From contig NC_015676.1 in NCBI RefSeq assembly GCF_000217995.1, positions 1,719,708-1,783,707 of the forward strand: 64,000 nt of DNA. Reading direction: 5' to 3'. The stretch comes from Methanosalsum zhilinae DSM 4017. GTDB taxonomy: Archaea; Halobacteriota; Methanosarcinia; Methanosarcinales; Methanosarcinaceae. The translations under genes and the position numbers were made by a program. Positions 1-64,000 of the stretch are shown piece by piece (positions within the stretch are counted from its first letter, which is position 1; each line of letters begins with the position of its first letter). The notes beneath the pieces were generated by a model that was given only the letters and a program-made list of their open reading frames with translations, was not told where the DNA came from and searched no databases.

Positions 1-93
1 AAAATCAAAAGCTCATATTATAGTCTACTAAATTAATATTATGGAATTATGAGATAATAAAATTATCTATTAATTAACTATCATCAGATATCA

Positions 94-236
94 ATGAAAG
101 TTGTTACATCCAGTGTACAAAATGTGGCTAGGTATACCCAATTCAGCTGTAAGTGAGTTCACTGGAACAAAAGCCTGACTGCATCAAATGTGAGAGATGT
201 ATTGTCAGTTGTCCAAAAGACGCACTTTGGTTCTGA
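94..236 (+). pseudogene. Decayed ferredoxin-like (4Fe-4S) gene fragment
   Basis: Two cysteine clusters can be read but not in one open frame. Around 105-128 the codons give YIQCTKCG, followed by TAG. Around 171-236 the same frame gives KPDCIKCERCIVSCPKDAL and a stop, a clear CxxCxxCxxxCP cluster. Between them the residues expected for the rest of the first cluster (GIPNSAVSEFTGT) are found in another frame (about 128-172). The simplest reading is a two-cluster ferredoxin tail with compensating indels. No intact start or upstream domain is visible up to the window edge, so this may be the end of a longer lost gene. It may also be two sequencing errors in a live gene. The rest of 1-266 is AT-rich and shows nothing else. 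Confidence 0.5.
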
Positions 237-266
237 ATAGTTATTCGGTGCTATTGCTTTCAATTA

Positions 267-605
267 TTATAGGATTTTAGTGGGTTCTGCTGGTCTGGGC
301 ATCTTGACAACAAGAAACCTCACCTTGCTATTACTGATATTCATGACCCTGTGGGGGATCTTTGCAGGACTTTCAACAAGATGATCCTGTTCCACCTCCT
401 GGATTTCGTCACCTATCTCTACTGTCGCAGTGCCTTCAAGTACATAAAAGAATACATCAACGGGTGTTATATGTTTATTTAGACTCTGTCCTGTATTCAG
501 TTCTATATGAATTGCCTGTCCATGATCTCTGTTATATATTCTTCTTGCATCCACACCATGTGGATTTTTGTGTATGGGTTCTGATTCTACATCTATGATC
601 TTCAT
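267..605 (-). CDS. Small cupin-domain protein
   Basis: The 112-residue protein is a single-domain cupin. The central part (about residues 45-100) has the beta-barrel pattern of cupin_2 proteins, with HITPVDVFFYVLEGTATVEIG near residue 45 and the second half ending in SPAKIPHRVMN. The usual first metal motif is only partly kept: an H at the start, no GxHxH, and one late His in PHRV, so metal binding is uncertain. GGAGG sits about 10 bases before the ATG. It lies downstream of the trk operon in the same direction with a gap of about 86 bases. The substrate cannot be told; small cupins serve as isomerases, dioxygenases or sensors. Confidence 0.75.
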   Translation of the reverse strand: MKIIDVESEPIHKNPHGVDARRIYNRDHGQAIHIELNTGQSLNKHITPVDVFFYVLEGTATVEIGDEIQEVEQDHLVESPAKIPHRVMNISNSKVRFLVVKMPRPAEPTKIL

Positions 606-691
606 CTGAATATACCTCCAAAATAAATGCCATTGATCATTGATTTATCTTTCTTTAATCCATCAAATCATGAATTCCCAGCAAAAGCATA

Positions 692-2128
692 TTACCTGTT
701 CTTCCAGAACTCTGGAGTTAGCAGTACCAGTACTGTAAATATTTCAAGTCTACCTGCCCACATATTAAAAATGAGAATAATTTTTCCCATTACCGGTATC
801 ATTGCAAAGTTTTCCATGGGTCCCACCATTCCAAGTCCGGGTCCAATGTTTCCCAGTGTGGCTATTGAAGCTGTGATAGCAGAAACGATATCAAGACCAA
901 GTTCTGCAAGAATCAGTGAGCTTACACAAAATATTGCCAGATAGAGTACTACAAATGCAATGACCGACTGCAGTTGAATTAAAGGTACTTCCCGTCCGTT
1001 AAGCCTGAGGACATTGACAGATAATGGAAGAACAGGTCCTTTTAAGCGGATATATGTATATTTTAATAGCAAAAGTATACGAACCATTTTGATTCCACCA
1101 GCTGTGGAACTTGCACATCCTCCTGTAAACATCAGTGCCAAAAGGATCATTCGGGAAGAATCTGTCCAGAGATCAAAATCAGCTGATGCAAAGCCTGTGG
1201 AAGTGATTATGGTAAGTGACTGGAACGATGCATACCTGAGAGAATCGAATATACCAAAGTTCATATCCCTCCACAAAACAAAAGCAAGAGCCACAATCGC
1301 CAGGAAAACAACTGCCAGATAGAACCTGAATTCCTCATCCCTTAATATATCTTTTCGGGGACCATAAAGTGTCCTGTAATGAAGTACAAAATTGATACCT
1401 GCCAGAAACATGAACAGTGTTATTGTGCCTTCTATCAGAGGACTGTTGAACGCTGCGATACTGTCTGCATATGGAGAAAAACCACCGCATGCAACGGTTG
1501 TAAATGTATGTGTCACTGAATCATACAGTGAAAGACCAAGAATAAGGAATATCAGCACCATTATTACCGAAAGTAGAAGATAGACCATCCACAATAACTT
1601 GGCCGTTTCCCTGACACGTGGTTTGATACCCTCCTTATCAGGGCCCGGGACTTCAGCATAATACATCTCACGTCCTGCAACACCAAGTTTTGGAAGAATG
1701 GCAATAAACAGAAGGATAATACCCATTCCTCCCAGCCACTGGGTCATGCTTCTCCAGAAAAGGAGACTCCGGGAATATGATTCAATATCCATCAGGACGG
1801 TGGATCCGGTTGTGGTAAAGCCTGACATTGATTCAAAAAAAGCATTGATAGGAGATATTCCACTAAGGATGAAAGGGATTGAACCAAATGCAGCAGCAAG
1901 CAGCCAGCCACCTGCAACAATAGCAAACCCTTCCCTGTGATACCACCTCTCCTTTTCTTCGAAGTTTATTGAAAGAAGGGAACCTGATAAAATCGAAGCT
2001 ACGATTGCAACTGCAAACGGATACAGCGATTCACCATAATACAGTGCAATCAGAAGAGGAACAAACATAATCACACCCAGCATGAAGAGAAGATTTCCCA
2101 TTACATGCAAAACCGTTGAATGTCTCAT
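692..2128 (-). CDS. trkH: TrkH-type K+ uptake channel subunit (copy 2)
   Basis: A 478-residue integral membrane protein of the TrkH/KtrB family, which forms the ion path of the Trk potassium transporter. The four pore-loop signatures are visible: TTTGST near 105, VACGGF near 212, TSTGFAS near 309 and TLGNIGPG near 424, each with the glycine expected at the selectivity filter. The length is typical. It is the last trk gene of a minus-strand operon (trkA-trkH-trkH), only 21 bases after the preceding trkH. The last 20 residues are identical to those of that neighbour, and the DNA there is nearly identical too. Two TrkH copies sharing one TrkA suggests alternative channels with different affinity, but this is inference. 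Confidence 0.93.
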   Translation of the reverse strand: MRHSTVLHVMGNLLFMLGVIMFVPLLIALYYGESLYPFAVAIVASILSGSLLSINFEEKERWYHREGFAIVAGGWLLAAAFGSIPFILSGISPINAFFESMSGFTTTGSTVLMDIESYSRSLLFWRSMTQWLGGMGIILLFIAILPKLGVAGREMYYAEVPGPDKEGIKPRVRETAKLLWMVYLLLSVIMVLIFLILGLSLYDSVTHTFTTVACGGFSPYADSIAAFNSPLIEGTITLFMFLAGINFVLHYRTLYGPRKDILRDEEFRFYLAVVFLAIVALAFVLWRDMNFGIFDSLRYASFQSLTIITSTGFASADFDLWTDSSRMILLALMFTGGCASSTAGGIKMVRILLLLKYTYIRLKGPVLPLSVNVLRLNGREVPLIQLQSVIAFVVLYLAIFCVSSLILAELGLDIVSAITASIATLGNIGPGLGMVGPMENFAMIPVMGKIILIFNMWAGRLEIFTVLVLLTPEFWKNR

Positions 2129-2149
2129 AAAACCAGATCCATCTACAAT

Positions 2150-3586
2150 TTACCTGTTCTTCCAGAATTCTGGAGTTAGCAGTACCAGTACTGTGAATAT
2201 TTCAAGTCTTCCAATCCACATGTTGAGTGTGAGAATTAATTTTCCTGCAGAAGGTACTGAACCGTATCCTTCCATGGGTCCCACCATACCAAGTCCTGGC
2301 CCCACATTACCCAGTGTTGCTACAGAAGCACTGATCGCAGATAATATGTCCAGGCCCATCAGTGCCATTAGAATGGATCCTATCACAAATATCAGGAAAT
2401 AGATTACAATAAAGGCCATTATTGACTGAATTACATTCTCGGTAACTGTAGCTTCGTTGAATCTCAGTGGCTTCACCGCTCTTGGATGGATCGTTTTGAA
2501 CAGTTCTCTTCTTGCATATTTTGATAGGAGAAGAATGCGCACCATCTTTATACCACCTGCTGTGGATCCTGCAGATCCTCCAAAGAACATGAGCACAAGA
2601 AGTACCATCCGGGCCGAATCTGACCACTGGTTAAAGTCCATTGATGCATAGCCTGTAGTTGTGGTGATGGATATTGACTGGAATGCGGCATACCTGAGAG
2701 AATCTGTCAGAGAACCTCCAAAATCCCTCCAGAGCAAAACGGTGAGAAGAACAGTTGCAGCCAGCAGGATAAAGGCATAGAACCTGAACTCCTCGTCCCT
2801 TACCAGACTCTTTGAGTTAACAAAGACTGTCCTGTAGTAGAGAGCAAAGTGTACACCACCTATGAACATAAAGACTATGATGATCCATTCTGCCAGAGGA
2901 TTCTGGAATGCACCGATGCTTTCAGAATAAGGAGAAAAGCCTGCACATGCAATGGTTGTGAACATATGCGTGACTGAATCATAAGGAGAAAGACCTGCAA
3001 GCATCAAAAGTCCAACCAGTACCACTGAGAAAACTATGTATATCATCCAGAAAACCCTGGCAGTATCCCTGATACGGGGTTTGATCTTATCTTCACCGGG
3101 ACCGGGTAGCTCTGCCTTGAAAAGTTCACGACCACCTACCCCAAGTTTTGGAAGAATGGCAATAAACAGAAGAATGATACCCATTCCTCCCAGCCACTGG
3201 GTCATGTTCCTCCAGAACAGGAGACTCTTTGGATACTGCTCGATTTCAGTGAGAATACTTGCTCCTGTTGCAGTTATTCCTGACATGGATTCAAACAGGG
3301 CATCTACCGGGGATATGCCTGAAAGGATATAGGGAATTGTTCCAAATACAGCTGCTGAGAGCCATGTGAGTGCAACAATGGCAAAGCTTTCCCTTATGTG
3401 CCATTCCTCTGCTGACCTGAATTTCAGGAACAGAAAAAGACCTGTACCTGAAGTTAGCACGATAGCAACCAAAAATGGTTCCAGTGGTTCCTGATAGTGG
3501 ATAGCCAGGACAAGAGGTATAATCATGAAAAATCCCATATACCCAAGAAGGCGTCCCATTACATTCAGAACAACACGAAAATCCAT
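2150..3586 (-). CDS. trkH: TrkH-type K+ uptake channel subunit (copy 1)
   Basis: A 478-residue TrkH family potassium channel subunit, same length as its downstream neighbour and clearly a tandem duplicate. Pore loops: TATGAS near 105, IACAGF near 212, TTTGYAS near 309 and TLGNVGPG near 424. The second filter reads CAG where the other copy reads CGG; the filter glycine itself is kept. It starts 14 bases after the trkA stop, so trkA and trkH are probably co-transcribed. K+ uptake fits a methanogen adapting to salt, since K+ is the first osmolyte accumulated. The family call is firm; the different roles of the two copies are not known. Confidence 0.94.
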   Translation of the reverse strand: MDFRVVLNVMGRLLGYMGFFMIIPLVLAIHYQEPLEPFLVAIVLTSGTGLFLFLKFRSAEEWHIRESFAIVALTWLSAAVFGTIPYILSGISPVDALFESMSGITATGASILTEIEQYPKSLLFWRNMTQWLGGMGIILLFIAILPKLGVGGRELFKAELPGPGEDKIKPRIRDTARVFWMIYIVFSVVLVGLLMLAGLSPYDSVTHMFTTIACAGFSPYSESIGAFQNPLAEWIIIVFMFIGGVHFALYYRTVFVNSKSLVRDEEFRFYAFILLAATVLLTVLLWRDFGGSLTDSLRYAAFQSISITTTTGYASMDFNQWSDSARMVLLVLMFFGGSAGSTAGGIKMVRILLLSKYARRELFKTIHPRAVKPLRFNEATVTENVIQSIMAFIVIYFLIFVIGSILMALMGLDILSAISASVATLGNVGPGLGMVGPMEGYGSVPSAGKLILTLNMWIGRLEIFTVLVLLTPEFWKNR

Positions 3587-3600
3587 TTTCGTACCAGCCT

Positions 3601-4944
3601 TTATTTGAACATACGTTTAAGGTCATCCAGTGCAGACTGAAGGGAAAACATCACCACACGGTCTCCGGGTCTTACCTTATAGTCTCCACTTGGAACAATA
3701 GTCTCATTTCCTCTTACCACCATACTCACAATTGAACCCTGTGGAAAATCAATTTTCTTCAGAGTTTTTCCTGCAACCTTAGATCTATCAGTTATGGTAT
3801 ACTCCACAACCTCAGCCTTCTCGCCTTCCAGGGTGGTAATGGACTGCATGCTGGTACCCATTGTAAGTTTGAACACTTCCTTTATGGTAGCACCCCTTGG
3901 GCTTACTGCACTGTCCACACCCACCATCTCAAATAGGGAAACATATTCCGGTTTATCAACCCTTGCAATAACTTTCTTTACACCAAACTGTTTGGCGATC
4001 AGGGCACATAGCAGATTCTTCTCATCACTGTTGGTAACAGCGATCACCACATCCATATCCTCAATGTTTTCATCCTGGAGCATCTCAACATCAGTACCAT
4101 CACTGTTGAGAACAAGGGTATGGGGGAGTTTTACTGCAATATCATCACATCTCTGCCTATCCTTTTCAACTATCTTGATATCGAAATTGGACATGTGGAT
4201 CATGTTAGCAAGATAGAACCCTACCACACCTCCACCGATGATCATTATCTTGTTCCTTTTGCGGATCGTTTCTCCAAACAGTGAGCGTATGTTTTCCATG
4301 GATTCGGATTTACCTATCAGTACCACATGATCATTTTTCATGATGTGGTCATCACCGTGGGGAATGATTACCTGATTTTTTCTAAAAATGGCACTTACTA
4401 TGCAGTCATCACCCAGGTCAATGTCAACGAGCTTTTTGTTGACCATTTCATTATCCTCATGAGCCACGAACTCCAGCATCTCAACCTTGCCCTCTGCAAA
4501 GAATTCAATATCAATAGCAGATGGTATGGATAGAACTTCAGCAACCTCTGAAGCAAGTGTAAGTTCAGGACAGATCATCACATCAATGCCAATGGGTGTA
4601 CGTTTTGCAACCGGCTGATCGATATAATCAGGATTACTGACCCTTGCAACTGTTTTCAGATCATCTGCGCTTCCTGTCGAGCCGGCAATGAGTTTGGATG
4701 CCATGCATGCAACAATATTTACCTCATCACTGCCTGTCACTGCAACAAGTAACTCAGCGTCATTTAGAACATCACCCAGCACAGAAGCATTTGCACCGTT
4801 TGACTGTATCACCTGGATGTCAAGACCTCTGGCCCTGTCACAGGCCTCTTCGTCCTTATCGATAATGACAATATCATTATTTATGTAAAGGGATTTGGCT
4901 ATATGGTATCCAACCTCTCCTGCACCAACAATTACTATCTTCAT
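3601..4944 (-). CDS. trkA: TrkA, NAD-binding regulatory subunit of the Trk K+ transporter
   Basis: A 447-residue peripheral membrane protein with the full-length double arrangement TrkA_N-TrkA_C-TrkA_N-TrkA_C. The first Rossmann motif is GAGEVG at residues 7-12, the second GGGVVG near residue 237. Each is followed by an acidic residue at the end of the second strand (IIDKDEE and IVEKDRQ), as for NAD(H) binding. RCK C-terminal lobes end near residue 225 and at the C-terminus. It gates TrkH in response to nucleotides. It is the first gene of the trkA-trkH-trkH operon; the gap to dnaJ upstream (about 240 bases) holds its promoter and the dnaJ terminator. Confidence 0.94.
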   Translation of the reverse strand: MKIVIVGAGEVGYHIAKSLYINNDIVIIDKDEEACDRARGLDIQVIQSNGANASVLGDVLNDAELLVAVTGSDEVNIVACMASKLIAGSTGSADDLKTVARVSNPDYIDQPVAKRTPIGIDVMICPELTLASEVAEVLSIPSAIDIEFFAEGKVEMLEFVAHEDNEMVNKKLVDIDLGDDCIVSAIFRKNQVIIPHGDDHIMKNDHVVLIGKSESMENIRSLFGETIRKRNKIMIIGGGVVGFYLANMIHMSNFDIKIVEKDRQRCDDIAVKLPHTLVLNSDGTDVEMLQDENIEDMDVVIAVTNSDEKNLLCALIAKQFGVKKVIARVDKPEYVSLFEMVGVDSAVSPRGATIKEVFKLTMGTSMQSITTLEGEKAEVVEYTITDRSKVAGKTLKKIDFPQGSIVSMVVRGNETIVPSGDYKVRPGDRVVMFSLQSALDDLKRMFK

Positions 4945-5053
4945 TAGAAAACCTCAGATAATATTTAGAAGCAATTTAAATTGTCTGAACATTGAAAATT
5001 AATTATTTGATACGATCATCCATATAGAGCAGGTTATTGTTAAACTTTATTCT

Positions 5054-5101
5054 AAAAAAAAAGAAAGATAGGCCATTAACAGGCTGTGCTTAGATGCCTG
5101 T
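5054..5101 (-). terminator. Probable terminator of the grpE-dnaK-dnaJ operon
   Basis: On the minus strand, downstream of the dnaJ stop, ACAGGC (5096-5101) can pair with GCCTGT (5079-5084), and further downstream there is a run of nine T residues (9 A on the plus strand, 5054-5062). Archaeal termination needs mainly the T-run; the hairpin is weak, so it is only supporting evidence. Confidence 0.45.
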
Positions 5102-5187
5102 AAAACACATCTGCTGGCCTGCACGAAATAATGCGTATTCAGGAATATTGTGGAGCTGAATGATCTGAGATTACCGGCTGCAAATTC

Positions 5188-6351
5188 TCAGAAAACATCC
5201 TTTACCTTATCGAAAATATTTCGAGCTCCTTTATGGGAATGGTCCTTTCCTTTAGCTTCCTTCTGTTCAGGAGTTTTGCTCTCTTCGAATTGTCTTAACA
5301 ATTCCTTCTGATCCTCGGTAAGGTCTGTAGGTGTGCGTACAATTACCCGCACATGCTGGTCACCTTCGCCGCGTCCCTGTAAGCGGGGCATACCCTTACC
5401 CTTGAGCCTGAACAATGCATGTGTCTGAGTTCCTGCAGGTATGTTCATCTTGACCTTTCCGTGCAGTGTCGGTACCATTATCGATGCTCCAAGGGCAGCC
5501 TGGGTAAATGATATAGGAGCCTCGTAGACAATATCATCACCAACTCTCTCAAAGGTATCATGGGGCTCAACGTGTATGAAAACGTAGAGGTCGCCGGGTG
5601 GTGCTCCAGGATCACCGGGTTCACCTTCACCTCTTACCATCAGTCTCATACCGGTATCTGCTCCCTTTGGAACCTTTACCGATATCTTGCGCACACGTTT
5701 TACCTTTCCACTACCTCTGCACTCACTGCAGGGTGTATCAATTATACGACCCTCCCCACCGCATTCCCTGCATGGTGTGGTTGTCATAAACCTGCCAAAG
5801 GGAGTATTGCGGGCATGGGTAACCTGACCCCTGCCCTGACATACAGAACAGGTCTTTGGCTGGGTTCCAGGCTTTGCACCGCTTCCGCCGCAGGTCTCAC
5901 AGTTTTCCATTCTGGGAACATTGATGGTTTTACTGGTACCTGTGGCTGCTTCCTCAAGAGTTATTGAAAGGTCATACCTGAGATCCGAGCCTCTGGCCGG
6001 GCCACGTCTTCTTCTGGAATGTCCTCCTCCAAAGAACATATCGAAGATATCACCAAGTCCTCCCATCTCACCAAAGATATCACCAAAGTCAGCGTTCCTG
6101 AAAATATCCTCTTCACTATAGCGCCCATCAATTCCGGCATGTCCGAATCTGTCATACTGAGCCCTTTTTTCAGGGTCTGACAGCACTGCATAGGCCTCAG
6201 AAATTTCCTTGAACTTATCCTCTGCATCAGCTTCCTTGTTCCTGTCAGGATGGTACTTCATTGCAAGTTTCCTGTAGGTCTTCTTGATCTCTTCTGCTGA
6301 TGCGTCCTTTGATACTCCAAGTATTTCGTAATAATCACGTGCTGTTGTCAT
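5188..6351 (-). CDS. dnaJ: DnaJ (Hsp40) co-chaperone
   Basis: A 387-residue full-length type I Hsp40. It has the J domain with HPD (KYHPDRN, residues 33-39), a Gly/Phe-rich stretch (about 75-115), four zinc-finger repeats CxxCxGxG ([32 protein letters not shown], about 150-215) and the C-terminal substrate domains. It stimulates DnaK ATPase activity and delivers unfolded clients. It is the third gene of grpE-dnaK-dnaJ. Genes of this chaperone set in methanogens are of bacterial type and are thought to have been acquired by transfer. The 86-base gap to dnaK contains a 9-bp hairpin. Confidence 0.97.
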
Positions 6352-6377
6352 AAAAAGATCCCTGCCGGAATGAATAT

Positions 6378-6403
6378 GGGTACTGTCTGATCTAACAGTA
6401 CCC
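6378..6403 (-). other. Perfect 9-bp intercistronic hairpin between dnaK and dnaJ
   Basis: GGGTACTGT (6378-6386) and ACAGTACCC (6395-6403) are exact inverted repeats around an 8-base loop. The element sits between the dnaK stop and the dnaJ start. No T-run follows it in the transcript direction before dnaJ, so it looks more like an mRNA processing or stability element, or a partial attenuator, than a terminator. It could also be a protein-binding palindrome. Confidence 0.5.
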
Positions 6404-6437
6404 TTCTTTGTTCTATTTTTATTTTATTGTTGTGCAA

Positions 6438-8300
6438 TTATTTCTTATCCTCATCCACAACTTCATAATCTGCATCAACCACATCTTCATCTGGCTGGGA
6501 TTCTGAACCTGCGGTTTCTGCACCTCCCTCCTGCTGTTGCTGCTGGGCTGCAGCTTCCTGAGCTTTCTGGTACATTGCACTGGAAACCTCATATACTGCA
6601 TTCTGGAGGGATTCGGTCTTCTTCTTGATCTCTTCGATATCATCGCCTTCAAGGGCCTTTCTGAGTTCAGATATTTCAGACTCTACCCTGGATTTCTGAT
6701 CATCGGTAGCAATATCTTCAGCTTCCTTTATTGTCCTTTCAGCAGAGTTTATCAGGGATTCAGCAGTGTTGCGGGTCTCAACCGCTTCCTTACGCTGTCG
6801 ATCCTCTTCGGCATGCTCTTCAGCATCCCGGACCATCTGCTCAATCTCCTCATCTGAAAGGCCTCCTGGCTTGTCAATGGAGATCGATTGCTGCTTGCCG
6901 GTTCCCAGGTCCTTTGCACTCACATGCAGGATACCATTGGAATCTATATCAAAGGTAACCTCGACCTGCGGTACTCCCCTTGGTGCAGGAGGAATTCCTT
7001 CCAGGGTAAAGCGTCCCAGTGTCTTGTTGGCAGAGGCTATACCTCGCTCACCCTGCAGAACATGTATCTCCACAGAGGTCTGGTTATCGGCTGCTGTAGA
7101 GAATATCTGGCTCTTCTTTGTGGGTATGGTGGTATTGCGCTCGATCAGTGGTGTTGCAACATCACCAAGGGTCTCAATACCAAGTGTCAGTGGAATTACA
7201 TCCAGAAGCAATACATCCTTCATCTCACCTGCCAGAACTCCGGCCTGTATTGCTGCACCCATTGCAACGGCCTCATCTGGATTGATATTCTTGTAAGGTT
7301 CCTTGCCAATGAATTTCTTTACGGTCTCATAGACTGCAGGCATTCTGGTTGAACCACCGATCAGAAGCACCTTGTCAATATCCTTTGGAGTAAGTTTTGC
7401 ATCACTTAGGGACTGGCGCATTGAATGAAGTGTCTTCTCTATCAGATCCTCGGTCATCTTCTCGAACTGGGTCCTTGTTATATCAATATCAATGTGTTTT
7501 GGCTGGCCGTTTGAGTCTGCTGTGACAAACGGAAGATTGATGTTGGTGGTTGTAACCCCTGAGAGCTCGATCTTTGCCTTTTCTGCAGCATCGGTTATTC
7601 TCTGGAGTGCAGACCTGTCTTTTGAAAGATCGATACCTTCTTCCTTTTTGAATTCAGAGACAACATAGTCCACTATCTTCTGGTCGAAATCGTCTCCTCC
7701 AAGTTTGGTATCACCACTGGTTGAGAGCACCTCGAATACACCATCGCCCAGCTCCAGGACGGATACATCAAAGGTACCTCCTCCAAGATCATAGACCAGT
7801 ATCTTCTGATCACCTTCAGACTTATCAAGACCATATGCAAGGGATGCTGCAGTTGGTTCATTGATTATTCTCTTAACTTCAAAGCCTGCAATCTTTCCTG
7901 CATCCTTTGTTGCCTGGCGCTGTGAATCGTCAAAATAGGCAGGTACCGTGATCACAGCTTCATCGATTGTTTCCCCGAGATAGGACTCTGCATCCTCTTT
8001 CATTTTCCTGAGTATCATTGCAGAGATCTCCTGGGGAGTATAATCCTTGTCCCGCAGGGTAACCTTATAATCAGCTTTTCCTATGTGCCTTTTGATAGAA
8101 TATACGGTGTTCTCGGGATTTGCAATGAGCTGGCGTTTTGCAACCTGTCCCACCAGCTTTTCACCCTTCTTTGAAAAGCCAACAACTGAAGGAGTTGTCC
8201 TTCCACCCTCTGCATTGGGTATAACTGTTGGTTTTCCGCCTTCAATAACTGCCATACATGAATTGGTTGTACCAAGATCAATTCCTAATATTTTTCCCAT
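6438..8300 (-). CDS. dnaK: DnaK (Hsp70) chaperone
   Basis: A 620-residue Hsp70. The ATPase domain begins [15 protein letters not shown], with the phosphate-2 and adenosine motifs [13 protein letters not shown] and [13 protein letters not shown]. It is followed by the linker [15 protein letters not shown], the peptide-binding domain, and a lid ending in a Gln-rich and acidic tail ([17 protein letters not shown]). The ATG at 8300 is chosen over one five codons upstream because an AGGAG lies at the right distance before it and the product then begins like other DnaKs. It works with GrpE and DnaJ encoded on either side. Confidence 0.97.
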
Positions 8301-8322
8301 ATGTAATCTCCTCACTTATTTT

Positions 8323-8332
8323 TTATAAATAG
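8323..8332 (-). promoter_or_regulatory. TATA-like box before dnaK
   Basis: On the minus strand CTATTTATAA lies 23-32 bases before the dnaK ATG. If used, transcription would start almost at the ATG, yet a good AGGAG Shine-Dalgarno site is also present, so it may be an extra internal promoter or unused. Confidence 0.35.
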
Positions 8333-8400
8333 AGTAAATATCAATCCTTAGTAGATATAGTGTTCTTTAGATCCAAAATCCGTACTTACTAAATCTGTGC

Positions 8401-8958
8401 TTACTGTTCCTTTTCCTGTTCTTCATCAGCCTTTGCAATGGAGACCAGAGCAGGGCGTATTACCTTTGAGTTGAGCATATATCCCGGCCTGCATTCATCC
8501 ACAACTGTATTCTCAGGAAGGTCACTGGCCGGAACCTGCATGATAGCCTCATGCACTCTTGGATCAAATTCTTCTCTTTCACATTTGATCCTCTCAAGCC
8601 CGTTCTTTTCCAGAATATTGTACAGCTGCCTGTATACCATCTCCACACCCTTAATCATTGAATCCGGGTCCTTTGACTCTTCTGCAGATCTGAGTGCCCT
8701 TTCAAAGTTATCAACCACTTCCAGCAGTTCAAGCATCAGATTCTCTATGGCATAGTTGCGGTATTCTTCCTTTTCACGCAGACTGCGTTTCCTGAAGTTC
8801 TCAAATTCCGCTCCAAGTCTCATGAATCTGTCGCGAAGCTCCTGAAGTTCGGATTCCATCTTCTTAAACTCCTCAATATCAACAGAATCTGTACCGGAAA
8901 CATTTCCCTCTTCAGGTTCCAGACTGTTGTTCTTTTTTTCTGAATTACCGCTGTTCAA
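8401..8958 (-). CDS. grpE: GrpE nucleotide exchange factor
   Basis: A 185-residue GrpE. The acidic N-terminus leads into a long coiled coil (about residues 30-100, with DRFMRLGAEFENFRKR), followed by the conserved central part LLEVVDNFERAL and the small C-terminal beta-wing (VRPGYML-like segment CRPGYMLNSKVIRPALV). It releases ADP from DnaK. First gene of the grpE-dnaK-dnaJ operon, preceded by a strong BRE/TATA promoter. Length and order are standard. Confidence 0.96.
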   Translation of the reverse strand: MNSGNSEKKNNSLEPEEGNVSGTDSVDIEEFKKMESELQELRDRFMRLGAEFENFRKRSLREKEEYRNYAIENLMLELLEVVDNFERALRSAEESKDPDSMIKGVEMVYRQLYNILEKNGLERIKCEREEFDPRVHEAIMQVPASDLPENTVVDECRPGYMLNSKVIRPALVSIAKADEEQEKEQ

Positions 8959-9043
8959 TGTTTATCCCTGCCTGTAACAAGTACTGTCTTCCTGATGTAC
9001 ATTATATGAAACAGTTCGATGTTGGCATGGATTGTTTGCAATT

Positions 9044-9059
9044 CTATAAATAGTTTTCG
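9044..9059 (-). promoter_or_regulatory. BRE/TATA promoter of grpE-dnaK-dnaJ
   Basis: Minus strand reads CGAAAA followed directly by CTATTTATAG, a near-consensus archaeal BRE and TATA box. It would start transcription about 60 bases before grpE. Its strength fits a heat-inducible operon, though no repressor palindrome is obvious. Confidence 0.65.
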
Positions 9060-9092
9060 TTGAAGCCTGCAGAAAGCAATAAAACCCCGGCC

Positions 9093-9100
9093 AAAAAAAA
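9093..9100 (-). terminator. T-run terminator of the 9.1-kb membrane protein gene
   Basis: Eight T residues on the minus strand lie 19-26 bases after the stop of the gene at 9119-9529. There is no clear hairpin; archaeal terminators often consist of a T-run alone. Confidence 0.45.
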
Positions 9101-9118
9101 GCATTCAGTATCTGCAGT

Positions 9119-9529
9119 TCATGCAAAATGCTCCTGCATCTTGCAGGACAGCATTTTGATGAGCAGCATACTGGCGATCATGCATACTGCCAGTGCAGAT
9201 ATGATCTGTTCCCATCCAATGGCCTGAATCCCGCCCTCAGCAGCAAACCGGATACCACCGAAAAAAGAAACGCTTGCAAAGGTAAGGGCAACTGACGCAA
9301 TGAATCCTCCTACCAGTGATCCTACCTGATCAGCACCCCTGTTCTCAAAGAACACGGATCCGGTGATAAAGACCACTGCAAATATCAGCAGTATCAGAGG
9401 AAGGGGCATGGGACTTATACTATTTGACATCATAAACATTATTCCCAGTGCCACACCGATCATGAAAACAGCCATGACTGTAGATGCAGCTATTGCCTGT
9501 ACAAAGGGATTCTCTGATAAAAAATTCAT
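9119..9529 (-). CDS. Four-helix membrane protein of unknown function
   Basis: About 136 residues with four hydrophobic segments (near residues 9-30, 41-58, 72-90 and 103-123). There are no charged catalytic motifs. The ATG at 9529 is preferred to an upstream TTG because GAGGAGG sits six bases before it. It is transcribed alone, divergent from mfnD, and ends in a short basic and cysteine-containing tail (KMLSCKMQEHFA). I do not recognise a named family. Gly-rich helix starts suggest packing rather than transport chemistry. Confidence 0.7.
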   Translation of the reverse strand: MNFLSENPFVQAIAASTVMAVFMIGVALGIMFMMSNSISPMPLPLILLIFAVVFITGSVFFENRGADQVGSLVGGFIASVALTFASVSFFGGIRFAAEGGIQAIGWEQIISALAVCMIASMLLIKMLSCKMQEHFA

Positions 9530-9564
9530 ATTCATCCTCCTCAATCAAAATAATCCAACCTGAT

Positions 9565-9578
9565 AATATATATTTATT
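9565..9578. promoter_or_regulatory. TATA-rich divergent promoter region before mfnD
   Basis: AATATATATTTATT is nearly symmetric and could serve as TATA box for either direction: mfnD to the right, the membrane protein gene to the left. It is about 70 bases before the mfnD ATG. Confidence 0.4.
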
Positions 9579-9644
9579 GTTACTATGAGAGTGTCGTCCT
9601 GCTGATGGAAATACTAATATTTTATTAAGATATTGCTACCCACA

Positions 9645-10556
9645 ATGAGAATAGTTCTGGCAGAGTACGCTACCGGCACATGCATAAATTCAGGAATACT
9701 TGCAGAGGGACGCGCCATACTGAGAACACTTGCAGCCAGTTTTGAAAGGACAGGACATGAGGTAGTATATCCTTCAGCTGGCAGTGTTATTGGATACGGA
9801 ACTTCAGTGCAATCTGATGAAGAGACTTTTTCCAGGGTAATTGAAAGGGAGGCAAAGAGATCGGACCTGGGTCTTGTGATCGCACCGGATCATATACTGC
9901 CATACTTCACATCCATAATCGAAGATAACACTGTCAACCTTGGATGCACTCCGGAATCTGTTCAGATATGTGCAGACAAACTCAGATGTTCACATATACT
10001 TGAAAAAAACAGAATCAGCACTCCACCACTGCTCAGCAGACCTGATGGAGGACTGTGTGTTACAAAACCCAGGTACGGATGTGCCAGTGAAAATACAGGA
10101 ATCTGTTCTGATTTCAGACTCAGTGATGATCTGATCGCCATGCGCTACATTGAAGGTGAGCATATGAGTGCCAGTTTTATTGCAGGCCAGGGCATACTCC
10201 CGCTCTCGATAAATCTGCAGTTGATGAAGATGAATACCGGCGCAGACAGCTGCAGTATTGAGTACAATGGATGCATAACGCCTTACAATACTCCATTATC
10301 AGATACCCTGTTCTCTATTGCAGCATCCGTTTCCTCCATTCTTGGGTGCAGGGGATATACAGGGATAGATTTTGTTGTAGCTGACAGGCCATATGTTGTT
10401 GATATCAATCCCAGGCCTACGACATCACTTGTTGGTATATGCCAGGTAATGGAAGAGGAGATCGCAGACCTGCTGCTTAAAAATATTGACAAAGAGTTAC
10501 CTGAAAAGGTTAATCTGACAGGAAGGTACTCGTTTACCAAAGAGGATATCAGATGA
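9645..10556 (+). CDS. mfnD: MfnD, tyramine-L-glutamate ligase (methanofuran biosynthesis)
   Basis: A 303-residue ATP-grasp enzyme. In the known pathway MfnD joins the gamma-carboxyl of glutamate to tyramine, an early step of methanofuran assembly in the cytoplasm. Visible marks are the N-terminal RIVLAEYATGTC, the ATP-grasp central domain around residues 90-200, and the metal-binding end strand FVVADRPYVVDINPRPTTS (about 245-263). I chose ATG 9645 over an upstream TTG (9633) because the product then starts directly with the first beta strand. It overlaps the next gene by 4 bases (ATGA type), and the order mfnD-mfnF-mfnE supports the call. Confidence 0.9.
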   Translation: MRIVLAEYATGTCINSGILAEGRAILRTLAASFERTGHEVVYPSAGSVIGYGTSVQSDEETFSRVIEREAKRSDLGLVIAPDHILPYFTSIIEDNTVNLGCTPESVQICADKLRCSHILEKNRISTPPLLSRPDGGLCVTKPRYGCASENTGICSDFRLSDDLIAMRYIEGEHMSASFIAGQGILPLSINLQLMKMNTGADSCSIEYNGCITPYNTPLSDTLFSIAASVSSILGCRGYTGIDFVVADRPYVVDINPRPTTSLVGICQVMEEEIADLLLKNIDKELPEKVNLTGRYSFTKEDIR

Positions 10557-11539
10557 ATATAATAGGAATAGATATCGGTGGTGCAAATACCAAGATAGCT
10601 TCAGCCAATGGAGAACTGGTTGAAATACATTATATGCCCATGTGGAAGGGAAACGGACTTGATGATTTGCTCAGGGTGATTGCAAAAAGGATCAGGCCTG
10701 ATATGGTCTCTGCGGTAATGACAGGAGAACTTGCAGACTGCTTTGAGAGCAAAAAAGAAGGTATCAGGTTCATAGCAGACCACATAGAAGAAGCATTCGA
10801 CTGTCCTGTTCACTACATAAACCAGTCCGGTTATTTTGCACCCCTTGAGGATATCCCATCATTTGCAGCTGCCAACTGGGCAGCCTCCTCCAGGATGATA
10901 GCCCTGGAAAAGGGAGACTGTGTGTTTGTTGATATGGGAAGTACAACCACGGACATTATACCTGTTCTCAGTGGCCGCCATATGGCAGAAAATACTGATT
11001 TTAAGAGACTGCGTGCAAAACAGCTTGTATACACCGGCATACTCCGAACAAATATTGCAGCGCTGCTACCGTCTGTCATGCTCAGCTCAGGAGAATGTCT
11101 CACATCCTCAGAACTCTTTGCCACATCAGCTGATGCCTATATGCTGCTGGGGGACATTGACAGACATACTTACATTTCACAGACTGCTGATTGTGCTGGA
11201 AAGGACAGGATCAACTGTATGAGAAGGATCGCCAGGGTCGTGTGTGCAGACCTTACCGAAATATCTGAATCCGGGATAATGTCAATTGCAGGACAGGTGA
11301 AGGAGAAACAGAAATCCATCATTGGAGATGCAGTTGAAGAGGTTGCAGAGAAGTACGGGCTGAATAAGGTGATCTGTGCCGGTATTGGTGAGTTTCTGGT
11401 CTCTGAGGTCTGTCGGGAAAGGGGACTGGAATATGAACCTGCATCCAGGGTATGGGGCAGTGAGGTCTCAGGAGCATTTCCTGCCTATTCTGCTGCCAGA
11501 CTGCTGGAAATGAAATATAATGAAAATAGCGAGAGATAA
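10553..11539 (+). CDS. mfnF: MfnF, furan-methanamine synthase (methanofuran biosynthesis)
   Basis: A 328-residue protein of the ASKHA/hydantoinase-like family earlier annotated as H4MPT-linked C1 transfer pathway protein. MfnF couples glutamyl-tyramine to the phosphorylated aminomethylfuran unit. The N-terminus IGIDIGGANTKIA and the internal VFVDMGSTTTDIIPV (about 122-136) are the two phosphate-loop motifs of the fold. It overlaps mfnD by 4 bases and is followed after 3 bases by mfnE, which would supply its activated furan substrate. This is a firm family call, supported by context. Confidence 0.9.
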   Translation: MNIIGIDIGGANTKIASANGELVEIHYMPMWKGNGLDDLLRVIAKRIRPDMVSAVMTGELADCFESKKEGIRFIADHIEEAFDCPVHYINQSGYFAPLEDIPSFAAANWAASSRMIALEKGDCVFVDMGSTTTDIIPVLSGRHMAENTDFKRLRAKQLVYTGILRTNIAALLPSVMLSSGECLTSSELFATSADAYMLLGDIDRHTYISQTADCAGKDRINCMRRIARVVCADLTEISESGIMSIAGQVKEKQKSIIGDAVEEVAEKYGLNKVICAGIGEFLVSEVCRERGLEYEPASRVWGSEVSGAFPAYSAARLLEMKYNENSER

Positions 11540-11542
11540 CAG

Positions 11543-12184
11543 ATGGTATCAGTAATCAAGCTTGGAGGCAGCCTTATGGAAAAGGCTGCTGAAATCACAG
11601 ACCATCTTGCAGATGAGTTTGGTGATGAAAAAATATTGATAGTACCAGGTGGAGGCATGTTTGCAGACAGCATCCGTGACGTATCCGGTAAATATTCCCT
11701 TGGCCAGGAATCTTCCCACTGGATGGCGATCCTTGCAATGGAACAGTATGCTTACTACCTTATCGATAAAACCGATATAAACTATACAGAATCACTCCAT
11801 AATATATCAGAGGGGGTATCTGTCCTCCTGCCCTATATTGCAGTCAGAAAACTTGAGCAGAACGAACAGAAACCTGAACTTCCCCATACCTGGGATGTGA
11901 CATCTGATTCCATTGCGGGGTGGATATCCTATATTCTTGGATGCAGGGAATTTATTAAAGCTACTTCAGTTGACGGAATATATATCAGAGACCGCAAGGT
12001 TCCTGAAATAACTGTATCTGATCTAAAGTCGCTTGAATCCAGCTGCACTGATAATTATCTTCCGACCTTTATTGAAAAAACAGGTACCAGCTGTATTGTG
12101 GTCAACGGGAACCATCCTGAAAGGATCTCTGCTGCCATAAAGGGAACTGAATTTGAGGGGACGGTTATAAGGGGAAGGATCTGA
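11543..12184 (+). CDS. mfnE: MfnE, 5-(aminomethyl)-3-furanmethanol phosphate kinase
   Basis: A 213-residue amino-acid-kinase fold enzyme. MfnE phosphorylates aminomethylfuran phosphate to the diphosphate used by MfnF. The N-terminal nucleotide motif KLGGSLM and the glycine-rich ILIVPGGGMFAD (about 31-42) are clear, as is a conserved TSVDGIYIRD stretch near residue 140. It ends the mfnD-mfnF-mfnE operon. Short for the amino acid kinase family, as expected for the archaeal MfnE group. Confidence 0.88.
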   Translation: MVSVIKLGGSLMEKAAEITDHLADEFGDEKILIVPGGGMFADSIRDVSGKYSLGQESSHWMAILAMEQYAYYLIDKTDINYTESLHNISEGVSVLLPYIAVRKLEQNEQKPELPHTWDVTSDSIAGWISYILGCREFIKATSVDGIYIRDRKVPEITVSDLKSLESSCTDNYLPTFIEKTGTSCIVVNGNHPERISAAIKGTEFEGTVIRGRI

Positions 12185-12260
12185 AAGGTTGCAGGCCAGT
12201 GTCAGGTCCATCCTTTCGCAATCTTTAAATTGGATATTGAGAATGTACTCACACCACTGA

Positions 12261-12272
12261 ATATTTATATAG
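12261..12272 (+). promoter_or_regulatory. TATA box before the Zn-ribbon/aEF-1beta operon
   Basis: ATATTTATATAG lies about 85 bases before the ATG at 12353. A second weaker TTATAAAC sits near 12326-12333 and could give a shorter leader. Confidence 0.45.
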
Positions 12273-12352
12273 TGAATCAAATTAAACCTGAACCTGACCG
12301 AGGCTGGTTTTTGATATCTTAATCTTATAAACATAAAACACAGGAGAATATT

Positions 12353-12523
12353 ATGGCAAAAGCAGAGGTTAAATACTGTACATCATGCGCAGTCAGTCTT
12401 GCAGACAGAGGGTTTGTAAGATTTCCATGCCCATCCTGCGGGAAAGAGCTTGGAAGATGCGTGGACTGCAGACAGCAGAGCAATGAATATTACTGTCCTT
12501 CATGCAATTTCAGAGGACCATAA
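12353..12523 (+). CDS. Small Zn-ribbon RNA-binding-type protein (COG2888 family)
   Basis: A 56-residue protein with four CxxC pairs: CTSC (about 9-12), CPSC (26-29), CVDC (37-40) and CPSC (48-51), enough for two zinc sites. Archaeal homologues are predicted Zn-ribbon RNA-binding proteins with a role in translation. The gene directly precedes aEF-1beta (14-base gap), a context that supports a translational role. An AGGAG lies about 6 bases before the ATG. Confidence 0.82.
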   Translation: MAKAEVKYCTSCAVSLADRGFVRFPCPSCGKELGRCVDCRQQSNEYYCPSCNFRGP

Positions 12524-12537
12524 AAAGAGGTAATAAC

Positions 12538-12807
12538 ATGGGAAAAGTAGCAGCAACAATCAAGATCATGCCGGAAGACGTTGAAACTGACCTCAATGAA
12601 CTCAGAGAGAATATCAAGGCTGCAGTGCCGGAAGGTGCAGAGTTTTATACATCTGAAGAAAAGCCCATAGCCTTTGGAATTAAAGCCCTGATGGTAGTTG
12701 TAATGGTAGGAGACCTTGAAGGCGGTACCGAGACCGTTGAAGAGGCATTCAGTAAAGTGCCAGGTGTTGAAAGCGTACAGGTAGTTGAGGTAGGCCGACC
12801 TATCTAA
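12538..12807 (+). CDS. ef1b: aEF-1beta, elongation factor 1-beta (GDP/GTP exchange factor)
   Basis: An 89-residue archaeal EF-1beta, which reloads aEF-1alpha with GTP. The sequence shows the ferredoxin-like fold of the family, starting GKVAATIKIMPEDVETDL and containing the core PIAFGIKALMVVVMV. ATG 12538 is used because AGAGG lies about 8 bases before it and the family starts here; the frame is open further upstream but overlaps the Zn-ribbon gene. Length matches the family (about 88-90 residues). Confidence 0.95.
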   Translation: MGKVAATIKIMPEDVETDLNELRENIKAAVPEGAEFYTSEEKPIAFGIKALMVVVMVGDLEGGTETVEEAFSKVPGVESVQVVEVGRPI

Positions 12808-12819
12808 AACTCTTCTTTC

Positions 12820-12826
12820 TTTTTTT
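12820..12826 (+). terminator. T-run terminator after aEF-1beta
   Basis: A pyrimidine-rich tract ending in seven T residues begins about 12 bases after the stop, with no hairpin, as is common in archaea. Confidence 0.45.
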
Positions 12827-12837
12827 AAATCTCAACT

Positions 12838-12848
12838 TTTTTATAAAT
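12838..12848 (+). promoter_or_regulatory. TATA box of the tRNA-Ala gene
   Basis: TTTATAAAT is centred about 26 bases before the first base of the mature tRNA, the usual archaeal position for transcription starting at or just before the tRNA. Confidence 0.6.
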
Positions 12849-12869
12849 TTTTTTTAAGCGGTTATTCCA

Positions 12870-12941
12870 GGGCCTGTAGATCAGGGGAAGATCGTCACGT
12901 TCGCAACGTGAAGGCCGCGGGTTCAAATCCCGCCGGGTCCA
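12870..12941 (+). tRNA. tRNA-Ala (anticodon CGC)
   Basis: The full cloverleaf can be drawn by eye. Acceptor GGGCCTG pairs with CGGGTCC (12934-12940), with the G3-U70 pair that marks alanine tRNAs. The D stem is GATC/GATC. The anticodon stem TCACG/CGTGA (12895-12899, 12907-12911) holds loop TTCGCAA with anticodon CGC at 12902-12904. The T stem GCGGG/CCCGC has loop TTCAAAT, and the discriminator is A. CCA is not encoded and no intron is seen. Confidence 0.96.
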
Positions 12942-13116
12942 GTCAGTCAAATCTGTGAAGTTAATTTTCTTTTATCAAAAACTATAAATTAAATGTTTTC
13001 TCAGATATTATGGTGGTAGTGTATTGGTAGGTAGTAGTGTACCATTGAGACACAGTTGTAAGTATCGGTACTATCAATAATCAATACCAAATGAATTTTA
13101 ACCGGGGGTTGTGCAG

Positions 13117-13362
13117 ATGGTTCAGGAACTCAGGCCGCTCTCACTGGGGTATGCAGCGGCAATAGTATCAGCAATTGGAATGCTTATACTTGCAATATTT
13201 GGAAATCTGGGGATTTATACTGATGCAGTTGAGATGATGCAACAGTGGCATATGTTCTTTTCTTTGACTCCTGCTGGAATAATAGCAGGTATGATTGAAG
13301 CTGCGATCATTTCATTTGTGATCCTATACTTATTCGCTGTATTCTACAACAGGTTAGCCTGA
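13117..13362 (+). CDS. Small two-helix membrane protein (DUF5676-like)
   Basis: An 81-residue protein with two hydrophobic helices (about residues 12-32 and 55-76) and a C-terminal LFAVFYNRLA. The shape and tail resemble the small DUF5676/holin-like membrane proteins of archaea and bacteria; this is a weak similarity from memory. The start at ATG 13117 is preferred over GTG 13111 because GGGGG (13104-13108) is at the right distance. It ends 12 bases before the histidine kinase gene and is probably co-transcribed, so it may be a membrane partner of the kinase. Confidence 0.6.
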   Translation: MVQELRPLSLGYAAAIVSAIGMLILAIFGNLGIYTDAVEMMQQWHMFFSLTPAGIIAGMIEAAIISFVILYLFAVFYNRLA

Positions 13363-13374
13363 TTTAAGGAATAT

Positions 13375-15003
13375 ATGATGAAACCTGAAAAAGAAAATAA
13401 AGGAGAGCCTGCATCCAGAAAAATTGGGAACATGAATAAACCAGCGCATTTATCTAAACCACGCCGGTATGCGTTACTGGGCTCAATGCTGGTATTTATA
13501 GTTCTGATTCTGGTCTGGTGGCAGGCAGGAATCTGGTATGAGGATCAATTACTTGATGAACTGGAAGCACAGGAAATAGCTAGCCTTACTTTACATGGAA
13601 AGGCCCTATCTGGAGCCATTGAACACCGCTTATATATTCTTGAAGGATTAGCTGCATTTGTTTTGTTTAATCCATCAGAGGATGCTCTGGAACAGAATTT
13701 TGAGGGGTTTGCTTCCAATCTGTATTCCGGTACAGAGGGAGTTCTTTATTTCACCGTGGCACCAGCAGGTGTTCAGCAATATATTTACCCGGATGCTTAT
13801 GAAAATATTCTGAAAAATAGCTTGACTGATGATCATAAATTACAGTCTGATATACAGAGAGCTATTCAAACAGAACAGGTAATACTTAGCGGTCCCCACG
13901 GTATGCAGGAAAATAATCTGAGCATGGTTGCGATAAGAGCAATTTATATAGATAATACCCTGTGGGGATTTGCAACCATGGGCTTTGATGTACCATTTAT
14001 ATTTAGTGAGGCTGGACTTGATCTGCCAGACCATCCCAACATTGCAATTCGAGATGCTGAGGGACATGTGTTCTACGGGGACGAAGCCATATTTGAACGC
14101 AATCCTGTTGTGCAGCCTATTGAGATTGCAAATAACTACTGGGAACTGGCAGTGTTGCCAGAAGAAGGACACGCCACAATTGAGGATAGAGTCCTCATTT
14201 TTAGAGGAACAGGTTTAATTATTATCCTTCTATTGACCCTGTTAGCATACCTGACCATAAATCGTCAAACACGTCTCTCTCTTGAAGTCAGAGAGCGTAC
14301 AGAAGAATTATCTAAGGTAAATAAAGAAATAATGGCCGCCAATGAAATGAAGGATCTTTTTACAGATATTATGCGCCACGATTTGTTAAACCCTGCAAAT
14401 ATAATCAGAGGCTATACCGATGTTCTGCTCAATATGGAAGATGAAGATAAAAAGGTTAAGTCTCTGGAAACTATCAAGCGTAACAACGAAAAATTAATTA
14501 ATATGATTGAAAGTGCAGCCAGATTCTCAAAACTGGAAAGTGTTGAAGAAATTGAATTTGAAAAATTGGATATTGTCTCCGTTTTTAGAGAAGTGATAGA
14601 TAATTTCAGACCACAGATTGAAGAAAAGCAGATGAGCATTGAATTTAAACCTTCCGGAAAATACCTTACTCTGGCAAATCCAGTGATTGAAGAAGTATTT
14701 GCTAACCTATTATCCAATGCCATCAAATACAGTCCAGATGAAGAAAAGATAATCATTGACATTAGGGATTATGGAGAAAAATGGAAAGTAAGCATTACAG
14801 ATTTTGGTGTCGGGATTCCAGATGAAGATAAGCCCAAATTATTTGAAAGGTTTAAAAGGGTGGATAAAAGCGGTGTAAAAGGAACAGGTCTTGGTCTTGC
14901 CATTGTGAAAAGAATAATTGACCTGCATGATGGAAAAGTGGGTGTGGAAGACAATCCTGCAGGAAAGGGGAGTGTTTTCTGGGTTACCCTGAACAAAGCT
15001 TGA
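13375..15003 (+). CDS. CHASE-domain membrane histidine kinase
   Basis: A 542-residue sensor kinase. A basic N-terminus is followed by a membrane helix (about 33-50), an extracytoplasmic CHASE-type sensor (about 65-265), a second helix (about 275-293), then HisKA with the phospho-acceptor His335 in MRHDLLNPANIIRGY. The HATPase domain has the N box NLLSNAIKYSP, G1 box DFGVGIPDED and G2 box KGTGLGLAIVKRI. No receiver domain is fused and no response regulator lies nearby, so the output partner is unknown. In CHASE proteins the sensor binds small ligands. AAGGA precedes the ATG. The methanogen-type kinases often act as orphans like this. Confidence 0.88.
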   Translation: MMKPEKENKGEPASRKIGNMNKPAHLSKPRRYALLGSMLVFIVLILVWWQAGIWYEDQLLDELEAQEIASLTLHGKALSGAIEHRLYILEGLAAFVLFNPSEDALEQNFEGFASNLYSGTEGVLYFTVAPAGVQQYIYPDAYENILKNSLTDDHKLQSDIQRAIQTEQVILSGPHGMQENNLSMVAIRAIYIDNTLWGFATMGFDVPFIFSEAGLDLPDHPNIAIRDAEGHVFYGDEAIFERNPVVQPIEIANNYWELAVLPEEGHATIEDRVLIFRGTGLIIILLLTLLAYLTINRQTRLSLEVRERTEELSKVNKEIMAANEMKDLFTDIMRHDLLNPANIIRGYTDVLLNMEDEDKKVKSLETIKRNNEKLINMIESAARFSKLESVEEIEFEKLDIVSVFREVIDNFRPQIEEKQMSIEFKPSGKYLTLANPVIEEVFANLLSNAIKYSPDEEKIIIDIRDYGEKWKVSITDFGVGIPDEDKPKLFERFKRVDKSGVKGTGLGLAIVKRIIDLHDGKVGVEDNPAGKGSVFWVTLNKA

Positions 15004-15102
15004 ACATTAAAAAACATATTAGAATCTTATACGAGATAAATACTCAGAAAATGGATATACCTTATTTAAACATCTTTACCGGATCCACCATATCCACATA
15101 CT

Positions 15103-15564
15103 TCAATCTGACATTGCAAGTTCACTGACTTTTGAGAAGTTACTTACCACTATATACTTATCAATATCTGCTCTCAGGAGAACCGTTGTATTGGAATCTA
15201 CAAAATCCCTTAATTGGGGATGCTTTCCTAAAAATATACCCTTGAACCTATCCATTTCCTGTTCATTGATCCATTCAACATGTCCGGTTGCAGTAATTGC
15301 CACCGCACTGGAAAGATCGCTATCCGCATTTTTCCTGCTATCTATCAGAAACGATATACTGGGATTTTTAGAAATATTGGAATATTTTCTTGTATTTGTG
15401 TCAGTGGAAAAAAGAATGTATCTCAGGTCATCGGTAACTGCAAATGCTACCAGACTTAGATAGGGGATGTCAGAGCTTGAGGTTGCAAGGCCTGCAAGGG
15501 ACTGGCTTTCAAGAACTTCCCTGATCCTGGATATCAGATGTGTCTTTTTCGGATCATAATTCAT
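15103..15564 (-). CDS. Pyridoxamine 5'-phosphate oxidase-like flavin-binding protein
   Basis: A 153-residue split-barrel protein of the PNPOx-like superfamily. Visible family marks are LAGLATSSSDIPYLSLVAFAVTDDLRYILFSTD (residues 24-56), followed by TRKYSNISKNPSISFLID, where each Asn-Pro turn and strand matches FMN-binding members, and AITATGHVEWI near 90. Members bind FMN, F420 or heme; which one applies cannot be told. It is a single gene converging with the histidine kinase. Confidence 0.75.
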   Translation of the reverse strand: MNYDPKKTHLISRIREVLESQSLAGLATSSSDIPYLSLVAFAVTDDLRYILFSTDTNTRKYSNISKNPSISFLIDSRKNADSDLSSAVAITATGHVEWINEQEMDRFKGIFLGKHPQLRDFVDSNTTVLLRADIDKYIVVSNFSKVSELAMSD

Positions 15565-15639
15565 GGTATCATCTGTTCTGGTCTTAATAAAGCTTTATCT
15601 AGTCCCTGAACAATATTAAACTATTGTGGGGTCAGAGAT

Positions 15640-16614
15640 ATGAAGAACTTTCCAGTACCAACCGTGCTTGTCAGCAGATGCCTTGAATTCGATAGTGTCA
15701 GATATGATGCAAAGACCATACCTTCCAGGATTGTGAAAGACCTTGAACCCTATGTTAATTACATAAAGGTCTGTCCAGAGGTTGAAATAGGGCTCGGAGT
15801 CCCACGTGATCCGATACGCATCGTTAAATCTGCAGGAGAGTACAGGCTGATCCAGCCGGCAACAGGCAGGGATGTAACTGAAGAGATGGACAGCTTTACC
15901 GATCAGTTCATTTCCCGGTTACCTGAGGTGGACGGGTTCATATTCAAATCCGGGTCACCCACCATCGGTATCAGGAACATAAAGGTATACTCAGGTGTAA
16001 AAGATGCACCGGTTATTGAAAAATCCAGTGGTTTCTTTGCCAGGAAAATCCTGACAAGGTACAGTGGCTACCCGATCGAGGAAGATGACAGGCTGAGAAA
16101 TAACAGAATCCGGCACGATTTCCTGACAAGTCTGTTCACACTTGCAGGTTTTAGAGAGGTCAGGGAGAAGGAGTCTGCCAGGGAACTGGCCAGGTTCCAT
16201 AAAGAAAATCACTATCTTTTCCTGATGTACAGCCCGCAATATTTCAATGAGATGGAAAAGATCATCCAGAAACTGAATGATAAACCAGTTCTGCACCTGC
16301 TGGACACCTATGAGGCAGTTCTTAGAAAAATATTTACCATTCACCCTGGTCCGGATTCATATATCAGGATTGCAGGATCCATCTTTTCAGGCTTTTCCAA
16401 TAAAGTGCCTGCAGATGAGGTCAGGTATTTTGAAAGGATACTGGACAGATATTCCCGCAACCTGCTGGGACTGGATGGTCTTCTTGAGATACTGAAACTG
16501 TATATACTCGGATATGATAGAACAGGAGCTGAAAATGACGGCTTATTTTCTCCCTATCCAGAACAGCTGCAGACAGTCATAGATGAGAACAGGGACAGAA
16601 ATTACTGGAAATGA
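15640..16614 (+). CDS. DUF523-DUF1722 protein (YbgA / TudS-like), third cluster cysteine missing
   Basis: A 324-residue protein with an N-terminal DUF523 domain (about 1-150) and a C-terminal DUF1722 domain (about 190-310, FHKENHYLFLMYSPQ). DUF523 proteins of the TudS type use a [4Fe-4S] cluster held by three cysteines to remove sulfur from thiouracil. Here Cys14 (SRCLEF) and Cys45 (CPEVEIG) are present, but the third position, normally in SPSCG, reads SPTIG with Ile109. No other cysteine exists in the domain. The protein may therefore not carry a standard cluster, or may do something other than desulfuration. The gene stands alone, divergent from the PNPOx-like gene. Confidence 0.8.
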   Translation: MKNFPVPTVLVSRCLEFDSVRYDAKTIPSRIVKDLEPYVNYIKVCPEVEIGLGVPRDPIRIVKSAGEYRLIQPATGRDVTEEMDSFTDQFISRLPEVDGFIFKSGSPTIGIRNIKVYSGVKDAPVIEKSSGFFARKILTRYSGYPIEEDDRLRNNRIRHDFLTSLFTLAGFREVREKESARELARFHKENHYLFLMYSPQYFNEMEKIIQKLNDKPVLHLLDTYEAVLRKIFTIHPGPDSYIRIAGSIFSGFSNKVPADEVRYFERILDRYSRNLLGLDGLLEILKLYILGYDRTGAENDGLFSPYPEQLQTVIDENRDRNYWK

Positions 16615-16667
16615 TCAGGTCTCAGGTTGTTTAGCTGGCCATCAACAGATCACAGAATATTTGATAT

Positions 16668-19600
16668 ATGACCACAGATCTTGTTGAAATGAGCATGACT
16701 ACCGGTAAATGGCAATTCTGGATAGATCGCGGAGGCACCTTTACTGATATTGTTGCAGAAAATCCTGAAGGACAGCTGATCACACATAAACTCCTCTCAT
16801 GCAACCCTGAACAGTACAGTGATTCCTCAATCCAGGGTATCAGAGATATCCTGGGCTGTGATCCGGATCAGGAAATTCCTTCTGGAATAATAGAAACCAT
16901 CAGAATGGGTACAACCATCGGCACCAATGCACTTCTGGAAAGGAAGGGAGAGAGAACAGTACTTGTAACTACCAGGGGTTTCAGGGACCTGCTGGAAATC
17001 GGGTACCAGAACAGACCTGACATTTTTGCACTCAATATCCTCAAAACAGATCAGCTGTATGAAAGGGTGATTGAGGTTGATGAAAGATATGATGCCAGTG
17101 GCAGGAAAATACACAGGCCAAATATAGAATCACTTAAAAGGAAACTCGAAGATGCATTCAGTTCAGGGATAAGAGCAGTTGCTGTTGCACTGATGCATGC
17201 ATACAGGTACCCTGATCATGAAATTGAGATTGCAGAGATTGCCAGAGAAACAGGATTTACCCAGATATCACTGTCCCACAGGGTCAGCCCTCTTATCAGG
17301 ATCATCAACCGTGCCGAGACTGCCGTGGTTGATGCTTATCTCTCACCTGTACTTAGAAGATATACTGAGAATATCAGCACTGTACTGGGAACCAGCAGTA
17401 ATGATGGAACACGCCTTATGTTCATGCAATCCAATGGCGGACTTGTGGATGCCAGATCATTTCAGGGTAAGGACTGTATCCTCTCAGGGCCTGCAGGAGG
17501 AATTGTGGGAGCAGTCCAGACCTCGCGGATTGCAGGTTTTGACAGGATCATCAGTTTTGATATGGGAGGAACATCCACAGATGTTGCACATTACAGGGGA
17601 GAATATGAAAGAAGTTTTGATAACATGATCGCAGGCATTCATCTCCAGTCACCGATGATGAAGATACATACCATAGCAGCTGGAGGGGGCTCAGTCCTTC
17701 ATTTTGATGGTGAACGTATGAAGGTGGGCCCTGATTCTGCAGGATCAAACCCGGGTCCTGCCTGCTATCGCATGGGTGGTCCGCTTACAGTCACAGACTG
17801 CAATGTCATGCTGGGCAGAATCCAGGCAGACCATTTTCCCCATGTGTTCGGGCCGGAAGGCAACATGCCACTGGATGAGGAGACAGTACATGATACGTTC
17901 AGCAGGCTTGCACAGGAGGTAACAGCTTCCACAGGCAGGAAATATACACCAGAGGAGGTGGCAGAAGGTTTTCTGGATGTGGCTGTTGAGAACATGGCAA
18001 ATGCCATCAAGAAGATCTCGCTGCAGAAGGGATATGATGTGAAAGAATATACCCTGTGCTGTTTTGGAGGTGCAGGGGGCCAGCATGCATGCAGGGTTGC
18101 AGATACTCTAGGTATTGATACTATATTCATTCATCCGTATGCAGGAGTTCTTTCAGCCTATGGAATCGGGCTGGCAGACCAGAGAGAGATACTGGAGCAG
18201 GCAATTGAAAAAAAACTAAGGGAAGATGTGGTTGAAGAGGTAAGGGATATACTGTCCGATCTTGAGAAAGAGGGTAAAAACCGGCTTGTCCAGCAGAATG
18301 TCATGCAGGATAACATAATATCTGTTGCCAGGATGCATATCAGGTACAGTGGTTCAGATACCAACCTGCAGATCGAACTTGAGGATGGTATGGATCAGCA
18401 GTCCATAGCATCCGCCTTTAACAGAAAACACAGGCAGATCTTCGGGTTCATGGACCCTGAAAGAACACCTGTTATTGAGGCTGTATCAATGGAGGTGATA
18501 GGTACCACTGAAAGAATAGCTGAAAGGGTTCATGAGACACATGAGAATGTGGAGTGCATACCCGCCAGAAAGATCAGGACCTATTTTTACGGACAGTACC
18601 ATGATACACCGATATTCCTGCGAAATGATCTAAGACCCGGGTGCAGAATACAGGGACCTTCAGTGATCATAGAGGATACATCAACCATAGTGATAGAGCC
18701 TGGATGGGAGGGTGAGATCACACAGCACAATCATATTATCCTCAGGCGGGTAATGCCCCGATTTTGTGACAATATTGCAGATACTTCAGCCGACCCTGTA
18801 ATGCTTGAGATATTCAATAACAGATTCATGTCCATTGCCGAGCAGATGGGATACACTCTCCAGAACACTTCACATTCTGTCAATATCAAGGAACGGCGGG
18901 ACTTTTCATGTGCACTGTTTGACAGAGATGGAAACCTGATAGCAAATGCTCCACACATTCCTGTGCATATAGGATCAATGAGCGAATCTGTCAGATCACT
19001 TATCAGAAACGTGCCTGATATGGAAGATGGAGATACCTATCTGATAAACTCTCCCTATCAGGGAGGTACTCATCTTCCTGATATCACTGTAATTACTCCT
19101 GTATTTGATAGCAGGAATGAGAGATATGCATATGTGGCTTCCAGAGGTCATCATGCAGATATCGGGGGAAAGACTCCAGGTTCTATGCCACATGATAGCA
19201 GGAACATACATGAAGAAGGTGTCCTGACCAGCGGTCTCAGGATTGTCCGGAAGAGGCATTTCGATGGTGAAAGGGTGCTTCAATGGCTGGGCTCAGGTCC
19301 CTATCCTGCAAGAAAACCATTGCAGAACATGGCAGATATCAGGGCACAGATAGCTGCAAACGAAAAGGGGATTATTGAATTCCGGAAGCTGGTTGAGCAG
19401 TATTCAGAGGAGGTCATTTCATCCTATATGAAGCATGTACAGGACAATGCAGAAAATGAAGTGCGAAAGGTCATAGATGTTCTGGGCAACGGATCATATT
19501 CATACAGGATGGATGATGGAAGTATCATCAGTGTAAGGATAACAATAGATAGAACCAGAGGATGTGCATGCATTGATTTTACAGGAACTTCTGTCCAGTC

Positions 19601-20312
19601 TCCAGGAAATTTCAATGCACCGGCATCGGTATGCAGGGCAGCTGTACTGTATGTGTTCAGAACCCTGGTACAATCAGATATACCATTAAATGATGGGTGT
19701 CTCAGACCACTTGAGATAATAATTCCTGAAGGCTCCATACTGGATCCTGAATATCCGGCAGCTGTGGTTGCAGGAAATGTGGAGACCTCACAGTGTATAG
19801 TTGATACACTCTTTGCAGCTCTGGATATTATGGCACCCTCCCAGGGAACCATGAACAATTTCACCTTTGGCAATGATTCATATCAGTATTATGAGACCAT
19901 CTGCGGCGGTGCTGGGGCAGGGCCGGGGTTTGATGGAGCAGATGCAGTCCATACCCATATGACAAATTCCCGGATAACAGATCCTGAGGTCATGGAAATA
20001 AGATACCCTGTCATGCTGGAAGAGTTCTCCATCAGGAAGAACAGCGGTGGCCAGGGAAAGTACAGGGGAGGGAATGGAACAGTCAGAAAGGTCCGGTTTT
20101 TTGAAAAAATGAACGCAACCATACTCTCAGGTCACAGAAAATACCCGCCTTCCGGGCTCAGGGGAGCAGGACCTGGAAAATGCGGAGTAAACCGGGTAAT
20201 TCGAAGGGACGGGAAGGTGATCGAGATTGGAGGAAGTGGAAGTGTTCTGGTAGAACAGGGAGATCTGTTCCTGATAGAGACTCCCGGTGGAGGCGGATAT
20301 GGAGAGAAATGA
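16668..20312 (+). CDS. 5-oxoprolinase/hydantoinase-type fused HyuA-HyuB protein
   Basis: A 1214-residue single-chain protein. The N-terminal part (about 15-690) is HyuA-like, with the phosphate loop IDRGGTFTDIV and the second motif SFDMGGTSTDVAHY. The C-terminal part (about 705-1214) is HyuB-like, with NSPYQGGTHLPDITVITPVF and the Gly-rich end VEQGDLFLIETPGGGGYGEK. This full fusion is the architecture of ATP-dependent 5-oxoprolinases, which open 5-oxoproline to glutamate; hydantoinases and acetophenone carboxylases are related, so the substrate is not certain. Start choice is open: ATGs at 16668, 16692 and 16698 are all possible and none has a clear Shine-Dalgarno site. Confidence 0.85.
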   Translation: MTTDLVEMSMTTGKWQFWIDRGGTFTDIVAENPEGQLITHKLLSCNPEQYSDSSIQGIRDILGCDPDQEIPSGIIETIRMGTTIGTNALLERKGERTVLVTTRGFRDLLEIGYQNRPDIFALNILKTDQLYERVIEVDERYDASGRKIHRPNIESLKRKLEDAFSSGIRAVAVALMHAYRYPDHEIEIAEIARETGFTQISLSHRVSPLIRIINRAETAVVDAYLSPVLRRYTENISTVLGTSSNDGTRLMFMQSNGGLVDARSFQGKDCILSGPAGGIVGAVQTSRIAGFDRIISFDMGGTSTDVAHYRGEYERSFDNMIAGIHLQSPMMKIHTIAAGGGSVLHFDGERMKVGPDSAGSNPGPACYRMGGPLTVTDCNVMLGRIQADHFPHVFGPEGNMPLDEETVHDTFSRLAQEVTASTGRKYTPEEVAEGFLDVAVENMANAIKKISLQKGYDVKEYTLCCFGGAGGQHACRVADTLGIDTIFIHPYAGVLSAYGIGLADQREILEQAIEKKLREDVVEEVRDILSDLEKEGKNRLVQQNVMQDNIISVARMHIRYSGSDTNLQIELEDGMDQQSIASAFNRKHRQIFGFMDPERTPVIEAVSMEVIGTTERIAERVHETHENVECIPARKIRTYFYGQYHDTPIFLRNDLRPGCRIQGPSVIIEDTSTIVIEPGWEGEITQHNHIILRRVMPRFCDNIADTSADPVMLEIFNNRFMSIAEQMGYTLQNTSHSVNIKERRDFSCALFDRDGNLIANAPHIPVHIGSMSESVRSLIRNVPDMEDGDTYLINSPYQGGTHLPDITVITPVFDSRNERYAYVASRGHHADIGGKTPGSMPHDSRNIHEEGVLTSGLRIVRKRHFDGERVLQWLGSGPYPARKPLQNMADIRAQIAANEKGIIEFRKLVEQYSEEVISSYMKHVQDNAENEVRKVIDVLGNGSYSYRMDDGSIISVRITIDRTRGCACIDFTGTSVQSPGNFNAPASVCRAAVLYVFRTLVQSDIPLNDGCLRPLEIIIPEGSILDPEYPAAVVAGNVETSQCIVDTLFAALDIMAPSQGTMNNFTFGNDSYQYYETICGGAGAGPGFDGADAVHTHMTNSRITDPEVMEIRYPVMLEEFSIRKNSGGQGKYRGGNGTVRKVRFFEKMNATILSGHRKYPPSGLRGAGPGKCGVNRVIRRDGKVIEIGGSGSVLVEQGDLFLIETPGGGGYGEK

Positions 20313-20387
20313 ACCCCCGGTGTTGCAGGAATCAGATTATATTACAGCAGATCGATCAGGTATCTAAAAGTATTCAGGCTGGAGAGT

Positions 20388-21734
20388 ATGGACAGAACCG
20401 AGATGCTGGGGCAGGAGAATGTAAAAACCCTTATTATCAGGCTTGCCACCCCTGCAATTATAGGACTGATGGTGCAGGCCATATACAATCTGGTGGATAC
20501 AATATTTATTGGAAGGGGTCTTGGAGAGGACAGTGTCCTGGGTATTGCAGGAATATCTGTTGCCTTTCCTGTCCAGATGCTGATGATGGCCATTGCACTT
20601 GGTGTGGGTATAGGGGGAGCCTCGGTGATCTCAAGGTCACTGGGTTCTGGAAGACGGGAGTATGCAGAGAGAACTGTGGGAAACATGGTGACCATGATAC
20701 TCTTCTCCAGTCTGGTCTTCACAGCCCTTGCAATCTATTATATTGAGCCAATCCTCACACTTTTTGGAGCATCTGAGACTGTACTGCCCTTTGCCACGGA
20801 TTACACATATTATATCCTGCTTGGAACGGTCTTTTTTACATTTTCTGCTGCAATGAGCAATGCCATAAGGGCTGAAGGGAATACCATATTTGCCATGATG
20901 ATACTGGTTGTGTCCAGTGTTGCCAACATTATCCTCAACCCCCTGTTCATCTTTGAGCTTGGTATGGGAATTAAGGGTGCAGCAATTGCCACTGTGATCT
21001 CACAGATCATCGGTACCCTGATGGTACTCTATTACTATTTCTCTGGAAGGGCTGAAGTACCATTCTATTTCAGTAATCTGGCACCACATACTGGAATTAT
21101 CAAAGAGTCAAGCTATATAGGAACCTCGGAGTCAATGTTTAATGTGGTGGAAAGCCTGCTGTTTCTTCTGTTCAACCAGAGCCTGCTACATTACGGCGGT
21201 GATCTGGGTATTGCAGTGTTTGGAATCGTGATCAAGGTATTCATGCTGACACTGATGCCGATCATAGGCCTCAAGCAGGCAATCCAGCCCATATTCGGAT
21301 ACAACTACGGAGCCACAAATTACCTGCGTATCAGGCAGACAATGACCATTGCCACTTATATGGCAACTGCCCTGTGTTTCCTGAGCATGATTATTGTGTT
21401 CCTGATACCCGAACAGATCATAGGACTGTTCAGCAATGATCCTGATCTGATAGAAATGGGTGTACCTGCAATCATCATTTGTTATCTCATGATGCCGTTT
21501 ATAGGAGTACAGATAATTGCAACAGCACTGCTCCAATCCCTTGGAAAGTCACTGGAATCCCTTGTCCTGATACTCTCAAGACAGGTCATCTTCCTGCCAC
21601 CCCTGGTCCTGCTGCTGCCACTGCAGTTTGGATTGACAGGAATATGGATTGCATTTCCCCTCTCAGACCTGCTTGCATTTGTGGTGGCACTGTTCATGAT
21701 GCGAAGGGAATCAAAGAAAATGGAAATACTTTAA
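20388..21734 (+). CDS. MATE-family multidrug/toxin exporter
   Basis: A 448-residue membrane protein with about twelve helices in two homologous halves, typical for MATE transporters. It begins ENVKTLIIRLATPAIIGLMVQAIYNLVDTIFIGRGLG, the classic first-helix signature, and repeats it in the second half (ESMFNVVESLLFLLFNQ). These carriers exchange cations for H+ or Na+ and export organic compounds. It lies 75 bases after the 5-oxoprolinase-type gene, possibly the same transcript. Its stop overlaps the convergent thiI stop by four bases. Confidence 0.9.
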   Translation: MDRTEMLGQENVKTLIIRLATPAIIGLMVQAIYNLVDTIFIGRGLGEDSVLGIAGISVAFPVQMLMMAIALGVGIGGASVISRSLGSGRREYAERTVGNMVTMILFSSLVFTALAIYYIEPILTLFGASETVLPFATDYTYYILLGTVFFTFSAAMSNAIRAEGNTIFAMMILVVSSVANIILNPLFIFELGMGIKGAAIATVISQIIGTLMVLYYYFSGRAEVPFYFSNLAPHTGIIKESSYIGTSESMFNVVESLLFLLFNQSLLHYGGDLGIAVFGIVIKVFMLTLMPIIGLKQAIQPIFGYNYGATNYLRIRQTMTIATYMATALCFLSMIIVFLIPEQIIGLFSNDPDLIEMGVPAIIICYLMMPFIGVQIIATALLQSLGKSLESLVLILSRQVIFLPPLVLLLPLQFGLTGIWIAFPLSDLLAFVVALFMMRRESKKMEIL

Positions 21735-22906
21735 GGTGAATCCGGAGACATTATCCTTGCATTCTCAACTGAACTTTTTACCAGATCTTCTATTCCTGCC
21801 CTTTCCTCTTCTGCAACCAGTGCATCAAAGCGTGCGCTTACCTCAGGATATTCAGGTACTGCAGCACAGCAGGTTGCAGGTTTTGTGGAAATGCTGTATG
21901 TACCGATCTTTCTTGCCATCTCAATGATATCGTTCTTATCAAGTCCGATCAGTGGATGGTAGACCGGAATTCCCAGGCCATAGATCTCTGCATGCATGTT
22001 GGCAGAGGTCTGGGATGCAACCTGGCCCAGTGAGGAACCTGTGATGATACCATGGGCATTTTCCTTTTTCATGATCTCATAGGCCACACGGTACATTGTC
22101 CTCTTGCACAGGATACATGTATTCTTCTTACCGCAGTAGGATATGAATGATGCAAGACTTGGGCCATGGGGTACTGAATATGATTTCAGGGGATGACCAG
22201 GCGCCCATTTCTGCAATATTTCAATACATTCAGCTGCCCTTTCAAGTGTTGTCTCATCTGCGTATGGAGTGTTGTCAAAATAGGCCGGTATGATCTCCAC
22301 ACCCCTTCTCATCATCATCCATGCAGCCACCGGAGAATCAATACCACCTGAGACCAGTGCAACCATTTTCCCCTGGGTACCCAGTGGCAGTCCTCCCACA
22401 CCTTTGATGATATCAGTGAAAATATAGGCTTTGCTGTCCCTGACCTCAACAAATATTTCATGATCAGGATTGGTCAGGTCAACTGCAGGTGTGCGGCCCA
22501 TGTTCTCAAGTGCTTCCCATACAGCATCCCCGCATTTTAGTGCAATGTCGCGGGAGGTGAATTCATGGTTACCTGATCTGCGGGAGCGTATGGCATAGGT
22601 CTGGCCTTCCTGGACTTTTTCAGCGTATCCTGCAACTGTTTCTGCAATAATACCCGGATCTGCCTGGATGGTACGGGCAAAGGAGGCAGAGACCACTCCA
22701 AACACATCAGATGCAGCCTCTGCAGCTGCCGGGTCATCGGTATGGATGAAAATCCTGCCCCACTGTCTTGAAACACTGCTGTAATCGATCCCGCGGGATT
22801 CGAGCATGGCCTTTATGTTTCGTATCAGTATCTTCTCATACCAGTTCCGGGTACCCCTGCTCTTTAGTGCAAGTTCTCCGTAGCGGACTATGACAGTATC
22901 GTTCAT
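21731..22906 (-). CDS. thiI: ThiI, tRNA 4-thiouridine synthetase-type sulfurtransferase
   Basis: A 391-residue archaeal ThiI. The N-terminal ferredoxin-like and THUMP domains (about 1-165, with RYGELALKSRGTRNWYEKIL) bind tRNA; the PP-loop adenylation motif is SGGIDSPVAAWMM near residue 190. It ends KPATCCAAVPEYPEVSARFDAL with no rhodanese domain, as in archaeal ThiI, so the sulfur must come from another route. It makes s4U8 in tRNA. In the same minus-strand block lie a PAPS-reductase-like PP-loop protein and two flavin disulfide reductases, a suggestive sulfur context. Confidence 0.93.
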   Translation of the reverse strand: MNDTVIVRYGELALKSRGTRNWYEKILIRNIKAMLESRGIDYSSVSRQWGRIFIHTDDPAAAEAASDVFGVVSASFARTIQADPGIIAETVAGYAEKVQEGQTYAIRSRRSGNHEFTSRDIALKCGDAVWEALENMGRTPAVDLTNPDHEIFVEVRDSKAYIFTDIIKGVGGLPLGTQGKMVALVSGGIDSPVAAWMMMRRGVEIIPAYFDNTPYADETTLERAAECIEILQKWAPGHPLKSYSVPHGPSLASFISYCGKKNTCILCKRTMYRVAYEIMKKENAHGIITGSSLGQVASQTSANMHAEIYGLGIPVYHPLIGLDKNDIIEMARKIGTYSISTKPATCCAAVPEYPEVSARFDALVAEEERAGIEDLVKSSVENARIMSPDSP

Positions 22907-22956
22907 GGATCCATTCTTTCACAGCATTCTAATTAAAGTTAGCCAATGCGGCCATA

Positions 22957-24948
22957 TCAGCGTATCATGTATCTGATATCAGCACAGACACTGGGATAGG
23001 CCCAGGCCATTTCCTTGAGTTCCTGGCGTGTGATGCCCTTTCGCATTGCCATTGAGAAGATATTGATCACCTCTTCTGCCCTGTGGCCAAGTATATGGGC
23101 ACCAACTATCCTGTCACTTTCCTGATCCACAATGATCTTGGAAGCTGCATACTTTTCATTCACCTGCCTGCTTGAGTACCAGTCTGTTCGGTCATGAGAG
23201 ATTACCTGATGACCCTTTGTGACCTTTCTGCTGTCAATTCCGGCTGAGGCCAGGGCAGGAATTGTGAAAACTACTGCAGGAATGGCTGTGTAATCAACTG
23301 TCTTGCGGTTGCCGCCGGTGATATTGTCTGCCACTGCAAATGCTTCAAGATTGGCTGTGGGGATCAGTTTGGGACCATTCTCATTGCAGTCACCTGCTGC
23401 ATATACTCCCGGATTGGAGATGCTCTGCATGTATTTGTTCACCACAACTCCTGCAGGACCTGCTTCCACATTACCCTGTGCCAGATCCAGTTCATCAAGT
23501 GCTGCAACCCTGCCTGCCCCATGTACCACCAGGTCACATGCATAGACCTTACCAGAATCGGTCCTTACAAGATATCTCTCACCGGTCTTTTCAATTTCTG
23601 TTACAGGAGAACGGGTCACAATCTCAATACCAATCTTTTCTGTAGCTTCTACCAGGATATCCACCATATCAGGATCAAATTCCTTGAGAGCCCTGGAGTT
23701 TCTCTGAAGTATTACCACCTCTGAACCTGCCCTTGCAGCCACATGGGCAAATTCGAATGAAATATAACCACCGCCAATGAACACGATCTTCTCAGGCAGT
23801 GATTCAAGTTCCAGGAACCGGTCACTGCTAATTACGTGTTCCTCACCTTCAATACCCAGTTTAGCAGGCTTTGCACCGGTTGCCAGCACAATGTACCGGG
23901 AGTGGACCTTTTTGCCATCGATCTGCAGCAGTGATCTGCCTGCAAAGCGTGCAGTTGCATGATAGGTCCTGATACCCCTTTCACTAAATTTTCTCTCAAA
24001 CCTTTCAGGTACAGGGTCTGTGAATGTGCGCTTGAACCTCATCAGGGACTGCCAGTCTATACCTATCCCATCAGAACCCTTCAGGCCATTGTCACCCATC
24101 TGCCTTGCCTGTTCCATTATCTCCACTGCACCTGTTAGCACCTTCTTGGGATTGCAGCCTCTCTGGGCACAGGTTCCGCCATAGCTGCGGTTATCCACAA
24201 CTGCCACATCCATTCCTGCGGACCTGCACTTATGTGCCACTGTGGCTCCTGCAGCACCGGTTCCGATTACCACCACATCGTGGTGAATGTCTGCCTGTGT
24301 TTCCTCAACCATCTTCTCCCTTTTCTTCCTGAAGGTCTCAAAGATCTCTATGGCTTCATCATCAGGGACATCGTACCAGTTACGATATACCTGCGCCACT
24401 GCCCTGAAATCATCAGGGATCTCCAGTACCACATAATCATCTGATTCATTTCTGATCTGCAGGCTTGTCCTGCGTCCTGCCACAGGTACTGCAACAACTA
24501 TTCTTTCAGGGTTGCGTTTCCTGCACATGCGTATGGCAGCCATCATGGTAGAGCCCATGGCAATCCCGTCATCCACCAGTATAACTGTCCTTGATTTGAT
24601 ATCAGGCAGTGGCTCACCTTTTCTCAGTACCTTGATGCGCCGGTCAATTTCCCTGATCTGCTCCTTCTTTATCCTCTCAATGGTACCCCTGTCAAGCCAG
24701 AGTGCAGCATCCTTTATGATATAGGTGGTTCCATCCTCTGCAATGGCTCCAAAACCACCTTCTGTATAATCAGGAAACGGTAGTTTTCTTGAGATCAGGT
24801 AGGAGAACTCAGAGTTTAGATATTTTGCCACCTCTGCACCAACCTGGGCACCGCCTTTTGGTATTGTCAGTACCACAGGGTCACTGTTTCTGTATCGGTC
24901 AAGTTTTCTTGCTAGCTGTTCTCCTGCATCCTTTCTATCATGAAACAT
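22957..24948 (-). CDS. Phosphoribosyltransferase fused to a flavin-dependent disulfide reductase
   Basis: A 663-residue two-domain protein. Residues about 1-205 are a type I phosphoribosyltransferase with the PRPP loop VILVDDGIAMGST (about 122-134) and FPKGG-like LTIPKGGAQVGAEVA near 28. After a charged linker, residues about 220-663 are an FAD/NAD(P) disulfide reductase with VVVIGTGAAG (225-234), the redox cysteines GGTCAQRGC (Cys260, Cys265) and the NAD motif FIGGGYISFEFAHVAARAG. The C-terminal His of the usual HPT motif is replaced (AYPSVCADIRYMIR). ATG 24948 is preferred to a TTG at 24981 because GGAG lies 10 bases upstream and overlap with the SDR gene is avoided. The joint function is unknown. 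Confidence 0.88.
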   Translation of the reverse strand: MFHDRKDAGEQLARKLDRYRNSDPVVLTIPKGGAQVGAEVAKYLNSEFSYLISRKLPFPDYTEGGFGAIAEDGTTYIIKDAALWLDRGTIERIKKEQIREIDRRIKVLRKGEPLPDIKSRTVILVDDGIAMGSTMMAAIRMCRKRNPERIVVAVPVAGRRTSLQIRNESDDYVVLEIPDDFRAVAQVYRNWYDVPDDEAIEIFETFRKKREKMVEETQADIHHDVVVIGTGAAGATVAHKCRSAGMDVAVVDNRSYGGTCAQRGCNPKKVLTGAVEIMEQARQMGDNGLKGSDGIGIDWQSLMRFKRTFTDPVPERFERKFSERGIRTYHATARFAGRSLLQIDGKKVHSRYIVLATGAKPAKLGIEGEEHVISSDRFLELESLPEKIVFIGGGYISFEFAHVAARAGSEVVILQRNSRALKEFDPDMVDILVEATEKIGIEIVTRSPVTEIEKTGERYLVRTDSGKVYACDLVVHGAGRVAALDELDLAQGNVEAGPAGVVVNKYMQSISNPGVYAAGDCNENGPKLIPTANLEAFAVADNITGGNRKTVDYTAIPAVVFTIPALASAGIDSRKVTKGHQVISHDRTDWYSSRQVNEKYAASKIIVDQESDRIVGAHILGHRAEEVINIFSMAMRKGITRQELKEMAWAYPSVCADIRYMIR

Positions 24949-24964
24949 GTATGATCTACTCCTA

Positions 24965-25657
24965 TTAGCGATACATTTCAATAGCCGAACCTGTGGGTAT
25001 CACGGATTCAGGCAGACACATCTCCATTACCTGATACGCCACGTCTTCTGGTTTGAGGGGTGGCTCATCATCAAACATTGACCGATACATTCCGGTATCC
25101 ACTCCTCCAGGACACAGTGCATATACTCTTATCTCATCCAGTTCATAGGCAAGTGCCTGTGTGAGTCCTATAACCGCTGCCTTGGATGCACTGTATACTG
25201 CAAGTGAAGGAATACCGTGCTTGCCTGCACCTGATGAAATATTGACTATTCTGCCGCTGTTTCTGGGAACCATGTACCTTAGTGCATGCTTTGTGCACAG
25301 GTACACACCCTTTACATTGGTATCCATTATTGTGTCATATTCCTGAGTGGTGGTTTCAACAAACGGTTTTCTAACAGCAGTACCTGCACAGTTTACCAGG
25401 ATATCTATCTTGCCAAAGCGCTCAGCAGTCCGGGTCATGAGATTTTCAACATCCATCTCAGAGTGTACATCTGTCTGCACTGCCAGTGCCCTGCTACCTT
25501 TCTGTTTTACCATCTCTGCAGTCTGGCTGATCTCAGCCTCAGTTCTTGCAGCAGCAACAATATCTGCACCCTCATCTGCAAGTGCCAGGCATATGGCACG
25601 ACCAATACCTCTACCGGCTCCTGTTACAACTGCAACATGACCTTTGAGTCTCATCAT
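24965..25657 (-). CDS. Short-chain dehydrogenase/reductase
   Basis: A 230-residue classical SDR. Nucleotide motif VVTGAGRGIGRAICLALA (residues 9-26), NAG motif as ILVNCAGTAVRKP (about 86-98), catalytic Ser in NISSGAG near 140 and YSASKAA near 154, followed by CPGGVDTGMY. The alanine and arginine residues after the first strand (AAARTEAE) suggest NADP(H) preference. The gene precedes the phosphoribosyltransferase-reductase fusion by 16 bases in the same direction. It resembles FabG-type 3-oxoacyl reductases, but methanogens make no bacterial fatty acids, so the substrate is unknown. Confidence 0.88.
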   Translation of the reverse strand: MMRLKGHVAVVTGAGRGIGRAICLALADEGADIVAAARTEAEISQTAEMVKQKGSRALAVQTDVHSEMDVENLMTRTAERFGKIDILVNCAGTAVRKPFVETTTQEYDTIMDTNVKGVYLCTKHALRYMVPRNSGRIVNISSGAGKHGIPSLAVYSASKAAVIGLTQALAYELDEIRVYALCPGGVDTGMYRSMFDDEPPLKPEDVAYQVMEMCLPESVIPTGSAIEMYR

Positions 25658-25679
25658 GTCCTATCCCTTTTTGTAAAAA

Positions 25680-25970
25680 TCAGCGTCTTATATCAAAATC
25701 CCTGAATTCTTCACACTCTGTAACCCAGCGGTAGTTTACTCCCTCAACAGATGCCATTGCAGGTCCTTCGTGTAATCTGTTGAGAAGTTTTTCTATTGAT
25801 TCAGGATCTCCTCTGGCAACTACCTTTACCCTGCCATCAGCCAGGTTCTTCACATACCCTTTAAGTTCCAGGGAGGTGGCAGTATCCTTTGTAAACTGCC
25901 TGAAAAATACCCCCTGCACCCTGCCTGAGACATACGCCTCAATACATGCATCCATTTCTGATGATTGCAT
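25680..25970 (-). CDS. acyP: Acylphosphatase
   Basis: About 96 residues (or 91 from a second ATG at 25955). The family signature is complete: GRVQGVFFRQFTKDTATSLELKGYVKNLADGRVKV, holding the phosphate-binding loop with catalytic Arg and the Asn of YVKNL. It hydrolyses acyl phosphates such as carbamoyl phosphate or acetyl phosphate. The open frame reaches into thrS, but the start is placed at 25970 because earlier codons do not resemble the family. It lies 22 bases after the thrS stop. Confidence 0.9.
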   Translation of the reverse strand: MQSSEMDACIEAYVSGRVQGVFFRQFTKDTATSLELKGYVKNLADGRVKVVARGDPESIEKLLNRLHEGPAMASVEGVNYRWVTECEEFRDFDIRR

Positions 25971-25992
25971 GTATAAATATATTAAAAGGAAA

Positions 25993-27882
25993 TTATATGA
26001 ATTTTGGCCTTCGGGAGATATATTTTGACAGCGCAAGATTGCGGTAGGGCATTGTGCATGTTTCAAGCCTTATCCTGTCATTGAGTTCTTCTGCAGACAT
26101 CTGTACCTTCACAGGTTTTTTGGGGGCTGATTCTGCACGGATGGTTACACTTATCTCACCGGTCTCGGCTTCCCTGTCACCAATGACTGCCACATAGGGT
26201 ACCCATTCCCGTCCTGCATCACGTATCTTCTTGCCAACAGAATCCTCGCGGTCATCAATATCCACCCTGCACTCCAGTTTCTCACTGACCTTTTCTGCAA
26301 ATTCCAGGTGCCTTGAAGCCACCGGTATTATCCTGACCTGGGTAGGGGAGAGCCAGACCGGAAGCATTGGAGGCTTGCCTTTCTCAGAGTCCATTGATGC
26401 CTTTTCCAGAAGTGCGTAGATACACCGTTCAATGGCACCACTGGGACAGCAGTGAAGCATTACAGGCCTTGTGGATCCACCTTCTGTATCTGTAAAGGAG
26501 ATATCATACCTTTCTGCATTTTCCACATCGATCTGGACTGTGGAGAGTGCACTGGCCTTTGCTATTGCATCCACGAAATTGAACTCGAATTTCAGGACAA
26601 AGTAGAAGAACCGTTTATCCCACATTTCAACAAGTACAGGCTTTCCTGCAGTCTGTGCAAGGGATGTGATAAACTCCCGGTTCTGGTCATAGAAATCCCT
26701 GGTAAACCTGATGGCAACCTCGTAATCATCAATACCAAGACCGATACTGCTGAGGGTGTCCATGCACATGCTGTACTGCTCGCCAAACTGGTCCACTGCC
26801 TGATCCATATCAGCACACATTGTGTGCATATCAGGCATTGTGAATGCCCTCAGTCTTCGAAGTCCTACAAGTTCTCCTCTCTGCTCCCTCCTGAAACTGT
26901 ACCTGGTCATTTCGATCATTTTCATTGGAAGGCTGCGGTAAGAGATTGTCATGTCATGGTTCATGAGAAACTGGCCAAAGCATGCAGCAAACCTGAGAAA
27001 GAGCTGTTTCTTATCGGATTCTATGGAATACTGGCGGGCAGGGAACCTGTCCAGGTACTTTTTCAGGGTGGGATGGTTCATATCATACATGAGAGGAGTC
27101 TCGACTTCCATTGCCCCGTATCTGGTTGAGGTATCCAGTACATAGTTTTCCAGCAGTGACTTGACCAGCCTGCCCTTTGGATAGTATCGCATATTCCCGG
27201 AATCTGATCCTGGCTCATAATCTGCCAGCTCCAGGCGTTTCATGAGTTCAACATGGGGCGGTGCATCCTCGACTTTCCTGTTCTTTGTGATCTCATAGTC
27301 CACGAATTTGCGCAGATTCTCATGACCCTTGAAATCAAAGTCCTCTATGCTGTGAAGTTCTCCATCAGGAGTCATTATCTTCCAGTAGGATGTGGCAGTA
27401 TCCTCGGCTTTTAGAGCCTCGGAGACAACTTCCTCATCCTGCCTGCATATCTCTTCTGTCTTTTCCGGCCTGATGGTCTTTGACAGTTCTGAGAGAGGAT
27501 GGCCCTTGCAGCTGATCCTGAACGCCTTGTACCAGCCAAAGGGAGCCCTTGAAACCTCATAATCCGGACTCAGTATCTCTTCCAGTTCCTTCAGGACCGA
27601 TACTGCAAAGGAGGGGGATGAAAGGTCAGAGCTAAGATGTGCGTAGGGGTAGAGCATGATACGTTCGGTATTTACCTGCCCTGCGACCTTTTTTATATCA
27701 GCAACTGCCCTTGACACAACCTCCCCGCGCCCGGTCTCATCCACGCTCTCAACAGCAATGAATACAGTAAGTGCCTCCTCGAGCCTGCCCTTCTTGAAGG
27801 ACTCATCGATCTCTTCTGCAACCGGAGTATCCTTCTTTGTCTCATATTCAATATAATCGGAATGGATCAGTAATAACTGCAT
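25993..27882 (-). CDS. thrS: Archaeal threonyl-tRNA synthetase
   Basis: A 629-residue class II synthetase with the archaeal N-terminal editing domain (about 1-140, starting [14 protein letters not shown]), a fold related to D-aminoacyl-tRNA deacylase that removes mischarged serine. The catalytic core has motif 2 region [24 protein letters not shown], the zinc-binding cysteine and histidines (for example in [19 protein letters not shown]), followed by the anticodon-binding domain (about 530-629). ATG 27882 is chosen: GGTGA lies about 5 bases before it and the N-terminus then matches the family. Confidence 0.94.
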
Positions 27883-27911
27883 TATTTCACCTTTAAAGTC
27901 AAGATACAAAC

Positions 27912-27946
27912 TATGGTGACCATATTACATTCACCGGTTTATATGA
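27912..27946 (-). promoter_or_regulatory. thrS promoter with palindrome near the start site
   Basis: On the minus strand CATATAAACC (27937-27946) is a likely TATA box. About 25 bases downstream lies TATGGT-G-ACCATA (27912-27924), a perfect 13-base palindrome that would cover the transcription start. It could be an operator; chance is not excluded. Confidence 0.4.
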
Positions 27947-28077
27947 TTTTGGAATTTTTTGTGTCTGATCCACCATCTGGATAGTATATCGGATGGTAGC
28001 AGGATATCACCGGCTGTGATCAGGGGCTTTTAAAATCAGCATTGATATTTATAGAATATAATCAGGTATAGCCAGTC

Positions 28078-28191
28078 ATGGGTTGTAAAATGGAAATTGA
28101 TGATGAACAGCTGTGCGGTGAAGCCATCAAAAAGTTGGGGACGCACTGGAAGATATCAAAATTGGAAGAACATACAGTGAATAGGAAGTAA
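28078..28191 (+). CDS. Doubtful 37-residue open frame
   Basis: ATG GGT TGT ... TAA encodes MGCKMEIDDEQLCGEAI followed by KKLGTHWKISKLEEHTVNRK. I recognise no family. A TATA-like ATTTATAG lies about 27 bases before the ATG, so a leaderless message is possible, and the composition is protein-like. It may equally be the remains of a lost gene. Nothing else is seen in the 424-base gap between thrS and the PRC-barrel gene apart from the thrS promoter. Confidence 0.22.
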   Translation: MGCKMEIDDEQLCGEAIKKLGTHWKISKLEEHTVNRK

Positions 28192-28306
28192 AGAAAAAGA
28201 CTGGTCTATCGTGAGTTATGGAGTATCAGATGTGCACAAAAAAATAAGGGTTTACCAGTAAGTGGCACCCCCTGTGTTGATGGACCTTTTCTGTAAAGTC
28301 CCATAT

Positions 28307-28654
28307 TTACGTCATTTTTCTTCCAAAGGCCCTGGTTCCAAAGTGTTCATTGACCCTTTCTTCAAAGTCCCTTATCGTTACATCAGGCCATTCGTTTTCC
28401 GGGAATCCAGGTGCATCCATCAGTTTGGAATTATCAACATCCGGCAGGAAGTAGTGACCGTCTCCTTTCTTGAAGATTTCCCAGGGTACACCTACATACC
28501 CTTCCCTGATATTTAGTGATACTATCACATAGGGAATTGTGTTCTTTTCCATGTCCACCATAAAGTCTATGAATTTGCCTATTTCTTTGCCACTGGAATC
28601 CTTTATTGGATCTTTTTTTATACTTTCAGCTGATAGCATTTCAGGTTTTGTCAT
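28307..28654 (-). CDS. PRC-barrel domain protein
   Basis: A 115-residue protein. Residues about 5-75 follow the PRC-barrel pattern: MLSAESIKKDPIKDSSGKEIGKFIDFMVDMEKNTIPYVIVSL, then the end strand YFLPDV. Such barrels occur in RimM, the photosynthetic reaction centre and many small archaeal proteins, where they mediate RNA or protein contacts. A charged tail (WPDVTIRDFEERVNEHFG) follows. It is a single gene between thrS and a disulfide reductase gene, both on the same strand. Confidence 0.8.
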   Translation of the reverse strand: MTKPEMLSAESIKKDPIKDSSGKEIGKFIDFMVDMEKNTIPYVIVSLNIREGYVGVPWEIFKKGDGHYFLPDVDNSKLMDAPGFPENEWPDVTIRDFEERVNEHFGTRAFGRKMT

Positions 28655-28738
28655 CCTATATTACCCCCATATCTATTCTGTAGATATTGATTCATATACT
28701 GTGTTCAACCCTTATATTTCATGCGCCTGCATTACCCC

Positions 28739-30076
28739 TTAAAGCATTGACCTGATATCTGTGGATGCTGTCGGGTACGAGTACGGGAATGTTTTCAGTT
28801 TCTCTGCAGGGATCTTCAGGCGCATTGCCATTGAGAAGATATTGATCACCTCTTCTGCTTCAGGTCCCAGCAGGTGTGCTCCTGCGATCAGTCCGGTCTT
28901 TTCATCAATGATGATTTTGGAGGCACTGTATCCGTAATTTGTGCGTCTTGAGGAGATCCAGTCCTTCTTATCATTGAATATCACCCTGTGCCTGCCCTCC
29001 TGTACCTGAGTGCTGTCAATTCCCACAGAGGCCAGGGGTGGTACTGTGAAGACAACTCCGGAAATGCCGGTATAGTCTATGGGTTCAACATTTCCTTCAA
29101 TGATATTGGTTGCAGCAACTGCTGCCTGGTAGGCTGCTGTGGGTGTGAGCTGCTTGAAGTCTCCGGTCACATCACCTACAGAATAGATATGCTTGCTGGA
29201 TACACTCTGCATATACTCATTGACAACGATCCGGCCCTTCTGAGTCTCAATTCCTGCTTTTTCAACATCAAGATCAGCGGTCTGGGGCACCCTGCCTGCA
29301 CCGTGCACCACCATTCCGGTTATGAAAGAGTCACCATCCTTTGTGGTTACCTGGTATGAATCTCCCAGCCATTCTATTGAAACCGGCTCCTTTTCTGTAA
29401 TCACATCAATTCCTGCGTCCTCTGTTGCCTTTACCACAAGATCAACCATTTCAGGATCAAAGCCTTTTAAAACCCTGCTGCTTCTGTTCAGTATCCGTAC
29501 CTCTGCACCAGTCCTGGCAGCCACATGGGCAAACTCGAATGAGATAAACCCGCCTCCAATAAATGTAATATCATCCGGCAGGATATCCAGTTCCATGAAT
29601 CCGTCACTTGTTACCAGATGTTCCCCACCTTTAATTCCCAGTTCTGCAGGTTTTGCACCGGTGGCAATCACTATGTATTTACCCCGGATTTTGGTGTCGT
29701 TGAATTCCAGGGTGTGACTGTCCAGAAAGCGCGCCCTTCCGTGATAGGTGGCTATTCCCAGGGATTTTAACCAGTTCTCGGTCTTCTCGGCTACAGGGTC
29801 TGTGAAGGTGCGCTTGAATTTGATGAGTTCAGACCATTGGAGTTTGAAGTCGCCTGATACAGGACTGCCCTTATCGATCATTCGCATGGGCCAGTCTATC
29901 ATATCAGCACCTCCCACCAGTACCTTCTTGGGGATACACCCCCTCTGCGGGCATGTTCCACCGTATCCACCGGAGTCTATGACAGCTACACTCATTCCTC
30001 CATCCCTGCACCTGGAGGCAGCTGCCCCGCCTGAAACTCCGGTACCGATCACTATCACATCATATTCTTCTGCCAT
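28739..30076 (-). CDS. Flavin-dependent disulfide reductase-like oxidoreductase
   Basis: A 445-residue class I pyridine nucleotide-disulfide reductase. FAD motif VIGTGVSGGAAASRC, redox cysteines GGTCPQRGC (Cys42, Cys47), NAD(P) motif FIGGGFISFEFAHVAARTG, and the dimerisation domain (about 330-445). The active-site His-Pro-Thr expected near the end is SYPTASTDIRSML here, so the usual acid-base His is absent. It is closely similar to the reductase half of the fusion at 22957-24948 and is probably a paralogue without the phosphoribosyltransferase part. ATG 30076 is chosen because AGGGGTG sits 8 bases upstream. The substrate is unknown. Confidence 0.88.
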   Translation of the reverse strand: MAEEYDVIVIGTGVSGGAAASRCRDGGMSVAVIDSGGYGGTCPQRGCIPKKVLVGGADMIDWPMRMIDKGSPVSGDFKLQWSELIKFKRTFTDPVAEKTENWLKSLGIATYHGRARFLDSHTLEFNDTKIRGKYIVIATGAKPAELGIKGGEHLVTSDGFMELDILPDDITFIGGGFISFEFAHVAARTGAEVRILNRSSRVLKGFDPEMVDLVVKATEDAGIDVITEKEPVSIEWLGDSYQVTTKDGDSFITGMVVHGAGRVPQTADLDVEKAGIETQKGRIVVNEYMQSVSSKHIYSVGDVTGDFKQLTPTAAYQAAVAATNIIEGNVEPIDYTGISGVVFTVPPLASVGIDSTQVQEGRHRVIFNDKKDWISSRRTNYGYSASKIIIDEKTGLIAGAHLLGPEAEEVINIFSMAMRLKIPAEKLKTFPYSYPTASTDIRSML

Positions 30077-30150
30077 TCCCAAAACACCCCTTGAAAAGAA
30101 AATCTATGTACTATTTCGACAGTTTTTGTCATATAGTTTCTGGAACAATG

Positions 30151-32001
30151 TTACCTGTACCTGGCTGCCACACAGGAGTCAAGACACCTGCCACAGGCAT
30201 TGCAGGATTCATCTATCCTGAGACCCTGGTCCAGTGATATGCAGTCTGCAGGGCAGACCTTTGTGCACAGTCCGCACAGGGTACAGTTCCTGATCCTTGC
30301 AAGGTTTGCTGCGGTGGTGTTGAAGATCTCTTCTGCACTTTCCCTGGACCCTGCGCGCACCTTCAGTGATCCTGTGGAGTAATAGGTTATGCTGAACTCA
30401 TCTGTATTGACAGCAATTACTCCCAGTTCCTCTGATGAGGTTATACTTCCCATGACATACATCACTCCCTCCACCTCACTGAAGGTGAGGCCTGTGACGT
30501 TTGCCTCTACTGAATATCCGCCTGCAGTACAGGGGGATGTTCCTGAAACCGAGTGGATTTCAAACCTGCCTTTTCTTTCTGCAGGTTTTGTTTTGATACC
30601 AAGCTTTTCTGCAAGTTTTAGCATTTTCGGAGGATGTGATTGCCAGCGCCAGAAGCCGTGGTCTATGTATTCTTCTGGCAGGGAGTGCTCTGTGGCCCAG
30701 TTTTTGAGGTATGAGTTCCACTGTTGATACATTTGAGGATATTTTTTCTTTACAATCTCATATTCTGCCTGCATGGACGCAGGACACAGATAGCAGCCAA
30801 CCCTTTCAAAACCTGTGTCGTAGAGTGGGTTGTAGTCAAGTTTTCGCCAGTGAATGTACAGCCAGACCTCAATTGCCCTCCAGTTTCGTATTGGGAAGAT
30901 GTTGAGCTGTCCCGGTACAAAGGGGTTCATTTCACTGGCAGGTGTGGATGATCTGCTGAATGATTCGTATCTTCTTTTCCCGTCAATGGTGAGGCAGGTT
31001 CCATTGCTGCTGGAGCAGTTCTCAACTGCCTTTGCTGCCGGTGCAAGCTTGCAGACCTTGCAGCACCACCTGAAATCCTTGCCCGGGGGTCCGAAGCTGT
31101 CAATGTTTTCCCAGAAGGCGTTTCCTGCAGATTCTTCTGTTAAGGGAACTTTCCTTTCTCTGCAGTGTTTTCTGACAAATTCCACAGTATCAGGAAATTC
31201 CAGGCCGGTGTTTACAAAGACTGCCTTTACATCCCTTTTTTTCAGGGCACTGAGTGCCAGGTCAAGTACCACCAGGCTATCCTTTCCTCCACTAAAGGAT
31301 ACCTGTACCGGCATTTTTCTGTACTGTTTCTGGTTTGCAATTCCCCTGATGATATTCATGCCGTCTTTGCCAAGTCTTCGTATGTGGTCTATGTTTGCGG
31401 CTATGATGTCCTCCATTGAGGGGGTTTCTGGAAGAAGCTGTGCACCGGATCTTTTTATATCCTGGATCTTTAGAATTCCTGATTCCTGCCATTCACCTGC
31501 TCCTGCAAGTCCTGTTTCTGTCCGGATCAGGACCGGGGATTCGGGAATGCCTGCAGTGTTTTCCGGTTTGACCTTCTTGCCGCTGAGGTGTCGTCCTGTA
31601 TCCTCTATGGTTACCACATTCTCTGTTGCAGTCTCCAGGAGCAGTGCGGCACCGTCTGCTGTTGGCCTGAACCTGTGCTTTTTTGTGACCGGATCAAACC
31701 ACATGAGCCCGGCTTTGATACCGTCCACAATGACCTCATCACTTCGATCATCCCCTGGTACCTTGTTCAGGAGAATGATCCTGCCGTCAAATGGACTGGT
31801 CCCGAAGTGTTCCATCAGAAGCCCTGATAATAACTGATTTTCATATTCTGATGCAAACCTGATATCTCCAGGTTCTGTCAGCTGGATCCTGCGACCCTGC
31901 CCTTTGCACCTGCAGCATATCCTGTCTGCGAGCGGTGTGTTGCATTCCATGCACCAGTGGATATGTTCACCGGTTCTGCGCTGTTTTTTTGAGTGTTTCA
32001 A
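30151..32001 (-). CDS. PAPS/APS reductase-like PP-loop protein with Zn-ribbon, PUA-like and ferredoxin modules
   Basis: A 616-residue multidomain protein: an N-terminal zinc ribbon (CMEC 17-20, CCRC 29-32), a segment resembling a PUA domain (about 85-160), a PP-loop ATPase of the PAPS reductase family (SGGKDS at 237-242, then CC at 313-314 with Cys317, and GCYLCP near 425), and a C-terminal two-cluster ferredoxin (CTLCGLCTKVCP and CNACGRCLDSC). Methanogen homologues are annotated as PAPS reductases, but an RNA-binding-looking front end and a built-in electron donor also fit a thiolation enzyme. It is divergent from the flippase gene and 74 bases before the disulfide reductase gene. Confidence 0.82.
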   Translation of the reverse strand: MKHSKKQRRTGEHIHWCMECNTPLADRICCRCKGQGRRIQLTEPGDIRFASEYENQLLSGLLMEHFGTSPFDGRIILLNKVPGDDRSDEVIVDGIKAGLMWFDPVTKKHRFRPTADGAALLLETATENVVTIEDTGRHLSGKKVKPENTAGIPESPVLIRTETGLAGAGEWQESGILKIQDIKRSGAQLLPETPSMEDIIAANIDHIRRLGKDGMNIIRGIANQKQYRKMPVQVSFSGGKDSLVVLDLALSALKKRDVKAVFVNTGLEFPDTVEFVRKHCRERKVPLTEESAGNAFWENIDSFGPPGKDFRWCCKVCKLAPAAKAVENCSSSNGTCLTIDGKRRYESFSRSSTPASEMNPFVPGQLNIFPIRNWRAIEVWLYIHWRKLDYNPLYDTGFERVGCYLCPASMQAEYEIVKKKYPQMYQQWNSYLKNWATEHSLPEEYIDHGFWRWQSHPPKMLKLAEKLGIKTKPAERKGRFEIHSVSGTSPCTAGGYSVEANVTGLTFSEVEGVMYVMGSITSSEELGVIAVNTDEFSITYYSTGSLKVRAGSRESAEEIFNTTAANLARIRNCTLCGLCTKVCPADCISLDQGLRIDESCNACGRCLDSCVAARYR

Positions 32002-32045
32002 TGTTTTTTATAATTCAAAAGATATATTAAATAGGTTCTGGTGCG

Positions 32046-32062
32046 CTGCACCTGCGGTGCAG
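32046..32062 (+). other. Perfect 7-bp hairpin before the glycan locus
   Basis: CTGCACC (32046-32052) and GGTGCAG (32056-32062) pair around a 3-base loop, in the divergent region between the PAPS-reductase-like gene and the flippase gene. No T-run follows on the plus strand. The core resembles the hairpin after aglB (51634-51651). Confidence 0.45.
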
Positions 32063-32081
32063 GGCTGAGTTTACTTAAAGG

Positions 32082-32090
32082 TTTAAATAT
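32082..32090 (+). promoter_or_regulatory. TATA-like box of the flippase gene
   Basis: GTTTAAATA is centred about 27 bases before the ATG at 32114, so the message may be leaderless; the AGGAA just before the ATG is too close to serve as a Shine-Dalgarno site. Confidence 0.35.
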
Positions 32091-32113
32091 GAACTTCCTT
32101 ATATTCACAGGAA

Positions 32114-33583
32114 ATGGTACTGAACAGGATTTTTGCAAGGATCATGTCAGTTGGCGAGATCCAGAGGCAGAGTATTGCCACTTTTGTAAGCCAGATCATT
32201 CTCACATTTGTAGGATTTTTGAGTACCATGTACTTTGCACACACTGTTGGTTCAGGAGTGCTTGGTGCCTATTTCCTGTTCACCGCCTATTTTGGAATCA
32301 TCAATCTGGTTACAGACGGCGGCTTTGGCGGTGCTGCCATCAAAAGAATCAGTGAGGGAGAGGAGCAAAACGCCTATTTCACGGCTTTTGTTGTTCTCAG
32401 GACGGTCCTTACAGTACTGATCATAGGACTGATTCTGGCATTTAGATCATATGCTGGTCTGGACAGCCAGATACTTGACTGGCTGATACTGGCACTGATT
32501 GTAGCACTATTTTATTCTACCATTTATGCAGGAATTGCAGGCCGTTCAAAGATGGGCATTGCTGCTGTGGGTACCATCAGCCAGAACCTGTCAAGGATAT
32601 TTTTACAGGTTATCGCAGTTTTCCTGGGTTACGGACTTGCAGGACTTGCAGGAGGATTTATTGCAGGATTTATTGGTGCTGCACTGATCCAGTTCAAGTT
32701 CTTTGACCTCAACTTTGAGAGATTCGAGTGGCGACACATAACAAGCCTTGCATCCTTCTCATTCTGGCTCTTCCTGACCTCGGCAGGAGTGATACTCTAT
32801 TCCCATGTGGATGTTATCATGATCGGATATTTCCTTGAGGAATCCGATGTGGGAGTCTATCAGGTGGTGTTCCAGTTCACAACTATTGCAGTGATACTGG
32901 CAATTGCTATCAAAACAACTCTCTGGCCCAAGATCAGCCGTTGGGGGAAAACCCAAGATACCGATTCAGCAGAACGAGCACTCTCAAGGGCCCTGACCTT
33001 CTCATTTCTCATGGCAGTACCGATTGTTGCAGGCGGGGCACTCCTGGGTGAGAGAATGCTCTACTTCTTCTATGGTGCAGGATTTGCGTGGGGATACACC
33101 ACACTTGTGATACTCTTCTGCGCCCAGCTGATCAATGTCTTCCAGACCTTCTTCACAATGTGTCTGGGAGCCCTGGACCGCCAACGTGACGCATTCCATG
33201 TAACTGCCATCTCATCTGGTGCAAACATTATCTTCAACCTTATCCTGATACCGGTAATTGGAATTGAAGGTGCGGCCATTGCAACCGTTGTGACCATGGC
33301 ACTCAATGCACTGCTGGCAAAACGTGTGCTCTCAACAATAATCCAGGTAAAACTTGATACCCGATCAATCCTGAATATATTCAAGGCCACAGCAGCAATG
33401 TCAGTCTTTGTTGGAGTTTACATATACCTGATACCAGTCACAAGCGTCTGGCTCACACTCCTGCCAATCGCCGTAGGAGGCATGATCTACGGACTCCTGA
33501 TCCTCAAACTGGACCCTGCCATCTACAGCGACCTTAAGGACATCTCAACCAGAATGAACCTGCCTTGGCCTAAGTTACTCTGA
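32114..33583 (+). CDS. Oligosaccharide flippase (Wzx/AglR-like, MOP superfamily)
   Basis: A 489-residue membrane protein with about 12-14 helices of the polysaccharide transporter family. It starts SVGEIQRQSIATFVSQIILTFVGFLSTMYFAHTVG, typical of the first helices of Wzx-like proteins, and has the internal GVYQVVFQFTTIAVILAIAIKTTLWPKISRW stretch. It would flip lipid-linked glycans across the membrane. It is the first gene of the plus-strand glycan locus that ends with aglB. A second possible start is ATG 32144. Confidence 0.87.
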   Translation: MVLNRIFARIMSVGEIQRQSIATFVSQIILTFVGFLSTMYFAHTVGSGVLGAYFLFTAYFGIINLVTDGGFGGAAIKRISEGEEQNAYFTAFVVLRTVLTVLIIGLILAFRSYAGLDSQILDWLILALIVALFYSTIYAGIAGRSKMGIAAVGTISQNLSRIFLQVIAVFLGYGLAGLAGGFIAGFIGAALIQFKFFDLNFERFEWRHITSLASFSFWLFLTSAGVILYSHVDVIMIGYFLEESDVGVYQVVFQFTTIAVILAIAIKTTLWPKISRWGKTQDTDSAERALSRALTFSFLMAVPIVAGGALLGERMLYFFYGAGFAWGYTTLVILFCAQLINVFQTFFTMCLGALDRQRDAFHVTAISSGANIIFNLILIPVIGIEGAAIATVVTMALNALLAKRVLSTIIQVKLDTRSILNIFKATAAMSVFVGVYIYLIPVTSVWLTLLPIAVGGMIYGLLILKLDPAIYSDLKDISTRMNLPWPKLL

Positions 33584-33683
33584 AGTCCAGAAAAATATTA
33601 AAATAATCTGCAAACATTTTTTATTGGATAAAATCTCATAGAGCAGTATCTTAATCAAATTTAAAAAATCCAGTGATAATAAC

Positions 33684-35051
33684 ATGAAATCCATAATCCT
33701 TGCAGGAGGTTCAGGAACACGTCTCTGGCCATTAAGTCGGGAACAATATCCCAAACAATTCCTGAAACTGAAAGATTCTTCACTATTTCAGGATACTGTC
33801 GAAAGATGCCTAGAAGTATCTGGGATCAATGAAATATTTGTGGTAACTAATGAAGCCCAGAAATTTTTTGTTCTTGGCCAAATAGAAGAGATGGGATACG
33901 ATTTTCCAGCTGAAAATTTATTGCTTGAGCCTGAAGGAAAGAACACATTGCCAGCTGTCTGTTACGGTATGAAGGAAATCGTCAGTAAGTTTGGAAAATC
34001 TACTGTTGGAGTATTCTCTTCAGATCATGTACTTGACAGAAAGTCCATGGAGATAATTTCAAATGTAGAGAATCTGGCATCTGAGTTTTTGGTCACATTT
34101 GGAATTACGCCTACATCTCCCCATACAGGATATGGATATATCAAACCTGCAGAATCACATGGAACGGGATGCCGGGTTTCAGAGTTCAGGGAAAAACCTG
34201 ACCTTGAAAAAGCCCAGCAATATATCAATGAAGATTGTCTATGGAACAGCGGAATTTTCCTGATGGACAGTGACCTGTTCTTTGAAGAGCTGGCAGAACA
34301 TTCTCCGGCAGTTCATGAAACTTTTGAATCAACGAATGATATAAACGAGATCTATTCCAGAATCCCCGACGTCTCCATTGATTATGGAATTATGGAAAAA
34401 TCCAATCGTGTAGCTGTCGTCAGGCTTGAACATAAATGGAGTGATCTGGGTAATTTTGATGCAATATATGATGAATCTGAAAAGGATGAAAACGGAAACT
34501 GCATCTATGGCTGCGATAATATTATGGTAGATTCTAGAAATAACCTGATCCATTCAAAATCCAATAAGCTGGTTTCACTGATCGATGTCAATGATATGGT
34601 TGTGATGGACACGCCGGATGCTCTTCTGGTCTGTCCCAGAGAAAGCAGCCAGAAAGTAAAAGATGTTGTAAGCACATTGAAATCCAGAAGTGATGATCGA
34701 ACACAACTGCACAGGACAGTCTACAGACCATGGGGCAGCTATACAATCCTGGAAGATTCAAATATCCACAAGATAAAGAACATCATGGTACTGCCAGAAA
34801 AAAAGCTAAGCCTTCAATTGCATCATCACAGAAGCGAACACTGGGTTGTGGTCAAAGGTATAGCCTGTGTTCAAATCAATCACGAGCAAGTTTACCTCAG
34901 GTCCGGAGAGAGTACTTTCATACGTGCAGGTGAGAAACACAGACTTTCCAATCCCGGAAAACTGCCACTGGAGATCATCGAAGTTCAGCTCGGTGAATAT
35001 GTAGAAGAGGATGACATTGTCAGATTTGATGATGTGTATGGAAGGAATTGA
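33684..35051 (+). CDS. manC: Mannose-1-phosphate guanylyltransferase / mannose-6-phosphate isomerase
   Basis: A 455-residue bifunctional enzyme. The nucleotidyltransferase part (about 1-340) begins SIILAGGSGTRLWPLSREQYPKQFLKL and contains FREKPDLEKAQQY and WNSGIFLM. The C-terminal cupin-type isomerase (about 345-455) has RPWGSYTILED, LSLQLHHHRSEHWVVVKG and FIRAGEKHRLSNPG. It makes GDP-mannose, the precursor for the gmd and fcl products further along. It is the second gene in the locus, 100 bases after the flippase gene. Confidence 0.93.
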   Translation: MKSIILAGGSGTRLWPLSREQYPKQFLKLKDSSLFQDTVERCLEVSGINEIFVVTNEAQKFFVLGQIEEMGYDFPAENLLLEPEGKNTLPAVCYGMKEIVSKFGKSTVGVFSSDHVLDRKSMEIISNVENLASEFLVTFGITPTSPHTGYGYIKPAESHGTGCRVSEFREKPDLEKAQQYINEDCLWNSGIFLMDSDLFFEELAEHSPAVHETFESTNDINEIYSRIPDVSIDYGIMEKSNRVAVVRLEHKWSDLGNFDAIYDESEKDENGNCIYGCDNIMVDSRNNLIHSKSNKLVSLIDVNDMVVMDTPDALLVCPRESSQKVKDVVSTLKSRSDDRTQLHRTVYRPWGSYTILEDSNIHKIKNIMVLPEKKLSLQLHHHRSEHWVVVKGIACVQINHEQVYLRSGESTFIRAGEKHRLSNPGKLPLEIIEVQLGEYVEEDDIVRFDDVYGRN

Positions 35052-35078
35052 ATAATTAAAATATATTTTTATTAAATA

Positions 35079-35981
35079 TTGAATTTCAATTTTAAGGATG
35101 GATTAATTCTGGAAGTTAAAAAAGCAGTCATACCGGCAGCAGGACTCGGTACCAGATTCCTGCCGGTCACAAAGTCAATGCCAAAGGAAATGCTTCCAAT
35201 CATCGACAAGCCGGTGATACACTACGTAGTTGAGGAAGCCATTTCCTCAGGAATCGATGATATCTTATTCATTACCGGAAGACACAAACGCTCAATAGAG
35301 GACTATTTTGATGACTCCCCTGAACTTGAGATGCATCTTGAGCATAAGGGCAAGAACAGGATGCTTGAGATGGTGCAGGATATCTCATCAATGGCAGATA
35401 TACACTACATTAGACAGAAAGAGCCAAGGGGACTTGGAGATGCAATACTTACAGCTGAAAAGCATGTCGGGAACGAACCCTTTGCAGTACTGCTTGGAGA
35501 TGATATCATTGCCAACTGCAAACCATGTACAGAGCAGCTAATTGAAAAATTCCAGTACCTTGGCAAATCAATACTTGCAGTTGAAGAGGTGCCACCTGAA
35601 AAAACCAGCAGTTACGGAATGATCGATGGCACACCCATTGACGAATCACTCTATTCACTCAATGACATTGTGGAAAAACCGGCACCCGAAGATGCTCCAT
35701 CCAATGTCGGAACAATCGGCAGATATATCTTTACACCAGAAATTTTTGATTGCATCAAAAAAACAGGCAAAGGATTCGGGGGAGAAATCCAGCTAACAGA
35801 TGCCATCAAGCTCCTCAACCAGAATCAGCAGGTCTATGCATACAGATTTACCGGCAACAGATATGACACAGGGGATAAGCTTGGATACGTGAAGGCCATT
35901 ATTGACTTTGCTTTGAAAAATGAGAAAATGAAAAATCAGATAAGTGAATATCTTATAGAAATATTTGTACATACTAAATAA
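35079..35981 (+). CDS. galU: UTP-glucose-1-phosphate uridylyltransferase
   Basis: A nucleotidyltransferase of about 290-300 residues with VKKAVIPAAGLGTRFLPVTKSMPKEMLPIIDKPVIHYVVEEA, the GalU/AglF signature, and LAVEEVPPEKTSSYGMIDG in the middle. It makes UDP-glucose or a related UDP-sugar. The start is uncertain: the only standard upstream start is TTG 35079 without a ribosome site, while AAGGA (35094-35098) lies 10 bases before CTG 35109, which would give the family's usual beginning. UDP-glucuronate from its product would be the substrate of the decarboxylase encoded downstream. Confidence 0.9.
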   Translation: MNFNFKDGLILEVKKAVIPAAGLGTRFLPVTKSMPKEMLPIIDKPVIHYVVEEAISSGIDDILFITGRHKRSIEDYFDDSPELEMHLEHKGKNRMLEMVQDISSMADIHYIRQKEPRGLGDAILTAEKHVGNEPFAVLLGDDIIANCKPCTEQLIEKFQYLGKSILAVEEVPPEKTSSYGMIDGTPIDESLYSLNDIVEKPAPEDAPSNVGTIGRYIFTPEIFDCIKKTGKGFGGEIQLTDAIKLLNQNQQVYAYRFTGNRYDTGDKLGYVKAIIDFALKNEKMKNQISEYLIEIFVHTK

Positions 35982-36062
35982 TCATTCATTCATGGTTGAA
36001 TATAAAATTAGTTGTTATTATCCAAATCAAAATTATTAGCTCAAATATTATCAAAGATTTTT

Positions 36063-36071
36063 ACTATAAAA
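36063..36071 (+). promoter_or_regulatory. TATA-like box before gmd
   Basis: ACTATAAAA lies about 45 bases before the gmd ATG, and AGGGG follows about 10 bases before that ATG, a normal leader layout. Confidence 0.4.
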
Positions 36072-36113
36072 CACTAAAAAAGCCTAAAACTACAAATAAT
36101 AGGGGTAATCATT

Positions 36114-37172
36114 ATGACAAAAACAGCCTTAATCACAGGAATCACTGGTCAGGACGGTGCATATCTTGCAGAGTTTCTACTGGAAAAAGAATACATAGTA
36201 CATGGTATAAAGAGAAGATCATCTTCCTTCAATACCGAAAGAATCGATCACCTTTACAAAGATCCGCATGAAAGAAATGTGAATTTTTTCCTGCATTATG
36301 GTGATATGACAGATTCCACAAATCTGATCAGGATTATTCAGGATACGCAGCCAGACGAAATATACAACCTGGCAGCTCAGAGTCATGTGCAGGTATCCTT
36401 TGAAACTCCTGAATATACTGCCAATTCTGATGCACTGGGAACATTGCGTTTACTTGAAGCCATCAGGATACTTGGAATGGAAAACAAAACTAAATTCTAT
36501 CAGGCATCTACCAGTGAGTTGTACGGAAAAGTTCAGGAAATACCTCAGACTGAAACAACCCCATTCTATCCAAGAAGCCCTTATGGAGCAGCTAAGCTCT
36601 ATGCATACTGGATCACAGTAAACTATCGCGAAGCCTATGATATGTTTGCATGCAATGGGATACTTTTCAACCATGAATCACCCATCCGGGGAGAAACTTT
36701 TGTTACCAGAAAAATATCACGAGCTGCTGCAAGAATCAAGCACGGATTACAGGAAAAGCTATATCTTGGAAACCTTGATGCAAAAAGAGACTGGGGCCAT
36801 GCAAAGGATTATGTAGAAGCCATGTGGTTAATGCTCCAGCAAGAAACAGCAGAAGATTTTGTGATAGCAACCGGATATACACATTCTGTAAGGGAATTTG
36901 CAGAACTCACATTCAGAGAACTTGGAATCGAAATTGAATGGAAGGGTAATGGAGTTGATGAAAAAGGAATTGACATCAATACAGGTGAAGTATTGATTGA
37001 GATTGATCCTAAGTATTACAGACCTACAGAAGTTGAGATTTTGATTGGTGATGCCACCAGGGCTAAAGAGAAGCTTGGATGGGAACCCAAAGTTAAATTT
37101 GAAGAACTTGTAAAGCAGATGGCAAAAGCAGAGGAAGATGTTATCTTTGGGATAAATAATTTCAGAAGGTGA
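36114..37172 (+). CDS. gmd: GDP-mannose 4,6-dehydratase
   Basis: A 352-residue extended SDR. It starts [35 protein letters not shown] with the NADP motif GxxGxxG. Active-site Tyr-x-x-x-Lys is in [21 protein letters not shown], and [17 protein letters not shown] and [21 protein letters not shown] are diagnostic for Gmd. It converts GDP-mannose to GDP-4-keto-6-deoxymannose, the substrate of the next gene. The stop is followed by fcl after 5 bases. Confidence 0.96.
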
Positions 37173-37177
37173 TTTCA

Positions 37178-38119
37178 GTGGAAAATAATTCAAAAATATA
37201 TGTTGCCGGCCATCGAGGTCTTGTAGGTTCGGCAATTATGAGAAAACTGGAATCAAAGGAGTATAGCAATCTAATCTATCGAACCCACAAAGAGCTGGAC
37301 CTTACAGACCAGAAAGCAGTAAATGATTTTTTTGAACAGGAAAAGCCTGATTATGTGTTCCTTGCAGCCGCAAAGGTTGGAGGAATTCTTGCAAATAGCA
37401 CCTATCCTGCAGAGTTCATCTATGACAATCTCATGATAGAGACCAATGTAATTCATGCTGCATACAAAAATAATGTCAAAAAACTCCTGTTCCTTGGCTC
37501 ATCCTGTATCTATCCAAAGCATGCCCCACAGCCAATGAAAGAAGAATATCTTCTTACAGGCGAGCTTGAACCCACAAACGAAGCCTATGCAATTGCAAAG
37601 ATCGCAGGAATCAAGCTCTGCAAATACTATAACCAGCAGTACGGTACAAACTTCATATCTGTGATGCCAACAAACCTTTACGGTCCCAATGATAATTTTG
37701 ATCTTAAAACTTCACATGTACTGCCTGCCCTGATTCGAAAATTCCATGAAGCAAAGATAAACAAAGAACCAGAAGTAGTTGTATGGGGAACAGGTAAACC
37801 AAGAAGGGAATTTCTGCATGTTGACGATATGGCTGATGCATGCGTATATCTCATGGAGAATTTCGATGCACAGGAAATTGGAGAATTTGTGAATGTTGGA
37901 GTTGGAGAGGATATTTCAATTAGTGAGCTGGCCGAGATAATAAAAAAGATTTTTGGATTTGAAGGTGAAATTGTTTATAACAACTCGAGGCCTGATGGTA
38001 CACCACAGAAACTGCTGGATGTTACTAGGTTGAATGAGCTGGGGTGGAACCCAAAGATCAGTCTTGAAAATGGAATAAAAAACACATATCGGTGGTATAT
38101 GGATATAAAACATGACTAA
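37178..38119 (+). CDS. fcl: GDP-L-fucose synthase
   Basis: A 313-residue epimerase-reductase. Marks: [19 protein letters not shown] at the start, [44 protein letters not shown] with the active-site Ser-Tyr-Lys, and [19 protein letters not shown] at the end. It turns the Gmd product into GDP-L-fucose. GTG 37178 is chosen because GGTGA (overlapping the gmd stop) lies 5 bases before it; a GTG at 37169 is less likely. A truncated second copy lies at 46558-46918. Confidence 0.95.
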
Positions 38120-38174
38120 TTTATATAGCAATGTAGGAAGTCAGTCTAAATTTCTAAAAATAATTATTGTTAAT

Positions 38175-38303
38175 GAACCCATTTCAAAACTCAAATAGAA
38201 TAAAACTTATAAAATTCGATCTAGCAAAAATAGCGGTTGATAGAGTTCTAAATAATCTTACCTATTATTTCTACAACAAAAAATGGAGTTTTGAAATAGG
38301 TTC
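38175..38303. repeat. 129-bp element bounded by 18-base inverted repeats
   Basis: GAACCCATTTCAAAACTC (38175-38192) and GAGTTTTGAAATAGGTTC (38286-38303) are inverted repeats with one mismatch, around about 93 AT-rich bases without an open frame. It fills the gap between fcl and the decarboxylase gene. It may be a MITE-like relic or a long cruciform; target duplications are not obvious. No second copy is seen in the window. Confidence 0.5.
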
Positions 38304-38322
38304 AATTATAAATGGTTGATGA

Positions 38323-39269
<947 letters not shown>

Positions 39270-39477
39270 TGGATATACAATATAATGAGTTAAAAAAGAT
39301 ATTTGAAGATACAAAACTGAAGATATAATACAAAAATAAAACAGATAAGAAAATAGATAATCAACAGCATAAGCGGGAATGTAAAGTTAAAACATTACTT
39401 AAATATGAAAATTTAAAATGTAGATTTGCTAGTGGGAAGGAGTATAAATAGACTTATGAAGCAAATATGGTGATTAC

Positions 39478-40089
39478 ATGGGGATTGTTAATTTTGGTAT
39501 ACCTGAAAAAGAAGCAAATTATTTGAGAAAAAACCTTGCATTAGATGTATTTGTAGAAGGAGGGACATATAAAGGAAAAACTGCAAAAAAGATGAGTGTA
39601 TCTTTTAAAAAGGTTTACACTATAGAAAAATCAAATAAGCTGTTCAACATATCAGATGCTCATTTACAAAATTGTAGTAATGTAACTTTACTAAAGGGAG
39701 ATACTAGAGACCATTTAAATGATATTATAACTAATAATAATAATATTCTATTTTGGTTAGATGCACATTGGAGCGGTGGAATCACTTACGGTGAAAAAGA
39801 CGAATGTCCTCTTTTAGAAGAACTTAACATAATATTTAAGCACAACAAAAATTATGTTATTTTAATAGATGACGCAAGGCTTTTTTTAGCGCCCCCACCA
39901 TTACCACATAATTTAGAAAATTGGCCTACAATAAATGATATAATAAAACAACTTCCACACTATTGGGAATTATTTGTATTTGAGGATGTTATTTACATAA
40001 TTCCATCCAAGTATCTTAAACAGTTCAAATATTTCATGCAAAATGTAGTTACTGAACAGTGGAAAAAAATAATAACTATCTTATTTTAA
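39478..40089 (+). CDS. Methyltransferase-like protein of the glycan island
   Basis: A 203-residue protein that looks like a class I SAM-dependent methyltransferase of the type found in polysaccharide clusters. DVFVEGGTYKGKTAKKM (about 23-39) fills the place of the SAM glycine loop, VYTIEKS the acidic strand 2, and ILFWLDAHWSGG (about 95-106) with a later DDARLFL form the metal/acid strands of a TylF-like fold. It is a distant match judged by eye. The gene is AT-rich like its neighbours. The 208 bases before it hold no gene. Confidence 0.55.
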   Translation: MGIVNFGIPEKEANYLRKNLALDVFVEGGTYKGKTAKKMSVSFKKVYTIEKSNKLFNISDAHLQNCSNVTLLKGDTRDHLNDIITNNNNILFWLDAHWSGGITYGEKDECPLLEELNIIFKHNKNYVILIDDARLFLAPPPLPHNLENWPTINDIIKQLPHYWELFVFEDVIYIIPSKYLKQFKYFMQNVVTEQWKKIITILF

Positions 40090-40194
40090 ATAAATCAAAA
40101 CTTGAGCCAATATCTAAAATATTAAAAATGATAAAATAACGGCTCTGTAGAAAACCTATTTCTTACTTTGAAGAACTGTCGATAAGTGGTAGCA

Positions 40195-41481
40195 ATGAGG
40201 TACAAAGAGTTCTTACCTCCATATGATCTAAAAAGATATTTAATTAGCAAAATCAATTCTGTACGGCAGAGAGTGAAAAATCGGAACCTTTGGATGGCAT
40301 TCTTTGTCATAGAACAAACAATCATCGGCGGTAGAAATCGAAAAACTGTAACATATACCTTCATTAAGAAATTTAAAAACCTTATTAATCGTCACCGACC
40401 ATCTCCTTATCGGCCAAAGGGAATAATATATTCAATCGAAAAATGGTTTGAAAATGGTCTCCAGCCGCAAATGAAGGGGAGCTGGATAAAAATAATAGTT
40501 CCTGAAAATAAAATATACAGGGAAAAGGCAAAGAACATATATGGAAGGTTAGATCCTCCTCTTGACAAATGGCATGGATATCATTCATACCCAGCAGCTT
40601 ATCTGTGCTTGCTCAAAAATGCGAATGTTGTCAATGAGAATGGGGTGGTAATATCTTATGATAATAAAGTATATTCTGATTTTACCTATCAGATAGGTAA
40701 ACCAATAGAAAAAAATGATGTCTTCATATCCTATATTAGAAAACCTGAATATATTGAAGGTTGCTTTGCAACCATAGCATCTTCTGAAAGTTCAGGTTAT
40801 TTCCACTGGATGTTAGAATGTTTGCCTCGAATAAAATTAATCGAGGACTATATTGATGATATTGATTTTTTGATAGTTCCTGATGGCTTGAAAAAGTTCC
40901 ATATTGAAACACTTGATCTTCTGGGATTCCCGGAAGAAAAACTATATCGCATCAAGAATAGTATGAACATTCAATGCGAAAATCTCTTTGTACCCTCATT
41001 GCCAATAAGGGATGCACTTATGTCAACGTGGGTCTGCGAATTTCTGAGAGAATCCTTTATTCCAGAAAATGCAGCGGATCCGCATCGTCTGATATATATT
41101 TCCAGAAAAGATGCTCTTTACCGAAAAATAGAAAATGAAGAAGAGGTTGAAGGTTACCTTAAAGAAAAAGGATTCGAAATACTCCAGATGTCAAAGCTTC
41201 CTTTTACTGAACAGGTAAGGGCCTGTGCGGAGGCTAAGATTGTGATTGGACCTCACGGGGCTGGACTGACAAACATAGTATTCTGCAGAAATGCTAAAAT
41301 CCTTGAGCTTTTTTCTCCTTCTTACCTTGGAGGGTTTTCCATACTCGCTAACCATGGAAAAAATGAATATTGGTATCTTGTAGGCGATGATATTCCTGGT
41401 AATTCACCTCCCTCATGGAAAAATTTCAGGATTGACATCAAAGAGCTGGATTTAACATTAAATAGTATGCTAAAAGAATGA
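40195..41481 (+). CDS. GT61/DUF563-type glycosyltransferase
   Basis: A 428-residue protein. The core from about residue 190 matches glycosyltransferase family 61 (DUF563): SSESSGYFHWMLECLPRIKLIEDY, LIYISRKDALYRKIENEEE and the signature VIGPHGAGLTNIVFCRNAKILELFSP. The first 70 residues are basic and not typical of the family. ATG 40195 is taken; a GTG lies three codons upstream. It probably adds a sugar to the surface glycan. Bases 40139-40160 just before resemble an IS terminus, which could mean the N-terminus was acquired. Confidence 0.75.
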   Translation: MRYKEFLPPYDLKRYLISKINSVRQRVKNRNLWMAFFVIEQTIIGGRNRKTVTYTFIKKFKNLINRHRPSPYRPKGIIYSIEKWFENGLQPQMKGSWIKIIVPENKIYREKAKNIYGRLDPPLDKWHGYHSYPAAYLCLLKNANVVNENGVVISYDNKVYSDFTYQIGKPIEKNDVFISYIRKPEYIEGCFATIASSESSGYFHWMLECLPRIKLIEDYIDDIDFLIVPDGLKKFHIETLDLLGFPEEKLYRIKNSMNIQCENLFVPSLPIRDALMSTWVCEFLRESFIPENAADPHRLIYISRKDALYRKIENEEEVEGYLKEKGFEILQMSKLPFTEQVRACAEAKIVIGPHGAGLTNIVFCRNAKILELFSPSYLGGFSILANHGKNEYWYLVGDDIPGNSPPSWKNFRIDIKELDLTLNSMLKE

Positions 41482-41556
41482 TATAACGAAATAATTTTAT
41501 TTTTATGATACTTCAATATCAATTAAGGAACACAATATTGCGGAGCAAGTAAATAA

Positions 41557-42342
41557 ATGATAATAAAAGATAAATCTCTGAAATATAATATTGCAAAGAA
41601 ACTTTATCATTTATCGGTTAAAATTGATAACTCAAATAATAGCAACTTTGAAACAAATGGTGAGAAAAAATTTATAAAAAATCTTTTTGATGATTTGAAG
41701 AATAAAGATTCGTTGATTCTTATAGATGTTGGTGGAAATATTGGCGATTACACACAAATGTTATTTGAAAACGCAATTAAATTAAATGGAACCTTCCAAA
41801 TACATGTTTTTGAGCCTACTAAATATTGTTATTCCATGCTATCAAAAAGATTTCGAGATAAAAGAGTATACTTAAATAACACTGCATGTTCAAACATAGA
41901 TAGATCTGCAAAAATATATTATGATTCTGTAGGGAGTGGTTTGGCATCAATGCACAATCGGAATTTGAAAGCAATCGGAAATGAACTTAAAATAAAAGAA
42001 ACGATAAAAACCCAGAGATTAGATGATTACATAAAAAAGTGTAATATTTGTCATATTGACTTCATTAAAGTGGATGTTGAAGGACATGAGAAAGCTGTAT
42101 TTGAAGGAATGGGAGATTTTTTGAATCCTGATTTTGTTGATTATGTTCAATTTGAGTATGGAGGAGCAAATCTTGACAGTATGACTTCGCTTATGAACCT
42201 TTATGAGCTTTTTGAGTTTAAAGGATTTGTATTAGCAAAAATAATGCCTAAAGGACTTCAAGTAAGAAATTACGAGCCTTTTTTGGAGAACTTTGAATAC
42301 TCAAATTATGTAGCAATATCTAAAAAAGTGATTAAAGTATGA
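41557..42342 (+). CDS. FkbM-family SAM-dependent methyltransferase
   Basis: A 261-residue FkbM-type O-methyltransferase. SAM loop LIDVGGNIGDYTQM (about 51-64), acidic strand IHVFEPTKYCYSMLSKRF, and the family hallmark HIDFIKVDVEGHEKAVFEGM (about 166-185) are clear. Such enzymes methylate sugars or polyketides; in this place a glycan hydroxyl is likely. It overlaps the next gene by 4 bases, showing translational coupling. Confidence 0.88.
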   Translation: MIIKDKSLKYNIAKKLYHLSVKIDNSNNSNFETNGEKKFIKNLFDDLKNKDSLILIDVGGNIGDYTQMLFENAIKLNGTFQIHVFEPTKYCYSMLSKRFRDKRVYLNNTACSNIDRSAKIYYDSVGSGLASMHNRNLKAIGNELKIKETIKTQRLDDYIKKCNICHIDFIKVDVEGHEKAVFEGMGDFLNPDFVDYVQFEYGGANLDSMTSLMNLYELFEFKGFVLAKIMPKGLQVRNYEPFLENFEYSNYVAISKKVIKV

Positions 42343-43541
42343 TGCAAATCTACCCAAATATAGAACAAAATTTCTTTTGTCCTATATGTAATCAGGAAAC
42401 AACTGTAAAAAAAAATGTATGGCAAGGTATACATGTGGGTGTTAAATCCAGATGTAAAAAATGTCAAAAAGAGTATTATCAGGATTTAAACGTAGGTCAT
42501 TCTACATACACACCATACAGTGTAGACTTAGACACTTTTCAATTATTTGGTTCAGATAGTTCAATAGATTGGTATGGAACTCCTCTCCAAAAATCTCTGC
42601 AAAATCCAAATAGAAACAAAATAAGCTTTGAAAAAGAAGTGTTTGAAAAGAAAGATGAAGTAATAATTTTAAACTGTATAGACTACTTATATGGCCATTC
42701 ACTTCTGAAACTGTTGAATGCTGAAAGGCATTTACAAAGCAAAAATCAACACGGTCTAATTGTTATCGTCCCAAAATTTTTGGAATGGATGCTTCCAGAA
42801 GGCATTGCTGAGAAATGGGTATTTGATATTTCTTTAAAAGAAGGACAAGATTTTTTTATTGACTTTGATAATGTGATTAATAAAGAACTTGAAAGATTTT
42901 CTAAAATTTATATTAGTAAAGCATTTTCCCATCCAAAAAATTTCGATATAACTAATTTTACAGGTGTCAAGAAGCATAATTTCAAAGATGAAAAATTTAG
43001 AATAACTTTTATTTGGAGAGAAGATCGACTATGGATTAACAATTCTCTTTTGCAAAAAAGTGTTAATAAATTCAACATCAAAATCATTAGATATTTATTA
43101 TTGGCCAAGCAAAAAAGAAAATTGCTTAAAGTATTTTTGAGACTTAGAGAAGTATTTCCTAATGCAGAGTATACAGTAGCAGGTTTTGGAAAATACAATA
43201 ATTTCCCAAAATGGATTGATAACCAAATTGTAAATGTGTTTAATGAAAATATCGAAAGAAAACTTTGTCAAATATATTCTGAAAGTAGATTAATTCTAGG
43301 CGTTCATGGTTCTAATATGCTGTTGCCTTCAGCTCATGCTGGAATGACTGTAGACCTTATGCCTGAAGATAGATGGGGTAATTTTGCACAGGATATTTTA
43401 TATCAAGAAAAAGACGTGAGAATGAGTAGTTATAGGTACAGATACATACCTATAAATCAAAAACCCACTTTTATACATAATATGATTTCTCATATGATAA
43501 AGGATAAAGAGCATTTTGTTGAAAACATGATAATTGATTAA
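42339..43541 (+). CDS. Unknown glycan-locus protein with N-terminal Zn-ribbon and GT61-like end
   Basis: A 400-residue protein. The N-terminus has a CPIC...CKKC zinc ribbon (about residues 16-42). The C-terminal part has RLILGVHGSNMLLPSAHAGMTVDLMPEDRWGN (about 327-358), which resembles the GT61 motif GxHGAxLxN. The middle is not recognisable. The overlap of 4 bases with the FkbM-type gene suggests the two act together. A glycosyltransferase role is only inferred. Very AT-rich codon use. Confidence 0.5.
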   Translation: MMQIYPNIEQNFFCPICNQETTVKKNVWQGIHVGVKSRCKKCQKEYYQDLNVGHSTYTPYSVDLDTFQLFGSDSSIDWYGTPLQKSLQNPNRNKISFEKEVFEKKDEVIILNCIDYLYGHSLLKLLNAERHLQSKNQHGLIVIVPKFLEWMLPEGIAEKWVFDISLKEGQDFFIDFDNVINKELERFSKIYISKAFSHPKNFDITNFTGVKKHNFKDEKFRITFIWREDRLWINNSLLQKSVNKFNIKIIRYLLLAKQKRKLLKVFLRLREVFPNAEYTVAGFGKYNNFPKWIDNQIVNVFNENIERKLCQIYSESRLILGVHGSNMLLPSAHAGMTVDLMPEDRWGNFAQDILYQEKDVRMSSYRYRYIPINQKPTFIHNMISHMIKDKEHFVENMIID

Positions 43542-43738
43542 ATTACTATAAAAGTAATTTAGAATTAAATATTTGTATTTGTTAGAAGTGTGGGTATATG
43601 AGATCACATTAAGTAATTACATGCTATTATTTTTTGTAAAAAAATCGTAAATTGAAATTGCAAATTATTATAATTTCAGAAAATAAGTAGATTTAGACAA
43701 TATAATGAAATCAAAACGACTTATACCTAGGTGGAAAT

Positions 43739-44635
43739 ATGCATAAAACAGGAATAGCATTATTCGTCTACAATAGGCCAGAACATTGTAGGAAAGTGCT
43801 TGAATTTCTAAAAAAAAATAACATTGATAAATTATACATATTTTCAGATGGTCCGAAAAAAAATTCGAACATTAAAAAAATTAAACTTGTTAGAGAGATA
43901 ATCAATTCAATTGATTGGTGTGATGCCGAAATAATAGAACACAAGAATAACAAAGGACTAGCAAATTCAATTGTCGATGGCGTAAATTATGTATTGAGCA
44001 AACATGATAGAATCATAGTACTTGAAGATGATTGTGTACCATCTGAAGACTTTGTCCATTTTATGAATACGTGTTTTGATAAATATGAAAACGATGAACA
44101 GATTATGAATGTATCTGGATATGCTCCACCTATTAAAATACCAGCTGATTATCCATACGATATCTATTTTTCTTATCGTTCTTCCTCTTGGGGTTGGGGT
44201 ACTTGGAGAAGAGCATGGAAGTATTATAATCGTAGTCCTCTAATTCTTCAAGAAGTTGATAACTCAACAGATTTGAAAAAAAAGGTTGATAGGGCTGGAA
44301 AAGATCTTTATCCAATGTTAAAAGCCCAAATTGAAGGAAAATTAGATTCATGGGCTGTTTTTTGGTCTATAAATATAATTAAAAATGAGGGATTGTGTAT
44401 TAATCCAGTGGAATCTAGAATAATGAATATAGGACATGATGGAACCGGAGTTCATTGCCACAAAGATAATAGATACGAAGTTTATCTGAATAAAAATAAA
44501 CATAAAAAAATAGTCTTCCCAGCTAGTAATAGGCCTGATGAACGTATAATTGAGGAGTATCATAAATTTATTTCTAATCCTTTTTTAGCAAAAATTTTAA
44601 GATTTTGTCGAAATAAAATAAATAAATTCATATAA
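43739..44635 (+). CDS. Glycosyltransferase, GT2/GNT-I-like
   Basis: A 298-residue GT-A fold protein. It starts TGIALFVYNRPEHCRKVLEFL, has a DxD-like RIIVLEDDCVPSEDFVHFMN (about 93-112) and the acceptor-side motif SSSWGWGTWRRAWKYY (about 148-163), typical of the sugar transferases annotated as GNT-I-like in LPS and S-layer glycan clusters. AGGTGG precedes the ATG by 5 bases. Donor and linkage are unknown. Confidence 0.8.
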   Translation: MHKTGIALFVYNRPEHCRKVLEFLKKNNIDKLYIFSDGPKKNSNIKKIKLVREIINSIDWCDAEIIEHKNNKGLANSIVDGVNYVLSKHDRIIVLEDDCVPSEDFVHFMNTCFDKYENDEQIMNVSGYAPPIKIPADYPYDIYFSYRSSSWGWGTWRRAWKYYNRSPLILQEVDNSTDLKKKVDRAGKDLYPMLKAQIEGKLDSWAVFWSINIIKNEGLCINPVESRIMNIGHDGTGVHCHKDNRYEVYLNKNKHKKIVFPASNRPDERIIEEYHKFISNPFLAKILRFCRNKINKFI

Positions 44636-44685
44636 CAAAATAAGAAAAATCTTCATTTATAAATTTGTAAATTGGAAATTATATT

Positions 44686-45933
44686 ATGGACATACTCATC
44701 TTAAACACATATGACCTTAAAGGCGGTGCCTCTCGTGCTGCATATCGCCTACATAAGGGTTTTCAACAGATTGGTCATAACTCACAAATGTTAGTACAGG
44801 TTAAATATGGGGATGATTGTAACGTTATCGGATCAAATTCAATTATAGAGAAAGGTTTAGGAATGGTACGTCCCTACTTGGACACCATTCCTGCGAGGTT
44901 ACACTCTAAATGGAATAAAACTCTATTTTCTACAGCTTTTTTATCTAAAAAAATAGATGACAAGGTTATCAAGATTGATCCAGAAATCATTAGTCTACAT
45001 TGGATAGTAGGAGGATTTATCGCTCCAAAAACACTAAAAAAACTAAATAAACCTTTAGTTTGGACTCTTCATGATTCTTGGGCATTTACAGGCGGCTGCC
45101 ATATCCCATTTAATTGTAAGCATTATACTAAGTCTTGCGGAAAATGTCCTACTCTTGGTTCCTCAAAAAATCATGACTTATCCCGCTTAATATGGTATAG
45201 AAAAAAAAGAAATTGGAAAAATCTAAATATTACTATTGTCACACCTAGCCGATGGCTTTGCGAATGTGCTCAATCCAGTTCCCTTTTTCAGGATTATAGG
45301 ATAGAAGTCATTCCAAATGGTCTAGATTTACAAATTTATAAACCTGTGGAAAAGAGAATTGCTCGAAATATATTAGGATTTCCTGAAGACAAAAAATTAA
45401 TTTTATTTGGAGCAATGTACAGCACTAGTGATCCAAACAAAGGTTTTCATTTATTGCAATCTGCTTTACAAAATTTATCCAAAAATGGTTGGACACAAGA
45501 AATTGAACTGATTATATTTGGTGCATCTGAACCGGCTAATCCCCCAAATCTATATTTCGAATCTCATTATTTAGGTCATCTGCATGATGATGTTAGTTTA
45601 TCAATATTATATTCCGCAGCAGATGTTATGATTGTACCTTCTATTCAAGAAGCCTTTGGACAAACTGCCTTAGAAGCTATGGCATGTGGAACTCCTGTTG
45701 TTGCCTTTGGAGCTACTGGATTATTAGACATAGTAGATCACAAAATCACGGGATATTTAGCAAAACCATATGATCCTATAGATTTAGCAAGAGGAATTGA
45801 ATGGATACTTGAAGACGATAAACGATGGGAAAAACTATCCATTAAATCTCAAGAAAAAATTACACAAGAATTTGATATTGAAATTATTGCACAAAAATAT
45901 GTTGAGTTGTATCAAGAAATTCTTAAATCTTAA
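44686..45933 (+). CDS. Glycosyltransferase family 4
   Basis: A 415-residue GT-B protein: N-terminal LNTYDLKGGASRAAYRLHKGF, mid-part LVWTLHDSWAFTGGCHIPFNCKHY (about 124-147) as in WcaC/Gt4-type colanic acid transferases, and the C-terminal nucleotide-sugar site IVPSIQEAFGQTALEAMACGTPVVAFGATG (about 317-346) with the catalytic E-x7-E pattern. It is a retaining enzyme acting at the cytoplasmic face. A 1-kb scar of IS and fcl remnants follows it. Confidence 0.9.
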   Translation: MDILILNTYDLKGGASRAAYRLHKGFQQIGHNSQMLVQVKYGDDCNVIGSNSIIEKGLGMVRPYLDTIPARLHSKWNKTLFSTAFLSKKIDDKVIKIDPEIISLHWIVGGFIAPKTLKKLNKPLVWTLHDSWAFTGGCHIPFNCKHYTKSCGKCPTLGSSKNHDLSRLIWYRKKRNWKNLNITIVTPSRWLCECAQSSSLFQDYRIEVIPNGLDLQIYKPVEKRIARNILGFPEDKKLILFGAMYSTSDPNKGFHLLQSALQNLSKNGWTQEIELIIFGASEPANPPNLYFESHYLGHLHDDVSLSILYSAADVMIVPSIQEAFGQTALEAMACGTPVVAFGATGLLDIVDHKITGYLAKPYDPIDLARGIEWILEDDKRWEKLSIKSQEKITQEFDIEIIAQKYVELYQEILKS

Positions 45934-45950
45934 TTTTGATTTTTAACGAA

Positions 45951-46557
45951 CTGATTTCTAAAATATAAATACTCTTTCTTCCATTTATAGTTTGAGGGAT
46001 TAAATGGAATTTAAATAATTCACTGATAAACAGTGCAAAGGTATTAAACCAAATTCATCTCCACAACTAATAACTGGACGAAAGAAAGCATATGACCGTA
46101 AAGCTGTAAAGTGTTATTCTTTTTGTCATGATAACAGATTGCATATGGTCAGATATGCCTGAACGCTGTGGATCACATATAACTGCATGGAGAAGATTAA
46201 GTCGGTAGTCAGAAGAAGGAGTGTGGAGTCGAATTATAGTAGCTCTTAGAGATTCAACTTGCCAGAAAGGTAAGTTCTCACTTGAAGCGGTTTGTGTTGA
46301 CAGTAGCTTCATTGAAACTAAAAAAAGGGAGAGGGAACAGCTTACAATGGATATAAAAAGAGAAAAAGGCATAAAGGTCTATGTCTGCGTTACCTGTGAA
46401 GATTTTCCTCTTGCAATTATCATTTAACTAGGAATGAACATGATATTAAAAGGTTCATTGAAGTAATGGATAGCATTAAGATAAAATCCAGTAGAAGACC
46501 AAGAACAAAACCACTTGAAGTTCTTGCAGATTCTGCATATGACAACAAAGATTCATC
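45951..46557 (+). mobile_element. Degraded IS5-type insertion sequence (transposase remnant)
   Basis: A left end (45951-46003) is followed by a decayed transposase from ATG 46004. It reads MEFK-stop-FTDKQ, then ITGRKKAYDRK, a frameshift into YDMPERCGSHITAWRRL, then VWSRIIVALRDSTCQKGKFSLEAVCVDSSFIETKK with the first DDE aspartate (CVDSS), a short deletion, KEKGIKVYVCVT, and KIKSSRRPRTKPLEVLADSAYDNKDSS with the second Asp (LADSAYD). The third acidic residue and the right end are gone: sequence changes abruptly into an fcl fragment at 46558. At least three frame breaks, so it is inactive. Confidence 0.8.
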
Positions 46558-46918
46558 AAGAATTTCCATGAGGCAAGGGTTAAGGATGAGTCTAAAGTGG
46601 TTGTCTGGGGGACCGAAGCACAAAAGCGTGAATTCCGTCATGTTAAGGATAGAGGAGATACATGTATATATCGGATGGAGAATATGACGCAGCTGATTTT
46701 GAAGATTTGTAAATATCGGCATAAGTAAAAATTTTTTAATAAAAGAACAGGTTGAATTAATACAAAATGTGGTAGGATACAAAAACGAAATTATGTTTTA
46801 TACATCAAAACCATATGGTACTCTACAAAAACTGTTGGATGTTACAAAACTCCATAACCTGGGCTGGAGGGAAAAAGTACAAATGAAAGATGAGATCAAG
46901 CAGATATATGAATCATAA
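46558..46918 (+). pseudogene. 3' fragment of a second GDP-L-fucose synthase gene
   Basis: Read with two frame corrections this encodes the last ~120 residues of Fcl: KNFHEARVKDESKVVVWGT, EFRHVKDRGDTCIYRMEN, then DAADFEDFVNIG after a missing base, KEQVELIQNVVGYKNEI, and SKPYGTLQKLLDVTKLHNLGW to TAA 46916-46918. The intact gene at 37178 has the matching [19 protein letters not shown]. The fragment starts exactly where the IS remnant stops, so IS insertion or IS-mediated deletion removed the 5' two thirds. Confidence 0.85.
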
Positions 46919-46940
46919 ATTGCAATTTAGAATAAAGTAA

Positions 46941-47714
46941 ATGGAGGAGGCAAACATAAATAATCAAAAGCCGGTTGTATCGGTTATAACTGCCTGTCTA
47001 AACAGCGATCAATATATAGAAGATACAATAGAAAGTGTGATCAAACAGACTTATCCAAATATAGAATATGTGATCATAGATGGCGGTTCCACGGATAATA
47101 CGCTAAACATCATCAAAAAGTATGATAACCAAATTGCAAACTGGATAAGTGAACCTGACAATGGTGTATACGATGCAATGAACAAGGGTATTGTTCACTC
47201 CACTGGAGAAATAATCTATTTTTTAAACGCAGGCGATTATCTATACGACAATGAGATTATAGAAAAGATTGTAAATGAATTTTTAGATGAATCGGTACTT
47301 GCAGTTTATGGTAATGTAGAAGTAATCAATTATGAAAAAAATAAGAAAAGTATTCGAGGATGCAAGGTCACCTACAACAACTTATTATATAGAAGGGTAT
47401 GTCATCAGGCACTATTTGTAAGAAGATCTCTTTTTGATGAAATGGGTCTTTTTTCCACATCCTTCAAGCTTTCATCTGATCATGAATTTATAATTAAATG
47501 CATTAAAAAATATAGTGACAATTTTCTTTATCTAGACAAAATCATTGCAAAGTACAGGGATGACGGAATGAGTTGTAAGATGATGGAAAAAACCAAGATT
47601 GAAGACTTGAAGATCATTTCATCAAACTACAATATATTCAAATTTTTATTAGGAAGCGCAGTCTGTGGTTATGTCATACTGAAATACAAAATACCGCAGG
47701 TTTTAAATCAATAA
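46941..47714 (+). CDS. Glycosyltransferase family 2
   Basis: A 257-residue GT-A enzyme with PVVSVITACLNSDQYIEDTIESVIKQTYPNIEYVIIDGGSTDNTLNI (about 11-57), the donor aspartates in IIDGGSTD, and SEPDNGVYDAMNKGI, the pattern of WcaE-like colanic acid transferases. YFLNAGDYLY carries the second metal-binding acid. It starts 22 bases after the fcl fragment with GGAGG inside the first codons of the region; ATG 46941 is the first good start. Confidence 0.88.
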   Translation: MEEANINNQKPVVSVITACLNSDQYIEDTIESVIKQTYPNIEYVIIDGGSTDNTLNIIKKYDNQIANWISEPDNGVYDAMNKGIVHSTGEIIYFLNAGDYLYDNEIIEKIVNEFLDESVLAVYGNVEVINYEKNKKSIRGCKVTYNNLLYRRVCHQALFVRRSLFDEMGLFSTSFKLSSDHEFIIKCIKKYSDNFLYLDKIIAKYRDDGMSCKMMEKTKIEDLKIISSNYNIFKFLLGSAVCGYVILKYKIPQVLNQ

Positions 47715-47734
47715 ATCGATGATAAGAATTTGCA

Positions 47735-48880
47735 ATGAACATTTTAGTGATACCCACCACAGATTGGATCAGGCATCCTGTTCCAAATAGACTCAATTTT
47801 ATTTTCGATATACTTGCTGAGAATCATAACGTACATGTGGCTCATTTCACATTAAAAAAATTTCATCAGGAAAAAGAAAGGAACACTAGATGTATACTCC
47901 ATAATTTAACTACTGTCGATGTCGATGACCCGTCTTCTTATTATTTGATAAATAGTTTAACACATCTGGTTAAACTTAGAAATATAATCAAAATGGAAAA
48001 AATAGATGTAATTGTGTCGGCCAATATTTTACCGGCATTTGCCGTTAATTTCATCAAAGGAGACTTACCTTTAGTTTTTGATTATCTGGATCATTATGAA
48101 GAGTCTGCTGCAACTTATTATCCAAATTCATTTTTTGGAAAAATAGTTAAAACGGGTGTTAAATCAATCATTCATTATAATCTAAAAAAATCAAATTCTG
48201 TAATTACTGTTACAGAAGAATTCAAACAGTTTTTGCATTCTATAGGTGTGAAAGATGTACATGTTATTCCAAATGGTGTAGACACAACTATGTTTAAACA
48301 AATATCCACAGAAGTTGCTAAGAAAGACCTGGGACTGGACGGAATAGTTATAGGATATGTTGGATCCCTGGAATACTGGGTAGATCTAGAGACTGTCATT
48401 AAAGCTTTACCAGAGTTGGATGTTAAGCTATTGGTGGTTGGCCCAGGGCTTTTCACCGACTATGGTGAAATGATTAAAGAGCTTGCTGATAAGTTAGGAG
48501 TATTAGATAAAATCACTTTCACAGGAAGAGTAGAATATCATGATCTTTATAAATATATTTCTGCTATGGACCTTGGTTTGAATCCTTTAAAACACGTGAA
48601 AAAAAACGAAATCACTGTTGGGGGGAAAATATTCAATTATCTAGCATGTGGAAAGCCTGTTTTATCAAGCAGAATGATTGCTCTGGAAACTTTGATGGAT
48701 GATGACCTCTACTATTATGACGATCTAAAAAGTTTTATCAATATGACTAATAAAATTCTAAGTCAAATTCATGATGGTAGCAAATATATGCAAATAGCCA
48801 GAGATTTTGACTGGAAAAATATTGCAAATGAATATGAAGATGTTATTCAAAAAGTATTGCATGAATCCAATCAAACGTGA
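47735..48880 (+). CDS. Glycosyltransferase family 4
   Basis: A 381-residue GT-B protein. The N-terminal half has PTTDWIRHPVPNRLNFIFDILAENHNVHVAHF and LVFDYLDHYEESA; the C-terminal half has VHVIPNGVDTTMFK, IVIGYVGSLEYWVDLETVIKAL, ITFTGRVEYHDLYKYISAMDLGLNPL and a short NYLACGKPVLSS. It lies 20 bases after the GT2 gene. A retaining transferase is expected; the sugar is unknown. Confidence 0.88.
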   Translation: MNILVIPTTDWIRHPVPNRLNFIFDILAENHNVHVAHFTLKKFHQEKERNTRCILHNLTTVDVDDPSSYYLINSLTHLVKLRNIIKMEKIDVIVSANILPAFAVNFIKGDLPLVFDYLDHYEESAATYYPNSFFGKIVKTGVKSIIHYNLKKSNSVITVTEEFKQFLHSIGVKDVHVIPNGVDTTMFKQISTEVAKKDLGLDGIVIGYVGSLEYWVDLETVIKALPELDVKLLVVGPGLFTDYGEMIKELADKLGVLDKITFTGRVEYHDLYKYISAMDLGLNPLKHVKKNEITVGGKIFNYLACGKPVLSSRMIALETLMDDDLYYYDDLKSFINMTNKILSQIHDGSKYMQIARDFDWKNIANEYEDVIQKVLHESNQT

Positions 48881-48893
48881 CTCTAGTATTGCA

Positions 48894-48989
48894 CTGGTTT
48901 CCAAAATATAAATACTACTTTTCCTGATTATAGTTTGAAGGCAGTAAATGGAGTTTGATGAATCACTGATGAACATTGAAAATACATGA
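48894..48989 (+). mobile_element. Solo left end of the same IS5-type element
   Basis: CTGGTTTCCAAAATATAAAT and the following bases match 45951-46042 closely (same spacing of AAATATAAATACT, ATTATAGTTTGA and ATGGAGTTT). The encoded start is MEFDESLMNIENT followed by TGA. Nothing of the remaining transposase is present. Together with the copy at 45951 it brackets about 2.9 kb holding the fcl fragment and two glycosyltransferase genes as direct repeats. Confidence 0.75.
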
Positions 48990-49123
48990 TTCTACAAAAG
49001 AATTTATATTAATAGTACTTTTAAGGTCATTGAAGACTTATAATAATATATTTTTAACATTAATGAGTTCAGAACAAACCTGATGATAGAGGGATTCGTT
49101 CCCATAATGTGGGTGAGCACAAC

Positions 49124-51631
49124 ATGACGGACCTTGAAAAAAATAGCGTTGTTAAGAATCGAATAAAAAGTAGTTTACCCTATTTTTTTGGAGTATTAAT
49201 TTCTATTTTAATAGCAATTTATATCAGAATTATACCAGCAGAATTCGTATTTGTAGGAGATTTTGTTAGATTTGGTGGAAATGATCCATGGTATTATTTA
49301 CGTATTATAGAAAATGTGGCTTACAACTTTCCACAGTATCTGGCATTTGATGCATATACAAATTATCCATTTGGAACCGAACAACACTGGGCACCCCTCT
49401 ATGCAATGATACTGGTTACCGTAGTCATGATTATTGGATTGGGAAATCCCAGTCCTGAACTGTTACATACAGCAGCTGCATATTATCCTGCAGTTCTTGG
49501 AGGACTTGTTGCAATTCCTACCTATTATGCTGCTAAATGGGCATTCAATGATCGCAGGGTTGGAGTTTTTGCGGCCTTTTTGATTGCAATCGTTCCCGGT
49601 CAGTTTCTTTCAAGATCAATGATAGGTTTTAATGATCATCATGTAGCTGAAGTTTTATTCAGTACATTTGTTGCAGCATTTTTGATTATGGCACTGATTA
49701 AATCCCGTAAATACAATATTGATATTAACACATTCAAAAATAAAGAACTTGGTAAAATCAAACCATTTATGGCCTATGTGATAATTACAGGGATTGCACT
49801 GGCAGCCTATATGCTAGCATGGCAGGGAGGAGTATTTTTTGCATTTGTACTTGGAGTTTACTTCGTCATACAGCACCTAATTGACCATATGCATGAAAGA
49901 CGAACCGAATATCTAGCAATTGCAGGTGTAGTCATATTTGGAATTGCGCTTATTGCAGTACTTTCATCCCCTGTCATTGGAGGATTTGGTAAAACACTCC
50001 ACATACGAGGACTTATCAGTGGGATTGTAATTTTACCAATTTTGACAGGCCTCTCAATCCTATTTAATTCAAAAGACCTGAAGAAATATTATTATCCCCT
50101 GTTTCTTGGAATTCTTTTTGCGGCAGTAGTGGTATTCTCTAAATTTTTTATCTCACCGGTATATGATATGATAGTAAGGGTTTCGGCATTTTTCCTTACC
50201 AGTGGCGGAGCAGCAACCATTGCAGAAGCATCTCCTCTCCTTGTAAGAGGTGGGGAGATCACACTTATGCCTCTATGGTACAGCTTTGGTGCACTGGGAA
50301 TTGTATCATTTTTTGTGTTGATATATCTTGCATACACTGCCATAACTCAAAAAAACACTCAGGAAAAGACATTTCTTATCGTCTGGTCACTTGTCATGAT
50401 CTGGGCAATGCTCCAGCAGAACAGGTTCACATACTATTATGCAGTCAATGCTGCAATACTGTCATCCTTTGCAGGAATAATGGTGCTCAACTGGGCAGGA
50501 TGGCCGCAGCTGATCAATAATCTGAAAAACAGGAAAAATGCTGCACCTGCAGATAATCCAAAGCCGGAAAAGAAGAAAAAGAGCAAGGCCAAGGCAAAGA
50601 AAGCTGATACCGATAACCAGAAACCAAATATCTGGCATGTTGCAAGTGTTGTTCTGGTTCTGCTGGTTCTTGTGTATCCTGCAGGATCGATTGCACTTGA
50701 GCAGGCATCCAGAGGAACAGGTGGACCTGGAGGACAGTGGATTGATGCAATGGAATGGCTGAGATATCATACACCTGATACAGGTGTTGATTATCTTGAG
50801 AGTTATGAAATACCTGAAGACGGCATCTATGACTATCCAGATACAGCATATGGTGTGATGTCATGGTGGGATTATGGACACTGGATAACAGCTATTGGTC
50901 ACAGAATACCCCATGCTAATCCATTCCAGCAAGGGGCTGTAACAGCAGGTGAGTTCTTCACTGCTCCTTCAGAAGAAGCTGCTACAGAGAAACTCTATGA
51001 TATACATCCTGACCCGGATAAAGCTGCTGCCAGGTATGTGATTTCGGATATTGAGATGGCAACCGGTAAGTTCCATGCAATGGCTGCATGGACGGGGGAT
51101 ACTGATGGGTACTATGTACCAATCCAGACCGATGTAGGCCAGCAGATGGTGCCAAGCCAGAGATATTACAATTCAATGGAAGCACGACTGCATATCTTTG
51201 ATGCTGATGGTATGGAGAGGTACAGGATGGTGTATGAGTCTCCTCAGGGTAGATCGCAGGAAGTTGGATACAAGTACATCTACAATGTGGTCTATGGTGG
51301 AAATGTTCCTGAAGAGGATACAGGGTATGTGAAGATCTTTGAGTTTGTTGAGGGTGCGACCATTACAGGTGAAGCGCCTGAGGGAACTGAGGTTACTATC
51401 AGCAATACCATCAGGACCAATCAGTACAGAGAATTCAGTTACTCCCAGACCATGACCTCGGATGGTACCTTCTCGTTCACTGTACCGTATTCCACAACCG
51501 GACCAATTGATGGTGAAACTCAGTTTGAGACAATGCCACGTGGTCCATACATCATCAGCTTTGATGATACTCAGATTGAGGTGGATGTGAGTGAGAGAGA
51601 TGTGCTGGATGGTACAACCATTGAAATATGA
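49124..51631 (+). CDS. aglB: AglB, oligosaccharyltransferase (STT3 family)
   Basis: An 835-residue enzyme that transfers the lipid-linked glycan to Asn in N-x-S/T sites on the outer face of the membrane. The N-terminal half has about 13 helices with the first-loop acidic motif FGGNDPWYYLRIIENV (about 46-61) and FNDHHVAEVLF; a Lys-rich cytoplasmic loop (PEKKKKSKAKAKK) splits the helices. The soluble domain carries WWDYG at about 581-585. ATG 49124 is chosen because GGTGA is 7 bases upstream; a GTG lies five codons earlier. It probably finishes the glycan locus and is followed by a hairpin terminator. Confidence 0.95.
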   Translation: MTDLEKNSVVKNRIKSSLPYFFGVLISILIAIYIRIIPAEFVFVGDFVRFGGNDPWYYLRIIENVAYNFPQYLAFDAYTNYPFGTEQHWAPLYAMILVTVVMIIGLGNPSPELLHTAAAYYPAVLGGLVAIPTYYAAKWAFNDRRVGVFAAFLIAIVPGQFLSRSMIGFNDHHVAEVLFSTFVAAFLIMALIKSRKYNIDINTFKNKELGKIKPFMAYVIITGIALAAYMLAWQGGVFFAFVLGVYFVIQHLIDHMHERRTEYLAIAGVVIFGIALIAVLSSPVIGGFGKTLHIRGLISGIVILPILTGLSILFNSKDLKKYYYPLFLGILFAAVVVFSKFFISPVYDMIVRVSAFFLTSGGAATIAEASPLLVRGGEITLMPLWYSFGALGIVSFFVLIYLAYTAITQKNTQEKTFLIVWSLVMIWAMLQQNRFTYYYAVNAAILSSFAGIMVLNWAGWPQLINNLKNRKNAAPADNPKPEKKKKSKAKAKKADTDNQKPNIWHVASVVLVLLVLVYPAGSIALEQASRGTGGPGGQWIDAMEWLRYHTPDTGVDYLESYEIPEDGIYDYPDTAYGVMSWWDYGHWITAIGHRIPHANPFQQGAVTAGEFFTAPSEEAATEKLYDIHPDPDKAAARYVISDIEMATGKFHAMAAWTGDTDGYYVPIQTDVGQQMVPSQRYYNSMEARLHIFDADGMERYRMVYESPQGRSQEVGYKYIYNVVYGGNVPEEDTGYVKIFEFVEGATITGEAPEGTEVTISNTIRTNQYREFSYSQTMTSDGTFSFTVPYSTTGPIDGETQFETMPRGPYIISFDDTQIEVDVSERDVLDGTTIEI

Positions 51632-51633
51632 TT

Positions 51634-51658
51634 TCGCACCTGAGGGTGCGATAACCTT
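51634..51658 (+). terminator. Hairpin terminator after aglB
   Basis: TCGCACC (51634-51640) and GGTGCGA (51645-51651) pair perfectly around TGAG, two bases after the aglB stop, followed by a pyrimidine-rich TAACCTTCTTTTAT. Confidence 0.6.
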
Positions 51659-51683
51659 CTTTTATCTCGGGGATATAAAGAAA

Positions 51684-51708
51684 AATTATAAATCAGTACA
51701 CTACTGAT
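51684..51708 (+). promoter_or_regulatory. Promoter of the glm operon with inverted repeat
   Basis: AATTATAAAT (from 51684) is a TATA box centred about 28 bases before the ATG at 51717, so the message may be leaderless. Directly after it ATCAGTA (51692-51698) and TACTGAT (51702-51708) form a perfect inverted repeat with a 3-base gap, well placed for an operator. Confidence 0.5.
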
Positions 51709-51716
51709 TATCAGAC

Positions 51717-52925
51717 ATGAAAGCAGTGATTCTTGCGGGTGGTGAAGGGCTAAGGTGCAGGCCGCTTACCCTTACGCGTTCCAAGGTGATGTTGCCTGTA
51801 GCAAACAGGCCAATACTTGAGCATGTGATACATGCGCTTGAAAAAAATGGAATTAAGGATATTGTTCTTGTTGTTGGATACGAGAAAGAGCGTATCATGG
51901 ATTATTTTGAAGATGGGGTAAGTCTTGGTGTCAGTATTACATATAAAGAGCAGAAAACACAGCTTGGAACTGCCCATGCAATAAATCAGGCTGCTGAATA
52001 TCTAAAAAATGAATCCGAGTTCCTTGTCCTGAATGGGGATAATATCATTGAACCTGAAACAATCAAAGATATCATTGACGGACATAGCGGGGATGCCACC
52101 ATACTGGCATCAAAGATGCAAAACATCAGCAAGTATGGGGTTATAGTCTCACAGGACAGCAGGATAAAACAGATTATAGAAAAACCCAGTACCCAGATCA
52201 GTCACCTGGTAAATACTGGAATATATGTATTCAGCAGTGCAGTTTTTGAATTTATAGAGCATACACCCATCTCAGAAAAGGGAGAATATGCAATAACTGA
52301 TACCATTCAGCTGATGGTGGACAGTGGCATGGATGTAAATTATGTGACAACCGGTGCCAGGTGGATGGATGCAGTCTATGTCTGGGATCTGATAAGGGTA
52401 AATGCCACTGTTCTTGATACCTGCACTCCGTCAGAAACACCTGAGTTCCCAGGATCGACCATCCAGGGAAATGTGCATATCGGAAAGGATACAGTCATCT
52501 ATCCAGGATGTCAGATCATCGGTCCTGTAATGATTGGAAATGGCTGTGAGATCGGGCCAAATACAGTGATCCTTCCCTCCACAACAATAGGTGATAACTG
52601 TTCTGTAGGATCGTTTACCCAGATACAGAACAGCATCATAATGCAGGATACCAGAATATCCTCACACGGTCATATATCCAATTCCATCATTGCAAGCGGC
52701 AACACTATCGGATCCCACTTCATCACCGAAGAGAAAGAGGATCTCAGGATTGAAATGAAGGGCAAGTTAAGACGCGCTGAGAAACTTGGAACTGTTATAG
52801 GAGATTATAATACCATAGGTCACAGGGTGCTTGTAAGGGCAGGTATAATGATATCAACAAACTGCCAGATCGAATCAGAAAACGTAATCTACAGGAAACT
52901 CACACCAGGCTCCACAGTACTCTGA
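51717..52925 (+). CDS. Sugar-1-phosphate nucleotidyltransferase with left-handed beta-helix (GlmU-like, diverged copy)
   Basis: A 402-residue two-domain protein. The nucleotidyltransferase (about 1-230) starts [37 protein letters not shown], and the C-terminal part has hexapeptide repeats (about 240-340, for example VHIGKDTVIYPGCQIIGPVMIGNGCEIGPNTVI). The last 60 residues differ from the second copy (56095): EMKGKLRRAEKLGTVIGDYNTIGHRVLVRAG. It may make another UDP- or dTDP-sugar instead of UDP-GlcNAc. First gene of the operon with glmS and glmM. Confidence 0.87.
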   Translation: MKAVILAGGEGLRCRPLTLTRSKVMLPVANRPILEHVIHALEKNGIKDIVLVVGYEKERIMDYFEDGVSLGVSITYKEQKTQLGTAHAINQAAEYLKNESEFLVLNGDNIIEPETIKDIIDGHSGDATILASKMQNISKYGVIVSQDSRIKQIIEKPSTQISHLVNTGIYVFSSAVFEFIEHTPISEKGEYAITDTIQLMVDSGMDVNYVTTGARWMDAVYVWDLIRVNATVLDTCTPSETPEFPGSTIQGNVHIGKDTVIYPGCQIIGPVMIGNGCEIGPNTVILPSTTIGDNCSVGSFTQIQNSIIMQDTRISSHGHISNSIIASGNTIGSHFITEEKEDLRIEMKGKLRRAEKLGTVIGDYNTIGHRVLVRAGIMISTNCQIESENVIYRKLTPGSTVL

Positions 52926-52937
52926 AGGGAATTGAAT

Positions 52938-54782
52938 ATGTGCGGAATAGTAGGATATACAGGAAAAGAGCATGCAGAGAGTATACTTCTTGGATGTCTC
53001 AAAAAACTTGAATACAGGGGATATGATTCTGCAGGTATCAGTGTGACCAATGATTCAATCCATACATATAAAAAGGCCGGGGAGATCTGCGAACTGGAAA
53101 AAATAATTCCTGAAAATCTCAATTCAAAAACCGGGATAGGACACACCCGATGGGCAACACACGGTATTCCTGATACAGATAATGCACATCCGCACAATTC
53201 TGGAAATATTTCAGTGGTACACAACGGCATAATCGAAAATTATCAGACTCTCAAAGAAGAACTGTCAGCTCAATCATACATATTCATCTCAGAAACGGAC
53301 AGTGAAGCAATAGCACACCTCATGCACAGAAATCTCTATGGTTCACCTGGATCCAAAACACCTGTAACCAATCCACTTGAAGCCCTCTGCACCACAGTAC
53401 AGGAACTTGAAGGATCCTACGGCCTGGCAATTCTCTGTGAATGTGAACCAGACACCATCTTTGCAGCACGAATGGACAGCCCTATTGTTGTCGGTCTTGG
53501 AGAAGGTGAAAATTTTGCAGCATCTGATGTAACTGCAATAATTGACCAAACAAAAAGAGTAGTGTATCTTGAAGATGGTGAAATAGCAGTAATCAGACCT
53601 GATGAAGTGAATTTTTTTGATAAAAATGCTAAAATAGTACATAAAAACGAAACCATCATTGAATGGGATGCAGAAGCTGCAGAAAAAGCAGGCTATGACC
53701 ATTTCATGTTAAAGGAAATACATGAACAGACAACCTCAATACAGAATGCCTTTGCAGGCAGGATATCAGAAATTGAAGGATCTGTAAAATTTGAAAACCT
53801 GAAACTTACCAGAAAAGATATTCAGAACATATCAAGAATACAGATAATCGCCTGTGGTACATCCTGGAATGCAGGACTTATGAGCAAATATCTTTTTGAG
53901 CAGCTCGCAGGCATTCATACAGATGTTGACATTGCCTCTGAGTTCAGGTACGGATATCCGGTCCTCTGTGGAGATACACTCACAGTTGCCATAACGCAGT
54001 CCGGAGAAACTGCAGACACACTTGCTGCAGTAAGAGGTGCAAAATCCTACGGGTGCAGAACCCTTGCAATCACAAATGTTGTAGGAAGTACAATAACGCG
54101 TGAGGTTAACGAAACGATCTATACACGTTCTGGACCTGAAATCGGAGTGGCTGCAACAAAAACTTTCACAGGACAGTTAATTGCACTCTATCTTCTTGCA
54201 CTGCACTCTGGAAGAATGAGGGGAAATATAGGTCATGAAGATATGAAAAATATACTCATCTCCTTAAAAAAAATACCAGGACAGGTACAGAGAATACTCA
54301 ATAACAGGGACAAGGTCCACAGGTGTGCGTCCATGTTCTCAGACACGGACAGCTACTTCTTTATTGGCAGGTACCTGAACTATCCTGTAGCCCTTGAAGC
54401 TGCACTCAAGCTTAAGGAAATATCATACATCTATGCAGAAGGCTATGCTGCAGGTGAGTTAAAGCACGGACCCCTTGCACTGATCAAAGAGGGTACACCG
54501 GTTGTGGCTATTGCAACCGGTGGCCATACATACAGCAAAATGCTGAACAATATCAAGGAGATCAAGGCAAGAGGTGCCACGGTAATTGCAATTGCTGATG
54601 AGGATGACCAGGAAATACAGAAATATGCAGATATCATAATTCCTGTTCCAAAAACCCATGAATTGCTCTCTCCGGTCCTTTCAACCATAATTCTGCAGCT
54701 TCTGGCATATTATACAGCCCTTGAACGCGGCTGTTCAATAGACAAACCCAGAAACCTTGCAAAAAGCGTAACAGTAGAATAA
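52938..54782 (+). CDS. glmS: Glutamine-fructose-6-phosphate aminotransferase
   Basis: A 614-residue enzyme that makes glucosamine-6-phosphate. The N-terminal glutamine amidotransferase (about 1-240) must start with Cys after Met removal, which decides ATG 52938 ([11 protein letters not shown]) over an upstream [13 protein letters not shown] and [19 protein letters not shown] follow. Two SIS domains (from about 290 and 465) hold [27 protein letters not shown] and the C-terminal NLAKSVTVE that closes the active site. It lies 12 bases after the GlmU-like gene. Confidence 0.96.
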
Positions 54783-54796
54783 AGGAACTTGAGAAT

Positions 54797-56098
54797 ATGA
54801 AATTGTTCGGATCATCTGGTATACGCGGAATTGCTAATGAAGAAGTCACTGTAGACCTTGCCCTGAAAGTTGGGATGACTCTGGGAAACCGGAACACAAC
54901 TGCAGTTATTGGCAGAGATCCCAGGATATCAGGAGAAATGATAGAAAATTCCATCATCTCCGGACTTGCCTCAGCAGGGTGTGAGGTATACAGAACCGGT
55001 GTAGTCACCACTCCCACACTGGCATATGCTGCCAGAAAATTTGACTGCGGAGTCATGGTCACAGCATCCCACAATCCTGCAGAGTATATAGGTATCAAGC
55101 TCTGGAATCCTGATGGAATGGCCTTTGATTCAAAACAGCAGAATGAAATTGAATCTGATATCAAGAACAGCAACTTAAAACAGGTTGGCTGGAACAGTAT
55201 AGGCCAGGTAACTGATTTACCCAATGTCATCAGATCCCACTCTGATATTATTCTCAAAAATGCAGGAGTCTCCCAGCGAAAAATCGTGGTTGATCCAGGA
55301 TGTGGACCGGGTGGACTTATAACACCCCATATATTGAGAAAAATGGGGTGTGAGGTCATAACCATCAATTCACAGATAGACGGAACTTTTCCTGCAAGAA
55401 ATCCTGAACCCAGTGATAAAAACCTTCATCTGTTAAAAACTGCAGTCAAACAGTTCAATGCAGATGCAGGAATTGCACATGACGGTGATGCAGATAGAAT
55501 GATGGTAGTGGATGACAATGGTGACTTTGTACCAGGTGATGAACTGCTGGCAATTTTTGGACAAAACGAATGCAATAAAGGTGACACCATTGCAGTTCCT
55601 GTAGATACATCAATGACAGTCGATGATGCACTGGAAAGCATAAACATAATAAGAACAAGAGTGGGCGATGTATACGTTGCTGAAGCAATTAAAAAATACA
55701 GGGCAGTATTTGGAGGAGAGCCTTCCGGTAGCTGGATATTTCCGAAATTAACATACTGTCCGGATGGGATATACGCTGCTGCAAAAATTGTTACACTGAT
55801 AAATGACTCAAAACTTAGCGAAATACGCAGATCTCTGCCCAGATATCCGATTATAAGGAACACATTCGAATGCAGCAATGGAAAAAAAGAACATACTATG
55901 AATCTGATTAAGAAAAAAGCAGAACCCCTAGGCCAGGTCAGTCAGATAGACGGCATACGAATTGACATGGATAGCGGATGGCTGCTGATCAGGCCTTCAG
56001 GTACTGAACCAAAGATACGCATCACTGCCCAGTCAAGGAACAATGTAAAGGAAATATACAGTCTGGGAGAAGAAATTGTAAAAGAGGCTCTTTTATGA
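54797..56098 (+). CDS. glmM: Phosphoglucosamine mutase
   Basis: A 433-residue alpha-D-phosphohexomutase. It begins [16 protein letters not shown], carries the phosphoserine loop [17 protein letters not shown] (about 92-108), the metal loop [13 protein letters not shown] (about 228-240), [10 protein letters not shown], and the phosphate-binding [16 protein letters not shown] near the end. It converts GlcN-6-P to GlcN-1-P, between GlmS and GlmU steps. It lies 14 bases after glmS and overlaps the next gene by 4 bases. Confidence 0.95.
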
Positions 56099-57297
56099 AA
56101 GCAGTAATTCTTGCAGCCGGTGAAGGAACTCGAATGCGCCCGCTTACCAGCTCCAGGCCAAAGGTCATGCTACCTGTTGCAAATAAACCAATAATTGAAT
56201 ACATTCTTGAATCTGCAATCAGTGCAGGTATAGAGCAGTTTGTGATAGTAACAGGATACTGCAGTCAGGTTATTGAAGATTATTTTAGGGATGGAAAGAA
56301 ATGGGGAGCGTCCATTGAATACGTTCAGCAGGAAAAGGCCAGAGGAACTGCACATGCAATAGAACAGGCAAAAGGCCATGTTGATGCAAGATTTATTGTT
56401 CTAAATGGAGATATGATGGTTAGTTCAAAACATCTGAGAGATTTAATAAAATCAGATAAAGACACTGTTCTCTCAGTAAAAAGAGTGGAAAACCCATCGG
56501 ATTATGGTATCATAAATATCGATAATAATCTGGTAACAGAAATTGTGGAAAAGCCAGAAAAGCCTGATTCAAACCTTGCAAATGCTGGAATTTACCTTTT
56601 TGATGAGAAGATATTCCAATATATTTCCATGACACCTCCATCCAGCAGGGGTGAAATTGAGATAACATCCACCCTGGAAATAATGCTCAATAAAGGACTT
56701 GAAATCGGATATCGGAAAATAAACGAAAACTGGATGGATATAGGCAGACCATGGGATCTTTTGAATGCAAATGAAATAATTCTGGACCATGTAAAAGAGC
56801 AGTGCCATGGTACTGTTGAACCAAACGCCACACTTCATGGCAGGGTCAGTATTGGTAAGGGTACAATCATAAGAAACGGTGCATATATTGTTGGCCCTGT
56901 AATCATAGGAGAAAACTGTGATATCGGACCCAACTGCTATATAAGGCCACACACCGCCATTGGTAACAGGGTACGGATAGGAAATGCAGTGGAGATTAAG
57001 AACAGTATTGTAATGGACAGTACCAATATCGGTCATCTCAGCTATGTAGGTGACAGCATCATTGGCACCGGCTGCAATTTTGGAGCAGGAACAAAGGTAG
57101 CAAACCTTCGCCATGATGGAAAAAATATCAAAGTTACCATCAAGGGACAAAAAATAGATTCCAGGCGCAGAAAACTTGGAGTGATCATGGGTGATAATGT
57201 CCATACAGCCATCAATACCAGTATAAATACAGGCACCATAATAGCCAGCGGCCAGTGGACAGAACCTGGCGAAGTTGTCAGATTCCTTAAGGAATAA
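56095..57297 (+). CDS. glmU: Archaeal GlmU, GlcN-1-P acetyltransferase / GlcNAc-1-P uridylyltransferase
   Basis: A 400-residue bifunctional enzyme. The uridylyltransferase part begins [37 protein letters not shown], with VLNGDMMVS and [18 protein letters not shown]. The hexapeptide acetyltransferase part (about 230-400) has [31 protein letters not shown] and ends with [24 protein letters not shown], typical of archaeal GlmU. It completes UDP-GlcNAc. The 4-base overlap with glmM shows tight coupling. This copy, not the one at 51717, fits the authentic GlmU best. Confidence 0.91.
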
Positions 57298-57358
57298 AAC
57301 ATTTAAAAAGAGAGCAACTACAAAATTCCAATATCCTGCCAGCTGAATAACTCCCACC

Positions 57359-57376
57359 CCGCATCACCAGATGCGG
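57359..57376. other. 7-bp hairpin after the glm operon
   Basis: CCGCATC (57359-57365) and GATGCGG (57370-57376) pair around ACCA. On the plus strand an A-run follows rather than T, so it is not a classical terminator for the glm operon. It may still stop or process the transcript. Confidence 0.4.
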
Positions 57377-57476
57377 CACAGTTGCAAAAAAAACTCACAC
57401 TCCTGCATCATTCGAATTATACTTACGTACAGATTAATAATCCACGCTAACATATAGTTACAGGGGGTTAGAAAAT

Positions 57477-57632
57477 ATGGTGGATCTTATCGGACTGGCA
57501 ATTCTGTTCCTGGTACTGGCTTTTGTATTCTATGTCCTGGGAGCACGGGGGATTGCAGGGTTTTCCATGCAGATAGCAAAATGGCTTGTAATCATCTTCA
57601 TAATACTTGCGATAATAGCGTTCTTATTATAA
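57477..57632 (+). CDS. Small DUF1328 membrane peptide (YtjA-like)
   Basis: A 51-residue peptide with two hydrophobic helices (about 4-22 and 32-51) joined by [15 protein letters not shown]. The pattern FVLGxxGIAG...IAK is that of DUF1328/UPF0391, small membrane proteins of unknown role, often stress-linked in bacteria. GGGGG lies about 12 bases before the ATG. Its stop is one base from the stop of the convergent ATPase gene. Confidence 0.72.
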
Positions 57633-57633
57633 C

Positions 57634-58905
57634 CTACTCCAGAAGCCATTTCCAGACAGGCCTGACCGAAATGGTCATGCCGTCCTTTTCAATCGTATCC
57701 TGGGTATTGTCTGTCAGGATCAGGCCATGGTTCAGGTTATATTCAGTCATTGCTGAAATCAGACCCTGTATCTCACGCTTCTCATTTGAAACGTTCAGCT
57801 CTGAGGTGACCTGTATCGCACCGGTTACCCGTTTATTCTCCACGGTCACAAAATCACATTCACCTGAATTCCTGTGGTAGTAGACATCCAGATCTCTTCT
57901 CTTAAGTTCCATGAACACAATATTCTCAAGCAGTCTGCCGTAATTCTCTGAAAAGCTGAAAGAAACAGAATTCACAAGACCTGTATCAATGCAGTATACT
58001 TTCCTGGGATTCTGGATCTGTTTTTTAACCGAATAATCAAACCTGCTGAGGGTATGGATGAGGTAGGACTCCTCTGCATATCCCAGATATTCCTTCACAG
58101 TATCTGCAGATATGCCAAGAGCCTTTGACATGGAATTATAGGAAAACGGTTTGCCTATATTGGATATTATGAAATACAGCAGATCTGCAAGATCCCTGTT
58201 ATCCCGCAATCTGTGTGGAAAGATTATATCCTTGAGGTATATTGTTTCATAATAGTTTTTCAGCAACTCCTCTTTTATATGTACATCTTCCTCCAGTGCA
58301 ATCCTTGGAAAAGCACCAAACCTGAGATAATTCCTGAACTCATGCTTTTTTTCAGCCGAGGTTATCCTTTCCAGACCCTTAAAGTCCAGGTATTCCCTGA
58401 ATGTCAGAGGGTATACTGTATTTATCAGGTATCTGCCGGACAGTCTTGTGATGGTTTTTCTCCTGAGAAGTCCTGAAGTGGAGCCTGTCAGAATAAATTT
58501 TAGCCGTTTATCAGTATCATAGAGACTTTTCAGGGTCGTATCCCAGTAATCATAATTCTGTACCTCGTCAATGAATATATAGTACCTATCCTGCTTTGCT
58601 GAAGCCACATGATATTCAATTATATCCAGAAGCAGTGACGGATCAACGCCCCTGCTCTGCAGAATAGGCTCATCCAGATTCACGTACAGTATACATTCCC
58701 CGGGCACCTGCAGGGAATCAATTATCTGATACATCAGGGTTGATTTGCCTGTCCTCCTGGCACCCAGTATCAGCAGTATCTCCTCAGTATCAGCATACTT
58801 TAAGAGATAGGGATAATATTTAAGACGCGCAATGCCCCTGTCATACTCCTTTCCAAACCACCATGGATTCTGTCTCTCAAGAACCTCAATCAGCTTCTGG
58901 TCCAT
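57634..58905 (-). CDS. AAA_14/DUF4143 family ATPase
   Basis: A 423-residue member of the archaeal-type ATPases with an AAA_14 domain (Walker A ILGARRTGKSTLMYQII near 46-62, Walker B YYIFIDEVQNYDYW near 107-120, sensor FILTGSTSGLLRRK) and a C-terminal DUF4143 nuclease-like domain (about 200-420), which has ELKRRDLDVYYHRNSGECDFVTVENKRV. These proteins are common in archaeal genomes and no cellular role is proven; some resemble toxin or defence ATPases. It is transcribed alone, divergent from the coenzyme B operon. Confidence 0.88.
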   Translation of the reverse strand: MDQKLIEVLERQNPWWFGKEYDRGIARLKYYPYLLKYADTEEILLILGARRTGKSTLMYQIIDSLQVPGECILYVNLDEPILQSRGVDPSLLLDIIEYHVASAKQDRYYIFIDEVQNYDYWDTTLKSLYDTDKRLKFILTGSTSGLLRRKTITRLSGRYLINTVYPLTFREYLDFKGLERITSAEKKHEFRNYLRFGAFPRIALEEDVHIKEELLKNYYETIYLKDIIFPHRLRDNRDLADLLYFIISNIGKPFSYNSMSKALGISADTVKEYLGYAEESYLIHTLSRFDYSVKKQIQNPRKVYCIDTGLVNSVSFSFSENYGRLLENIVFMELKRRDLDVYYHRNSGECDFVTVENKRVTGAIQVTSELNVSNEKREIQGLISAMTEYNLNHGLILTDNTQDTIEKDGMTISVRPVWKWLLE

Positions 58906-58983
58906 GGTCATTATATATGAACCTGCGCCAACATAAAACCATCGACTATACTCGACAATTTATGCAAAAATCATCGAACATAC

Positions 58984-59030
58984 CCGATGGTTCACACCGG
59001 AATGATCATCGGTACATACATATATTAAAA
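58984..59030 (+). promoter_or_regulatory. Promoter region of the aks operon
   Basis: CATATATTAAAA (59019-59030) is a TATA box about 30 bases before the ATG at 59057. Just upstream CCGATG (58984-58989) and CATCGG (59007-59012) are inverted repeats that could bind a regulator. Confidence 0.4.
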
Positions 59031-59056
59031 AACATAACTCAAAGCAGGTGAAATTG

Positions 59057-59539
59057 ATGGATATAATCAGAGGACGTGCCTGGAAATACGGGAACAATAT
59101 TGATACAGATGTAATCATTCCAGGCAAATATCTCAGAACCACTGACATGCAGGTATTTGCAGATCATGCAATGGAAGGAATTGATCCGCAGTTTACAGAA
59201 AAGATCAGCAGAGGCGACCTGATAGTGGCAGGACATAACTTTGGCTGCGGATCATCAAGGGAACAGGCACCCCTGGCCCTGAAATACGCAGGGATCTCAT
59301 GTGTGATAGCAAAATCATTTGGAAGAATATTCTTCAGAAACGCCATAAACGTGGGACTGCCTGTGGTGGAAGCTGATATAGAATGCAATGAAGGGGATAT
59401 CATTGAGGTGGATCTTGAAAAGGGTCTGATAAAAACGCCTGAGAAAACCTATCAGTCAAACAGGCTCCCTGACTTCCTGCTGGAGATCCTCAAAGACGGT
59501 GGTCTTGTGGCACACAGGAAAAAGAAGGCAAAAAAATGA
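59057..59539 (+). CDS. aksE: Homoaconitase small subunit of coenzyme B biosynthesis (HacB/LeuD family)
   Basis: A 160-residue small subunit of an aconitase-type hydrolyase. The substrate loop reads GKYLRTTD with Arg27; in the methanogen family, YLRT with Arg marks the homoaconitase of the coenzyme B pathway, whereas LeuD proteins have other residues there. [20 protein letters not shown] (about 61-80) is the swivel-domain signature. ATG 59057 is used with AGGTGA 5 bases before it. It acts with a large subunit encoded elsewhere and feeds the dehydrogenase two genes along. Confidence 0.86.
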
Positions 59540-60381
59540 TCTTTCCTGAAGAATACAAGCATGTGGGAGTATGCAGGACAGGAGATGACAGGACTGACAG
59601 GGTCTACTTTCTTAGCAGGTACCTGGTATGCCAGCACGACAGTGGCTGGAGACTGTACAGTGTCAGATCATCTGAAAAACCCATACTAACACACGTGGAT
59701 TCCCTGGAACTGATTGCAGATACCCATGAGATTATCTGGTATGATGAAAAGCTCAATATAAAAAACAGAAGACTGCTGATAGAAACTGCAGCCCGGCTCT
59801 GCAGTGGAGAGATCACTACAGTAATCTTTACAGGAATTGACGAACATATAACATTTATCCACAGACCGGATACAGATTGTATAAGAACAATCCAGGTACT
59901 GGACATAGAACCACCCCTGCCCTGGCTTGCAGACTGTATCCGCAGACTTGATAACAGCGGCCTGTTCTCAGACCTTGAGATCAGGTTTGAGGAGAAGATC
60001 ACAGACCTGCACCGGTTCCAGGGAAAAGATACAGTCTTTCCCTGCTGCTGCTCAGGACTTGAGGGACAGTTCCTGGACTCTGACCTCATTACCCGAAAAA
60101 AGGTTACACTGATCGGATGCGAGATCTCGGATTCCATATTCAGGTCAAGGTATCCGGATAAAGAGTACACAAGACGCAGTTTCTGTCCCTTCAGCTGTGA
60201 CCTTGTAACACCTGACTCAGAGTTCATTGCCAGGTGCTGCAGGAAGGAGATGTGCGGGCCTGCAGTCATCAACGGGTACAGGGGCAGGGTGGTGCACTGG
60301 GGAGCAACAGAATATGAGATTGCAGAAGCTGTACGCGAACTTGCAATGGAGATGAACAATGAAAAGGATTGCAGTAATTGA
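59536..60381 (+). CDS. Cysteine-rich protein of unknown function in the aks operon
   Basis: A 281-residue soluble protein, no signal or helices. The N-terminal part (about 1-150) has strand-rich segments such as [23 protein letters not shown]. The C-terminal part has many cysteines: FPCCCSG (about 168), [33 protein letters not shown] (about 210-240). I do not recognise a characterised family. It overlaps aksE by 4 bases and aksF by 23 bases, so the three genes form one tight operon, suggesting a role with the coenzyme B enzymes, perhaps metal or cluster handling. Confidence 0.7.
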
Positions 60382-61357
60382 AGGAGACGGTATCGGAAAG
60401 GAGGTCATACCCCAGGCACTCAAAGCCCTGGAAGCCCTTGATTTCAGGTTTGAGAGGGTTGACCTGGAAGTTGGATACGCACGCTGGGAGAGGACAGGTA
60501 CAGCCATCTCAGATGAGGATATCGAAACCCTCAGGTCATGCGACTGCATACTATTTGGTGCCATCACAACCCCTGATGATCCGGATTATGAAAGTGTGGT
60601 ACTGAAAATAAGAAAAGGGCTGGACCTCTATGCAAATGTCAGACCCATCCGGCCAATTGCAGCAATCTCAGGTGCAGTCGGTCACAAGAACTTTGATTTT
60701 GTAATTGTCAGGGAAAATACAGAGGGCCTGTACTCAGGAATCGAGGATATCGGGGACGACAGGGCATGTACAACCCGGGTGGTCACCAGGAAGGGTTCAG
60801 AAAGGATAGCACAGTATGCCTGCAAGCTTGCCACAGCCCGGCGAAAGCACCTGACCATCGTACACAAATCCAATGTACTCAAATCCGATAAACTGTTCCT
60901 GGACACATGCAGGCAGATTGCAGAGGAGGAGGGGATCACCTATGATGACAGGCTTGTGGACTCAATGGCATACAGCCTGATCGCAACACCCTGGAAATAC
61001 GATGTGGTTGTCACAACCAACATGTTCGGGGATATCCTAAGTGACATGTCAGGTGCACTTGTTGGAAGCCTTGGCCTGCTTCCCAGTGCAAATATCGGGA
61101 ACAGCCATGCATTCTTTGAACCGGTTCACGGCAGTGCTCCGGATATTGCAGGTGAGGGATATGCAAATCCGATTGCAGCCATACTCTCTGCAAAAATGAT
61201 GCTGGAGTGGTGCAGGGAATTCAAAAAAGCATCACTCATCGAGGAAGCAATCAACCAGACCCTGTGTCGAAATATCAGGACACCTGATATCGGAGGCAAC
61301 AGCACAACCACTGAATTCGGGGATGCTGTGGCTGAATATATCAGGGATTCATTCTGA
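60359..61357 (+). CDS. aksF: Homoisocitrate/isopropylmalate dehydrogenase family protein
   Basis: A 332-residue beta-decarboxylating dehydrogenase. It begins [23 protein letters not shown], has IVRENTEGLYSGIEDI (about 113-128), THKSNVLK-like IVHKSNVLKSDKLFLDTC and the metal-binding VVTTNMFGDILSDMSGAL (about 218-235), and ends NSTTTEFGDAVAEY. Position next to aksE with the YLRT loop favours a homoisocitrate dehydrogenase of coenzyme B synthesis (AksF) over leucine LeuB; both belong to one family. The stop is two bases from the convergent secretion gene. Confidence 0.85.
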   Translation: MKRIAVIEGDGIGKEVIPQALKALEALDFRFERVDLEVGYARWERTGTAISDEDIETLRSCDCILFGAITTPDDPDYESVVLKIRKGLDLYANVRPIRPIAAISGAVGHKNFDFVIVRENTEGLYSGIEDIGDDRACTTRVVTRKGSERIAQYACKLATARRKHLTIVHKSNVLKSDKLFLDTCRQIAEEEGITYDDRLVDSMAYSLIATPWKYDVVVTTNMFGDILSDMSGALVGSLGLLPSANIGNSHAFFEPVHGSAPDIAGEGYANPIAAILSAKMMLEWCREFKKASLIEEAINQTLCRNIRTPDIGGNSTTTEFGDAVAEYIRDSF

Positions 61358-61359
61358 TA

Positions 61360-63018
61360 TCAGGAGATTCCAAGCAGTGACTCTATACCAGCCTGGGTCA
61401 CAACTGCACTGATCCCTGCAATCCAGACCATGATAACAAAGTTGGTAAGTGAATTCAGCATATGTCCGCCATCCACCACCTTTAGCAGCATGGCAGAGAA
61501 CAGGGAATGTGCTACCATTATCAAAAGTACCAGTGCAGACAGCACCTCAATACTTCCAATATCAGTATATATCACCATACCCATGGACATCCCGGTTGGC
61601 ATATCAATGGTATGGAACATATCCTGCATCAGCTTGACAACACCCAGTGAAATATACAGGGTAAAACCAATACCTGCAGTCAGGCCATAGAACACACCCA
61701 CAAGACTGCTGGCAGACTGGAACCGTTTCTTTCTCAGATTGAGTATCTTATGGAAATTGACTGCTATCATATCACCTATTATCTCAGGCTTGCCTCCAAG
61801 ATGGGTAGCCTCCACAAACATCACACTGAACCTCTTGATCAGGTTACTGCCGGTACCCTCTGCAAACAATTCCCATGACCTTATCTTATCAACTCTTGTG
61901 GTCAGTCGTCTAAACAGACCATTCACATCCTTTGTAAGCGGTCCAAAATCATGGATACGCAGTGATTTGAGTGCCTCATCAACAAGACCGCCCCTGGCAC
62001 CTGCAGAACTTCCCAGGGACCGTATGAATGCAGGATAATTCTCATCACGCCTTCTGATACTCTTCTCGATCTTTGAACAGACCCTGCCTGTATATATGAG
62101 GGGGGTCAGGCACAGGGCAACTGCAATGGGCAGTTCAATATCGCCATGGATCAGTACAGCAATTGTCACCAGAATACATCCTGCCAGGGATATAGGAATC
62201 GAGCGGTAGAGCTTTACCCTGAAATCAGGGAGAACCTGTCCTGGCTTCTGCCAGATGGGATCCTTTGGAACCTTGCTGCGGGTAAACATTATCATCATAA
62301 CATCAGTGCCAATGAAGGTTACAAGTACAATCAGCATAAGGACAACTGCATCCATACCCGTGATAACCGGCATGATAACAGCAAAGGATGCAAGAAAGAT
62401 CAGTGACATCACAAGAGATACGAACATCTCCTTGATGATCTCCACAGAGTACATTGCACCATTGTACATTGACTCATACTCATTCATCACCACGTTCTGT
62501 TCCGAGAGCAAAAACTCCTTGATATCCTCTCCTGATTTCAGGCCATGGGCAAGTCTGTCAAGAAAATCCTCGAAAATGATTGAAGGTGTACGCTTGGCAA
62601 TGAACCTGCAGCCATCTGCAAGGCTCATGTTCCAGATGGTGACCAGTTCATAGATCTTCCTGGTCTCATCTGCAAGATACCCATACTCCTCATTCTCAGA
62701 AACTATGCGTACAATATCCACCCTGGGAGTCTCTGCAGTTGCAATCGAACCCATCTGGGTAACATAGTAATGCATCTGGTTATCGATCTCAGAGCCCCTG
62801 CCCTGGGCAGAGGAGAGGGGATAATAGACTGCAAAAAGGATACACACCGCAGGAATCAGGGCAGGGATTATGTTTGCAGGACCACTGAACAGGTCAGGCA
62901 GTAAAAAGTAGAAAATAAACGCAAACAGAAATCCGAAAATAATGACCGGTACTGCAAAGCGCCTCACGTATGACCCTGGGTCCATATCAATTACATGAAA
63001 CGCTCTTTTATAGTCCAT
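61360..63018 (-). CDS. Type II/IV secretion membrane protein (TadC/FlaJ-like)
   Basis: A 552-residue polytopic protein with two T2SSF (GspF) domains, the usual shape of archaeal FlaJ/TadC-type platform proteins. About nine membrane segments are visible, in groups at 20-60, 215-260, 285-335 and 440-552. Between them are soluble helical stretches such as FLDRLAHGLKSGEDIKEFLLSEQ and FPAFIRSLGSSAGARGGLVDEALKSL. It would be the inner-membrane platform for the ATPase encoded 11 bases upstream. Archaellum, adhesive pilus or another type IV filament are all possible; no pilin gene lies within the window. Confidence 0.85.
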   Translation of the reverse strand: MDYKRAFHVIDMDPGSYVRRFAVPVIIFGFLFAFIFYFLLPDLFSGPANIIPALIPAVCILFAVYYPLSSAQGRGSEIDNQMHYYVTQMGSIATAETPRVDIVRIVSENEEYGYLADETRKIYELVTIWNMSLADGCRFIAKRTPSIIFEDFLDRLAHGLKSGEDIKEFLLSEQNVVMNEYESMYNGAMYSVEIIKEMFVSLVMSLIFLASFAVIMPVITGMDAVVLMLIVLVTFIGTDVMMIMFTRSKVPKDPIWQKPGQVLPDFRVKLYRSIPISLAGCILVTIAVLIHGDIELPIAVALCLTPLIYTGRVCSKIEKSIRRRDENYPAFIRSLGSSAGARGGLVDEALKSLRIHDFGPLTKDVNGLFRRLTTRVDKIRSWELFAEGTGSNLIKRFSVMFVEATHLGGKPEIIGDMIAVNFHKILNLRKKRFQSASSLVGVFYGLTAGIGFTLYISLGVVKLMQDMFHTIDMPTGMSMGMVIYTDIGSIEVLSALVLLIMVAHSLFSAMLLKVVDGGHMLNSLTNFVIMVWIAGISAVVTQAGIESLLGIS

Positions 63019-63029
63019 TCAAAGACACC

Positions 63030-64000
63030 TCAGACCAGGAACGGAAGACCGTCAACACCGTATTTGTAGAACTTTACAAGAATATCATGTACCTCATGAT
63101 ACTCCTCAATACCCCTGTCCTTCATCTCCTCCAGGATCCTGGCACGCAGGAACAGGTCATCATATATCTTCCTCTTATCCTCATAACCCAGTATTGTAGC
63201 AATCTTATCCTCCAGGATGAAACTGTTATTCAGACCCCTGAACTTGTGAGTATCAGTCTCAGGATCCCACTGGAACACTGCCCTGGTTACCACACCACCA
63301 GCCTCTTCATAGTATCCTTCGATCTCCTCAATTGAAAGACACCTTCTAAGAAACTTGCCCTTACGATAGACTGCCTGGAGAATCATTGCAACGTTTAGAT
63401 TATCCACAAAGGTCACAGGTACATTGATGGGATCACCAGTAAGACGCTGGATCATCTTCTTTACAGCCGATGCATGGAATGTGGCAACAACAGGGTGGCC
63501 TGTATCATAGACATACCCCATCATCTGCCTGCCGCCGATATAATAGCTGCCATCTTCCATTGAAATGTCATAGGTATGGTCAGACTGGCCATGATCCACA
63601 TGGATTATACGTGAGGATTTCTGTTTACTGAACCTGAAATATCTGTGATCGAAACATTCATGGCTTTCACTGATAAGAGTATAGCCGCAAATCCCTGCAA
63701 GCAATGAAAGGTGTGGCAGATAGTTTCTGTGTACCAGGGATCTGTAGATATCATAGGAGAGACCCTGCCCTTTCTTTGACCCTGCACCGGTACCTGCCAG
63801 CTCAAGCACAGCCTGGATCTTATCCCTGCAATACATATAGGGCACAACATGCTCTGCCCATCTCTTCCAGACACCCTGTTTACGGCTGGAAGAAAATTCC
63901 ACCCTGGCAACTATACCCCTGATACTGTCATAGCGGGTTGCCTGCACATTAAAGCCCAGATCCCTGCAGAATCCGGTATAACGGTCCATATAATCTTCGT
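63030..64000 (-). CDS. Secretion ATPase (FlaI/TadA/KlbA type), 5' part off-window, probably interrupted by an intein
   Basis: Only the C-terminal part is within the window; the frame is open to base 64000. From about base 63503 downwards the product is a type II/IV secretion ATPase: TGHPVVATFHASAVKKMIQRLTGDPINVPVTFVDNLNV with the His-box region, then the C-terminal helices up to residue LPFLV. The Walker A, Asp box and Walker B expected within 100 residues upstream are absent: the preceding ~160 residues are intein-like. It pairs with the TadC-like gene 11 bases downstream. Confidence 0.82.
   Translation of the reverse strand, partial: EDYMDRYTGFCRDLGFNVQATRYDSIRGIVARVEFSSSRKQGVWKRWAEHVVPYMYCRDKIQAVLELAGTGAGSKKGQGLSYDIYRSLVHRNYLPHLSLLAGICGYTLISESHECFDHRYFRFSKQKSSRIIHVDHGQSDHTYDISMEDGSYYIGGRQMMGYVYDTGHPVVATFHASAVKKMIQRLTGDPINVPVTFVDNLNVAMILQAVYRKGKFLRRCLSIEEIEGYYEEAGGVVTRAVFQWDPETDTHKFRGLNNSFILEDKIATILGYEDKRKIYDDLFLRARILEEMKDRGIEEYHEVHDILVKFYKYGVDGLPFLV
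63504..64000 (-). other. Probable intein, C-terminal part with LAGLIDADG-like endonuclease segment
   Basis: The translated segment before TGHPVVATFHA shows SSRIIHVDHGQSDHTYDIS followed by MEDGSYYIGG, which fits intein block F (VYDLxVExxHxYxxG). Upstream are LSLLAGICGYTL, like a LAGLIDADG helix, and CRDLGFNVQA and GIVARVEFS, like the DOD endonuclease core. The expected C-terminal Asn preceded by His or Ser is missing; the best boundary is YVYD followed by Thr, as in KlbA-type inteins with nine residues after block F. The N-terminal part lies beyond the window. Confidence 0.65.

Follow-up and report, generated by a model that had tools for sequence, protein, structure and literature searches.

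A phosphoribosyltransferase and a flavin disulfide reductase joined in a single chain in Methanosalsum zhilinae

Why should a phosphoribosyltransferase (PRTase) and a flavin disulfide reductase share one polypeptide? The question is raised by a gene of Methanosalsum zhilinae DSM 4017, located at 22957..24948 on the minus strand of the window (by which we mean the whole 64,000-nucleotide stretch of DNA analysed here), which encodes both domains in one open frame of 663 amino acids. A sequence-only reading had drawn attention to this gene and suggested that its product could link nucleotide salvage to redox state, or act on a nucleotide-bearing thiol. A search of a literature collection returned nothing on this fusion, and nothing under COG1926.

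The frame runs from an ATG at 24948 to a stop codon at 22957-22959 and, when translated, comprises 663 codons with no internal stops. Inspection of the sequence also revealed a ribosome-binding-like GGAG preceding the gene. Pfam assigned Pribosyltran (PF00156) to residues 6-187 of the chain (E = 1.1e-16), and Pyr_redox_2 (PF07992) together with Pyr_redox_dim (PF02852) to residues 223-654 (E = 2.1e-57 and 9.1e-17, respectively). Chance resemblance is excluded, because both halves are homologous over their whole length to solved structures (1wd5 and 8k40). The fusion is real in sequence, and the claim that a single chain carries both domains was borne out by the uninterrupted minus-strand frame and by the Pfam domains in its two halves.

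The PRTase domain occupies residues 1-205 (24334..24948, minus strand), as judged from Pfam PF00156, phmmer, and the predicted fold. Its nearest solved relative is TT1426 from Thermus thermophilus (1wd5; phmmer E = 7.4e-30). AlphaFold2 modelling, which covered the PRTase domain alone, gave a pLDDT of 94.9, and Foldseek returned 1wd5 as the top match to the model with a TM score of 0.83, the runner-up being at about 0.53. By fold and by sequence similarity across the whole domain, this half is a type I PRTase of the TT1426-like kind. The two proteins also have the acidic PRPP motif in common, but they are about 35% identical, their loops differ (ATGASM in TT1426 vs. AMGSTM in the Methanosalsum PRTase), and TT1426 is unfused. 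We take TT1426 to be of the COG1926 type, with actinobacterial relatives that presumably include Rv0571c. The latter is listed as not yet characterised (PMC5309233).

The PRPP loop had been described as intact, and this holds in part only. The loop region, which we defined from an alignment of homologues, spans residues 121-135 (TVILVDDGIAMGSTM; 24544..24588, minus strand) and is recognisable: the loop reads DDGIAMGST, the acidic pair is present, and D126, D127, G128, A130, G132, and T134 are invariant in an alignment of 29 homologues, M135 likewise being invariant among aligned homologues. However, residue 131 is Met, which replaces the first Thr of TGxT. The alignment has Met at this position in the PRTase subfamily found here and Thr in other PRTases; 39 of the 41 subfamily loci carry the Met, locus L102 reads ATGST, and locus L120 gave no call. 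Such a subfamily-wide substitution, together with the weak similarity of the domain to PyrR, GfcR, and other regulatory PRTases, in which the PRTase fold has been reused, would fit a PRTase half that has lost transferase activity and acts as a PRPP or nucleotide sensor regulating the reductase. We consider this rather unlikely, given the invariance of the D126-D127 pair, G132, and T134, and given that TT1426-like PRTases elsewhere stand alone, with no reductase attached.

The proposed role in nucleotide salvage found no support. None of the curated NCBIfam models for HGPRT, APRT, UPRT, and OPRT came near its cut-off (the best score was 37.7 bits vs. 181), and the suggested link between salvage and redox state is without support beyond gene proximity. 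A role in a defence system was rejected: PADLOC gave a weak match of the PRTase to ShosT (E = 1e-4), which we read as general PRTase similarity. The family Methanosarcinaceae also has a second PRTase, 34-37% identical and with a canonical ATGATM loop (L048:8211-8876 and L106:1024-2383), whose gene in L106 overlaps that of an alpha/beta hydrolase.

The other half of the chain, residues 222-663 (22960..24285, minus strand; PF07992 and PF02852), was correctly recognised from the outset as a complete disulfide reductase with CxxxxC; it has the FAD, NAD(P), and dimerisation domains of the class I flavin disulfide reductases. The redox-active cysteines, Cys260 and Cys265, lie in the motif CAQRGC (24154..24171, minus strand), which is followed by Asn266 and aligns with CALRGCD of GbsMerA from Gelidibacter salicanalis (8k40/8k41), the nearest solved relative (E = 3e-110 to 8k40, over the full length). 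GbsMerA is an NADPH-dependent mercuric reductase with neither NmerA nor a C-terminal Cys pair (PMC10587081), and in the alignment both CxxxxC and the NADPH-type motif GGGYIS...QRNSR of the fused reductase are conserved as in NADPH-bound GbsMerA (PMC10587081). Tyr651 (22996..22998, minus strand) takes the place of the His that is catalytic in glutathione reductase, and it is the equivalent of the active-site Tyr437 of GbsMerA (alignment of AYPSVCADIRYMI vs. SYPTLASDIPHML). Full-length similarity and the Tyr437 equivalent place the fused reductase with a GbsMerA-like clade, whereas Asn266 takes the place of Asp47, which follows Cys41/Cys46 in GbsMerA. As the residue after the second Cys varies among relatives (D, N, I, V, or T), an Asp47 equivalent may not define the clade. 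The fused reductase differs further from GbsMerA in that there are no mer genes nearby and a PRTase is attached. A bacterial reductase of 45% identity (L129:1498-2841) adjoins genes for a MerR-type regulator and MerT/MerP-like proteins, which suggests that the GbsMerA-like clade includes more mercury-operon reductases.

Glutathione reductase, dihydrolipoyl dehydrogenase, and classical MerA have CxxxxC and the fold of the class I flavin disulfide reductases in common with the fused reductase, but the scores for the respective curated models all fell far short of their cut-offs (291 vs. 480, 279 vs. 409, and 273 vs. 454 bits). Identity with glutathione reductase was rejected on this score and on the presence of Tyr651 instead of the catalytic His (HPT). 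Classical MerA was rejected as well; it has N- or C-terminal Hg-binding cysteines, in the form of an NmerA domain and/or a vicinal pair at the C-terminus, which are missing from the fused reductase, whose chain ends in ...CADIRYMIR and whose N-terminal domain is the PRTase. In Methanosarcina, CoM-SH serves as the reductant for a glutaredoxin-like protein, and a CoM disulfide reductase is on record from another methanogen (PMC7278568), which would make CoM disulfide a sensible candidate substrate. In one genome (G006), the reductase gene is found in two pieces (L046 and L047), which lie on opposite strands of a single contig at a distance of about 300 kb. The division falls near query residue 460 and looks as though the gene had been broken by a rearrangement of the chromosome.

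Two of the neighbours that had been pointed out in the sequence-only reading were readily confirmed. An SDR gene of 230 aa (24965..25657, minus strand; Pfam adh_short, E = 1.3e-62) lies upstream and ends 16 nt short of the fused gene, and a stand-alone reductase paralogue, identified by Pfam and sequence search and 51% identical to the reductase domain, lies at 28739..30082 (minus strand). In the reductase tree, this paralogue groups with a copy from another Methanosalsum genome, G001 (71% identity). The thiI and PAPS-reductase-like genes are likewise positioned near the fused gene, as had been stated, but neither recurs immediately beside the split homologues, so their links to the fused gene look positional only. 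The PAPS-reductase-like protein, encoded at 30151-32001 (minus strand), carries C-terminal 4Fe-4S motifs and matches the BREX BrxP model (E = 1.3e-58), part of which is covered. Elsewhere in the window (16668-20312, plus strand), the A and B halves of a hydantoinase/oxoprolinase occupy one 1214-aa frame; a congener contig (L045) ends within the B part.

How widespread is the fusion? Among 112 genomes of the family, residues 1-663 were matched in one chain by the window's own genome only. No second fusion was present among the matches listed for 238 class and 394 phylum genomes (the family, class, and phylum sets overlap, and phyla were sampled), or for 249 genomes of one bacterial phylum. A conserved archaeal fusion was therefore rejected. 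Two large frames that were considered as fusions proved to be an ordinary 447-aa reductase (G392) and a frame in GC-rich DNA whose upstream extension is spurious (G690). As for the congeners, the reductase of G002, the one near relative, is 92% identical and is adjoined by thiI, MATE, and a hydantoinase gene; the contig end cuts it at residue 504, inside the reductase, the junction lies outside the contig, and a search of this assembly for the SDR did not find it. G001 has the stand-alone reductase paralogue only. The fusion is lineage-restricted, and it joins two known kinds of enzyme.

All homologues found outside the window's genome, in the family, class, phylum, and bacterial searches alike, are split, an outcome that the sequence-only reading had itself named as refuting and that tells against a conserved fusion. 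This pattern, and the fact that a single change would turn several codons of the linker (CAG, GAG, GAA, and AAG) into stops, might point to a sequencing or assembly error that deleted a stop codon between two genes. Such an error is very improbable: the Methanosalsum genome is a complete, single contig of 2,138,444 bases (2.14 Mb) with 99.99% completeness, no change of frame is needed, and the linker is a mere 16 residues or so and holds no remnant of an intergenic spacer. Delimited by its codons and by alignment with the tails of split orthologues, the linker (residues 206-221, FRKKREKMVEETQADI; 24286..24333, minus strand) resembles the charged tail at the C-terminus of unfused PRTases, and it leads directly into the first reductase strand. 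It contains an internal ATG (Met213) after GGGAG, and initiation at this codon could yield free reductase besides the fused protein, in which case the effective units would be the free reductase and a C-terminally extended PRTase. We regard this as distinctly improbable, since the motif is weak, closely spaced, and embedded in a Lys/Glu/Arg-rich stretch.

The origin of the fusion is best considered in the light of the split genes. In two genomes (G007 and G020) of a related genus, g6, SDR, PRTase, YbhB, and reductase are encoded by unfused neighbouring genes on one strand, with small gaps of 13-26 nt on either side of the PRTase gene. The gene families and their order are the same as at the fused locus, but the genes are separate, and a YbhB/PEBP gene lies between those of the PRTase and the reductase, which in Methanosalsum are fused. 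An SDR homologue is found directly upstream of the PRTase in 24 of the 41 PRTase loci by strict gap, YbhB is adjacent in 10, and, besides the fused gene, the reductase is adjacent in the two g6 loci only. The SDR-PRTase pair, often with YbhB/PEBP, occurs across several methanogen genera (L038, L085-L123, and others), where it adjoins cupredoxin/cytochrome P460-like genes in one genus and a phosphate transporter in another. PRTase and reductase occur together in the family genomes above expectation (both in 36, reductase only in 24, PRTase only in 10, and neither in 42 of the 112; Fisher p = 1.7e-5, kinship being ignored). A functional link between the two is supported in part, by the split g6 operon and the widespread SDR-PRTase adjacency, though not by any conserved fusion architecture. 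The tie is nevertheless loose, because many genomes have one part alone and adjacency is confined to g6 and the present locus.

Given that g6 keeps a split four-gene operon, and that SDR-PRTase adjacency extends to about 26 of the 41 loci once two with over-extended ORF starts are added, the fusion most likely represents joined operon neighbours. On balance, we think that it is probably a lineage-restricted translational fusion of adjacent genes from a small redox/stress operon (SDR-PRTase-[YbhB]-reductase), with the two enzymes acting independently. Descent of both arrangements from one ancestral operon is likely, though short of proof, because the reductase tree does not firmly group the fused copy with the g6 operon reductases. 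Loss of a stop codon and spacer between neighbouring operon genes would be the simplest account of the fusion's origin. In such a protein, the reductase half is expected to be an obligate homodimer, in which hydride would pass from NADPH to FAD, on to the Cys260-Cys265 pair, and finally to a small disulfide or thiol-bound metal ion, with CoM disulfide, cystine, and Hg(II) as candidate substrates. The PRTase half would bind PRPP-Mg and, if its putative catalysis is retained, move the phosphoribosyl group to some acceptor, presumably as separate TT1426-type proteins do. The two sites are most likely independent, and the fusion would fix a 1:1 ratio and co-location, rather than create a new reaction.

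Direct coupling of the PRTase and the reductase is possible but unsupported. The reductase might supply a reduced thiol or thio-compound for ribosylation by the PRTase, or might reduce a nucleotide-bearing disulfide, with the intermediate being channelled. The fusion and the operon proximity are consistent with such an arrangement, and SDR, PRTase, and reductase could make up a short pathway. However, the parts are found alone in the many genomes counted above, nothing observed here places the two sites face to face, and TT1426-type PRTases are not known to us to act on a thiol, so that metabolic coupling of this kind seems unlikely to us.

If the two domains prove to be independent, as we favour, the gene is an ordinary operon-derived fusion. 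There is a small probability that it encodes a bifunctional enzyme that carries out NADPH-driven disulfide reduction and PRPP chemistry on the same compound; were this true, the substrate of the TT1426-type PRTases would come to light, and methylotrophic methanogens would have a new redox pathway linked to thiols or nucleotides. Nature's joining of the two domains hints that TT1426-type PRTases and the GbsMerA-like reductases of methanogens, both of which are poorly understood, share one process. The conserved pairing of SDR and PRTase is a more general clue than the fusion itself, and one that is directly testable.

Follow-up and report, generated by a model that had tools for sequence, protein, structure and literature searches.

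Two tyrosine-type flavoprotein disulfide reductases of Methanosalsum zhilinae, one fused to a phosphoribosyltransferase domain, and their place in a widespread clade

The two genes considered here, P0002 and P0003, lie on the minus strand with a spacing of 3.8 kb in a stretch of 64,000 nucleotides (the window) from Methanosalsum zhilinae DSM 4017, whose genome consists of one contig of 2,138,444 bases; their features are collected in Table 1. The P0002 frame opens with a TTG start codon and contains an in-frame ATG at 30074-30076, explaining why an earlier, sequence-only reading of the window had set the boundary of the gene at 30076. That reading also overlooked the N-terminal phosphoribosyltransferase (PRTase) domain of the second paralogue, P0003 (PF00156), which precedes a reductase part that is 51% identical to P0002. 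Residues 13-211 of P0003 match the phosphoribosyltransferase TT1426 (1wd5; E 5.6e-30), of the COG1926 type, with the difference that the PRTase of P0003 is fused to a reductase. The PRPP loop of P0003 carries a Met at a position that is Thr or Ser in the majority of aligned relatives; the close relatives L051-L053 also have the Met. In an AlphaFold2 model of the P0003 monomer (pLDDT 86.2, pTM 0.59) each domain is predicted with confidence, but not the domain arrangement; the best fold match of the model is 8k41, and the rmsd to the best PDB matches is ~9 Å.

Table 1. Positions in the window of P0002, P0003 and the gene directly upstream of P0003
Feature	Position	Strand	Basis
P0002, 447 aa, Tyr-type flavoprotein disulfide reductase	28739..30082	-	ORF, Pfam, PDB match
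P0002 redox CxxxxC (C44, C49)	29936..29953	-	codons checked
P0002 Tyr436 codon, catalytic His column	28775..28777	-	alignment and codon check
P0003, 674 aa, PRTase-reductase fusion	22957..24981	-	ORF, Pfam, AlphaFold2 model
P0003 phosphoribosyltransferase domain, residues 17-198, PRPP loop VILVDDGIAMGST	24388..24933	-	PF00156, E 1e-16
P0003 reductase part, residue 234 onward	22957..24282	-	Pfam
P0003 redox CxxxxC (C271, C276)	24154..24171	-	codons checked
P0003 Tyr662 codon, catalytic His column	22996..22998	-	alignment and codon check
Short-chain dehydrogenase (SDR) directly upstream of P0003, 17-bp overlap, conserved SDR-PRTase operon	24965..25657	-	PF00106

Both proteins show the features of group 1 flavoprotein disulfide reductases, PF07992 and PF02852 together with CxxxxC, and they share with E. 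coli Gor the domain plan, the redox motif and the H403 column; the His-Glu pair of Gor (HPTxxE), in contrast, is missing. When the two sequences are aligned to those of E. coli Gor, RclA and Lpd, the catalytic His is matched by Y436 in P0002 and by Y662 in P0003, while the Glu column five residues further on (i+5) holds Thr in P0002 and Ala in P0003. The sequence-only reading was right in that both paralogues retain CxxxxC but have no catalytic His at the C-terminal site. The C-termini, PYSYPTASTDIRSML in P0002 and AWAYPSVCADIRYMIR in P0003, follow a common pattern, [S/A]YP[T/S]xxxDIRxM. A third reductase homologue of the genome (C1:2080632-2081894) retains IHPSLSE.

Mercuric reductase had been listed in that reading among the enzymes with an HPT histidine, and here it was mistaken, since MerA itself is described as having a catalytically important Tyr in place of GR His467 (PMC4500099) and a signature position, 605, that is Tyr in bacteria and Phe in archaea (PMC8261052). 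This Tyr of MerA is thought (PMC4500099) to help hand Hg(II) over to the inner cysteines. In our alignment the Tyr of P0002 and P0003 also falls on that of four plasmid MerA proteins, which, however, keep Glu at i+5. Because MerA has Tyr at the His position, the proposal of a different chemistry or substrate was overstated: the change points to known MerA-like Tyr chemistry, not to an unknown one, and a relative that has been both solved and assayed exists (8k40/8k41).

This relative, GbsMerA of Gelidibacter salicanalis, is the best PDB match of P0002 (8k40, E 2.9e-106; next match 2e-58) and the one characterised member that we found of the clade described below. As reported in PMC10587081, it reduces Hg(II) in measured assays, Tyr437 and Ser442 replace the His-Glu pair, the Y437F mutant is inactive, Tyr437 is assigned by the authors to metal transfer, and the gene sits in an ArsR-MerT/P operon. 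Like P0002 and P0003, GbsMerA has CxxxxC, Tyr for His and an i+5 position without Glu, and its chain stops at the motif, with no Cys pair. It differs in that it has no PRTase domain, unlike P0003, in its operon, genes of this kind not being recognised beside P0002 or P0003, and in two further residues: Asp47, which follows the second redox Cys, becomes Ile50 in P0002 and Asn277 in P0003 (the Asp is found in 83 of 99 clade rows and thus is not strict), and at the position of the gate, Tyr174, P0002 has Phe but P0003 has Tyr. In view of the missing Asp47 and of the altered Tyr gate in P0002, the methanogen enzymes may have shifted to another thiol-bound substrate.

The clade was sampled with the best 80 loci from a scan of genome contigs that gave at least 541 relatives, the ranking being based on similarity to the protein of the window and not on mer content. 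A full frame is present in 78 of these (L137 and L172 are broken), and together with the two window proteins, 11 sequences of genomes within the family, 7 of plasmids and GbsMerA they make up 99 rows, which include some identical sequences. In the His column 87 rows have Tyr, 10 Phe and 2 His; the Glu column holds Ser in 91, Tyr in 5, Thr in 2 and Ala in 1, Glu never being kept, and the residue after it is Asp in 93, Glu in 4 and Asn in 2. A CC pair within the last 12 residues was found in none of the 99. The rows with Phe include the Methanohalophilus sequence L154 and three close to it. We considered whether the Phe members might show the Phe/Glu compensation of archaeal MerA, but they keep Thr313, not Glu (Thr in 98 of 99 rows). 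His is present in L141:6001-7338 (VHPAESSDI) and L192:6001-7347 (VHPSGASDI), in motifs that are otherwise the same, and the former gene lies after a merA.

A 92-row tree, computed by a quick method and with long outgroup branches, unites these sequences, including GbsMerA on a long branch, with SH-aLRT support of 99; 17 of the 80 loci and the two broken ones were left out of this tree, the residue counts above being based on all 78. The clade has members in many bacterial phyla and in the Methanosarcinaceae, and P0002 and P0003 are, judged by sequence, members of this known, widespread and already sampled group. The tree thus agrees with the suggestion that the paralogues belong to a separate subfamily, and with 97 of 99 clade members lacking the His a random loss, which had been argued against, does not describe the data. 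Tyr against not-Tyr requires 8 changes on a tree with the motif columns left in. The observation held to be capable of overturning the sequence-only reading, an equivalent His elsewhere near the partner's cysteines, yielded no clear candidate: in four columns (114, 186, 260 and 403) 80% or more of the clade members have His, more precisely 91 to 99 of the 99 rows, and none of these columns is inside the motif. We reject them as a compensating His, column 403 being His in E. coli Gor as well and the other three lying, to judge from the fold, away from the cysteines of the partner.

Canonical MerA proteins resemble the clade in fold, in the Tyr or Phe of the His column (the 605 signature) and, in bacteria, in the company of mer operon genes. 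They are set apart by Glu at i+5, by the C-terminal Cys pair and by their position in the 92-row quick tree, where they form another group (support 95) that includes archaeal L022 and L025, same-order MerA proteins with Phe and the Cys pair. Columns 96-100 hold no conserved Tyr, either in the clade or in the MerA rows, and the column of Tyr264 (Tyr100 of Tn501) was not located. Among the NCBIfam matches listed, none of seven members (P0002, P0003, GbsMerA and four others) reached a cut-off. The top model for P0002 and P0003 is glutathione reductase, with 287.9 and 291 bits, under the cut-off of 480, and the MerA model TIGR02053 gives 264.1 and 276.7 bits against a cut-off of 454.45, which a positive control, the plasmid MerA sharing a plasmid with one clade member, passes with 523.6.

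The PRTase-reductase fusion is a local variant. Among 392 genomes of the phylum the fused frame was found in one, that of Methanosalsum zhilinae, a partial copy in G002 ending at a contig edge. In Methanohalobium (G020, G007) the genes form a compact SDR-PRTase-PEBP-reductase run (L034, L035). At PRTase loci outside Methanohalobium (20 examined of 26 listed), an SDR is directly upstream in 14 of 20 (one SDR being a fragment), while 6 of 20 have PEBP as a neighbour and 0 of 20 the reductase. Since the PRTase operon occurs elsewhere without the reductase, the SDR-PRTase(-PEBP) operon seems old in this group and the reductase a later addition, and the P0003 fusion probably arose after the reductase gene had joined it. 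In a careful tree of 28 rows the closest group to P0003 consists of P0002 and the M. natronophilum copy (93/90); the alternative, P0003 with the Methanohalobium copy, is not rejected by the AU test (p-AU 0.06). We looked for a similar link to SDR genes in bacteria and discarded it, hits being few (four bacterial loci and one plasmid) and SDRs common.

Upstream of P0002, 68 bp away and in the same orientation, lies a PAPS-reductase-like gene with 4Fe-4S domains (30151-32001; NF010366, 855 bits). We do not consider it a functional partner, as it is missing from the stretch around the same-genus locus L033 and is separated by 6-7 kb in the three g11 relatives. Several other observations on the neighbourhoods are recorded here in their own right. 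A glycoside hydrolase family 15 (GH15) gene adjoins the reductase in L036, L038, L123, L157, L191 and L227, with fragments in L180, L181, L184 and L185; such neighbours occur in methanogens, an acidobacterium, Halovulum and plasmid pMR68 (GH15-reductase-reductase-SDR), and possibly serve as a sugar-to-NAD(P)H supply. Eight loci (L037, with the gene at 7089-7793, L039, L040, L041, L125, L156, L161 and L188) have a gene of one and the same cluster directly downstream of the reductase, endonuclease III-like (PF00730) in the one copy tested; the reductases of L039 and L156 are identical. In G006 the reductase gene is in pieces at three distant places (L046, L047 and L048, with residues 3-240, 255-447 and a further 30-131), each accompanied by the same pair of small ORFs, insertion-sequence-like in appearance.

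The 80 loci, 70 bacterial and 10 archaeal, were then scanned by tblastn with mer proteins from annotated plasmids over flanks of up to 6 kb per side, shorter on short contigs. A core mer gene (merA, merT, merF, merB or merC) lies within 6 kb in 24 of the 70 bacterial loci, with merA itself in 18, and the number rises to 32 when merP, merR and GDCCVxC are counted as well; in the other 38, some of which lie on short contigs, the thresholds applied gave no mer-related gene. A looser, ORF-based count gives a core gene in 30 of 80 loci but includes weak reductase paralogues, and we prefer the tblastn numbers. In all 18 loci with merA this gene is upstream of the reductase on the same strand. The mer-linked loci include members of Bacillota, Bacteroidota, Chloroflexota, Cyanobacteriota, Gemmatimonadetes and Pseudomonadota. 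With merA reported in 7.8% of genomes (PMC10587081), linkage within 6 kb is far above chance, the baseline here being a published frequency and not matched random loci.

In five loci (L159, L164, L170, L179 and L186) the reductase occupies the slot of merA, with no merA in the stretch examined; each has merR and at least one mer transport gene besides the reductase. L170 is from Azospirillum brasilense, L179 is a 4-kb contig, and L159 has the order merR; merT-merP-reductase-GDCCVxC-merB. A cyanobacterial locus, L196, with merT and merF on the opposite strand and no merA was kept out of the five. Plasmids were sampled with a bias, H82 and H149 having been chosen after a metal gene had shown and H101 for its strain, which we take to be mercury-resistant, and with this proviso 7 of 11 plasmid neighbourhoods have annotated mer genes (L083, L084, L086, L089, L090, L226, L228), L085, L087 and L229 have other metal-related genes and L227 neither kind. 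The plasmid records label the clade genes merely 'NAD(P)/FAD-dependent oxidoreductase'. In bacteria, then, the clade would appear to serve mercury resistance, helping MerA or replacing it.

The archaeal picture is different: genes of the mer query set were found by tblastn in 0 of 10 loci (flanks of up to 6 kb) and no mer gene was recognised by eye among the translated frames of the window. A MerT profile, PF02411, had no match in the source genome, nor in its own controls, so that this outcome carries no information.

Taken together, we consider P0002 and P0003 to be Tyr-type clade reductases that most likely act, driven by NAD(P)H, on Hg(II) or soft-metal thiolates or on related thiol adducts, a reading to which we assign a probability of roughly 0.6. 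By homology, NAD(P)H would reduce FAD, which in turn would reduce the C44-C49 disulfide, and the resulting dithiol would transfer two electrons to a thiol-bound substrate lying at the si face. There the other subunit would contribute Tyr436', whose hydroxyl would handle thiolate or metal in place of the catalytic His, and, with no C-terminal Cys pair, the metal would arrive as a small thiolate complex. For Methanosalsum we infer both the substrate, Hg(II)/soft-metal thiolates or related adducts, and any role of the PRTase. Caution is suggested by the Halobacterium 'MerA', described as a bis-γ-glutamylcystine reductase without mercuric reductase activity (PMC7278568), a case which makes MerA homology a poor guide to substrate.

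The alternative that fares best, although we regard it as rather unlikely, is that the proteins reduce low-molecular-weight disulfides of a methanogen thiol, which could be coenzyme M, coenzyme A, cysteine or a persulfide, and that the Tyr donates the proton; the bacterial mer link would then reflect thiol recycling under mercury stress, as has been suggested for 'MerK', an occasional name for the glutathione reductase genes of mer operons (PMC11227200). That glutathione reductase is the top, if sub-cut-off, NCBIfam model and that 18 of the 24 loci with a core mer gene also have merA fit this alternative, but the nearest characterised enzyme reduces Hg(II) with a Tyr assigned to metal transfer (PMC10587081), and in L159, with merT, merP and merB and no merA in the examined stretch, something must reduce Hg(II). 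One mer-operon glutathione reductase gene is reported to be raised 3-12 fold by mercury in nodules, together with MerA and MerT (PMC11227200). As described, MerK is like the clade genes a disulfide reductase gene in mer operons, and since it may be the same gene we claim no priority for the mer link of the clade, even though our literature search found no account of an FAD-dependent oxidoreductase downstream of merA in a mer operon.

A diaphorase or an enzyme of the quinone or transhydrogenase type, with disulfide chemistry secondary, seems improbable: M. tuberculosis LpdA and the soluble transhydrogenases do lack the catalytic His, but they are described as missing at least one redox Cys (PMC6296175), and both are present in 99 of 99 clade rows. 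An aromatic residue, moreover, stands at the His position in 97 of the 99. The class also has a His-less member in 2-ketopropyl-CoM oxidoreductase/carboxylase, with Phe-His for His-Glu, and coenzyme M is a methanogen thiol, yet non-disulfide chemistry on a coenzyme M thioether seems very unlikely for a clade that is spread over bacteria and mer operons. We give equally little credence to decaying or inactive copies, for the broken gene of the relative G006 is outweighed by full-length frames in P0002 and P0003, glycine-rich and CxxxxC positions that are invariant across 16 aligned members, a fold of P0003 that is predicted with confidence and 71% identity between P0002 and the M. natronophilum copy.

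Extending the preferred reading of Hg(II) or soft-metal thiolate reduction, we tentatively propose, at somewhat less than even odds, that mercuric reductases have a second, separate lineage in this clade, one that needs no C-terminal Cys pair, has been passed over by surveys and models demanding one and is able to replace merA in merR-merTP-merB operons. The Methanosarcinaceae versions would be found outside mer operons, and Methanosalsum would have fused one of them to a PRPP-binding domain.

For the family, the clade corrects a likely path of mis-annotation, a large family whose genes come after merA at loci from five or more bacterial phyla. It may also substitute for merA, in which case counts of mercury reducers that require the Cys pair of MerA could miss it, and the operon with merB and without merA (L159) offers a direct test case. 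For Methanosalsum, the P0003 fusion provides a handle on a phosphoribosyltransferase without an assigned function and, if the proposal of a second lineage is true, the reductase could be linked through this fusion to nucleotide or PRPP status.
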